This document shows, in pieces, positions 1-37,981 of a stretch of DNA of 37,981 nucleotides. The position numbers and the translations under genes were made by a program. Every line of letters starts with the position of its first letter. Within the stretch, counting starts at the first letter, position 1. Source of the DNA: Candidatus Saccharimonadota bacterium (GTDB lineage: Bacteria > Patescibacteriota > Saccharimonadia > Saccharimonadales > Saccharimonadaceae); NCBI GenBank assembly GCA_017992395.1, contig JAGOOS010000002.1, positions 1 through 37,981 of the forward strand. The letters run 5' to 3'. Below the pieces are notes generated by a model. That model ran no database searches and was not told the origin of the DNA. It saw only the letters and a program-made list of their open reading frames with translations.

Positions 1-5
1 CAGCC

Positions 6-49
6 AAGAAAAAAGTCTATGATTAGGAAATCTCATAGACTTTTTTCTT
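6..49. terminator. Bidirectional intrinsic terminator
   Basis: A perfect 17-bp inverted repeat (arms 6-22 and 33-49) encloses a 10-nt loop. Both outer arms are A/T runs, so an RNA from either strand would end in a hairpin with a U-rich 3' side. It most likely ends a gene lying left of the window and insulates the ATPase promoter just downstream. Confidence 0.8.
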
Positions 50-79
50 TGCATACTAAACCCTAAGTGTAATTCATGG

Positions 80-91
80 TAAAATATAAAT
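80..91 (+). promoter_or_regulatory. Leaderless promoter of the first P-type ATPase
   Basis: A TAAAAT -10 hexamer at 80-85 sits 6 nt before the ATG at 92, so transcription should begin at or next to the start codon. There is no Shine-Dalgarno sequence and no convincing -35 at the usual 17-bp distance. Confidence 0.5.
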
Positions 92-2431
92 ATGAAACAT
101 ATACTTAAAATTATTTTGCGAAACTTTATCTCACCGATTACAATTGCTATTTTGCTGCTAGCCTTCACTCTTCTGGCTCTAGGTGAATCGCGTGATGCTT
201 GGTTTGTTAGTTCTGTGATTATATTTAATTCAATTCTAGCTTGTATCCAAGAGATTAGAGCTTATAGGATCTTAAAGAAGATTGAATTAATGACTGCGCC
301 TCATGCTAGGGTCTTGAAAAATGGCAAATACATTGAAGTTTCATATGATAAGGTTGCGCTTGGTGATAATATCTTAATTAAAAGTGGCGATGAAATTCCT
401 GCTGACGCAAAAATCATAGAATCAAAAATCTTTGAAGTTGATGAAGCATTGTTGACTGGTGAAAGTTCGCCGATTAAAAAGCGTGGCGGAGATATGGTTC
501 TGGCGAGCTCAATAGCAATATCTGGTGAAGCTAAAGCGGGAGTAGTTGCGATTGGCGATAAAACGCACGCTGGAGAGATGACTAAAAAACTAAAAGCCTA
601 TAAGCCAACACTAACTCCGTTACAAAAACGAATTTCGCATGCAATTTCCTTTTTGACCTATTTAGCATTAGGCCTGGCTGTTCTTATATTCTTCACTTAT
701 AGCGCATCGGGTGAAAATCTTGTAACGATTTTTCAGACGATTACCAGTGCTGCTGTAGTGGTCGTACCGGAAGGCCTGTTGTTGGCTAGCTCGCTGTTTT
801 TTGCATATGGATCTATTCGATTAAGCCAAGCAAAAGTCTTGGCTCAGAAGATCTCTGCGATTGAAGGTTTAGCCCTAGTAGATGTTTTAGCTACTGACAA
901 AACTGGAACTCTAACTAGCCCAGAAATAATCTTTAATAAAATTGAATTACTAAATAATGCCGATCGCGACGACGTAAAAAGAGTGTTAAAGTCGATTGCG
1001 CAAGAAACTGGCGACAACTCAACTAGTCGCGCAATTTTAAAGAAATTTAAAAAACTTGATTTGAGCCGTTTTATTTTTAAAAAACGAATGGCGTTTTCAA
1101 GTGCGCGTAAAATATCTGGACTGCAGTTCGTAGATAACGAGCAGATTCGTTCCGTTGTTTTAGGCGCTCCAGAATATATTTTAAGATTATCCGAAACAGA
1201 CGATAAACTATCTGAGAAGATCAATCAATTAAGCGAGAAAGGCTTGAGGGTTTTACTGCTAGCTGAGTTTGAAAAAACTGAAGATCCAGAAACACTATTA
1301 AGGAATAAAGAAAAATTAAGTCCACTTGCAATTATATCTTTTAAAAATGAACTTCGAGATAAAGTAGTCGAGACGGTCGATTTCTTACAAAAAAATAATG
1401 TGACAGTTAAGGTTATCTCTGGCGATAACCCAAAGACTGTTAGTTATATCGCTCGTGAGGCCGGAATAAAAGACTATGATAGTTATATTACTGGTGATGA
1501 ACTTAAAATGATGACCGATCATCAGCTTAAAGAAGCAGCCAATAAAAATGCTATATTTGCCCGAGTTCTGCCTAATCAAAAAGAACAAATCATTAAAGCC
1601 TTAAAAAATTCCGACCTACATGTTGGTATGGTTGGGGACGGCGTGAACGATGCCCTTTCAGTTAAGGAAAGTGACCTTGGAATTGCTATGTTTGACGGTG
1701 CTCCTGCTACTAGACGTGTTGCTGATTTAGTGCTTTTAAATAACTCGTTTGCTGCTCTTCCGCAAGGCATAAAAATCGGTAATCAAATTATGCAGTCGAT
1801 TGAAACGATCGCTATACTCTTTTTTCATAAAATCATTCTAGGTCTTACGATACTTCTAGCGACGATGTTCCTTGGGATGAACTATCCCTTCTTGCCGCGG
1901 CACGTTACGTATGTAAATGTGATTTTAGTTACACTACCTACGATCATCGTAACTCTATTTCCGCCAGAGCCAATCCATAGGATTAATCCAAAATATTTTT
2001 GGAAAGACACACTGTTGTCGATTGCCCCGATTGCAATACTTAGCGGCCTATCAATATCGGTTATCTACTGGATTATGGCTACTCTTAATTCTGCTAGCGG
2101 CCATACTTTGACTGATATACAGATTACCACTTCTACTGCCGTTGCGGTTGGATATTTCGGTGCACTGATGATGTTTATTAGTGGAATTATTCTTGATTTT
2201 GGTAAAGGCAAAAACGCATTCTGGAAAGGTAGAATTATTTATCTAGTTTTAATTATTGTTTTTTCAGCTGTGATTTTTCAGTCTGATTTTCTGAGTAGTT
2301 TCTTTGATTTTAGTCTGCCAAAATTTCAAAGTTGGTTCTTTGCTAGCTTTATTGTAATGGTTGTGACGGTGGCACAGTTAGCTATAGCTAAATTTATGCG
2401 AGATCGGATATCTAAGCGGCTCAATCAGTAG
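92..2431 (+). CDS. P-type cation-transporting ATPase, CtpE-like
   Basis: An ATP-driven membrane cation pump of 779 aa. Visible landmarks are the actuator motif TGES (122-125), PEGL in the fourth membrane helix (226-229), the phosphorylated Asp in DKTGTLT (D269), a GAPE nucleotide-binding motif (358-361) and the hinge GDGVND (515-520). The N-terminal cation-ATPase domain seen in the neighbouring pump is absent: membrane helices begin near residue 13. PEGL with a hydrophobic following residue, and the segment YPFLPRHVT near 600, resemble mycobacterial CtpE, which is linked to calcium uptake. The substrate here is an inference; Mg2+ or another divalent ion remains possible. The -10 hexamer 6 nt upstream fixes the start. 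Its 3' end overlaps the convergent ATPase gene by 11 bp, with no terminator between them. Confidence 0.9.
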   Translation: MKHILKIILRNFISPITIAILLLAFTLLALGESRDAWFVSSVIIFNSILACIQEIRAYRILKKIELMTAPHARVLKNGKYIEVSYDKVALGDNILIKSGDEIPADAKIIESKIFEVDEALLTGESSPIKKRGGDMVLASSIAISGEAKAGVVAIGDKTHAGEMTKKLKAYKPTLTPLQKRISHAISFLTYLALGLAVLIFFTYSASGENLVTIFQTITSAAVVVVPEGLLLASSLFFAYGSIRLSQAKVLAQKISAIEGLALVDVLATDKTGTLTSPEIIFNKIELLNNADRDDVKRVLKSIAQETGDNSTSRAILKKFKKLDLSRFIFKKRMAFSSARKISGLQFVDNEQIRSVVLGAPEYILRLSETDDKLSEKINQLSEKGLRVLLLAEFEKTEDPETLLRNKEKLSPLAIISFKNELRDKVVETVDFLQKNNVTVKVISGDNPKTVSYIAREAGIKDYDSYITGDELKMMTDHQLKEAANKNAIFARVLPNQKEQIIKALKNSDLHVGMVGDGVNDALSVKESDLGIAMFDGAPATRRVADLVLLNNSFAALPQGIKIGNQIMQSIETIAILFFHKIILGLTILLATMFLGMNYPFLPRHVTYVNVILVTLPTIIVTLFPPEPIHRINPKYFWKDTLLSIAPIAILSGLSISVIYWIMATLNSASGHTLTDIQITTSTAVAVGYFGALMMFISGIILDFGKGKNAFWKGRIIYLVLIIVFSAVIFQSDFLSSFFDFSLPKFQSWFFASFIVMVVTVAQLAIAKFMRDRISKRLNQ

Positions 2432-4934
2432 ATTTATGGCGAGTAAAGAATTTGTGGATTTCTATCACGATAATTGGCGAGATGAACGAGACTAGAGTCA
2501 CGATTACTAGATCTAAAAGCGGAACTTGCACAACGTGCAGTAATTCACCTAGTGGGCTAAATAAGGCTAAGACTTGAAGCAAGATCGCAATAAACATACC
2601 AATTACAAATTTATTATTACGGGCTTTAAAGCGATGTATGATCGACACTGTATTACTTCGGGCGTTAAGTGCGTTTCCCCACTGCATTGTAGTAAGCGCA
2701 GTAAAAGTCAGTGTGCGGGCAGCTTCTTCATTAATTTTTGACGAATAGAAAATAAAGATTGAGATCGACATAATTGCCATAAATATAGCGATTATAACCA
2801 TTCGAGTTATTATTAATTTACCTAAAATTGGCTGGTTTGGCGATTTTGGTTTTTTGGTCATTATCTCATCAGCGCCAGGCTCTAGTCCGAGCGGAATGAT
2901 TAGTGCAGTGTCCGTTACGAGGTTGATCCATAAAATCTGAACAGGAACTAGTGGTAACGGAATTCCAATTACGAGTGATCCAATCATCGTCAAAGCTTCA
3001 CCGGCGTTTGTGCCCAAGGCATAAAACAACATCCGTCTAATATTTGCTACTATCACTCTACCCTCGCGCATAGCGGTAATTATACTAGTGAAGTTATCGT
3101 CTAGTAAGATGATGTCGCCGGCATCTTTTGCGATCTCGCTTCCGCTACCCATAGCAAAGCCTACATTGGCAGCAGCCAATGCTGGAACGTCATTTACGCC
3201 GTCGCCAGTCATGGCAGTAATCTCAGTTTTTTCTAAAATCTTTAAAATTTTAAATTTTGATTCTGGAGTGATTCGAGCAAACACTCTTGCCTCTTTTACC
3301 GCACCTTCTAGTTCTTCGTCGGACAGGTTTTTTATCTGACTAGCATCAAATATCTGCTGTCTATTATCGGCTAAGCCAAGTTCATGACCGATATGGAAGG
3401 CAGTTTCTGGGTGGTCGCCAGTAATCATTCGCACCGATACCCCGGCTTGTTGCGCTTTTTGAATTGCGTTTGCACTTTCTGGTCGTAAGATATCAGCTAC
3501 AGCGACAAGACCTGAAAAATCAAATTGAGTATCTTCTGGTAAATCTTCTAAGGAATCGATTTGTTTATCTAGTGAAGCTTCAATCACAGCAATAACGCGT
3601 AAGCCCTGGCTCGCAAATTCTTGTAATTTTTTCTCGATGAGAGATTTTTCTTCAGCTGTTAACTTTGATCTAGTAATTAAAACTTCTGGTGCACCTTTGG
3701 TGCTGAGACAATATTTCTCGCCGTTTCGCCATAGGTTGCCGCTTAAAGCTAGCTCTTGATTAAAACCGAAGCTAACTAATGGTTCATGAGAAGTAAAAGC
3801 CTCACCGCTTAATTTTACGTATTCATCGAGTGCAGTATCTAGTGGATCGTGAGTTTTTTCACTGGAGTTTTTAGCTTTTGAAATAATTCGTGTAAAGTCT
3901 GTTTCTTCTTTAAAGGTAAAAGTTTTTTGTAGGGTTAGACGGTTCTCGGTTAATGTACCGGTTTTATCTGTGGCAATAGTTGTTATGACTCCCACAGTTT
4001 CGATGGCGCGTAGATTTCGAACGAGAGCTTTATGCTGAGCCATACGACGCATGCCGAGCGCTAAGATGATTGAGATTGCAATTGGCAACCCTTCAGGCAC
4101 AACCGAGACGCTTAGCGCCATCACGAACTTCAAACTTTCTAGTAAATCCATCCCGCGCCACATACTTAGTCCAAAGGCTACGATAGCTAGTATGATTGCT
4201 GCGATAATTATTTGAAAGACTAAGCGATTTATTTTAGCCTGAACTGGGCTTTCGCTCGTAATATTGCTCGAGAGTTCTGCTAATTTACCAAACTCCGTAT
4301 CGCCACCAGTCGCCGTTACGGCCATTCTTAAGTTACCTGAGATTATAAATGCCCCTTGAAAAAGCATGTTGGCTTGTTCGTAGGCTTGCAAATCTTCTTC
4401 TTCGAGTGTATCGCTATTCTTTGACATCGGCTTACTTTCACCTGTTAATAGAGATTCATTAACACGGACGGAGTTAGATGAAATTATTCGTCCATCGGCG
4501 GGGATTTTATCGCCCTCACTTAGCAGTACGATGTCGCCAGGAACTAGGAACCTTTTGTTGACTTGAGCGGTTGCCCCGTCTCGTATCACTTCCACTATTT
4601 GTTCGCTAGTCTTTTTGAGCTCGCGTAATATTCGTTCGGTCGAAAAATCTTGAACATAAGATATGATGGCGTTTATCGCTACAATTACTACGATGATAAT
4701 CGCGTCTAAGTTGTCGCCATGGAAGAAGCTAATAACGGCCGCGAAAACCAAAACTAACATAAAAGCATCCAAGAATGGGCTAAGTAGTCGTTTCCATAAA
4801 GGAGTTGATTTAACTGTGACTTCGTTAAGTCCGACTTTTTGAAGTCTTATATCAACTTCATTCTGGCTCAACCCGTTTTCGCTTGATTCTAATTTTTCTA
4901 ACGTTTCTTGACTTGATAAATTGTAATAACTCAT
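2421..4934 (-). CDS. P2-type calcium-transporting ATPase
   Basis: A full-length P2-type (SERCA-like) ATPase of 837 aa that probably exports Ca2+ from the cytoplasm. In order it has an N-terminal cation-ATPase domain (about 1-60), the TGES actuator loop (164-167), PEGLP in helix M4 (280-284), the phosphorylation site DKTGT (D323), KGAPE (413-417) and TGDGVND (576-582). Residues matching the Ca2+ ligands of SERCA are present: E281 in M4, N643 and E646 in M5, and N671, T674 and D675 in M6. Calcium specificity is therefore better supported than for the facing pump. The start codon lies 7 nt after a TATAAT, a leaderless arrangement. The gene converges on and overlaps the other P-type ATPase gene. 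Confidence 0.92.
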   Translation of the reverse strand: MSYYNLSSQETLEKLESSENGLSQNEVDIRLQKVGLNEVTVKSTPLWKRLLSPFLDAFMLVLVFAAVISFFHGDNLDAIIIVVIVAINAIISYVQDFSTERILRELKKTSEQIVEVIRDGATAQVNKRFLVPGDIVLLSEGDKIPADGRIISSNSVRVNESLLTGESKPMSKNSDTLEEEDLQAYEQANMLFQGAFIISGNLRMAVTATGGDTEFGKLAELSSNITSESPVQAKINRLVFQIIIAAIILAIVAFGLSMWRGMDLLESLKFVMALSVSVVPEGLPIAISIILALGMRRMAQHKALVRNLRAIETVGVITTIATDKTGTLTENRLTLQKTFTFKEETDFTRIISKAKNSSEKTHDPLDTALDEYVKLSGEAFTSHEPLVSFGFNQELALSGNLWRNGEKYCLSTKGAPEVLITRSKLTAEEKSLIEKKLQEFASQGLRVIAVIEASLDKQIDSLEDLPEDTQFDFSGLVAVADILRPESANAIQKAQQAGVSVRMITGDHPETAFHIGHELGLADNRQQIFDASQIKNLSDEELEGAVKEARVFARITPESKFKILKILEKTEITAMTGDGVNDVPALAAANVGFAMGSGSEIAKDAGDIILLDDNFTSIITAMREGRVIVANIRRMLFYALGTNAGEALTMIGSLVIGIPLPLVPVQILWINLVTDTALIIPLGLEPGADEIMTKKPKSPNQPILGKLIITRMVIIAIFMAIMSISIFIFYSSKINEEAARTLTFTALTTMQWGNALNARSNTVSIIHRFKARNNKFVIGMFIAILLQVLALFSPLGELLHVVQVPLLDLVIVTLVSFISPIIVIEIHKFFTRHKSTD

Positions 4935-4941
4935 TACATAT

Positions 4942-4970
4942 ATTATAGCATAAGCTTATTGCCGTGTAAA
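4942..4970 (-). promoter_or_regulatory. Leaderless promoter of the calcium ATPase
   Basis: TTTACA at 4970-4965, a 17-bp spacer and TATAAT at 4947-4942 (extended form TATGCTATAAT) lie 7 nt before the ATG at 4934. The predicted transcript has essentially no 5' leader. Confidence 0.75.
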
Positions 4971-4988
4971 AAAAATTAGACTAAAGTT

Positions 4989-6005
4989 TTATTTACTGAA
5001 ATGGAAGCCGACCTTAAATGTGGTCTTATATTTTGGTTTATTGTCAACTAAATATTTTTCATTTCTGACAGATAATGACGCATCCATTAATTCTACCAAC
5101 TTCTTCGCGATCGATAGGCCTAAACCGTGCCCACCTTGAGAATTATTCCTAGTTCTAGCTTTGTCGCACCGATAAAACCTATCAAATAGCTTATCGAGTG
5201 TTTCTTGAGACATTTCTTCGGAGTCATTTGTGACCTCTAAAACTGCTTGACGGTGTTCTCTAAAAATCCTAACTTCAACTGGATTATCTGAAGTGCGGTA
5301 CTTTAAGGCATTATCGATCAAGATCGTTACGATTTCATCTAATGCAGTTTCGTTAGCTGAAGCTAAGAAAGTTTTTGTAGAGGTATATTCAATAGCTTCC
5401 TTTGGGAGTCTATTTATCCTACTTTCAACAATCTCATTTAAGTTAACCGATGAATTTTTAAGATCGTCATCCATCTGGGAAAGTTTAAGCAGCATTTGTG
5501 TGAGCGAAGTTAGCGATCGAGCTTCTTCTAAATTACTTTGAATTACATCTTTCATTTCAGATTTTGTTGAGGATGGGTCGCGTAGTAAAATTTCAGATTC
5601 TAACTGGATTGTTGATAGGGGTGTTTTTAATTCATGGCTGACGTCGGATACGAATTGTGATTGCAGTTCGTGGGCTTTTTCTAGTGGCTCTAAAGTTTTT
5701 TTAGCTAACCAGTAGCTACCAAAACCGCCGGCAGTGAGTATAATCGCGTCCAGCCATAGGAGTGATAGACCGATTTGCTCGTTTGCTCTTTGGTTTCTGG
5801 CATTAACGATATTTCTTTTTAAATCTTCGTTATAGCTGGAATCTATTGGTGGGATATTATTTATTTCATTGTCATCGACGTTGATCGAGCTTAGAATCAC
5901 AATATTAAAAATCAAAGTAATAGCGGTTATAATTAAAATATACAACAATGTTATTCTGAATCGAGTGTTCTTAAAGACGTTGTTATCTAAAAAAGAAAAA
6001 TTCAC
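4989..6005 (-). CDS. Two-component sensor histidine kinase
   Basis: Membrane-bound sensor kinase of 338 aa. Two membrane helices (about 17-41 and 80-101) flank a short outside segment of only about 40 residues, too small for a classical ligand domain. The HisKA motif is SHELKTP with phospho-acceptor H124. The ATPase domain has the N box around N232 and the G2 box GHGLGLSIA (292-300). The G1 box is degenerate: D261 is followed by SEE rather than the DxGxG pattern, so ATP binding may be atypical. It begins with GTG, overlapping the TAG of the upstream regulator gene by one base (TAGTG), so the pair is translationally coupled. The adjacent ABC exporter suggests an envelope-stress or antimicrobial-export role, as in natKR-natAB; that is inference. 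Confidence 0.9.
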   Translation of the reverse strand: MNFSFLDNNVFKNTRFRITLLYILIITAITLIFNIVILSSINVDDNEINNIPPIDSSYNEDLKRNIVNARNQRANEQIGLSLLWLDAIILTAGGFGSYWLAKKTLEPLEKAHELQSQFVSDVSHELKTPLSTIQLESEILLRDPSSTKSEMKDVIQSNLEEARSLTSLTQMLLKLSQMDDDLKNSSVNLNEIVESRINRLPKEAIEYTSTKTFLASANETALDEIVTILIDNALKYRTSDNPVEVRIFREHRQAVLEVTNDSEEMSQETLDKLFDRFYRCDKARTRNNSQGGHGLGLSIAKKLVELMDASLSVRNEKYLVDNKPKYKTTFKVGFHFSK

Positions 6006-6688
6006 TAGTCCTGGTGCTCGCTTTCTATTTTATAGCCAAATCCACGAACGGTTTTTATGAGCTTTTCATCGAATGGTTCATCAATTTTTTCGCGTAAGAA
6101 TCTAATATACACTTCGACGTTGTTGGGCAGAATATCGGCATCGTAATCCCAAACATGCAGAATAATCTGCTCTTTATTCAATGCCCGGCCTGAATTTCGC
6201 ATTAAGTATTCTAGTAAAGCAAATTCTTTATTGGTTAATTCAATTTTTTTGCCAGCTCGTTCAACTTGGTGTATATTTAAGTCTAATGTTAGATTGCCGA
6301 CTTTTAGAACGCTTTCAATATTTACCTGAGGTCGTCTAAGGAGCGCTCGAACGCGAGCTAACAGTTCTTCGAGCGCAAATGGCTTTGTAAGATAATCATC
6401 CGCCCCCGCATCTAAGCCTTCAGTACGGTTTCGGACGCTCGAGAGTGCAGTTAATAGCAAGATTGGGGTTTGATTCTTCTCTTCTCGTAATTTTTTAGTT
6501 AGCGTTAAGCCGTCGTAGTCTCCAGGTATCATCCGATCAAGAATGATTAAATCATAATCGATCGTACTTGCCATCGCAAAAGCATCTGTACCATCAAAAG
6601 ATAAATCTACAGCGTACTTCTCTTGCTTTAAGGCCTTATCTAAGGCTCGGGCAATTTTACGTTCGTCTTCTACTACTAATATTCTCAT
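6005..6688 (-). CDS. OmpR/PhoB-family response regulator
   Basis: DNA-binding response regulator of 227 aa. The receiver domain (1-118) shows acidic residues E7 and D8, phospho-acceptor D51, T80 and K102 in the order expected of active receivers. The winged-helix output domain (about 125-226) ends in the typical VRGFGYK element. A longer frame could start at a TTG 15 nt upstream, but that lies in the promoter spacer next to the TATTAT -10 box. The ATG at 6688, 6 nt after that box, is therefore the credible start of a leaderless mRNA. Three 11-bp-spaced direct repeats lie upstream of the -10, consistent with autoregulation. It is cotranscribed with its kinase. Confidence 0.93.
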   Translation of the reverse strand: MRILVVEDERKIARALDKALKQEKYAVDLSFDGTDAFAMASTIDYDLIILDRMIPGDYDGLTLTKKLREEKNQTPILLLTALSSVRNRTEGLDAGADDYLTKPFALEELLARVRALLRRPQVNIESVLKVGNLTLDLNIHQVERAGKKIELTNKEFALLEYLMRNSGRALNKEQIILHVWDYDADILPNNVEVYIRFLREKIDEPFDEKLIKTVRGFGYKIESEHQD

Positions 6689-6694
6689 ACTACT

Positions 6695-6700
6695 ATAATA
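6695..6700 (-). promoter_or_regulatory. -10 box of the two-component operon
   Basis: TATTAT sits 6 nt before the ATG at 6688, predicting a leaderless transcript. At the normal -35 distance (6718-6723) the sequence is AGTAGT, a poor match. This fits a promoter that needs an activator bound at the repeats just upstream. Confidence 0.6.
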
Positions 6701-6710
6701 CAATATAAAA

Positions 6711-6738
6711 CTTAAAAACTACTTAAAATGTTCTTAAA
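6711..6738 (-). promoter_or_regulatory. Triple 11-bp-spaced TTTAAG repeats, likely regulator binding site
   Basis: Three identical hexamers, read TTTAAG on the minus strand, occupy 6738-6733, 6727-6722 and 6716-6711, each 11 bp from the next. The last ends 10 bp from the -10 box. Tandem direct repeats of one helical turn next to a weak -35 are the known geometry of PhoB/OmpR-family sites. The site reaches to within 2 bp of the stop codon of the exporter permease gene. Autoregulation is an inference from this layout. Confidence 0.65.
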
Positions 6739-6739
6739 G

Positions 6740-7954
6740 TTATTTTCTGGCAAAAATCTGTTTTAAGTTAACTCGTGCGCCGTAAGAAATTGTACCATAT
6801 CTAAAGATTCTAATTGCGGCTGCAATTGTGATAGCCGATGAAATTACCAAAATAACAACGCCAGCAACACCGTCAAAAACAGTCAGTGTGCCAAGCATAT
6901 TACGCAGCATTAGTGAGATTGGTGATGTTAGTGGAAATAGTGTAAAGAACTGCACAATTGGACTAGGCTCTGGTGTAGTAAATAGTGACAGTAAGAAGAA
7001 TGGCACCATTAATAACATAATTATAGCGCCAAAATAATTGTTGGCATCTTTCGCTGTTGGCATGGCAGCACCAATTCCTACGAGTAAGCCAGTAAACATC
7101 ATAAAACCAGCTAGTAGCACAGTAATACCAGTCATGATTGGCCAAAATTCCCATTTAATATTAGCAAGTAGCGGTGTGATATCGGGCAAATTCATCTGTG
7201 TAGACACAACGAAATAGCCGATAATCACAGGTAGAAATAGTACGGCTATTTGAACTAAGCCCAAGATAATAAGCGAAATAATCTTACCGACAATCAGTGT
7301 TTTTGAAGTGATGCTAGTAAGAATCATTTCAGTTACGCGATTCTCTTTTTCTTCAGTGGTGCTGGTTAGCATTTGGTTAGACAGCAACACGATTACTAAG
7401 TAGAAAATTACTAGAAAAATTCCAGGTGCTATCATCTCATATATCTGGTTATATTCCTGGCCGTCCTTATAAATTTTTTGATCAACCAAAAGACTTGAAT
7501 TGATAGCTATAATTTTATTTTGATCAACGGTTTCGATTGAAGAATTTTTAAGAAGATTTGATATAAATGTTTGGTAGCGATCGTTCTTCCCAGATTCTTG
7601 GTTTAGGCCATAGACTTCAACTTTTTCTGAAGATAAATCTTTTGGCACAAAGTAATAAGCATCTAACTCGGCGCTCTTCACCTTTTCGATAGAAGCTTGT
7701 TTATTAGTAGAGGTTCTGCCGCCCAAATCTTCAATTGCTTTTGGCGAAACAATTTGGCTTTCGTCTGTAATCTCAAACGAAAACGTTTCTTTGGCTAGTT
7801 CTTCCATTTGGGCGGTTGTTTGCTGTCCGGTGAAATATATAATACCGCCCATCACGAGCCATATAGCTGGCAGTGACAAAACACCAATCCAAAAAGATGG
7901 TTTTTTGAAAGTTCGGATTAATTCAAATTTTATAACGGTCCATAGATTATTCAT
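6740..7954 (-). CDS. ABC-2 type exporter permease, NatB-like
   Basis: Membrane subunit of an ABC exporter (404 aa). One N-terminal helix (about 21-41) is followed by an outside domain of roughly 130 residues. A C-terminal block of five or more helices follows, containing the cytoplasmic coupling segment EEKENRVTEMILTS typical of NatB/YhaP permeases. The start chosen, MNNLW at 7954, has a clear AAGGAG ribosome binding site 6 nt upstream. A longer reading from 7987 would lack one and overlap the ATPase gene by 41 bp instead of 8. It partners the ATPase immediately upstream. The substrate cannot be read from sequence; Na+, antimicrobial peptides and lipids are all possible. Confidence 0.88.
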   Translation of the reverse strand: MNNLWTVIKFELIRTFKKPSFWIGVLSLPAIWLVMGGIIYFTGQQTTAQMEELAKETFSFEITDESQIVSPKAIEDLGGRTSTNKQASIEKVKSAELDAYYFVPKDLSSEKVEVYGLNQESGKNDRYQTFISNLLKNSSIETVDQNKIIAINSSLLVDQKIYKDGQEYNQIYEMIAPGIFLVIFYLVIVLLSNQMLTSTTEEKENRVTEMILTSITSKTLIVGKIISLIILGLVQIAVLFLPVIIGYFVVSTQMNLPDITPLLANIKWEFWPIMTGITVLLAGFMMFTGLLVGIGAAMPTAKDANNYFGAIIMLLMVPFFLLSLFTTPEPSPIVQFFTLFPLTSPISLMLRNMLGTLTVFDGVAGVVILVISSAITIAAAIRIFRYGTISYGARVNLKQIFARK

Positions 7955-8864
7955 TTTTTGCTCCTTTTTGCGAATTTTCGTCACCATAGATCTCTAAGAA
8001 GATTTCATTTAAGGTCGATCTTTGTACATCGAATCGATTGATTTTAATATCGTTATCGATCAATTCTTTTAAAATTCCTTGAGAATCGTTTTTAGGTGAT
8101 AGTTCAGCATAGTTAGCCTCTTTTTTAACTATGTCATAATTTGGACTCTCATTAAGCTCGCCGCTAAATTCAATCACAATCCTTTGTTTGCCGAATTGAT
8201 CACGAATTTCATCAATAGTCCCATAAGCTTTGCGCTTACCATCTTTAAGAAGGAGCGCTCGATTACAAATTCGTTCAACTTCTTCCATCTGGTGAGTTAC
8301 CATGACTATAGTTGCGCCACGTTGATTTTCTTTGGCAATTATATCCATTAAAAGTTGTCGATTAACAGGATCAAAGCCTTTAGTTGGCTCGTCTAAAATT
8401 AATAGATCTGGCGAGTTGATAATAGTCATGCCAAGCTGAATTTTCTGCTGCTGGCCGCCAGATAGTCGGTCAATCTTTAGTTTGGCTTTATCTTCCAGGC
8501 CAACTCTTTTTAAATATCCCATTGACCATTTGCTAGCAGCCTTTTTGGTCATGCCTTTAAGTTGGCCAAAATATGTCATAACGTCAATAACGGACTCTTT
8601 TTTGTATAAGCCGCGTTCTTCGGGCAGATAGCCCAAAATATTCTTTTTGCCTGGGGCGAAAACTTCTCCGTTTATTAAAAGTTCGCCACTATCAGCTTGA
8701 TATAAGCCTAAAAGTGTTCGAATAATCGAAGTTTTGCCACTTCCGTTGCTTCCAAGTAGGCCAAAAACCTCTCCCTTTTTTATTTCAAACGATAAATCGT
8801 CGATGATCTTCTTTTTTCCAAAAGATAGACTAAAATTCTTAATTGAAATTGCATTTTCATTCAT
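7947..8864 (-). CDS. ABC exporter ATP-binding protein, NatA-like
   Basis: ATPase subunit (305 aa) of the exporter whose permease follows with an 8-bp overlap. Walker A GSNGSGKT (38-45), signature LSGGQQQK (134-141), Walker B LLILDEP (154-160) and the switch His in VTHQMEE are intact, and the C-terminal accessory region of about 80 residues is typical of NatA/CcmA-like exporters. The ATG at 8864 is preferred over one 9 nt upstream, because the upstream ATG overlaps a TATAAT box from which transcription would start almost exactly at 8864. With the permease it forms a two-gene unit beside the two-component system, which may control it. Confidence 0.92.
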   Translation of the reverse strand: MNENAISIKNFSLSFGKKKIIDDLSFEIKKGEVFGLLGSNGSGKTSIIRTLLGLYQADSGELLINGEVFAPGKKNILGYLPEERGLYKKESVIDVMTYFGQLKGMTKKAASKWSMGYLKRVGLEDKAKLKIDRLSGGQQQKIQLGMTIINSPDLLILDEPTKGFDPVNRQLLMDIIAKENQRGATIVMVTHQMEEVERICNRALLLKDGKRKAYGTIDEIRDQFGKQRIVIEFSGELNESPNYDIVKKEANYAELSPKNDSQGILKELIDNDIKINRFDVQRSTLNEIFLEIYGDENSQKGAKNE

Positions 8865-8871
8865 ATCTAAC

Positions 8872-8880
8872 ATTATAGCA
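8872..8880 (-). promoter_or_regulatory. Leaderless extended -10 promoter of the ABC exporter
   Basis: TGCTATAAT (TATAAT at 8877-8872) lies 7 nt before the ATG at 8864. The -35 position holds TATAGA, so the extended TGn -10 probably carries the promoter. Confidence 0.7.
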
Positions 8881-8901
8881 TATAAAATGGAGGATCTATA
8901 T

Positions 8902-9936
8902 TTAGGTAATAATCATTGAGTCGCCATATGACAAGAAATGATATTTTTCACTGGCAGCGTGATCGTAGGCTTTTTTGAGGTTGTCCCAGCCAGCAAAAGC
9001 GCTGGCTAACATTAGAACTGTTGATTTTGGCGCATGAAAATTAGTGATTAGCGCGTCAATAGTTTGAAACTTATATCCTGGATAGATAAAAATGTCTGCT
9101 TCTCCAGTTAATGGTTCGGCTTGCTTATTTAAAATATCTTCGGCCGCATATTCTAAAGTTCGCGTTACGGTTGTACCAAGTGCAAAAACTTTTTTACCAC
9201 TTTGTTTGGCTTTTTGAATCTCTTCTATGGTTTTAACCGGTATTTGAAAATATTCTTGGTGCATTTTATGTTTTTCTAGATTATCGACTCGAATTGGCAT
9301 AAAGGTGCCAAGCCCAACGTGTAAAGTTAGATAGCAAACATTTACGCCTTTATCTTTTAGCGTTTGTAAGATCTCTTCTGTCATATTTAAACTCGCGGTT
9401 GGTGCTGCCACAGAACCTTTCTCGTCTGCGAAAACTGTTTGATAACGTTCAATATCAAGAGGTGTGGCATCACGCTTCATGTATGGCGGCAGCGGTACTG
9501 CACCAAATCTTTCACACAGATCGCGCAGATCTTGATTTGATTCGATTATCGCTAGACCATCACCAAGGATTTCTTTGACGGCCAATTCCGCGTCTGAGCC
9601 ACTAATCGTTAATTTATCGCCAGCTTTTAGTTTGCCGCGATACATAACTTTATGCGTAAACCAGTCTGCATCAAAGCTGTGTCTTTCGAGCACGACCAAT
9701 TCCCTGTCGGCGCCAGATTCTTTTTTAACGAATAGTCGCGCTTTAATCACTTTAGTATCATTTAATACTAAAACATCACCCTCTTGAAAATAGTCAGCAA
9801 TGTTTTTATATAGATTATCTCGAATCTGGCCGGTGGCTCTGTTTATCTCAATTAGTCTTGACTCTCCACGGTTTTTAGGCGGTTTATCGGCGATTAGTTC
9901 TTCTGGTAAATTGTAGGTATAATCTTCAAGTTTCAT
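8902..9936 (-). CDS. queA: tRNA preQ1(34) S-adenosylmethionine ribosyltransferase-isomerase
   Basis: QueA transfers and isomerises the ribosyl part of S-adenosylmethionine onto preQ1 at position 34 of tRNA, forming epoxyqueuosine. The 344-aa length is normal. Family hallmarks are visible: the N-terminal YNLPEELIA, then LVLNDTKV, the SVAAPTAS segment, LHVGLGTF followed by the HKMH pair, and the C-terminal FLSYGDSM. Only 4 bp separate it from pepC upstream and no promoter is evident between them, so the two are probably cotranscribed. No tgt, queG or preQ1 synthesis gene is visible in this window, so whether the cell salvages preQ1 cannot be judged here. Confidence 0.95.
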   Translation of the reverse strand: MKLEDYTYNLPEELIADKPPKNRGESRLIEINRATGQIRDNLYKNIADYFQEGDVLVLNDTKVIKARLFVKKESGADRELVVLERHSFDADWFTHKVMYRGKLKAGDKLTISGSDAELAVKEILGDGLAIIESNQDLRDLCERFGAVPLPPYMKRDATPLDIERYQTVFADEKGSVAAPTASLNMTEEILQTLKDKGVNVCYLTLHVGLGTFMPIRVDNLEKHKMHQEYFQIPVKTIEEIQKAKQSGKKVFALGTTVTRTLEYAAEDILNKQAEPLTGEADIFIYPGYKFQTIDALITNFHAPKSTVLMLASAFAGWDNLKKAYDHAASEKYHFLSYGDSMIIT

Positions 9937-9940
9937 TTGA

Positions 9941-11290
9941 TTATTTCCAATAAGTAATTATTTCAGGTTGCTTGTCGAATATTTCTTGGACTGCTTTTGG
10001 CAGATATTTCTTGCGAATTGTGGCGTCTAAAACGTAATCTTCTAGATAATTATCGTTCATCGATATGTAGCCACTTTGGCCGCGATCTTTACCCCAACTA
10101 TTTTTAACCTTCCAGTGTGTAATCTTGCCATTTTCTTCTCTAAATCCAACAATAGCTGTTGCGTGAAGCGAACTGCTGATGTCCCTATATAAGCCACGTG
10201 ATTCTTTATCTAGCGATAGATTCAAACCGTAAAGTTCATTATATTTCCAAATGTTTGAGTCTAAGATTCCAAGTTTATTTGAAAATTGCTTTTCGACATC
10301 CCAGCTAAACCAAACTGGTTCATTATTCTTGAGCTGTTTAACGATTGATTTTTTAACACTATCAGAAATCTGAATAGTTGCAAATCGATATTTTTTACCG
10401 TACATTGAATCAACGTCATTTTCTTCGTAATGAGTGTTCCATTTAGATTTTTTATAATCTAGCATGAAGTTTAGGCTGACGAAGTCTGAGATTTCTACAC
10501 CATATTTTTGCCAGAATTCTAAGGGTGTAGACTTTATAGTTTTCAAATTCTTTTTATTGCTATCTTTTTTGGAGTCTTTAGATTTCTTATCGTCATCTTT
10601 TTTATCTTTATCCTCTTGCGGTAAATAATCAAATGTGAAGTCTTCAGGCGGTTGGCCATAAGAAATTGCTAAAATTTTATAAATTTCAGTTAAGAGCTGC
10701 TCTTTTAATTCTTCGGGTTTTTTGCTGTCGCGCAATTTCTGAGCATCAATAGATAATTTTTCATTTAAAATCGAGTTGAGTGAGCCTGAGTTTTTCGTGT
10801 CTTGAGTTTCGGTCATTGCTGACTCTGGGACCACGCCATACTTCTCTATTAAATTAGCAGCCTCGTGCCAATAGCCGCCATCGTACTGTTTAACTCTAAG
10901 AATATGCTGGACATCTTTGCTATGAAGATCTTTATCTCTTATATCGATGATATTTTGATAAAACGAATTAGCCATTTCAAGTTTATCGTAAAAATATAGA
11001 TATGATTTCGATAATTTTAAGTTTGCAACTTTTAAGTTTTTAGCCATTTTGGTTTCAGCCAAAACTAAGGCCGCATAAAGCCAACATCTGCCGGATTGTT
11101 CTTGGCTATGAATATCGCCTGCATCAATCTCGTATGACCATTGGTTTTGGTCTAGATTTACTGCGCTATAGTCACGCGTTGACTGGTATATACCGTTTGA
11201 TATAACTGCACGCTGGGCGATTTGATTATTTTTATCATCATAAAAGCTGGATTTGTATTTTTTTAGACTGGATTTAGATATTTCTTTCAT
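9941..11290 (-). CDS. pepC: C1B cysteine aminopeptidase (PepC / bleomycin hydrolase family)
   Basis: Cytoplasmic papain-fold aminopeptidase of 449 aa that trims peptides from the N-terminus. The active site is complete: oxyanion Q65 and nucleophile C69 in QSGRCW, H376 in SLHATAIVG, and N397 in VKNSWG. No signal peptide is present, as expected for family C1B. An unusual lysine/aspartate-rich low-complexity stretch (about 226-248) interrupts the fold and probably forms a surface loop. Translation starts 6 nt after a TAAAAT box, a leaderless layout, and that box follows directly on the terminator of the preceding gene. For a peptide-scavenging, host-dependent organism such an enzyme would recycle imported peptides; that role is inference. 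Confidence 0.93.
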   Translation of the reverse strand: MKEISKSSLKKYKSSFYDDKNNQIAQRAVISNGIYQSTRDYSAVNLDQNQWSYEIDAGDIHSQEQSGRCWLYAALVLAETKMAKNLKVANLKLSKSYLYFYDKLEMANSFYQNIIDIRDKDLHSKDVQHILRVKQYDGGYWHEAANLIEKYGVVPESAMTETQDTKNSGSLNSILNEKLSIDAQKLRDSKKPEELKEQLLTEIYKILAISYGQPPEDFTFDYLPQEDKDKKDDDKKSKDSKKDSNKKNLKTIKSTPLEFWQKYGVEISDFVSLNFMLDYKKSKWNTHYEENDVDSMYGKKYRFATIQISDSVKKSIVKQLKNNEPVWFSWDVEKQFSNKLGILDSNIWKYNELYGLNLSLDKESRGLYRDISSSLHATAIVGFREENGKITHWKVKNSWGKDRGQSGYISMNDNYLEDYVLDATIRKKYLPKAVQEIFDKQPEIITYWK

Positions 11291-11296
11291 CTTTTA

Positions 11297-11302
11297 ATTT
11301 TA
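11297..11302 (-). promoter_or_regulatory. Leaderless -10 box of pepC-queA
   Basis: TAAAAT lies 6 nt before the pepC ATG. It sits directly after the terminator hairpin at 11311-11351, so termination and re-initiation happen within about 50 bp. Confidence 0.55.
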
Positions 11303-11310
11303 TCATAATA

Positions 11311-11351
11311 AATAAAAATTGCGAGGTCTCGCATTGCTCGCAATTTTTATT
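11311..11351 (-). terminator. Intrinsic terminator, 15-bp perfect stem
   Basis: Perfect inverted repeat with arms 11311-11325 and 11337-11351 and an 11-nt loop. The U-rich tract is the outer part of the 3' arm. It ends the transcript of the 172-aa gene just upstream. Confidence 0.8.
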
Positions 11352-11379
11352 TCTACATCAAGTATAAATCTCTCAAACT

Positions 11380-11898
11380 TTAAAATGATGCTTCGACAGC
11401 TGCCCATGTGGCGTCGGGATTGTCTTCTGGGACGACGATAGTTACTTGGTCGCCAATTTTTAGCTTGAAGTAAGTTACGCTGGCAAGTAATATTTTATAT
11501 TCATTGCCTCCAGCTTCAACAAAGAAGCCACCATCATGGTTGATTAGTGTTCCGATGATTTGTCGTCTAGCGACAGGCCCGATTTGTTTGTAGACAAAAC
11601 CACCATCATCGTTGATAGTTAGCTTCAAGATGTCGCCCTCCACGAGCTTTGACTTTGAAGCGTAGTTTGCTGGCACTGGGTAGTTTTTACCGTCAGGACC
11701 AATCATGGTTTGTCCATCAAATACACCTTCGATTACTTTGCCCTGGGGGCTTTCGATAACAGAAGTGCTTGGTGTGACAACATTGCTGTCCTCGCCAATA
11801 ATGCTAATTAGTAGCTCTTTTGCAGCTGCTAAACTTGTTTCCGCATCTTGAATTAACGATTTCAACCGTTTTACTTGTTTTTCTGGTAATTCAGACAT
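11380..11898 (-). CDS. Conserved-looking hypothetical protein, coiled coil plus beta-rich domain
   Basis: I do not recognise the family of this 172-aa protein. Residues 1-35 form a charged amphipathic helix, probably coiled coil. After a linker, residues 50-170 look like small beta strands, with two similar elements, KLVEGDILKLTI (84-95) and FKLKIGDQVTIVV (144-156), suggesting a duplicated barrel or OB-like fold. It has no signal peptide or membrane segment. The ATG at 11898 is chosen because GAGGA precedes it; a longer frame from 11973 would begin on the TTGACA -35 box of its own promoter. It lies downstream of rplL, separated by a terminator, and ends at its own terminator. Nucleic-acid binding is possible but unproven. 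Confidence 0.7.
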   Translation of the reverse strand: MSELPEKQVKRLKSLIQDAETSLAAAKELLISIIGEDSNVVTPSTSVIESPQGKVIEGVFDGQTMIGPDGKNYPVPANYASKSKLVEGDILKLTINDDGGFVYKQIGPVARRQIIGTLINHDGGFFVEAGGNEYKILLASVTYFKLKIGDQVTIVVPEDNPDATWAAVEASF

Positions 11899-11944
11899 AT
11901 TCCTCGCAGTTTTCCTTTGTCTGTTTTTGTTAATAGTCAAGATA

Positions 11945-11973
11945 AGCTTACTACTTTTTCGGCTACTTGTCAA
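11945..11973 (-). promoter_or_regulatory. Promoter of the 172-aa hypothetical gene
   Basis: Consensus -35 TTGACA (11973-11968), a 17-bp spacer and TAAGCT (11950-11945). The predicted leader is about 40 nt. Confidence 0.6.
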
Positions 11974-12057
11974 GCTTTTAGATTGTTAAAGCTAATTTTA
12001 AGGATTTTTCCACAAGTTTTAATCTGTATTTGTAAAAACGTTGTAAAAAATACATAT

Positions 12058-12088
12058 ACAAAAATTCGCCCAAGTATTTGAGCGAATT
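12058..12088 (-). terminator. Terminator after rplL
   Basis: A 7-bp GC-containing stem (12063-12069 with 12082-12088) is followed on the minus strand by a T5 run. It lies 50-80 nt after the rplL stop codon and closes the rplJ-rplL unit. Confidence 0.7.
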
Positions 12089-12139
12089 ATTTGTAAGTTC
12101 TTAATAAATTAGATCGAAATTAGTTGATTTTGTATTAGA

Positions 12140-12508
12140 TTAAGCAAGCTCGACGGTTGCGCCAGCTTCTTCAAGTTTCTTTTTAGCTTCTTCAGCTTCA
12201 TCTTTAGAAACTTTTTCTTTGACTGGTGCTGGTGCACCGTCAACGATAGCTTTTGATTCACCAAGTCCAAGACCGGTGATTTCTTTAACTGCTTTAATAA
12301 CAGCAACTTTAGCGGCACCTGCGTCCTTCAAAGTTACAGTAAATTCAGTTTTTTCATCTGCAGCATCTGCACCTGCAGCTGGACCAGCAGCTACGGCAAC
12401 AGCAGCTGGTTCGATTCCGTATTCATCTTTCAAAAGATTTTTCAAATCATTTGCTTCTAGAATTGTAAGTTTAGTCAATTCTTCAGCAAGCTTTTTAATG
12501 TCAGCCAT
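12140..12508 (-). CDS. rplL: 50S ribosomal protein L7/L12
   Basis: Stalk protein that recruits translation factors to the ribosome, 122 aa as usual. Residues 1-33 are the dimerisation domain, 34-53 an Ala/Gly/Pro-rich hinge, and 54-122 the factor-binding C-terminal domain with the conserved [16 protein letters not shown] region. A strong AAAGGAG site precedes the ATG. It follows rplJ by 76 bp in the standard order, with no terminator between, and is closed by a terminator near 12058-12088. Expression is probably set mainly by the L10 leader upstream of rplJ. Confidence 0.97.
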
Positions 12509-12584
12509 TTTGACTCCTTTTTTATCTAATGATAAGCTATAAGGCTATCAATAGATATTTATATTGTTAAAGTTATATTATAAA

Positions 12585-13097
12585 TTAATTGGTTGCTTCT
12601 GTTCGAAACGCCAAATCTTCGTTGGTAAGACCACCTGTAATGCCATGAATTGGCGAAAGTAAAGTTTCGACAATCTGACCGATAAGTTGATCTTTTCCTG
12701 GAAGTTCTGAAAGAGTTGTGATAGTCGCAGCGTCGATTGATTGTCCATCGTTAGAAAATGCGCCAACCAACTTCATCTCTGGGTGGGTTTTTGCAAATTT
12801 TCCTAGAACTTGCGCAGCGGCAACTTCGTCTTCACTTGAGATAGCGTAAACTAGTTGACCTTTTAGGGCGCTAGTATCAGTATCTTTGTACTCTTTAATT
12901 TCTTTTAAAGCTACTCGTACAAGGCGGTTTTTAACAACCTTGATTACGACACCAGCTTCGCGAGCTTCTTTTCGTAACTCTTGCAAATCGGCAACAGTTA
13001 GTCCTTTATACTCGGCGAAAGCTGTCATCTTAGCGTCTTTAAGAGCGTCGCTTAAATCCGCAACCAACTGGTTCTTTTTATCGCGTGTAAGTGCCAT
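12585..13097 (-). CDS. rplJ: 50S ribosomal protein L10
   Basis: L10 (170 aa) anchors L7/L12 dimers to 23S rRNA. The N-terminal rRNA-binding domain carries the typical AFAEYKGLTVADLQELRKE segment, and the C-terminal helix that binds L7/L12 is present. An AAAGGAG site lies just before the ATG. The gene is preceded by a roughly 180-nt leader containing an L10 leader fold, so L10 should repress its own synthesis when not bound to rRNA. In related bacteria rplA directly precedes it; here two unknown genes lie between. Confidence 0.97.
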   Translation of the reverse strand: MALTRDKKNQLVADLSDALKDAKMTAFAEYKGLTVADLQELRKEAREAGVVIKVVKNRLVRVALKEIKEYKDTDTSALKGQLVYAISSEDEVAAAQVLGKFAKTHPEMKLVGAFSNDGQSIDAATITTLSELPGKDQLIGQIVETLLSPIHGITGGLTNEDLAFRTEATN

Positions 13098-13195
13098 AAA
13101 AACTCCTTTTTTAGTTATTCGATCTAAATTGTTAAGTTTCTGGTGATTTGTTTTCTGATTTTAAAGCTAAACTCTAAATTTCAAAAAACTCGCCA

Positions 13196-13274
13196 CCAAA
13201 GACCCATCTCAGAATAAGAATTCCTCGGTAGCTTATTAAGAATCGGCTTTCGCTTCTTCCGCTACTGTCTCTGG
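13196..13274 (-). ncRNA. L10 (rplJ) leader RNA
   Basis: An autoregulatory leader that mimics the L10 site of 23S rRNA. The closing helix pairs CCAGAGAC (13274-13267) with GUCUUUGG (13203-13196), including one G-U pair. An inner helix pairs GUAGC (13265-13261) with GCUAC (13232-13228). The strand order CAGUAGC, GCGAAAGC, UUAAUA, GCUACCGAGG matches what is known of L10 leaders. It lies between the rplJ promoter and its ribosome binding site. Confidence 0.8.
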
Positions 13275-13286
13275 TAACTTGGATAT

Positions 13287-13315
13287 ATTTTAGCATACAA
13301 GCTTTAAATAGTCAA
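13287..13315 (-). promoter_or_regulatory. rplJ-rplL promoter
   Basis: TTGACT (13315-13310), 17-bp spacer, TAAAAT (13292-13287) with the extended form TATGCTAAAAT, the same -10 as at rplK. Transcription should begin near 13280, giving a leader of about 180 nt. With the divergent promoter at 13333-13361 and the L10 leader it accounts for the 302-bp gene-free stretch 13098-13399. Confidence 0.8.
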
Positions 13316-13332
13316 TTACCTAAATAAGTTAC

Positions 13333-13361
13333 TTGATGAATTAGCATAAATATGATATAAT
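13333..13361 (+). promoter_or_regulatory. Promoter of the 283-aa unknown gene
   Basis: TTGATG (13333-13338), 17-bp spacer, TATAAT (13356-13361) preceded by TGa, a strong extended promoter. It is divergent from the rplJ promoter. The leader of about 30 nt ends in AGGGGG 10 nt before the ATG. Confidence 0.8.
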
Positions 13362-13399
13362 AAATTAATTATAGTACATTTATAGGGGGCGAAAAATAT

Positions 13400-14251
13400 A
13401 TGAATGATGGAAATTCTTTAAAAGTTTTACTGCCAGAAAATGAGTTGAACGCTGCCCCGCTTGGGGACGTTGATGGCCAGAGTGACGTTAATGAAGCATT
13501 GGTCCAACGGTTGATGGGCCACTGGAGAGATTCACTTTCGCCAGAGACTTTGCTTGATCTCAAAACTGCCCTAATGTGCGAACAGCACGCTAGAGCGAAT
13601 TATCAAAGGACCAACCGATTTTATATTAAAAAAGAAGGTTTTAAGAATAAAAAACTAGAACAGTCTTTTATTCTTGCTAGTAATGGTCTAGCTGATTGTA
13701 ATCAAATGATTCAGCTATTTAGAAACAGCAAAGCCATCCATACGATGGATATCGCGAGTTATACGCATGGTGATATTGGTCGTAAAGATTTACTAGAAAC
13801 TCTATTTCCTGAAGTTGCACGTAGTTACCTACAAGTCTATGGTCGTAAAGGTTATGCAGTGTGTGACGATTCGTTCGAGCGAGATGATAAACACCGAGGG
13901 TTAATTTCAAAATATGATTGCACTAATAAGGGCGATTATATTAGAAAGACTTGCCCGACTATACATTATGCTCGGTTTTACGAAAGCAAATCTGGAAGAG
14001 CACTAATGGGCCGTTATTTTGATTTAAAGTTAGTCTTTGATTCGGATGGCGATAATAAACAATTAGCTGAAGAAAAGATAATAAAATTGATTGATAAAGG
14101 TTTGTTTTCATACTATAAATCCGACGAGATCGGACGAGATTTTACGTTTCATCTAGCAATTGCTACTAATTTCTTTATTGCAAATTTAGATCGCAATGAG
14201 AGATTACGCTCATATTTTCCTAAACCCGAAGTTTTTAGCTCACGATATTAG
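13400..14251 (+). CDS. Hypothetical protein of unknown family, 283 aa
   Basis: I do not recognise this protein. It is soluble, with no signal peptide or membrane helix, and mostly helical by eye, with charged segments and Cys at 59, 104, 154, 174 and 189 (no paired CxxC). A middle stretch (about 110-190) is rich in His, Asp and aromatic residues. Expression looks real: a TTGATG-N17-TATAAT promoter, an AGGGGG ribosome binding site and a terminator hairpin overlapping the stop codon surround it. It sits on the plus strand inside the otherwise minus-strand rplA-rplJ interval, convergent with another unknown gene, so it is a single-gene insertion into an ancient operon. Codon use is not visibly foreign. 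Confidence 0.75.
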   Translation: MNDGNSLKVLLPENELNAAPLGDVDGQSDVNEALVQRLMGHWRDSLSPETLLDLKTALMCEQHARANYQRTNRFYIKKEGFKNKKLEQSFILASNGLADCNQMIQLFRNSKAIHTMDIASYTHGDIGRKDLLETLFPEVARSYLQVYGRKGYAVCDDSFERDDKHRGLISKYDCTNKGDYIRKTCPTIHYARFYESKSGRALMGRYFDLKLVFDSDGDNKQLAEEKIIKLIDKGLFSYYKSDEIGRDFTFHLAIATNFFIANLDRNERLRSYFPKPEVFSSRY

Positions 14252-14264
14252 TGGGCTATTTTTT
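14236..14264 (+). terminator. Terminator overlapping the end of the 283-aa gene
   Basis: An 8-bp stem with one G-T pair (14236-14243 with 14251-14258) is followed by T6. The hairpin includes the last codons and the stop. Confidence 0.75.
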
Positions 14265-14269
14265 ATATT

Positions 14270-14293
14270 AAAAAACCTGCTATTTAGCAGGTT
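14270..14293 (-). terminator. Terminator of the 224-aa unknown gene
   Basis: A compact hairpin with AACCTGCT/AGCAGGTT arms (14274-14281 with 14286-14293) is followed on the minus strand by a T run. It lies right after the stop of the minus-strand gene, back to back with the plus-strand terminator. Confidence 0.8.
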
Positions 14294-14301
14294 ATATTGT
14301 G

Positions 14302-14976
14302 CTAATACAATATATCGTAAATACCGACATATTGCATTTTTTCAATTAATTGTAGTGCCCAATCTTTTTGAGCTTTGAAATAAATTAATTGTTTTCGTGC
14401 ACTTTCCTTAGTTTCTCTATAATCACTATTTGCATAACGTCCATATACGGATCTTAGATCTCCCGCAGCCGTCATTTCGGTATGTTTTTTAATAAAATAA
14501 TCTTGAGCTTTCACAAAATCTTCTACATTTGTATGGCTGTGATTAGTTAAATCAAACAATACAATTGCGTTACCTTCTTCTCCTAAAAATAGAGCCTCAA
14601 GTTCTTTATTAGCTGGCTTTATGCCGCCGTTTATTTTAGTAAAATTTTTACCAAATAAGCTAAAAAAACTATACATATCGATTAAGTATTTTCTTTCGAA
14701 CATGTAACTGTAATTAAATTTTCCGACTAGGTCTTTCGTCTGGTTGACTGCTTTTATTATATTTACTTTTTGTCCGTAGTTTAGACTATAAAGAGCATTT
14801 TCTACGCCTCTATAAAAAATCGATATGGTTAGTAACTGTCTGAGATTATCAATACCTCTAATCTTAAGTAGTTTTTTAGCCTCGTTTTGGCGAGCGCTAA
14901 ATTTAATTTTTTCCAGTTTCAACAAAGTTTGACGGTAGGAACTAGCTTCAGTGCGCTTTTCTTGTAAAGTACTCAT
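14302..14976 (-). CDS. Hypothetical protein of unknown family, 224 aa
   Basis: No family is recognised. The protein is basic, soluble and largely helical, beginning with an amphipathic, probably coiled-coil stretch (1-40). A hydrophobic, aromatic-rich middle (about 85-112, around SYMFERKYLIDMYSFF) is too interrupted to be a membrane helix. A good AAGGAG site lies 8 nt before the ATG, and a terminator follows at 14270-14293. A TTGTTT-N16-TACAAT promoter near 15031-15058 overlaps the U-tract of the rplA terminator. It is an independent single-gene unit placed between rplA and the convergent 283-aa gene; the tail-to-tail layout argues against a cotranscribed pair. Confidence 0.72.
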   Translation of the reverse strand: MSTLQEKRTEASSYRQTLLKLEKIKFSARQNEAKKLLKIRGIDNLRQLLTISIFYRGVENALYSLNYGQKVNIIKAVNQTKDLVGKFNYSYMFERKYLIDMYSFFSLFGKNFTKINGGIKPANKELEALFLGEEGNAIVLFDLTNHSHTNVEDFVKAQDYFIKKHTEMTAAGDLRSVYGRYANSDYRETKESARKQLIYFKAQKDWALQLIEKMQYVGIYDILY

Positions 14977-15030
14977 CGAATCACTCCTTCTTTCTCTTTT
15001 TTGGTAGTGTATGTTGATGCTACTACAGCT

Positions 15031-15058
15031 ATTGTATAATATTTTCTAAATAAAACAA
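15031..15058 (-). promoter_or_regulatory. Possible promoter of the 224-aa gene
   Basis: TTGTTT (15058-15053), a 16-bp spacer and TACAAT (15036-15031). The -35 shares bases with the U-tract of the rplA terminator. Confidence 0.45.
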
Positions 15059-15088
15059 AATCTCCGCAAAGAACTGCGGAGATTTTGT
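15055..15088 (-). terminator. Terminator after rplA
   Basis: Perfect 14-bp stem (15055-15068 with 15075-15088) with a 6-nt loop, 24 nt after the rplA stop, followed by a U-rich stretch on the minus strand. Confidence 0.88.
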
Positions 15089-15111
15089 GGTTTAATTGCT
15101 AATTTATTAAA

Positions 15112-16158
15112 TTAAGCAATTGGGTTTTCGGCTTTGATGCTTGGACCTTGTGTGGTTGTAATAGCTACAGATTTTACGTAAGTGGATTTAATGCTGCTTG
15201 GTTTTTGAGCGGCTAGACTATCAAAGAAACTCTTGGCGTTTTCTGCTAGCTTGCCATCTCCGAATGATACTTTACCGATACTCAAATGAACGATTGACTG
15301 CTTATCGACTCGGTATTCAACTTTACCAGCTTTAGCTTCTATAACGGCTTTAACGACGTCTGCAGATACTGTACCCGCTTTAGGGTTTGGCATTAAACCT
15401 CGTGGTCCTAGAACTCGAGCGAATTTACCAAGTTTTGGCATGTAGCCTGGAGTAGCGATAAGAATATCGAAGTTAAGGTCACCTTTTTCAAGTTGTTTTA
15501 GGAATGTTTCGTCACCAACAATGTTAGCACCAGCTTTTTTAGCTGCGGCGTGCTCTGATTCTGGGGCGAATACCGCTACTTTAACATCTTTACCAGTTCC
15601 GTTTGGAAGTACAACTGTTGAGCGAATGTTTTGGTCGGCTTGTCGTGGGTCAACACCAAGTCGTACGTGAACCTCAACACTGGCGTCAAATTTTGCTGGG
15701 TTAGTTTCTGTAGCTAGTTTAAGCGCGTCGTTTAGAGCGTAAACTTTGTCTTTTTCAACCTTAGCAGCGGCTGCTTGATATTTTTTGCCGCGTCGTTCTA
15801 GTTTTGGACGAGTAACTGGCTTTGGACCTTTTTTGATAGCTGCTTCGCTACCATCAACTGGTGTTGTATCGCCAGCAGCTTTACGAGCTTCTTTTTCTTC
15901 GATTTCAGCCACTTCTTCGGCGTGTTTTTTGCTTCGCTTACCGCTTTTAGCAAAAGCTTCGTCAGCTTTTTTTTCAACTTTTTCGATAATTTCTTCAGCC
16001 TTTTCTTTGACCTCCTCAACCACCTCTTCGGCTACTTCTTTTGTATTTTCAGCAGCATTTTTAATAGCCTCGCTAATTTCAGCGATTGTGTTTTTTTCTG
16101 TTAGCTTTAGACCTAAGGCCTTAACATCTTCTAATAGATCGGCTTTTTTCTTTGCCAT
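15112..16158 (-). CDS. rplA: 50S ribosomal protein L1 with long charged N-terminal extension
   Basis: L1 forms the mobile stalk near the ribosomal exit site. At 348 aa it is about 120 residues longer than usual. The canonical L1 part starts near residue 121 (RRGKKY) and contains [12 protein letters not shown] and [10 protein letters not shown] in their normal places. The extra region begins with a possible helix-extended-helix motif (residues 7-33, similar in pattern to SAP or Rho-N domains). It continues as a Lys/Glu-rich probable long helix (35-95), then a Gly/Pro-rich linker. The start is supported by GAAAGGG 8 nt upstream and by the promoter position. It is monocistronic here, with its own promoter and terminator, instead of following rplK directly. 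Confidence 0.95.
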
Positions 16159-16184
16159 TTATGAACCCTTTCTGTGGTGATAGC

Positions 16185-16207
16185 GATTAAAATCGTTTGA
16201 TTTAATC
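16185..16207 (-). other. Leader hairpin upstream of rplA
   Basis: GATTAAA and TTTAATC arms form a 7-bp hairpin in the roughly 70-nt rplA leader, just downstream of a GGGAG. Feedback by L1 on its own mRNA is known in other bacteria and archaea, but I cannot match the known L1 site confidently. Confidence 0.35.
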
Positions 16208-16235
16208 TCCCAACATTGATATTATTAACTCTATA

Positions 16236-16264
16236 ATTCTACCATATAATTTATTCTTGGTCAA
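16236..16264 (-). promoter_or_regulatory. rplA promoter
   Basis: TTGACC (16264-16259), 17-bp spacer, TAGAAT (16241-16236). The -35 lies only a few bases past the terminator hairpin of the upstream gene. Confidence 0.75.
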
Positions 16265-16269
16265 ATAAA

Positions 16270-16289
16270 TACCCGGCTGTTACCGGGTA
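16270..16289 (-). terminator. Terminator after the 129-aa unknown gene
   Basis: A GC-rich 7-bp stem (TACCCGG/CCGGGTA, arms 16270-16276 and 16283-16289) with a 6-nt loop is followed by TTTATTT on the minus strand. Confidence 0.7.
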
Positions 16290-16302
16290 ATAATTATTAT
16301 GA

Positions 16303-16692
16303 CTAAATTAAGGAATTTATCTTTCTTTTGATCGATTCTTGATACAAGCTTAGTGCGTCTTCCTTGTATCCGTAATTTTTAAAAATAATATTTAAATCTT
16401 CAAAATGGATAATACCATTATTTATGGTATTATAAATAAAATCTAATAATAAATTACGCCTAATGATCTCGCGATCTTCCAGGGTACCAACAGCCGTTAT
16501 TGCAGCGTCTCTTTCTATTTTACAGATTGATTGATGTGCAACACTCAGTTTTTCAAAAAGACAAATTACTTCTTCATTATTCAAGCCTGTATATTGAGAG
16601 ATAAGTTTAATTTGACGCTCTGAAATTGAATGATTGCCTAATTGTCGCCCAAAATTTGTCATAATATATTTAATGTGCTCTTCTGTACTCAT
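16303..16692 (-). CDS. Hypothetical small helical protein, 129 aa
   Basis: Family not recognised. It is a soluble, all-helical-looking acidic/basic mixed protein without a membrane segment. The start at 16692 (MSTEEH) has AAGGGG 8 nt upstream; an in-frame ATG three codons earlier would overlap that site. It has its own promoter (TTGTAA-N17-TATAAT, 16738-16766) and terminator. It is one of the genes separating rplK from rplA. The segment pattern 'xISxYTGLNxEEVxxLFEKL' hints at a small helix-turn-helix-like or UBA-like fold, but this is only by eye. Confidence 0.7.
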   Translation of the reverse strand: MSTEEHIKYIMTNFGRQLGNHSISERQIKLISQYTGLNNEEVICLFEKLSVAHQSICKIERDAAITAVGTLEDREIIRRNLLLDFIYNTINNGIIHFEDLNIIFKNYGYKEDALSLYQESIKRKINSLI

Positions 16693-16737
16693 AATATACA
16701 CCCCTTATACATATTTTCTTCAAGAGAAGATTTATAT

Positions 16738-16766
16738 ATTATACCATAAATATGCAATAATTACAA
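16738..16766 (-). promoter_or_regulatory. Promoter of the 129-aa gene
   Basis: TTGTAA (16766-16761), 17-bp spacer, TATAAT (16743-16738) with TGg extension. The -35 overlaps the stop codon of the lipid-kinase-like gene. The roughly 40-nt leader contains a small CTTCTCTTGAAG hairpin. Confidence 0.75.
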
Positions 16767-17705
16767 TATGTTAATGATTTGATTTGACTGCTCGACATTG
16801 ATTGAGCTGACGTTTTTGACGGTCGCTGACTCGCCTTCGATTTGAAAGAATATATCTTGAGGTTTTTTGAAGTTAATTTGTGCAGATATTACACGTTTTA
16901 AAGGGAGGAACCCAAACAATCCTTTGGTAATAAAAGGAATATTCTTAATGATTTTGCTTGAATCTAAGACTCTAAAGCCAAAGTTCTCGGGGTGTTTTTT
17001 ATTGTAGTTTGACTTCATAATTCTTGCCATACGTGGGCCGTTCATAAAGACTATATCTGTGATATTATTTTTATTTTTTATGCACTCATCACCGTCTAGA
17101 CCGATATTTTTAATATTAAGAATGTTGGTACGTCTATGATTAAAATAAAACCTAGTTGCGGCTAAAAGAGACAATATCAGGCGTGTATTTCTGCCGGGCG
17201 TAATTTTTAATGCACCACGCACCTTAGGGTGTTCAAAAATCTCAGCCATTTCGGCCGTCAAGCCAACGGTTGCATAAAGCGGTGCTAGCCGATAGAACTC
17301 GTCATTTATATAAATTTTTAGTGGTTTTAATTCGGCGACAACTTTACCGTCCTTTATAGCATTTAAACATGATCTAGAGTTGTTGCCAGAGAAACTGTGA
17401 GCATAGTCGTTGAAATTACCAAACCCAGTATACTTAATTTTAACTCCTGTTTTATTTGAAAAAATAATCGCATTAGTTGCGATATGAGCGGTGCCGTCGC
17501 CGCCAGCCACTAGTACAGTGTCGTCGTCTTGGAGTAATTTAGCCATTTTTTCGGCGTTATCGAGTGGATTTGTGGTCTGGATTTCATAAGTCATTCTTTG
17601 GTTTTCGGCTAAATTGAGGCGATTAATGTTGCGGACGATTTTTTCATGAACTAAAGAATAACCGCTAGAACGCGGGTTGATAACTAACACTAGTCGGTTT
17701 TTCAT
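16761..17705 (-). CDS. Diacylglycerol/lipid kinase family protein (DagK/YegS-like)
   Basis: Soluble kinase-fold protein (314 aa) of the diacylglycerol/sphingosine kinase family, which phosphorylates lipid hydroxyls. The N-terminal catalytic domain shows INPRSSG (9-15) and the nucleotide-binding GGDGT (68-72). The usual GTGNDFA-like loop is here GFGNFNDYAHSF. The C-terminal beta-sandwich domain is more divergent, ending in FFQIEGESA, which matches the family's 'xDGE' region with Glu-Gly-Glu. The lipid substrate is unknown. The start at 17705 is leaderless, 7 nt after TATAAT; a frame from 17741 would overlap the promoter. It lies between rplK and rplA as a separate transcription unit. Confidence 0.85.
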   Translation of the reverse strand: MKNRLVLVINPRSSGYSLVHEKIVRNINRLNLAENQRMTYEIQTTNPLDNAEKMAKLLQDDDTVLVAGGDGTAHIATNAIIFSNKTGVKIKYTGFGNFNDYAHSFSGNNSRSCLNAIKDGKVVAELKPLKIYINDEFYRLAPLYATVGLTAEMAEIFEHPKVRGALKITPGRNTRLILSLLAATRFYFNHRRTNILNIKNIGLDGDECIKNKNNITDIVFMNGPRMARIMKSNYNKKHPENFGFRVLDSSKIIKNIPFITKGLFGFLPLKRVISAQINFKKPQDIFFQIEGESATVKNVSSINVEQSNQIINIL

Positions 17706-17712
17706 AATTGTA

Positions 17713-17741
17713 ATTATACCATTTTTACGTATTTTTGGCAA
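17713..17741 (-). promoter_or_regulatory. Leaderless promoter of the lipid-kinase-like gene
   Basis: TTGCCA (17741-17736), 17-bp spacer, TATAAT (17718-17713), then 7 nt to the ATG. The -35 directly follows the preceding terminator. Confidence 0.75.
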
Positions 17742-17778
17742 AAAATAGAACTCTAGCGTAGGTTCAACTAGAGTTCTA
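17741..17778 (-). terminator. Terminator of the 90-aa membrane protein gene
   Basis: Perfect 11-bp stem (17746-17756 with 17768-17778), 11-nt loop, then a T run on the minus strand. Confidence 0.85.
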
Positions 17779-17802
17779 AATATCTAATTATTCACCATTA
17801 GA

Positions 17803-18075
17803 CTACTTTTTGTCGTAGTATTTTTGAAATTCTTCCATCTGTTCGAGAGAGTATGGGTTAATGTCGTCTCGACTAGTTTCGCCGTCGACTAAGCCAGCTT
17901 TTCGCAGATACATTTCTAGATTCGTGACTTTCACTCCGGTATCACCGTTTGTCTCAACATTAACCAAATCGTTGCGGAAATTTATATACAGGAAATAGCT
18001 CAACACAAACAGTGCGATTACAGTAATAATATTTGTTATTGCTAAAATTTTGATAAGTTTGCTAGTGTTTTTCAT
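17803..18075 (-). CDS. Small single-pass membrane protein of unknown function
   Basis: A 90-aa protein with one N-terminal membrane helix (about 9-31, preceded by lysines, so the C-terminus is probably outside). A short extracytoplasmic tail follows that is acidic and aromatic toward the end (EQMEEFQKYYDKK). No lipobox Cys is present. AAGGAG lies 4 nt before the ATG, somewhat close but strong. Its most obvious promoter is more than 200 bp upstream, so it may have an unusually long structured leader (18076-18283). Not recognised as a known family. Confidence 0.72.
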   Translation of the reverse strand: MKNTSKLIKILAITNIITVIALFVLSYFLYINFRNDLVNVETNGDTGVKVTNLEMYLRKAGLVDGETSRDDINPYSLEQMEEFQKYYDKK

Positions 18076-18090
18076 GCGACTCCTTATTTA

Positions 18091-18283
18091 CCTTATTATG
18101 AAAACGCCTGGGCAGCGCTTTTTGTACATTTACCTATGTATATAGATATACTGATTCCACGGGTTAATCCAGATGGTTTTTGGTGTAGTACTATCAACTC
18201 TAGCCTTAAGATTTAGACTCAGGTATCTGTTGCTTCACTACTCCAATAGTTAAAATCAACGCTTTTATGCTTCTGTCTAAGCT
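18091..18283 (-). ncRNA. Candidate structured leader or small RNA of unknown class
   Basis: About 190 nt between an extended -10 promoter (18298-18290) and the 90-aa gene have no open frame of note but show pairing potential. GG-A-GTAGT (18244-18237) can pair with ACTAC-A-CC (18189-18182). CTG-G-ATT can pair with AATCAG around 18173-18151. AAAGCGC (18121-18115) pairs with GCGTTTT (18107-18101) and is followed by CATAATAAGG. The last is terminator-like but with a weak U-tract. I checked for tRNA, SRP, RNase P, tmRNA and 6S signatures and found none. Confidence 0.35.
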
Positions 18284-18289
18284 ATCTTA

Positions 18290-18298
18290 AATATAGCA
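18290..18298 (-). promoter_or_regulatory. Extended -10 promoter before the 90-aa gene
   Basis: TGCTATATT (TATATT at 18295-18290) matches the local TATGCTAWAAT pattern. The -35 position (TAACAC) is weak. It lies in an inverted repeat, TTTAAGAT-AGC-TTAGAC against GTCTAAATCTTAA at 18218-18206. Confidence 0.5.
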
Positions 18299-18323
18299 TA
18301 AGCATTTATTAAGTGTTAATTTA

Positions 18324-18352
18324 AAAAACACGCCGTTTTCTGACGTGTTTTT
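18324..18352 (-). terminator. Terminator after rplK
   Basis: 9-bp stem (18324-18332 with 18344-18352), 11-nt loop, T6 on the minus strand, about 20 nt past the rplK stop codon. Confidence 0.8.
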
Positions 18353-18372
18353 AGCTCTAGTTAAAGATTTCT

Positions 18373-18798
18373 TTATTCGGCAATCTCTACGCCCATCGAG
18401 CGAGCGGTTCCGGCGATTGTGTTCATTGCACCTTCGATTGAAGTTGCGTTTAGGTGTTCCATTTTGCTTTCTGCAATTTCTTGTAGTTGAGCTTTAGTAA
18501 TTTTACCAACTTTGTCGGTTTTACTGTTGGCTGCACCTTTTTTGATACCAGCTTTTTCGCGGATCAAGTCATCAACTGGTTGTCCTAGAGACTTCCAAGT
18601 AAATGTTCGATCTTCGAAAACTTGCATATGTACGATCACATCTTTACCCATTAGATCTTTAGTTGCGTCGTTAAATGGGTTAATGAAATCCATCATATTT
18701 AGTCCCCACTGACCAAGAGTTGATCCAACTGGAGGACCTGCAGTCGCACGTCCGGCTGGAATACGAAGTTTCAAATTTCCGATAATTTTTTTTGCCAT
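18373..18798 (-). CDS. rplK: 50S ribosomal protein L11
   Basis: L11 (141 aa, normal length) binds the GTPase-associated region of 23S rRNA together with L10. Conserved parts include LRIPAGRATAGPPVGSTLGQ with the proline-rich hinge to the rRNA-binding C-terminal domain, and the IEGAMNTIAGTARSMGVEI ending. It has its own promoter and terminator and so is separated from both nusG (by a divergent membrane-protein gene) and rplA (by three genes). AAGGA precedes the start at about 8 nt. Confidence 0.97.
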   Translation of the reverse strand: MAKKIIGNLKLRIPAGRATAGPPVGSTLGQWGLNMMDFINPFNDATKDLMGKDVIVHMQVFEDRTFTWKSLGQPVDDLIREKAGIKKGAANSKTDKVGKITKAQLQEIAESKMEHLNATSIEGAMNTIAGTARSMGVEIAE

Positions 18799-18848
18799 TT
18801 GCTTTTCCTTATAAATTTTACTTGATTATTCAAGTGCGTAACTTACAT

Positions 18849-18877
18849 ATTTTAGCATATTGGCGCTATAAATGCAA
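18849..18877 (-). promoter_or_regulatory. rplK promoter
   Basis: TTGCAT (18877-18872), 17-bp spacer, TAAAAT (18854-18849) within TATGCTAAAAT, identical to the rplJ -10. Leader about 45 nt. Confidence 0.8.
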
Positions 18878-18918
18878 CGAGTAATTGGCTAAGCTAAGGC
18901 TGGATATTTAGACAAATG

Positions 18919-18947
18919 TTTACAAGCATAAACATATAGAGTACAAT
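18919..18947 (+). promoter_or_regulatory. Promoter of the HdeD-like gene
   Basis: TTTACA (18919-18924), 17-bp spacer, TACAAT (18942-18947), followed by an AAGGAG site before the ATG at 18971. Divergent from the rplK promoter. Confidence 0.7.
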
Positions 18948-18970
18948 TAAGCTATAAATAAGGAGAACGA

Positions 18971-19543
18971 ATGTTAAAACAAATTAGACAATATATTGAA
19001 AATTTATGGCTATCGATCTTGGCAATTTCAATCTCGATGGCAGTATTTGGCGTTATAGCCGTTATAGCACCCGATTGGACGATAACTGCAATTATCCAAA
19101 TTTTGGCAGTAATTCTGCTATTCTTTGGCTGTATTAGTTTCGTGCAGATTTTTTCTAATCTCAAACAAGAACGATCTGTGGCTGGTGCGGTTATATCAAC
19201 ACTAATTTTTATCGCGACTGGCTTAACACTACTGCTTTCACCGGGCTTCTCGCTTGATCTAGTGTTGACGGTAATTGGTGTCGTGGTCCTACTAAGAGGA
19301 GTTATTGATATTGTAGTTGGTTTAGGCGTGCAAAAAGATGAGGCTGATAAAATTACTTGGTCGCTATCTGGTTTCTTGGGTATAGTAGCCGGAATCTTAA
19401 TGATTACAAAGCCAGGATTAACTAGCGCGGTCCTAATGATGATTTTAGGAGTATATGCCCTACTAACTGGAGTCACTGGAATATTTTACGCAACTAAAGT
19501 TCGAAATAGTATTGATAAATTTAGTGAAGCGATTGATAAATAA
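18971..19543 (+). CDS. HdeD/DUF308-family membrane protein
   Basis: A 190-aa integral membrane protein with about six hydrophobic helices arranged as repeats, each pairing a Gly-rich helix (VFGVIAVIAP, ATGLTLLLSP, VAGILMITKP) with a following one. This repeat pattern, with a turn ending in Pro, is typical of DUF308/HdeD proteins, linked in enterobacteria to acid resistance. The molecular role is unknown. AAGGAG lies 4 nt before the ATG. It is a single-gene plus-strand unit inserted between nusG and rplK, and it shares a bidirectional terminator with nusG. Confidence 0.85.
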   Translation: MLKQIRQYIENLWLSILAISISMAVFGVIAVIAPDWTITAIIQILAVILLFFGCISFVQIFSNLKQERSVAGAVISTLIFIATGLTLLLSPGFSLDLVLTVIGVVVLLRGVIDIVVGLGVQKDEADKITWSLSGFLGIVAGILMITKPGLTSAVLMMILGVYALLTGVTGIFYATKVRNSIDKFSEAIDK

Positions 19544-19580
19544 ACCATCTGATTCAGTCCTAGTAAAACAAAACATAAAT

Positions 19581-19610
19581 AATAGCCCTTGGTTCAAATC
19601 AAGGGCTATT
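19581..19610. terminator. Bidirectional terminator between HdeD-like gene and nusG
   Basis: Perfect 11-bp stem AATAGCCCTTG/CAAGGGCTATT (arms 19581-19591 and 19600-19610) with an 8-nt loop, placed between convergent genes and flanked by A/T-rich sequence on both sides. Confidence 0.85.
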
Positions 19611-19629
19611 TAAATATTACGTAGTTAAT

Positions 19630-20169
19630 TTAGATTTTCTTAACTTGTAGAGCGTCAAGTTCAACTGGTGTTTCGCGACCGAACATTGAGACCATGACTT
19701 TTAGTTTACCTTTGATGGCGTCGATTTCGCTAACTGCGCCCTCGAAGCCTTTGAATGGTCCATCGATAATGTTGATGATTTCACCTTCAGAGAAGTTGAT
19801 ATCGTACTTTGGTTCTTCTGCGCCCATGCGGCGTTTAATGTCACGCATTTCTTTTTCAGAGACTGGAGTAGGCTCAGTTCCGGCACCAACAAAACCAGTT
19901 ACGCCTGGAGTGTTACGAACTACAAACCAAGTTTCTTCGGTCAATTTCATTTCTACTAAAACGTAGCTTTGTAGAATCTTACGGTCGACAACTTTACGTT
20001 TGCCATTCTTGACTTCAATTTGTTTTTCTTTAGGTACCATTACGTCAAAAATTTTGTCGGCCATATCGACGCCGTTAATTCTTTGGCGTAAGCTTTCAGC
20101 TACTTTATCTTCGTATCCTGCGTATGTTGTTACTGCGTACCAGCTTCTGGTTGAATCGTATCGTTTCAT
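19630..20169 (-). CDS. nusG: Transcription termination/antitermination protein NusG
   Basis: NusG (179 aa) binds elongating RNA polymerase and links it to ribosome or Rho. The NGN domain (about 8-115) begins SWYAVTTYAGYEDKVAESL, and the C-terminal KOW domain (about 125-175) contains GPFKGFEGAVSEID. AAAGGAG precedes the ATG. It follows secE by 10 bp and is clearly cotranscribed with it. In the ancestral order rplK would come next, but here an opposing gene intervenes. Confidence 0.97.
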   Translation of the reverse strand: MKRYDSTRSWYAVTTYAGYEDKVAESLRQRINGVDMADKIFDVMVPKEKQIEVKNGKRKVVDRKILQSYVLVEMKLTEETWFVVRNTPGVTGFVGAGTEPTPVSEKEMRDIKRRMGAEEPKYDINFSEGEIINIIDGPFKGFEGAVSEIDAIKGKLKVMVSMFGRETPVELDALQVKKI

Positions 20170-20179
20170 ATTTCTCCTT

Positions 20180-20569
20180 TTATTGTCCTAACATCAATTT
20201 AAATAACCATTCGAATAGAATATCTGCCGAAAGTATCAAGGCGCCAAACGCAATCGAGAATCCAAGGACTGACCCTGTCATCTTCCATGTTTCTTTGCGG
20301 CTTGGCCAGCGAACTAATTTTAGCTCGCTCCAGGCGCCTTTTAAATATGAACCAAGGCTGATAAACGGTTTGAATATAATTCGAATGAATTTTGGTGCGG
20401 GCTTTCTAGTTTTTTTAACTTTTTTACCGGAAACTTTAGCTGCATACTTACTTGTAGCTTTTTTTGATGTTTCGTTGACTTTAGGCTTAGCTGTTTTGAC
20501 GTTCTTGTTTGAATCGTCTTTAGCTTTCACTCTTGTAACTTTAGTCTCAGATTTTTTAGCTTTTGCCAT
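20180..20569 (-). CDS. secE: Preprotein translocase subunit SecE with lysine-rich N-terminal extension
   Basis: SecE clamps the SecY channel. The conserved C-terminal part (about 70-129) has the amphipathic segment with ELKLVRWPSRKE (82-93) and a single membrane helix (97-125). The first 60 residues are an unusual Lys/Ala/Ser-rich, probably disordered extension; bacterial single-helix SecE proteins are normally about 60-75 aa. AGGAG lies just before the ATG and a TATAAT 14 nt upstream gives a very short leader. It heads the secE-nusG unit. Confidence 0.93.
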   Translation of the reverse strand: MAKAKKSETKVTRVKAKDDSNKNVKTAKPKVNETSKKATSKYAAKVSGKKVKKTRKPAPKFIRIIFKPFISLGSYLKGAWSELKLVRWPSRKETWKMTGSVLGFSIAFGALILSADILFEWLFKLMLGQ

Positions 20570-20583
20570 TTTTCTCCTCTTGG

Positions 20584-20589
20584 ATTATA
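20584..20589 (-). promoter_or_regulatory. -10 box of secE-nusG
   Basis: TATAAT 14 nt before the secE ATG implies a leader of only about 8 nt that consists almost entirely of the ribosome binding site. No good -35 is visible; the terminator-like hairpin at 20601-20619 lies there instead. Confidence 0.5.
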
Positions 20590-20600
20590 CTCCCAAAATT

Positions 20601-20619
20601 AAAAAGCCTATGAAGGCTT
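20601..20619 (-). terminator. Terminator-like hairpin upstream of secE
   Basis: AAGCCT/AGGCTT arms (20619-20614 and 20609-20604) with a 4-nt loop, then TTT-AA-TTTT on the minus strand. It lies between divergent genes, so it ends no annotated sense transcript. It would stop minus-strand readthrough from the histidine kinase gene across the glycosyltransferase. Confidence 0.55.
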
Positions 20620-20661
20620 GATATGTCAAGTATACCTATTTATTTTTTACTTGTCAAGTGA

Positions 20662-20667
20662 TAAAAT
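20662..20667 (+). promoter_or_regulatory. Leaderless -10 box of the glycosyltransferase
   Basis: TAAAAT 7 nt before the ATG at 20675. Just upstream lie two small dyads, CTTGA-N4-TCAAG at 20617-20630 and ACTTG-T-CAAGT at 20650-20660, which could be an operator. Confidence 0.55.
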
Positions 20668-20674
20668 AGATCTA

Positions 20675-21820
20675 ATGCTTAGTTTATTATATATATTAGT
20701 CAGTCTAGCTAACTCATTTTTGGCCTACAGACTATTACGGTCATTTTTAAAATATCGACAAAAAACCATATCAAAAAACAATTTTAAATTAGATGAGATG
20801 CCTAGTGTTAGTGTATTGATACCAGCCAGAAATGAGCAAACCGCAATGACTGAATGCCTTGAGAGGGTTTTATCGAGTAGTTATCCTAAGATGGAGATAA
20901 TTGTACTTGACGATAATTCTGTTGACAATACGTCAGATAGAGTAAAAGCTTTTGCTCACTCTGGTGTACGCTTCATTCGAGGTGAAGAGCCCCCTGAAGG
21001 TTGGCTTGGGCGAAACTATGCTTATGAGAGATTGAGCTCGGAGGCTAGTGGCGATTATCTACTATTTTTGAGTGTAGACACAAAAATTTCAAGAGACACA
21101 ATTAACTTGATAACGTCTTTTATACTAAATAATAAGGCTAAAATGCTAAGTATTCTTCCATCAAGAAACGATAATTACCGAGCTTCAGTATTATTCTCTA
21201 CTTTGCGTTACTATCTTGAATTGATTTTAGGCCGACACAGTAATCCGCCTTCTAGTTCTGGTGCGTGGATGATAGAGCGAGAAATATTGATTAATCAGCT
21301 AAATGGGTTTATCAAATATCGCCAAGCAATTATGCCCGAATCTGAGATAGCAAAAACCTTAAATATTGAAGATGGTGAACTATTTGAAGTCGAAAACCCG
21401 CACTATAGATTTGTGATTGACGAAGGAAAGTTTGGGGTTAACTTTGAAAAGAAATGGAGCTCGCAAATTCAAACTGAACAGCGTAATTTTGCCCTTAGAA
21501 TATTTAAAAATCCAAGTATAATATTACTCATTCTACCGTTTTTAACGCTACATTTTTTGCCATTTGCTATCGTGACTGCAAAAACAGTTATGAACCAATT
21601 TGACACTATTTTTGCGCTTTACCTACTTCAAGTTATTTTTTCGGTACTAATATATGGTTGTTACACTTCTCTAGTTTGGTCTCGCGGCGCATGGCTTGGC
21701 GCACTACTTTATCCAGTCATAATACTACAAGAGATTTGTATATTTATCTATGGTATTTACCGACGATTTTTTGGCCGAATGGTTTGGCGCGGTCGGGAGA
21801 TAGATTTTAGAAAATTCTAG
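20675..21820 (+). CDS. Membrane-associated family 2 glycosyltransferase
   Basis: GT-A fold glycosyltransferase of 381 aa, anchored by an N-terminal helix (2-20) and about three C-terminal helices (285-365). The nucleotide-sugar site shows SVLIPARNE (46-54) and LDDNS (78-82). A GWLGRNYA motif (109-116) resembles the CrtQ-like subgroup that glycosylates carotenoid or lipid acceptors. Where most relatives have a DAD/DxD metal site, this protein reads LSVDT (132-136), so only the second Asp is kept. The acceptor cannot be inferred. The start at 20675 is leaderless; a frame from 20618 would contain the promoter. It overlaps the convergent kinase gene by 4 bp. Confidence 0.82.
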   Translation: MLSLLYILVSLANSFLAYRLLRSFLKYRQKTISKNNFKLDEMPSVSVLIPARNEQTAMTECLERVLSSSYPKMEIIVLDDNSVDNTSDRVKAFAHSGVRFIRGEEPPEGWLGRNYAYERLSSEASGDYLLFLSVDTKISRDTINLITSFILNNKAKMLSILPSRNDNYRASVLFSTLRYYLELILGRHSNPPSSSGAWMIEREILINQLNGFIKYRQAIMPESEIAKTLNIEDGELFEVENPHYRFVIDEGKFGVNFEKKWSSQIQTEQRNFALRIFKNPSIILLILPFLTLHFLPFAIVTAKTVMNQFDTIFALYLLQVIFSVLIYGCYTSLVWSRGAWLGALLYPVIILQEICIFIYGIYRRFFGRMVWRGREIDFRKF

Positions 21821-23430
21821 TCTTTAGCAGACGGAAGTTTAAAACTAAAAGTTGATCCGTAATTTAACCGGCTTTGAAGTTCGATTTTAGTATTCATTTT
21901 GCGTGCCAATTTTGAAGCGACATATAGCCCTAGACCAGTTCCGCCTGTTTCGCGAGTTCTATAATCTTCGCTACGATAGAATTTATTAAAGATTTTTTGT
22001 TGGTCGTTTTTGGATATACCAATACCAGTATCAGTGACGGCAAAGCGTATGCTATTGCCTTCATTTTTTATTGATATTAACACATCACCTTCTTTAGTAT
22101 ATTTTATTGAGTTAGTGATAATATTTTGCAGGAGCTCTTCAAGATAGAGTCGACTAGTTTTAATATTTTTGAGATTAGAATCGAGGTCTAAATCTAAAGT
22201 AAGTCCTTTAGTAGACACCTCTTTTTGGTATTTATTATAAAGATCTTCACCGAGTTTTTTAGTATTTATAATTTCGGCGTTATCGCCAACTCCTCTTTCG
22301 GCGCGTGAAAGTGTTGATAGGTCATTAATCATATTGGCTAAAAACATTATTTCAGAATACGTAGACTGAACAGATTGCTTCATCTGAGCTTCTGGAGCCT
22401 TCTTTTCGATCATTAAGCTAAGATTACTTATAGCGCCTTCAGCAATCGCTACAGGTGTTCTTAACTCATGACTAACGACACTAATAAACTCGTCGCGCTC
22501 CTCTTCGAGAGTCTTTTCTTTAGTGATGTCTCGTATAATTACAACAAAGCTCTGTTGGTTGGCTTTTTTCTGCTCTGAATACGTACCCCTAATTGGGAGA
22601 ATACTCAATTCGGTTTTGATGGTTTCGCTCTCGACTTTAAGTGTTAAATCGTTTCTAATTAAATTAGATTTTGCTGTTTTAAAGCTTTTATCAAAATTAA
22701 ATGGCTTATTGTTTTCATCTTTCAGTTCTAGCACTCGGTTTATATTTTTACCAATTAGGCTTTGATTGGTGTCAAGTAGGTTAAGGGTTGAAGCATTAAA
22801 AATCTCAATTTTGCCAGTTTTTGATACCACCATCATACTGTCAGTAAGATTATTTACGATTGTTAAAAGGCGCTCACGTTCAAGGCTTTCTCTCTTTTTT
22901 GAACTTACGAGGTCAGCTTGATTGACTTTTTGTGAATGGAATATTATCACAACAATTGCGCCAAGTGCCGAGAAAGTCAAGACTGTTATTAGCTGCTTGA
23001 GCTGTGCGCCGGGGTCATTAGGTAAAAAGAAAAATGATTGTAGAGCTGATGCTGATATGAATATTAAAATACTATTCCATGATGTATCTATTGAGAAGTG
23101 TTTTGAGGTGTTGATCAAAAGTAAAATCCAGACTGCTAAAAAGGGCGAGCTAAAGCCAGTGACGAAAGTTAAAAACAGCAACGTTAAGATGTGATAGGTG
23201 ACAGTTTTTACTAGGGGCTTTATTAAGCTTGGTTTGGCTACAGTTATTAGGGCGACTCCCATCATTACTAAAGACAATATATATAAAACGGCGTCGGATG
23301 TGTAGTATTCATTAGATACTAAGCCGAATTTTGCCAAAAAACCATAAATCACCATTATGGTTGGCACCGCCACCTCAGTAAAGCTTAAAACATTCTCAGT
23401 ATTAAATTCTTTTTGTTTCCCACCAGTCAT
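21817..23430 (-). CDS. Membrane sensor histidine kinase with PAS domain
   Basis: Sensor kinase of 537 aa. About six membrane helices (20-166) form an integral sensing region with very short loops. A coiled linker, a PAS domain (about 185-300), the HisKA motif SHELRTP (phospho-acceptor H321) and a complete ATPase domain follow (N box near N440, DTGIG 467-471, GTGLGL 497-502). All catalytic boxes are canonical, unlike the kinase at 4989-6005. No response regulator is adjacent, so it is an orphan in this window. The start lies 6 nt after TATACT of an extended promoter. Its 3' end overlaps the glycosyltransferase gene by 4 bp. Confidence 0.92.
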   Translation of the reverse strand: MTGGKQKEFNTENVLSFTEVAVPTIMVIYGFLAKFGLVSNEYYTSDAVLYILSLVMMGVALITVAKPSLIKPLVKTVTYHILTLLFLTFVTGFSSPFLAVWILLLINTSKHFSIDTSWNSILIFISASALQSFFFLPNDPGAQLKQLITVLTFSALGAIVVIIFHSQKVNQADLVSSKKRESLERERLLTIVNNLTDSMMVVSKTGKIEIFNASTLNLLDTNQSLIGKNINRVLELKDENNKPFNFDKSFKTAKSNLIRNDLTLKVESETIKTELSILPIRGTYSEQKKANQQSFVVIIRDITKEKTLEEERDEFISVVSHELRTPVAIAEGAISNLSLMIEKKAPEAQMKQSVQSTYSEIMFLANMINDLSTLSRAERGVGDNAEIINTKKLGEDLYNKYQKEVSTKGLTLDLDLDSNLKNIKTSRLYLEELLQNIITNSIKYTKEGDVLISIKNEGNSIRFAVTDTGIGISKNDQQKIFNKFYRSEDYRTRETGGTGLGLYVASKLARKMNTKIELQSRLNYGSTFSFKLPSAKD

Positions 23431-23436
23431 AAAAAT

Positions 23437-23465
23437 AGTATAGCATAAGCATTACTGTGGCGCAA
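23437..23465 (-). promoter_or_regulatory. Leaderless promoter of the PAS histidine kinase
   Basis: TTGCGC (23465-23460), 17-bp spacer, TGCTATACT (TATACT at 23442-23437), 6 nt before the ATG. Confidence 0.7.
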
Positions 23466-23483
23466 TATTATATGATACGGAAT

Positions 23484-24848
23484 TTATTGATGCTTACGAT
23501 CAAGCGACATAAAGCGTAGACGCTCTGGGTGGAAGTAAAGTTCAACCGTGCCAGTTGGCCCATGGCGGTGTTTTGCTAAAATCAGATCAGTAATATTATC
23601 GCGTTCGGTTTCAGGATTATAATAAGCCTCACGATAGATAAACATTACTATATCGGCATCCTGCTCGATTGATCCAGATTCACGAAGGTCAGCCAATTGA
23701 GGGATTTGTGGCTGTCGACTTTCGACTGAGCGTGAAAGCTGCGAAAGTGCGATTACGGGTACATTTAATTCGCGCGCTAAAAGCTTGAGTCCACGTGAGA
23801 TTTCAGACACTTCTTGCACGCGGTTTCCTTGGGCTTGGCTTGAGCCACTTCCCTGCATTAGCTGTAAATAGTCGATGATGATTAGTCCGAGCTCATTTTC
23901 ATGAGCGGCTCTACGGGCTTTAGTGCGCATCTCTAAGACGGATACGCCGGGAGTATCGTCGATAAAGATTGGCGCTTCAGCCATCTCACCCATTGCGTCA
24001 GACAACTTTGCGAAATCATCGTCACTTAAGTTGCCGGTGCGGATATTCCAGCTATCTACTCCAGCCGCGTCTGCCAGCATACGATCAACTAGCTGTTCTT
24101 TGCTCATCTCAAGGCTGAAGAATAGCACGGATTTTTTTTCGATTGTCGCAACGTTATAGGCTAAGTTGGTCACAAGGGTAGTTTTACCCATGGCTGGGCG
24201 AGCTGCTAAGATTATTAGGTCGCTTCGCTGTAGACCGGCGGTCATGTTATCTAAGTCGCGATAACCAGTCTTAATGCCGCGTAAAGCGCCTTTATTCTTA
24301 TATAGTTCATCGAGTCGTTCAAAACTCTCGTCAAGAATGCTCTCAATTGATGTAAGGTCTTGTTTTAAGGATTGATCCGAAACATTAAACAATTCTGCTT
24401 CACTTTGGCCAAGTAATTGCGGTACAGATAGCTCTTCATTGAAAGCTAGATCCGATATCTCGCCACTAGCTTTAATCAAACGCCTGCGAACTGCTGCTTG
24501 AGTTACTATTTCAGCATATGATTTAGCATGGGCTGATGTCGGGACGTAATTAGTAAGTTCGGATAGGTAGCTAGAGCCTCCGACGATGTCTAGTTCGTTT
24601 TTCTTCTTAAGCTCGTCGGTTAGAGTTAAAAGATCAATTGGGCTGTGTTTTTCATAAAGTCGAATAACTCCACCATAGATAGTCGCGTGACGCTTATCAT
24701 AAAAATCAATTGATTTTGTTATTTCTGCAACATCTGCAATCACTTCCTCATCGATTAAAATTGCGCCAAGTAAACTTTTCTCGGCGTCAATATTTTGAGG
24801 CGGTATTTTACCAGCTACATGGTCACTATTTTTGCTTGAATTATTCAT
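23484..24848 (-). CDS. dnaB: Replicative DNA helicase DnaB
   Basis: Hexameric replication-fork helicase, 454 aa as expected. The N-terminal DnaB domain starts IPPQNIDAEKSLLGAIL (15-31). The RecA-like domain has Walker A ARPAMGKT (216-223), the Walker B stretch LIIIDYLQLM (about 309-318), and the SRSVESR and GPTG motifs near the C-terminus. No intein is present. It overlaps dnaX by 8 bp and has only a modest GGAG/AGAGG site inside the end of dnaX, so the two replication genes are translationally coupled. Confidence 0.97.
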   Translation of the reverse strand: MNNSSKNSDHVAGKIPPQNIDAEKSLLGAILIDEEVIADVAEITKSIDFYDKRHATIYGGVIRLYEKHSPIDLLTLTDELKKKNELDIVGGSSYLSELTNYVPTSAHAKSYAEIVTQAAVRRRLIKASGEISDLAFNEELSVPQLLGQSEAELFNVSDQSLKQDLTSIESILDESFERLDELYKNKGALRGIKTGYRDLDNMTAGLQRSDLIILAARPAMGKTTLVTNLAYNVATIEKKSVLFFSLEMSKEQLVDRMLADAAGVDSWNIRTGNLSDDDFAKLSDAMGEMAEAPIFIDDTPGVSVLEMRTKARRAAHENELGLIIIDYLQLMQGSGSSQAQGNRVQEVSEISRGLKLLARELNVPVIALSQLSRSVESRQPQIPQLADLRESGSIEQDADIVMFIYREAYYNPETERDNITDLILAKHRHGPTGTVELYFHPERLRFMSLDRKHQ

Positions 24849-26274
24849 TCACATTAACCTCTTCTCCGCCACCCATTATATCAAAAACTGCTGCAGTTGT
24901 CTCGTCTTCCGGTGGTTTTTTATCAGATAGTATTTCTATCCTCCAACCCCCGGCGCCAATTTTTTTCATTGCCGAACCAATTATAGTCCGATACTTGGCC
25001 GAATCCAATTTCTTTTTGTATAGAGGTCGTCCGGCATAAAGTTTAATAGTGTCGTTCTCGATGACGTAATCAACCTTATTTATAATTGAATAGGCCGGCA
25101 TATTTTCGGCTTTTATCGACTGTAAAAGATCCGCCCAAACAAACTCATGCGTTTCGCCAGTTGGCATAGATTCTGCTATGATTTGTTCTTCAGATTTTTC
25201 GACGGGTGCTTGTATTTTGTTTTTTACAGAAGGTGCTGATTTTTTTACTAAAGGCTTATTGACGATTTTCTCGACTGGTGCTGATATAAAGTCAGACGCA
25301 TTAGTAGCGACACTTGCTGCTACGGAATGATTTTTCTTTGGCTTTATTAAGATTGATAATAATTCAATATCTATAAAAGGCGAATTTTTAGCTTCGATTA
25401 AGGGTGTTAAAAGTGAGACTAAATATGGTTTTTGACTTAGATTATTTCTAATTTCTAAAATAAATTGGTCAATAAATATCTGCATATTAATGCCGGAGTG
25501 TTTGATCTCGTCAAGAGTTTTGATGATTTCTATAACATTTTGGCTGTCATAAAGTTCAATCAACTTTTGAATATTGTGTTGTGGCACCAGCCCAAGTAAA
25601 TTCTCAAGCATTTCAGTTGATATTTCATCAGATGAATTGATGCTCGAAATTTGATCTAGTAGTGATATGCTATCGCGAAAACTGCCGCCGCCTCTTTCGG
25701 CTATAATCTTTATAGCGTCATCGGAAATAGATATTTTCTCACTATCAGCGATAAAACGTAACTGTTTACAGATATCATCTTGTGATATATAGTGAAAAAC
25801 AAATTGTTGAGTCCGACTAATAATTGTTGGAGGTAGTTTGTGAGGATCGGTAGTAGCCAAGATGAAGACGACATGCTCTGGTGGTTCTTCAAGAGTTTTT
25901 AGAAGTGCGTTAAAAGCTTGTTTACTTAACATATGAACTTCATCTATTATATAAATTCTTTTTTTAGCTGAAAAAGGCGCTGTTTGAACTTGGTCCCTTA
26001 GATAACGGATGTCGTCAACGCCATTATTACTGGCTGCGTCAATTTCGATTATATCAGGGTGATAAGATTCGTCTGTGTACGGTATTTTATTTATTTCGTG
26101 AGCTAAAATTCTAGCTACGCTGGTTTTTCCAACTCCACGAGGGCCCGTAAATAAATACGCATGGGCGATTTTTTTCTTTTTTAAGGCTGATTCTAACACA
26201 GTAGTTATATGCTGTTGTCCCACAACCTCGCTTAATTTTTTACTGCGATATTTTCTATAAAAAGCCTTACTCAT
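24841..26274 (-). CDS. dnaX: DNA polymerase III subunit gamma/tau, lacking the zinc module
   Basis: Clamp-loader ATPase of 477 aa. Walker A GPRGVGKT (44-51), Walker B/DEVH (111-114) and the sensor/arginine-finger region IISRTQQF are present. Between ARILAHEIN and PDIIEIDAASNN (62-73) a short linker replaces the usual four-cysteine zinc module of about 20-25 residues; none of its Cys remain. The C-terminal third is a low-complexity Lys/Pro linker plus a small domain. Translation starts 7 nt after TAAAAT, a leaderless layout. It is cotranscribed with dnaB. Confidence 0.95.
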   Translation of the reverse strand: MSKAFYRKYRSKKLSEVVGQQHITTVLESALKKKKIAHAYLFTGPRGVGKTSVARILAHEINKIPYTDESYHPDIIEIDAASNNGVDDIRYLRDQVQTAPFSAKKRIYIIDEVHMLSKQAFNALLKTLEEPPEHVVFILATTDPHKLPPTIISRTQQFVFHYISQDDICKQLRFIADSEKISISDDAIKIIAERGGGSFRDSISLLDQISSINSSDEISTEMLENLLGLVPQHNIQKLIELYDSQNVIEIIKTLDEIKHSGINMQIFIDQFILEIRNNLSQKPYLVSLLTPLIEAKNSPFIDIELLSILIKPKKNHSVAASVATNASDFISAPVEKIVNKPLVKKSAPSVKNKIQAPVEKSEEQIIAESMPTGETHEFVWADLLQSIKAENMPAYSIINKVDYVIENDTIKLYAGRPLYKKKLDSAKYRTIIGSAMKKIGAGGWRIEILSDKKPPEDETTAAVFDIMGGGEEVNVNE

Positions 26275-26281
26275 TAATAGT

Positions 26282-26290
26282 ATTTTAGCA
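26282..26290 (-). promoter_or_regulatory. Leaderless extended -10 promoter of dnaX-dnaB
   Basis: TGCTAAAAT (TAAAAT at 26287-26282) lies 7 nt before the dnaX ATG. The -35 region is weak. Confidence 0.65.
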
Positions 26291-26318
26291 CTTTTTTACG
26301 ATAAAATAAAGCTTGGTT

Positions 26319-27248
26319 TTAAAAGTCGAAAAGCGAAGCTTGTCGTTCTGGAAGCTCGATATCGGTGAGAGTTGGGCTTAGGCTTATTTTGCGGCCAGTG
26401 TATTTTTTAATCGGCAAAGTTAAGTTCTCGTTTTGTTGGCTAACAATCAATACATATCCAACTTGGGCTATTAATTTGCCAGAAAAAATAATTTCTTCGC
26501 TACTGGCAAATTGATCACTGATTGATATAAAGTTACCGCTAGGTATTGCTTGGTCTGAATAAAAACCATCTAGGCTTTGCACGTTATAATCATCAAACGT
26601 AATATTTAATACTTGTTCGATTTTCGACCTAGTTTTAAGTAGTTCTCTTTCAGCGATTTTACTATCATAATTTTGTTCGAGTAATTTTAGTTTAAGATTA
26701 CTTTTAACATTTTCGCAGATGCCTGGCATGGCAGATATTTTTGCTTCATAATCTCGGGCTATGTTGGCGCTAGAAAACTCGCCTAAGATTAATGCGCTGC
26801 GGGCGCCCTGCTCGAGTAAGCGAGTTATATCTCGGCCAACGAACGAAATACCAACTTTGATTGTATTGGGCGCGAAGTATGCTAAATAAACAAAATGGGG
26901 CTGAGCGTTTCTTATTTGCTGTTGCTGTGAAATGTCTCCATCAGCAGCATTATAAAAAGCAGGATTAAAGCCAGTTCGTTTTTGGCATCTTGGACACTGT
27001 TCATATTTAGGATCAATTTCGGCTTTTTCAGGGCATGCGAAATCCTCTCCAGTTTTTAGATCGTGCCAGCCGATACAGTAGCGTTTTGTGGTATTAATCG
27101 TAAATGTGATATCGTTGCCGTAAACTGGAGTAAAATCCATAATTTCACCAGTGATTTGATCGGCGAACTTAAGCCGAGGGCGTTTAGATTTGTCAAAATC
27201 TACGCGAGTAAGAATGAGTGATTTTCGACTAAAAATATCATTATTCAT
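26319..27248 (-). CDS. DUF2797-family protein with zinc-ribbon-like cysteines
   Basis: A 309-aa protein matching what I know of DUF2797. Four Cys (C58, C72, C85, C88; the last two in CPRC) could bind one zinc. The motifs YLAYF (121-125), KVGIS (131-135) and RLLEQGAR (143-150) resemble the core of GIY-YIG nuclease folds, although a clear catalytic Glu is not evident to me. Function is unknown; nucleic-acid binding is an inference. It starts 6 nt after TATAAT, with the promoter lying in the 3' end of the upstream helicase gene, so it can be expressed independently. Confidence 0.75.
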   Translation of the reverse strand: MNNDIFSRKSLILTRVDFDKSKRPRLKFADQITGEIMDFTPVYGNDITFTINTTKRYCIGWHDLKTGEDFACPEKAEIDPKYEQCPRCQKRTGFNPAFYNAADGDISQQQQIRNAQPHFVYLAYFAPNTIKVGISFVGRDITRLLEQGARSALILGEFSSANIARDYEAKISAMPGICENVKSNLKLKLLEQNYDSKIAERELLKTRSKIEQVLNITFDDYNVQSLDGFYSDQAIPSGNFISISDQFASSEEIIFSGKLIAQVGYVLIVSQQNENLTLPIKKYTGRKISLSPTLTDIELPERQASLFDF

Positions 27249-27254
27249 TTGATT

Positions 27255-27283
27255 ATTATATCATTATCTCTGCGTCTCATCAA
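27255..27283 (-). promoter_or_regulatory. Leaderless promoter of the DUF2797 gene
   Basis: TTGATG (27283-27278), 17-bp spacer, TATAAT (27260-27255), then 6 nt to the ATG. The -35 lies inside the end of the helicase-nuclease gene. Confidence 0.75.
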
Positions 27284-30200
27284 TGATTTGATTCTCGAAT
27301 TTGATCAAATCAGATACCGTTACGTTTGGAAGATTTTCAATATTTTTAAAATCAAAAGCTTTAAGCTTTTTATCAAGTGCCGCAATAAGTTGTTTGACTC
27401 TATCTTCTGATTCTTGGTTAAAGTTTAGGCTTTTTATGATTGGGGTTTTATATCTCTCATCACCTTCAATGAACTCGAGTCGTCCAGTATTGACTTTATA
27501 TTTAGCATATTCAGGAGAATTGTTTAACAGTAATTTATAAAAATACAATTGTATCTCATATTTATGTAATTTTGTTTTATTTTTAAAAATATCTTTTTGC
27601 GATATATTGCCAGTTTTAAAATCTACAATTTCGATTGTTTTATCTTCATCATTGATTTCAATACGATCAATATTACCATCAATTAAGATTCCGTTATCGA
27701 GCATAATCTTTCTAAATTTAACCTCACTTTTAGCCGGTGTTTTAAAAATATTTCGTCGTTGGTTATAAAAATTTGTAAAAGCAATTTCGGCGCGAGTTTT
27801 TTCATTTATTTTTTCTCTTTCCGAAATTTTCAATTTATCTATGCGCTTGTTGATTTCATTTATAATTTCTTCTAGTGTAGGCTGGCTGTTATTATTTTTT
27901 TGACGCTGCCAAAAATCAAATACTTCATGCATAACAGTTCCGAATCTCGCCGAGCCTGACACTTCTTGAGGAAATTTCAAGATATAATTTTCAAAGAATT
28001 TTTTTGGTCCGCCGTATTGTAGATCGTAAAAACTAGTTAATGATGAAGCAGACTGAACAAAATTTTGAATTTTTTCAATAAAAATTTGTTCGTTAGTTAA
28101 TTTTTCTGGCGAGAATTTATCATTCCAATTTAACTCGAGTATTTCAAGGTCGGGATGTTTTATATTTTCAACCCTTATTTCGTTGAAACCTTCAGGGATG
28201 GTTTCAACAATACCAGCTTCAATATTTTCTTCTAGGAATTTTAGCGGACGCCTAGTTTTATTATCGAATGAATTTTCAGAACTAGTTAAATACAAATGAG
28301 TTTTTGCTCGAGTAATAGCTACGAAGAATAAACGCTTTTTTGTATCTTCTTGGTTGGGGTCTTTTATGCGTTCTAGGTTTTTTGGCAACGATATTGTTTG
28401 GCTGTTGCCTTTTGAGACTCCCCAAGCCGAATCATCAACTGATACTAAAAAGGTATGTGAAAATTCCAAGCCTTTAGCACTAAATGCCGTCATAATTTTA
28501 ACGGAATTATTATTTGCAGAAAAAGGATTTTTACTTAAAATTTTAATTTCACTTTCTTCATATAATTGGATCATCTGTAAGAAATCTTTTGTTAGAATTT
28601 TAGAGTAATTATCCTGATTTGAAGACTGAAATTTTCCGCGTAGAATCGTCATATATAATGCGAGGTTATAAAAATCTTCATCCGATTTTGCTTGATAGTA
28701 CTCACGCATTGGGGATTTCTTAATTGGCTGAAGTTGTTTTGAGCCAACAATATAATCGATAATCGTCTCAAATTTTTCATCATTAATTTTTTGCGAAATA
28801 TCAATAAATAATTCTACTATGTTTTTTATTTCTTGGTTTTCACTTTCTACCAAGATATCGGTTAAGTTTGGCGAGCTTTCGTCCCATTTGTTGAATTTGG
28901 ATATTTCTTTATATATGTCGAGGGGTTTTAATTGCCAAAAATCAAAACTTAAAACTCTTGCCCAGCCGGCATTTTGATTGTAGGATCCCTCACTAATATC
29001 CTGAGCCAATTTCAACATTTCGATAACTTGCTGAACTGGAGCTTCTTCTAAGATGTTCTCGGACTTCTCATAATCGATTGGAATATCTAAATGATTAAGA
29101 TATTTCGCTATTTCTTCAAGAATACTGTGTTTTGGTGCTAAAATTGCAATATCACTTGGTTGAACGCCAGAATTTATTAGAGTGTTTATTTTTTCAGCGA
29201 CTTCATTAAACTCAGTTGATTGATGCTTAAAACTTTTGCGCCAAATTTCAATATCAGTTATCGAGTTATTTTCTTGGTAAATTTGCTTATCGAGGTTTGA
29301 GAAAATATTTGATAGTCTACCATCAATTTGATCCGCAATATTATGTGCAAAATCAAGAATCTTTTGATGCGATCGATAATTTTTAGTTAAGTTAATTATC
29401 TTAGTTTCGTCTCCATAAAAATTTGCAAAATCTTGCATATTAGAGAACTTAGCTCCTTGAAAAGCCATAATTGCCTGGTCATCATCGCCCACAGCTAATA
29501 CATTGGGAATAAGATCTGGCAGTAATTCATTTTTGGTAAGTAGCTCAACAATTCTACTTTGAGCACCATTTGTATCTTGGTATTCATCTAATAAAATAAA
29601 TTGATACTTTTCTTGCATCGAGAATTTAAAGTCGGGTTTAGCTTCAAGTAAGTTAATAGCCCGTAAAATCATATCGTTAAAATCCTGTTGAGTTGATAGT
29701 TTTAACTCAGACTCGTATAGATAATATACTTCAGCAATATCAAGCGCTTTTCGGCTGGCGAATTCATCACTAAACTTATATTCGTCGCTATCATTTTTGC
29801 TAAAGTATTTATTTTGCCAATCGCGGGTAAAATGTTGAATAGATTTTTTGGGATCGTTATCATATTTTATTGACTGTTCTTCAAAGCTTGTATATATTTT
29901 TTCTAAAAAAGTCGGTGTGTTTTTTTGCGCACGTGCTTCATCGGCGTCTTTTAAATTTTTATAAAGCTCAAAAAAAGCTTCAATTTTTTGATCTTTTGCT
30001 GATTTTTTTGTGCCGCTTTCATTTTTTGACTGTTTAACACCTACGAGTGCGTCTAAACTTTTCAAATATTTTTCGGATTTTTTTATTAATTTTATATTTT
30101 GTTTTACAATTTTTTCAAAAATTTCTGGAGAAATATTTTCTTGTTTGATATCGTTGATGACATTTAAAATACTTTTAACTGTATTTTTTGACGGATATAG

Positions 30201-30605
30201 TAAATTGGTACTTGGTAGATTTTGTTTGATTTTTTGAATGATTTGAAATTGTTGCAATTCATCAATCGAAGTTCGCTCGTCGTCGATAAAGTCTCGACCC
30301 TGAGACAATAAAGAATTTCCGAATCCATGATATGTTGAAATTTCGACTTCGTATGCTGCCTTTGCTCCGATAAAACTAGCCAAGCGCTCGCGCATGTTTT
30401 CGGCACCATTTTCAGTAAAAGTCAGACATAAGATATTACTCGGACTAGTATCGGTTTGGCGTAATATATTTGCAACTCTAGCACTTAGCAGCTGAGTCTT
30501 TCCGGTTCCTGGTCCAGCAATAACTAACACTGGACCGTAGATAGTGTCTACAGCAGTTTTTTGCTCAATATTTAGCCCACCATAAACTTTATCAAAAGAT
30601 TCCAT
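27264..30605 (-). CDS. UvrD/Rep-family helicase fused to a RecB-like nuclease
   Basis: Large 1113-aa superfamily 1A helicase with a C-terminal PD-(D/E)XK nuclease. It is likely a single-chain counterpart of AddAB/RecBCD-type end-processing enzymes. The helicase part has Walker A GPGTGKT (31-37), DEYQDT (340-345), GDDDQAIM and a VAITRA motif. The nuclease part has a GTVMHEVFDFW helix, D980 (or D976), D995 and K997 in VDFKTGN, and Q1019 in the QLYFYKLL motif. No cysteine cluster is seen in the nuclease domain, so no iron-sulfur staple. It starts 1 bp after the DUF4342 gene and has no good ribosome site of its own, implying coupling. Repair or degradation of incoming DNA is an inferred role. Confidence 0.9.
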   Translation of the reverse strand: MESFDKVYGGLNIEQKTAVDTIYGPVLVIAGPGTGKTQLLSARVANILRQTDTSPSNILCLTFTENGAENMRERLASFIGAKAAYEVEISTYHGFGNSLLSQGRDFIDDERTSIDELQQFQIIQKIKQNLPSTNLLYPSKNTVKSILNVINDIKQENISPEIFEKIVKQNIKLIKKSEKYLKSLDALVGVKQSKNESGTKKSAKDQKIEAFFELYKNLKDADEARAQKNTPTFLEKIYTSFEEQSIKYDNDPKKSIQHFTRDWQNKYFSKNDSDEYKFSDEFASRKALDIAEVYYLYESELKLSTQQDFNDMILRAINLLEAKPDFKFSMQEKYQFILLDEYQDTNGAQSRIVELLTKNELLPDLIPNVLAVGDDDQAIMAFQGAKFSNMQDFANFYGDETKIINLTKNYRSHQKILDFAHNIADQIDGRLSNIFSNLDKQIYQENNSITDIEIWRKSFKHQSTEFNEVAEKINTLINSGVQPSDIAILAPKHSILEEIAKYLNHLDIPIDYEKSENILEEAPVQQVIEMLKLAQDISEGSYNQNAGWARVLSFDFWQLKPLDIYKEISKFNKWDESSPNLTDILVESENQEIKNIVELFIDISQKINDEKFETIIDYIVGSKQLQPIKKSPMREYYQAKSDEDFYNLALYMTILRGKFQSSNQDNYSKILTKDFLQMIQLYEESEIKILSKNPFSANNNSVKIMTAFSAKGLEFSHTFLVSVDDSAWGVSKGNSQTISLPKNLERIKDPNQEDTKKRLFFVAITRAKTHLYLTSSENSFDNKTRRPLKFLEENIEAGIVETIPEGFNEIRVENIKHPDLEILELNWNDKFSPEKLTNEQIFIEKIQNFVQSASSLTSFYDLQYGGPKKFFENYILKFPQEVSGSARFGTVMHEVFDFWQRQKNNNSQPTLEEIINEINKRIDKLKISEREKINEKTRAEIAFTNFYNQRRNIFKTPAKSEVKFRKIMLDNGILIDGNIDRIEINDEDKTIEIVDFKTGNISQKDIFKNKTKLHKYEIQLYFYKLLLNNSPEYAKYKVNTGRLEFIEGDERYKTPIIKSLNFNQESEDRVKQLIAALDKKLKAFDFKNIENLPNVTVSDLIKFENQIIDETQR

Positions 30606-30606
30606 A

Positions 30607-30849
30607 TTATGCTTGTTCGGCCCTTTCGATTATGAGTGTGCATTCAGTCAAAAGGGCTGCTACTGCGCCAACAGCCGCTAAGCTTGGAGCTAGGACAGCA
30701 CCAATAGCGCCAATAGTGAGTGGGAGTTCAATTATAGTTTTACCATCTTTATTCTTAATAATGATTTTTCGAATATTTCCCTCATTTATAAGTGACTTAA
30801 CTTTAGAAACTAGTTCCTCGCCATTAACTTTAAATTCTTCCCTTTTCAT
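30607..30849 (-). CDS. DUF4342-family small protein
   Basis: An 80-aa protein matching the DUF4342 pattern: EEFKVNGEELVSKVKSLI at the start, then GNIRKIIIKNKDGKTIIELP, and a hydrophobic Ala/Gly-rich C-terminal segment (45-68) that could insert in a membrane. Function unknown. GGAGA precedes the ATG at about 5 nt. It lies between mnmA (15 bp) and the helicase-nuclease gene (1 bp) in a tight operon. Confidence 0.85.
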   Translation of the reverse strand: MKREEFKVNGEELVSKVKSLINEGNIRKIIIKNKDGKTIIELPLTIGAIGAVLAPSLAAVGAVAALLTECTLIIERAEQA

Positions 30850-30864
30850 ATTTCTCTCCTTAAC

Positions 30865-31935
30865 TTATATTACGATTCCACCGCCGAGGCAGATATTATT
30901 ATCATAAATTACTACACTTTGCCCTGGTGTGATTGCTCGTTGCTCATCTTTTAATGTGAGAAGTAGTTCATTATTGTCTGTATAATTTAAGGTAGCTTCA
31001 ACAAGTGGTGCTCGATGACGAACACGAATCAAGAGTGTTTTACCGTCTTTCGGAGTGGTATTAATCCAGTGAGGTGAGCTTAGGCTTATTTTCCTCGTCC
31101 ATAAGCTAGAATCGTTTAAGTCGGTCGTGATGTAGACTTCGTTCTTGTTCATATCTTTGCCGCAAACATAAAACGGCATACCACCACCAACGTTAAGGCC
31201 ATGCCTTTGACCAAGTGTATAAAATATTGCTCCATCATGGTAGCCAACAACTTTGTTAGTTTCGCGATCGATTATTTTACCAGGTTTTTGCTCTGGAATA
31301 AACTGTTTAAGAAAATCTCGAATACCAATCTTGCCAACGAAGCAAATACCTTGTGAATCTTTTTTTGTTGCCGTAAACAAACCTCTATCGGCGGCCATAA
31401 TTCTAACTTCAGGTTTTGTATATTCGCCAAGTGGTAAAAGGGTTTTATCCATTGCTTGGCCGCTAATTCTATAGAGAAAATACGTCTGATCTTTGTTCTG
31501 GTCTCGTGCCATCATTAATTCGCTGATCGAGTCGTGCCTATTGACGGCTGCATAGTGTCCAGTCGCGATATAATCTGCGCCATCTTCAAGGGCGGTCTCT
31601 AGGAAAAGTTTGAATTTAACCTCTTGATTACACATTATGTCTGGGTTTGGTGTTCTGCCGGCTTCATATTCATCGATCATGTATTGGACCACTTTTTGCC
31701 GATACTGTGTTTCAAAATCAAAGACTTTAAAATCAATCCCAAGTTGAACAGCTACTCTTTTAGCGTCAGCAAGGTCATCAGCCCATGGACATTTCATTCC
31801 AGGCAAATCTTGCGTCCAGTTCTTCATATAAACACCAGTTACATTGTAGCCCTGTTCTTTGAGTAATGCTGCAGTCAGGCTAGAATCAACTCCGCCGCTC
31901 ATTCCAACATATACTTTAATTTTCGAGTTATCCAT
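30865..31935 (-). CDS. mnmA: tRNA-specific 2-thiouridylase MnmA
   Basis: MnmA adds sulfur to U34 of Lys, Glu and Gln tRNAs. The PP-loop SGGVDSS (13-19), the catalytic cysteines C102 (PDIMCNQE) and C198 (GICFVG), and the C-terminal domain are all present at the normal 356 aa. The gene overlaps the stop of the preceding DUF218 gene by one base (TAATG) with GGAGG upstream. A cysteine desulfurase heads the same operon and is the probable sulfur donor; no TusABCDE relay is seen, which suggests direct transfer as in Firmicutes. Confidence 0.96.
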   Translation of the reverse strand: MDNSKIKVYVGMSGGVDSSLTAALLKEQGYNVTGVYMKNWTQDLPGMKCPWADDLADAKRVAVQLGIDFKVFDFETQYRQKVVQYMIDEYEAGRTPNPDIMCNQEVKFKLFLETALEDGADYIATGHYAAVNRHDSISELMMARDQNKDQTYFLYRISGQAMDKTLLPLGEYTKPEVRIMAADRGLFTATKKDSQGICFVGKIGIRDFLKQFIPEQKPGKIIDRETNKVVGYHDGAIFYTLGQRHGLNVGGGMPFYVCGKDMNKNEVYITTDLNDSSLWTRKISLSSPHWINTTPKDGKTLLIRVRHRAPLVEATLNYTDNNELLLTLKDEQRAITPGQSVVIYDNNICLGGGIVI

Positions 31936-32564
31936 TATCTGCCTCCAAGGCTAGCATAAAACACAGCTATTCCAATATATTCACTAATTACTAGTCTCCA
32001 GCTACGAGGGTTTAGCCACCACCAGAAACTCCAGTCACTGTCGTCTTCTGTGGGGCTATTAAGGATTTTTACACCCGTATCTTTTAAAGAGTTTTCAAAT
32101 TCTAAGAAAGCTCTTCTTTGATGATATCCGCTAGTAGTTAGGATTATACTCTTTATGTTATTGTCTAGGATTATCTGCTTAGTTAGATTGGCATTATCTT
32201 TTGTATTTTGAGCATCTTCTTCCATTAAAATATCGCCGCTAGCCACTCCCATGCTCTGAGCCTGGCTTTTCATGACGTTAGCATTTGAAGGGCTGGAGGT
32301 GTCGGCGGCGGCACCAGAAAATATCAATTTGTCTGCCCAGCCTGCTTTAAATAGTTTTACTGCGTGATTAGTTCTTTGTGATGTATTACCGCCCGAGATT
32401 GCCACGACAGTATCTACTTTTTGGCAAGTGGTTTGGCTACTATCAGAATAAACTCCAGGAGTTTTACATTTAGCAATATCATTTGGCGCTAAATAAATAG
32501 TTGTTGCCACAACAAAGATACCAAGCACCACTACAGCAGTTAAGATGTTTAAAACAAATCTCAC
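31935..32564 (-). CDS. DUF218 (YdcF/SanA/ElyC-like) membrane-anchored protein
   Basis: A 209-aa DUF218 protein with one N-terminal membrane anchor (about 4-24); the domain is probably outside the cytoplasm. Motifs VVAISGG (53-59), a central Asn/Asp-rich EEDAQNTKDNA (115-125) and TTSGYHQRR (143-151) match the family, which is associated with envelope maintenance but has no settled reaction. Two Cys (33 and 47) near the anchor could form a disulfide. It begins with GTG, overlapping the desulfurase stop TGA by 3 bases. Its place between two tRNA-thiolation genes looks like simple operon packing. Confidence 0.85.
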   Translation of the reverse strand: MRFVLNILTAVVVLGIFVVATTIYLAPNDIAKCKTPGVYSDSSQTTCQKVDTVVAISGGNTSQRTNHAVKLFKAGWADKLIFSGAAADTSSPSNANVMKSQAQSMGVASGDILMEEDAQNTKDNANLTKQIILDNNIKSIILTTSGYHQRRAFLEFENSLKDTGVKILNSPTEDDSDWSFWWWLNPRSWRLVISEYIGIAVFYASLGGR

Positions 32565-33748
32565 GCCGAAGCACCTTTTATCCGATTGATTTCGTCGCGG
32601 ACGGTTTGGCTTATAATTTCGGCTGCTTGTTTCATATTGTCTTCGTTTGATAGTTTTCCAATTGAGACACGTAAGCTACCATCAATTACTTCTTCACCAA
32701 GATTCATAGCGCATAGTGTTTGTGAGCGAGAGGCTTTATTTGCCGCACAGGCCGACCCAGTTGAAAGCAAAACGCCATTTGTTTCTAAAGAAAAGACGAT
32801 TCTCTCGGCATCAATCCCAGGAAAGCTAAGCGATATATGTGAATTTAGTTGCTTTTTTTCATCACCTAAAAATATCATTTCGGTTTCAGTGAAATTTGAG
32901 CGTAGAGTTTTTTTAAACGATTGTTTTAGGTCTTTTAATCTTTGGTTCTCATTTTTACGGTGTTTTTCAGTAAGTTGGAGAGCTTTAGCAAAACCAATCA
33001 CTGCGGCAACATTCTCTGTGCCACTACGCAAGTTTCGCTCTTGTCCTCCGCCAACAACCTGAGCCACTAAAGATACGTTGCGGTCGGCCCAGAGCAATCC
33101 GGTTTGCTTTGGTCCATATATTTTACCGGCGTTTAGGGTGATCATGTCGATTCCAAGTCGCGACACATGAATATCGAGCTGTCCAACTCCTTGGCTAGCA
33201 TCACTATGTAAATAAATTGGGTTAGAATCGCCAATTGATAAGCGCCGTTGGCGCTCGCTACGAACTAGTTCAGCTATCTTTGTGATTGGTTGAATGACTC
33301 CAGTTTCATTGTTGGCAATCATTACAGAGACAATGCGTGTTTTTGGTGAGATTTTGTTAGCTAAATCTTCGATATCGATTAAACCAGATTCTTTGATATT
33401 TATTTTGACGAGTTTGCCGAATTTTTTGGCGGCAGCTAAAACTGAATGATGTTCAAATTTTCCAACTAAAATTTCTGAATCATCTTGGCTTGAATTTGCT
33501 GCAGAAAAAGCTAAGTTAACACTTTCGGTTGCGCCGGCAGTCATCACTAGTTCATCGCTTTTGGCACCTATCAATTGGGCTAGCTGCGATTTAGCGTCTT
33601 CATAGTCGTGTTTTACTTCGATTGCTGGGAAGTATGGAGCGCTTGGATTAAAAAATTTGTCACTAAAATAGGGCGTCATAGCCGCTAAAACTTTGTCGTC
33701 TACAGGGGTGGCTGCAGCGTGGTCAAGGTAAATAAAATTCTCACTCAT
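32561..33748 (-). CDS. iscS: Cysteine desulfurase (IscS/NifS family)
   Basis: PLP enzyme (395 aa) converting cysteine to alanine and enzyme-bound persulfide. YLDHAAATP at the start, H100, the PLP lysine K209 in AGKIYGPK, and the persulfide loop STGSACAA with C334 are present. The residue before the PLP lysine is Gly rather than the usual His, a small variation. No iscU or ferredoxin is in the window. Operon position before mnmA points to tRNA thiolation as at least one role. The ATG lies 8 nt after TAAAAT of a TTGAAA-N17 promoter, so the mRNA is almost leaderless. The stop codon is TGA. Confidence 0.94.
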   Translation of the reverse strand: MSENFIYLDHAAATPVDDKVLAAMTPYFSDKFFNPSAPYFPAIEVKHDYEDAKSQLAQLIGAKSDELVMTAGATESVNLAFSAANSSQDDSEILVGKFEHHSVLAAAKKFGKLVKINIKESGLIDIEDLANKISPKTRIVSVMIANNETGVIQPITKIAELVRSERQRRLSIGDSNPIYLHSDASQGVGQLDIHVSRLGIDMITLNAGKIYGPKQTGLLWADRNVSLVAQVVGGGQERNLRSGTENVAAVIGFAKALQLTEKHRKNENQRLKDLKQSFKKTLRSNFTETEMIFLGDEKKQLNSHISLSFPGIDAERIVFSLETNGVLLSTGSACAANKASRSQTLCAMNLGEEVIDGSLRVSIGKLSNEDNMKQAAEIISQTVRDEINRIKGASA

Positions 33749-33756
33749 TACTATAT

Positions 33757-33785
33757 ATTTTACTACATATCTAGGGTTTTTTCAA
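33757..33785 (-). promoter_or_regulatory. Near-leaderless promoter of the iscS operon
   Basis: TTGAAA (33785-33780), 17-bp spacer, TAAAAT (33762-33757), 8 nt before the iscS ATG. Confidence 0.65.
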
Positions 33786-33797
33786 ACTAGAAAACGT

Positions 33798-34217
33798 TTA
33801 GATGCGCTTTTTGTAGATTTTTGTCAAAACTAATTTATGGTAAGTTTCTACCGCCGTGATAAAATTATTTAATTCTTTACCCTTTATATGTGTATAATGT
33901 GGACCTGGTTCAACTTTTATTACTTGAGTCTCGCTAATTTCGTAGCGAATCGTCCGCTCGCAAATTTGTTTGTTGCCAACCGCCCATTCTTCGTGCCAAA
34001 TCCAAGTATCATTATCGACATTGAAAAATTCACGACGATGGCCTTCGGGGATTGCTCCAAAAATTGTAGCGCCTAAACTACTTTCAAGGTCTACTAAATC
34101 TCTTTGGTTCATTTTTTTGAATGGTAGAAGCTTTTTTGCTTGGTTTTTGTAGTATAGATCATCTGCGGTTTTACGTTTCTTGGGAAGTATTATTGATTTT
34201 TTTATTTTATCTACCAT
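33798..34217 (-). CDS. Hypothetical protein, 139 aa
   Basis: Unrecognised soluble basic protein. The N-terminal 45 residues are Lys-rich and probably flexible. The rest (about 50-135) is a compact domain with many aromatics around DTWIWHEEW and a predicted strand-rich region ending in a helix. AGAGG at the end of the upstream gene serves as its ribosome binding site, with only 2 bp between the stop and this ATG, so the pair is coupled. No terminator is obvious before the iscS promoter. Confidence 0.75.
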   Translation of the reverse strand: MVDKIKKSIILPKKRKTADDLYYKNQAKKLLPFKKMNQRDLVDLESSLGATIFGAIPEGHRREFFNVDNDTWIWHEEWAVGNKQICERTIRYEISETQVIKVEPGPHYTHIKGKELNNFITAVETYHKLVLTKIYKKRI

Positions 34218-34219
34218 AA

Positions 34220-34423
34220 TTACCTCTTCTTAAGATCCTCAGCCGCCTCTATTCGAGCGTCAATTATTTCCTGGCCCTTTTTAAGTAGTTCGATGTATGA
34301 TTTATTTGAACTATCATGTTTTAGTTTGGTTGAGGTATTTTTAGTCTTTTTAATAGGTGCCGATTTTTTACCGGTTTCTATTTTGGGAATCTTAAATAGA
34401 CTTTTTTCTGAAATATTATCCAT
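34220..34423 (-). CDS. Hypothetical small charged protein, 67 aa
   Basis: A short Lys/Ser-rich protein, likely disordered up to about residue 40, with a C-terminal amphipathic helix (about 42-66). AGAGG lies 7 nt before the ATG, and a TTGACT-N17-TATAAT promoter is present. It is followed 2 bp later by the 139-aa gene; the two may act together, as tightly coupled small genes often do, but nothing in the sequence names a function. Confidence 0.7.
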   Translation of the reverse strand: MDNISEKSLFKIPKIETGKKSAPIKKTKNTSTKLKHDSSNKSYIELLKKGQEIIDARIEAAEDLKKR

Positions 34424-34444
34424 ATTTTAACCTCTAATAATTAA

Positions 34445-34473
34445 ATTATATCATAATTACTGTGTGAAGTCAA
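34445..34473 (-). promoter_or_regulatory. Promoter of the two small unknown genes
   Basis: TTGACT (34473-34468), 17-bp spacer, TATAAT (34450-34445) with TGa extension; leader about 15 nt carrying AGAGG. Confidence 0.8.
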
Positions 34474-34487
34474 TCAGCAGACTACTG

Positions 34488-35273
34488 TCAGATATTGAAT
34501 AATTTTTGGGTATTTCGAGATGTGATTCTGGCTACATCGAGTAGTGGTAGGCCGCGCTTTGCGGCTAAATCTCCGGCTATGAGCTTAACATTTGCAGGGT
34601 GATTAGGTTTACCTCTTTTGCCGGTTGGCGATAAGAATGGTGCGTCGGTCTCAAGTAAAATTCTATTGAGAGGTATCGAAGAAAACATTTTAACTTCGTC
34701 TGGTTTTTTGACAAAAGTCGATATGCCATTTACTCCGATAAATAAGCCACTATCGAGCGCTTTATTTAAATTATCCAGGCTATCTGTAAAGCTATGCATA
34801 ACACCCCTGATTTTACCACCAGACTGCACGCAATCGTCAAATATTTGCCAAAAATCGTCGTATGCTTCACGCACATGGAATGAAACTGGTAGGTTTAAAT
34901 TTTGCGCTAGCCTAAGTTGTTGTCTCAAGGCATGTTTTTGAACTTCTTTGAGTGAATTATTATAATGATAATCTAGGCCAATTTCACCGATCGCCACGAC
35001 TAGTTCATCGGCGGCAAGTTTTTTAAGCTCAGCTATTGTGTCTTGGGTGAAAGTGCTTGCCTCGTGTGGATGAATACCAACACTAGCAAACAGCTGGTTG
35101 TCTGGGCTTGAATTATTTTTAGCAAACTCTAGCGCCCGAATCGAATCCTGGAGATCTACTCCGATACAGATTACTTTCGTTACACTATTACTTCTGGCGT
35201 TTAGCAGTACTTGATCTGTTTCAATTGGGAAATCTTCATCATGGATATGACAATGAGAATCAATTAAATACAT
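34488..35273 (-). CDS. tatD: TatD-family metal-dependent hydrolase (DNase)
   Basis: TIM-barrel hydrolase of 261 aa, in other bacteria a 3'-5' DNase. All metal ligands can be placed: H7 and H9 (DSHCHIH), E97 (GEIGLDYHY), H133, H160 and D210 (ETDAPFLSP). The ATG overlaps the metG stop (TAATG), so it is coupled to metG. metG-tatD is also the order in Bacillus and Actinobacteria, where a G5-domain cell-wall protein gene and ksgA follow. Confidence 0.94.
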   Translation of the reverse strand: MYLIDSHCHIHDEDFPIETDQVLLNARSNSVTKVICIGVDLQDSIRALEFAKNNSSPDNQLFASVGIHPHEASTFTQDTIAELKKLAADELVVAIGEIGLDYHYNNSLKEVQKHALRQQLRLAQNLNLPVSFHVREAYDDFWQIFDDCVQSGGKIRGVMHSFTDSLDNLNKALDSGLFIGVNGISTFVKKPDEVKMFSSIPLNRILLETDAPFLSPTGKRGKPNHPANVKLIAGDLAAKRGLPLLDVARITSRNTQKLFNI

Positions 35274-36784
35274 TACTTTTTAGCTTCTGATTTTTCTTGG
35301 TTCTTTATTCGTGGGTCTTCAGTTTTTAAGTATATCCTTGGAAATAGTACGTCGCCTTCAATATCCTTAATTACGCCGCTGGCAAAAATACTTTTAATTT
35401 TTTCGGCTGAATCAGGAATAAATGGGGTTAACATCTCGGCAATTTGTAAAATACCACCAACTGAATGGTTTAAAACTTCTGCCAAGTGTAGCTCTTCTTC
35501 GCGGTCCTCTTTAGCTTTTTTAGCTATTTCCCATGGTTTCACTCTTTCAATATATTGGTTGTGTGCTTTTACTGAAGCCCATACTTCGTCGATAGCTTTA
35601 TTGAATTCAAGCCGCTTCATGTAGTCAAAGAAATCGTGCATGTCATGTTCATTAGCTTCAATATCGCCAATAACACCAGATTGGTATTTTTTCACCATGT
35701 TTGCCACACGCGATACTAGGTTGCCTAAGTCGTTTCCTAGCTCGTTGTTGTATGCATTTTCAAATTTATCCCATGTAAAATCACCATCATCAAGTGTTGG
35801 AATATGTCTTGAGAAATAATAACGAAATGCGTCAAGGCCGTAGTTGTCGATAACTTCATTTGGATCGACGACATTGCCAATTGATTTACTCATTTTTACG
35901 CCACCTGACGAAATATGACCATGAACTAAAAGCTCTTTAGGTAATGGTAGTCCTAGACCTAGGAGCATCGCTGGCCAAATTCCAGCGTGAAAACGCAAGA
36001 TGTCTTTGCCTATAACTTGTAAGTTAGCTGGCCAATATTCTTCCCATTCTGGCTGGTCTGGATAGCCAATAACAGTTATATAGTTGGCAAGTGCATCAAT
36101 CCAAACATACATGACTTGGTCTGGGTCACCCGGCACTGGTATACCCCAGCTAAGATTTTTACGTGGGCGCGACATTGAAACATCGTCTAGTCCGTTTTCT
36201 AAGAATTTTAAGAACTCTTTTTTTCTAAATTCTGGAGTAATTTTCATGCGGTCAGTTTCAATTGCCTCACGAATCCTGTCACTAAATTCGCTAATGCGTA
36301 AATAATAATTTTCTTCACTTAGGCGAATATATGGAATCTGATGGTCTGGGCAAATACCTTTGTTTTCGGTGACTTCTTTTTCTGTCCAGAATGATTCACA
36401 GCCAGTACAATACCAGCCTTCATAAGTTCCTTTATAAATATAAGGTTCAAGCTGTTGCCAGATATACTGCGAAGCGCCAATATGATGAGGATCGGTTGTA
36501 CGTACGAAGTCTGTATAGGATGTTTTGATTTTGTCCATCAAGTTTTTGAAGTTTGCGACATTTTTGTCGACATATTCTTGCGGAGTTATGCCGGCTTGTT
36601 CGGCTTTTTCGGCTATTTTGTTGCCGTGTTCGTCGGTTCCAACTTGAAATCGGACGTCGTTGCCGTGTTGTTTTTGATATCTAGCCCAAATGTCGGCTAC
36701 TAAATAGTCGAGTGCATTTCCGATGTGTGGCGCACCGTTTGCATATGGGATTGCAGTTGTTATATAAAGCTTTTTCTTTGTCAT
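35273..36784 (-). CDS. metG: Methionyl-tRNA synthetase
   Basis: MetRS of 503 aa charging tRNA-Met. Class I signatures: HIGN (20-23) and KMSKS (297-301). One zinc knuckle is formed by C126, C129, C145 and H148, the Cys3His type known from Thermus. The C-terminal tRNA-binding (EMAP-like) dimerisation domain of longer MetRS enzymes is absent and the protein ends in a charged tail. The ATG is 9 nt after TATAAT, so the leader is only a few bases. tatD follows with a one-base overlap. Confidence 0.96.
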   Translation of the reverse strand: MTKKKLYITTAIPYANGAPHIGNALDYLVADIWARYQKQHGNDVRFQVGTDEHGNKIAEKAEQAGITPQEYVDKNVANFKNLMDKIKTSYTDFVRTTDPHHIGASQYIWQQLEPYIYKGTYEGWYCTGCESFWTEKEVTENKGICPDHQIPYIRLSEENYYLRISEFSDRIREAIETDRMKITPEFRKKEFLKFLENGLDDVSMSRPRKNLSWGIPVPGDPDQVMYVWIDALANYITVIGYPDQPEWEEYWPANLQVIGKDILRFHAGIWPAMLLGLGLPLPKELLVHGHISSGGVKMSKSIGNVVDPNEVIDNYGLDAFRYYFSRHIPTLDDGDFTWDKFENAYNNELGNDLGNLVSRVANMVKKYQSGVIGDIEANEHDMHDFFDYMKRLEFNKAIDEVWASVKAHNQYIERVKPWEIAKKAKEDREEELHLAEVLNHSVGGILQIAEMLTPFIPDSAEKIKSIFASGVIKDIEGDVLFPRIYLKTEDPRIKNQEKSEAKK

Positions 36785-36793
36785 ATTGTGGCT

Positions 36794-36822
36794 ATTATAT
36801 CATTATTTAAGCAAAATCGCAA
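36794..36822 (-). promoter_or_regulatory. Near-leaderless promoter of metG-tatD
   Basis: TTGCGA (36822-36817), 17-bp spacer, TATAAT (36799-36794), 9 nt before the metG ATG. Confidence 0.7.
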
Positions 36823-36823
36823 T

Positions 36824-37645
36824 CTAGATGGAAGCTTTAAAGAAGTGTTGCGTAAGGCTAAGCCACTGCTCAATGCTGAGCTCTTGGGCTCGAACGTCGG
36901 CGGAGACATTTGCTTCATTTAAGATTTTAAGAATATCGTCTTTTGGGGCGGCTAAATTAGCGCTTAAACTCTTACTAATCTTCTTACGTTTAGCACTAAA
37001 GCCAGCTTTAACTACTCTGAAAAGTTGTTTTTCGTCGATGTTTGTATTTTGCTTACGATTAAACTCATCAATTTTACTACTTGGAAGCGTCCGTAGTACA
37101 ACTACTTGAGAGTCAACCTTTGGTGGCGGAGTGAAAAATTCTCTATCGACGATTTCGCCTAAAGAAATTTCAGCATAAATTTGAGCAGCCACCGCTAAAA
37201 TACTCATATCTCCGGGTTTTGCTGCCAGCCGCTGAGCAACTTCTTTTTGGACAAGTAGAGCCGCAACCTGAGGCTTATTATCGGCGGTGAGTAGTTTTTC
37301 GATAATCTTAGACGTAATATAATACGGCACGTTGGCTGCAACCTTATAGTTTTTTGGTAAGCTATTTAAATCGAATTGTAAAAAATCTTGGTTCAAAACT
37401 TCCAAGTTTTTACCTGGAAATTGCGCGGGCAGTTTTTTAGCAAGTTCAGGGTCGAATTCGATTGAAAGCACTTTACCGCTGCCGGCTGCTTTTAACAGTG
37501 ATGACGTGAGCGTGCCTAAACCTGGTCCGACTTCGAGTACATAGTCTCCGTCTTCAATCTCCGCGTCAAATGCAATTTGATCGAGAATATCGCGATCTTT
37601 TAGCCAGTGTTGGCCAAGTGATTTATTATTTTTTAAAGACATCAT
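36824..37645 (-). CDS. rsmA: 16S rRNA (adenine-1518/1519) dimethyltransferase
   Basis: RsmA/KsgA dimethylates two adjacent adenines near the 3' end of 16S rRNA late in 30S assembly. Motifs: KSLGQHWL (8-15), the SAM-binding EVGPGLGTL (38-46), E63 and D87 as SAM contacts, and the catalytic NVPYY (105-109, usually NLPYY). Length 273 aa is normal. Two adjacent ATGs (37645 and 37642) are possible starts; the first overlaps the TAA of the upstream cell-wall gene (TAATG), so translational coupling is likely and no separate ribosome site is seen. Confidence 0.95.
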   Translation of the reverse strand: MMSLKNNKSLGQHWLKDRDILDQIAFDAEIEDGDYVLEVGPGLGTLTSSLLKAAGSGKVLSIEFDPELAKKLPAQFPGKNLEVLNQDFLQFDLNSLPKNYKVAANVPYYITSKIIEKLLTADNKPQVAALLVQKEVAQRLAAKPGDMSILAVAAQIYAEISLGEIVDREFFTPPPKVDSQVVVLRTLPSSKIDEFNRKQNTNIDEKQLFRVVKAGFSAKRKKISKSLSANLAAPKDDILKILNEANVSADVRAQELSIEQWLSLTQHFFKASI

Positions 37646-37981
37646 TAATACCAGTGGTTAGCTTGCCAAAAATTGTAAGCTCCTTCCCATCCACCATATC
37701 GGCTCACGTATGTATTCATCCATCTTAGTGAGTCGATAGGGTTATAGCCGTTTCCAGGAACTTTACTACATGGTAGTGCTTGGGCAAGACCACAAGCACC
37801 GGAGCTGGCGTTGGTAGCATTTGGATTCCAGCCACTTTCTCTTGATACGATCGCATCAACATATCCCCAATAGGCCGAGTTAATCCCAGATGCTGCTAGC
37901 CACTCAGATTTTGTTCCGCCACCAGTATAAAGTACGGTCTTTTGTTTTATACCAACAATTACGACCTGCTTTTTAGACTTC
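37645..37981 (-). CDS. C-terminal part of a secreted lysozyme-like (Rpf/YabE-type) protein
   Basis: Partial gene: the 5' end lies beyond the window and only the last 111 residues are visible, closed by TAA. The first part (VVIVG ... VLYTGGGTKSEWL) looks like the end of a G5-type domain and its linker. The remainder is a lysozyme-like or lytic-transglycosylase domain: WGYVDAIVSRESGWNPNA with a probable catalytic Glu (visible residue 48), SGACGLAQALPC, and the ending AYNFWQANHWY. Such G5 plus muralytic proteins (RpfB, YabE) cleave peptidoglycan outside the cell. Two Cys in the domain may form a disulfide. Its position directly before rsmA matches rpfB-ksgA of Actinobacteria. Confidence 0.85.
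   Translation of the reverse strand, partial: KSKKQVVIVGIKQKTVLYTGGGTKSEWLAASGINSAYWGYVDAIVSRESGWNPNATNASSGACGLAQALPCSKVPGNGYNPIDSLRWMNTYVSRYGGWEGAYNFWQANHWY

Follow-up and report, generated by a model that had tools for sequence, protein, structure and literature searches.

A two-component system of the OmpR/PhoB type, encoded within the window (the whole stretch of 37,981 nucleotides analysed here), probably activates both the operon that encodes it and a response that guards protein quality in the envelope, acting through an adjacent operator built of TTTAAG half-sites. This reading draws on the position, spacing and conservation of the half-sites, on a shared promoter layout, and on the co-occurrence of regulator and site across genomes. 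The system is ordinary in kind; it is also clean, well conserved and testable. To our knowledge, how bacteria with such tiny genomes, most of them uncultivated, control transcription is nearly unexplored, and no regulator-operator pair was found described for Saccharibacteria in the literature. With the operator, its cognate regulator and a small target set defined, tests need only purified protein and synthetic DNA and no culture of the organism.

The Regulator Operon and Its Promoter

The response regulator gene (6005..6688, minus strand) encodes a protein of 227 amino acids with a receiver and a winged-helix domain, whose recognition helix is NNVEVYIRFLREKI. The protein passes the Pfam gathering scores for PF00072 and PF00486 (receiver and Trans_reg_C), and tandem half-sites with an 11-bp period, a further feature of the OmpR/PhoB class, are present near its own promoter and those of its candidate targets. 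Its closest relative by sequence from a named organism belongs to a WWE3 bacterium (61%); this and the small size of the genome point to Patescibacteria, perhaps to Saccharibacteria. The sensor histidine kinase gene (4989..6005, minus strand) overlaps the end of the regulator gene; its product is predicted to span the membrane twice and to expose a short extracytoplasmic loop. Downstream of it lies a gene for a P-type cation ATPase (2421..4934, minus strand), which is possibly carried on the same transcript. The upstream neighbour, an ABC-2 permease gene (6740..7987, minus strand), stops just short of the most distal half-site and is absent from this position in most relatives. As a separate observation, the region 92-4934 of the window holds two convergent P-type cation ATPase genes (92-2431 on the plus strand and 2421-4934 on the minus strand), which overlap by 11 nt.

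Ahead of the regulator gene, the minus strand carries TTTAAG at 6738-6733, 6727-6722 and 6716-6711. The sequence-only reading had claimed three identical hexamers at exact 11-bp steps, and the letters at 6711-6738 bear this out; the coordinates 6695-6738 that it gave for the repeats take in the -10 element as well. Read on the minus strand, the promoter is TTTAAG-AACAT-TTTAAG-TAGTT-TTTAAG-N10-TATTAT-N6-ATG. Its distal half-site (6733..6738, at -50 from the ATG) is an extra, species-specific repeat, while the middle one (6722..6727, at -39) and the proximal one (6711..6716, at -28 and 10 nt before the -10 element) form the conserved operator core. The -10 element TATTAT (6695..6700, minus strand) is assigned from its sequence and from the equal spacing at htrA, at a GreA-like gene and in relatives. 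No TTGACA-like -35 hexamer was seen 16-18 nt upstream of TATTAT, so that the earlier description of a -10 box standing 10 bp from the repeats and lacking a -35 also holds. The regulator ATG is at 6688, 6 nt past TATTAT; because this distance is so short, the regulator mRNA is expected to be leaderless, with transcription probably starting at or beside the ATG. The exact triple repeat occurs only once within the window.

A Shared Promoter Layout and the Proposed Activation

A scan of the genome (all 56 contigs, 656,519 bp, 37.8% GC) revealed three perfect promoters, the first being that of the regulator operon itself (6695-6738, minus strand). The second precedes the gene of an HtrA-type protease with Trypsin_2 and PDZ domains (C18:23110); it reads TTTAAG-N5-TTTAAG-N10-TAAATT-N6-ATG, and its geometry is that of the regulator promoter, to the base. 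The third stands before a GreA-like gene (C42:7237), with GATAAT at 10 nt, followed by a leader with a Shine-Dalgarno sequence. The gene after it is Glt_symporter-like; its match, to a truncated copy, falls just under the Pfam cut-off. The prediction that the repeats would give a searchable regulon motif was thus confirmed by the htrA and GreA-like promoters, and the predicted regulon is small and centred on HtrA.

Regulators of the OmpR/PhoB class occupy tandem half-sites of 11 bp in head-to-tail orientation. Activators of the PhoB type take the place of the -35 element, with tandem 11-bp repeats situated about 10 nt from the -10. The operator geometry described here would fit activation from a promoter without a -35, and the initial comparison with PhoB/OmpR-type sites is upheld by the 11-bp tandem, the 10 nt to the -10 and the recurrence of this layout at three promoters of the same genome. 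We infer that a dimer of the phosphorylated regulator would bind two head-to-tail TTTAAG half-sites, the third TTTAAG of this species offering one additional subunit position. The bound dimer would occupy the place of the -35, 10 nt from the -10, and draw sigma factor and RNA polymerase to a promoter that has no usable -35. Activation would then extend to the regulator-kinase operon, the HtrA protease gene and the GreA-like/transporter operon. The putative targets are HtrA and, in relatives, genes for small secreted, FtsX-type and DsbA-like proteins, which makes protein-folding stress in the envelope the most likely task of the system and presumably its signal.

The regulator might instead bind and repress, its dimer lying over the -35 region, blocking polymerase and exerting negative autoregulation. 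The site does overlap the -35 position, and a repressor seated on the promoter would give a similar picture. However, there is no -35 hexamer at that place to block, and the 10-nt gap to the -10 is fixed in all three own-genome promoters, as it is in CiaR-activated promoters, which makes repression unlikely.

Conservation of the Operator and Its Co-occurrence with the Regulator

The regulator was compared with a set of 30 orthologues (55-100% identity). In 20 of them NYTMAG-N5-NYTMAG starts between -42 and -37 relative to the ATG, a placement for which shuffling predicts 0.0025; the strict tandem is missing from the regulator position in the other 10. The tandem stays before the regulator gene while the upstream neighbour gene changes between relatives, so the comparison of intergenic regions that had been suggested as a check speaks for the site. 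Only 2 of the 30 orthologues, one of them from this genome, add a phased third half-site at -50, and the triple repeat is therefore a local elaboration. The conserved operator consists of two repeats, NYTMAG-N5-NYTMAG. The three-repeat site of the sequence-only reading consequently stands in its tandem core, which is conserved, and not in its third copy, which is nearly unique to the species. Similarly, TTTAAG as the motif is exact in this genome, but among relatives the half-site varies between TTTAAG, TTTCAG, TCTCAG and ATTCAG. In four orthologues (L103, L109, L113 and L114) the recognition helix has VEA, not VEV, and those with a site show only TTCAG half-sites; this pairing suggests a residue-to-base specificity change.

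HtrA homologues are present in 55 of 61 genomes, in a few as weak matches only. Among the genomes with readable DNA upstream of htrA (46 regions), the tandem site occurs at htrA in 19 of the 32 that bear the regulator and in none of the 12 that lack it (Fisher p = 3.4e-4, a value that is optimistic because the genomes share ancestry). It is also found in one of the two genomes with only a distant regulator. Shuffling predicts the htrA tandem in 0.17 of the 46 regions; the strict form is missing at htrA in 13 of the 32 genomes with the regulator. This co-occurrence is the strongest evidence on who reads the site, and by sequence comparison a role of the adjacent regulator, rather than of another factor, appears well supported. 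In substance, the sequence-only prediction that this regulator would bind the repeats and activate its own operon is likewise supported.

Several relatives carry more than one OmpR-type regulator, any of which could bind the same DNA. That such a paralogue is the main binder is slightly less probable still than repression: the site lies at the adjacent regulator's own gene in most genomes even though the neighbouring gene changes, and the htrA site is missing where a regulator of the adjacent type is missing.

Motif Statistics

Chance expectations were derived from genome-sized second-order Markov sequences. These hold on average 0.5 exact TTTAAG-N5-TTTAAG pairs and the genome holds 5; N5 is the commonest spacing of TTTAAG pairs among those of 0-20 (5 versus no more than 2 for each other spacing). 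With N10 and a -10 element added, the pair is present 3 times against 0.03 expected, and the strict promoter pattern has no occurrence in the reversed genome. Although the genome is 62% A+T and a one-mismatch TTTAAG pair is not rare within the window, phased T/A runs arising by chance in AT-rich intergenic DNA are a very improbable explanation, contradicted by these counts, by the conservation at the orthologues and by the co-occurrence at htrA.

Some matches were rejected as operators. The exact pair at C4:4888 was taken as chance because it lies away from any promoter and is oriented against the adjacent genes. Weaker matches before gyrB (C55) and before a duplicated small protein (C16) were dropped, each having at least one repeat mismatch together with off-spacing.

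Comparison with Known Regulatory Systems

Streptococcal CiaR acts on an operator of the form TTTAAG-N5-TTTAAG, which stands ten nt ahead of the -10, and htrA is among the genes that it regulates most strongly (PMC3091779). The operator, the 10-nt spacing to the -10 and the htrA target are all common to CiaRH and the present system: NTTAAG-N5-TTTAAG is found here ten nt before the -10, and a site in promoter position would place htrA in the regulon. In contrast, the recognition helix departs from the CiaR pattern VVEVYVSK(V/I)RKKL, being NVEVYIRFLREKI here and VVEVYVSKVRKKL in CiaRH, with 6 of 13 residues identical. Predicted leaderless promoters, the GreA-like target and the TTCAG/CTCAG half-site variants of relatives likewise distinguish the system from CiaRH. 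We do not call the regulator CiaR, because its helix has only this partial identity; by analogy, it can be said to work like CiaR.

PmrA binds CTTAAG-N5-NTTAAT (PMC3973317), and TTAAG-type half-sites are therefore used in several branches of the OmpR family. Enterobacterial PmrA/BasR, with its similar boxes, is among the best full-length solved relatives of the regulator by sequence, but it is known for polymyxin resistance and has other targets. The PmrA identity was rejected at 205.8 bits against the cut-off of 330 for NCBIfam NF007928. The heavy-metal CzcR/SilR/CopR identity, though the best NCBIfam match, was rejected at 235 bits against 279 for TIGR01387, and RppA was likewise rejected on its NCBIfam cut-off; the regulator scores under every named-family cut-off shown by NCBIfam.

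In E. coli, CpxRA controls the HtrA-family protease degP, DsbA and small periplasmic proteins. The present system resembles it in its HtrA-family target and in the DsbA-like and small secreted candidates of relatives; it differs in that the CpxR site is GTAAA-N5-GTAAA and the CpxRA kinase has a large periplasmic domain. In PhoB-type promoters an 11-bp tandem replaces the -35, as here, whereas the half-site sequence and the targets are different.

We lean somewhat towards a conserved envelope-stress regulon of reduced genomes, in which a CiaR-type operator, its spacing and htrA recur far from the streptococci and which includes a divergent GreA-like factor and leaderless promoters. If this is true, the link between regulator, site and target is either very old or a product of convergence, and the CiaR-htrA match raises the question of the age of that regulatory link.

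The Wider Regulon in Relatives

The 61 genomes hold 61 promoters of the HYTMAG type whose -10 follows after 10 nt, compared with 14 for the reversed pattern. With 7-mer half-sites at the correct spacing, 198 genomes of the family gave 29 matches against 10 in the control, while a family-wide spacing one base shorter (N9 after the 7-mer) gave 6 against 5, which is background. Given this background, single matches may be due to chance.

Operators of this type precede MacB/FtsX-type or FtsX-resembling ABC permease genes in G007, G015, G044 and G030 (L244, L245, L263, L268). The promoter pattern also stands before genes of an FMN_bind protein in G044 and a DUF2202 protein in G018, and in G001 before DsbA-like thioredoxin and glutaredoxin-like genes (L270:1004-1036, L269). 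In G049, G042 and G059 it is found before small secreted proteins whose genes lie immediately ahead of the regulator gene. These proteins (L233, L235 and L239) are charged and helical, each with its own operator copy, and Pfam gave no clear family for them.

Operator-type promoters precede GreA-like genes in G002, G004, G017 and G022. The GreA-like protein (L264:2494-2526, plus strand; L005:1501-2041) has a GreA_GreB C-terminal domain and scores well under the GreA equivalog cut-offs. In G022 its gene follows the regulator-kinase operon immediately, and a P-type ATPase gene comes next.
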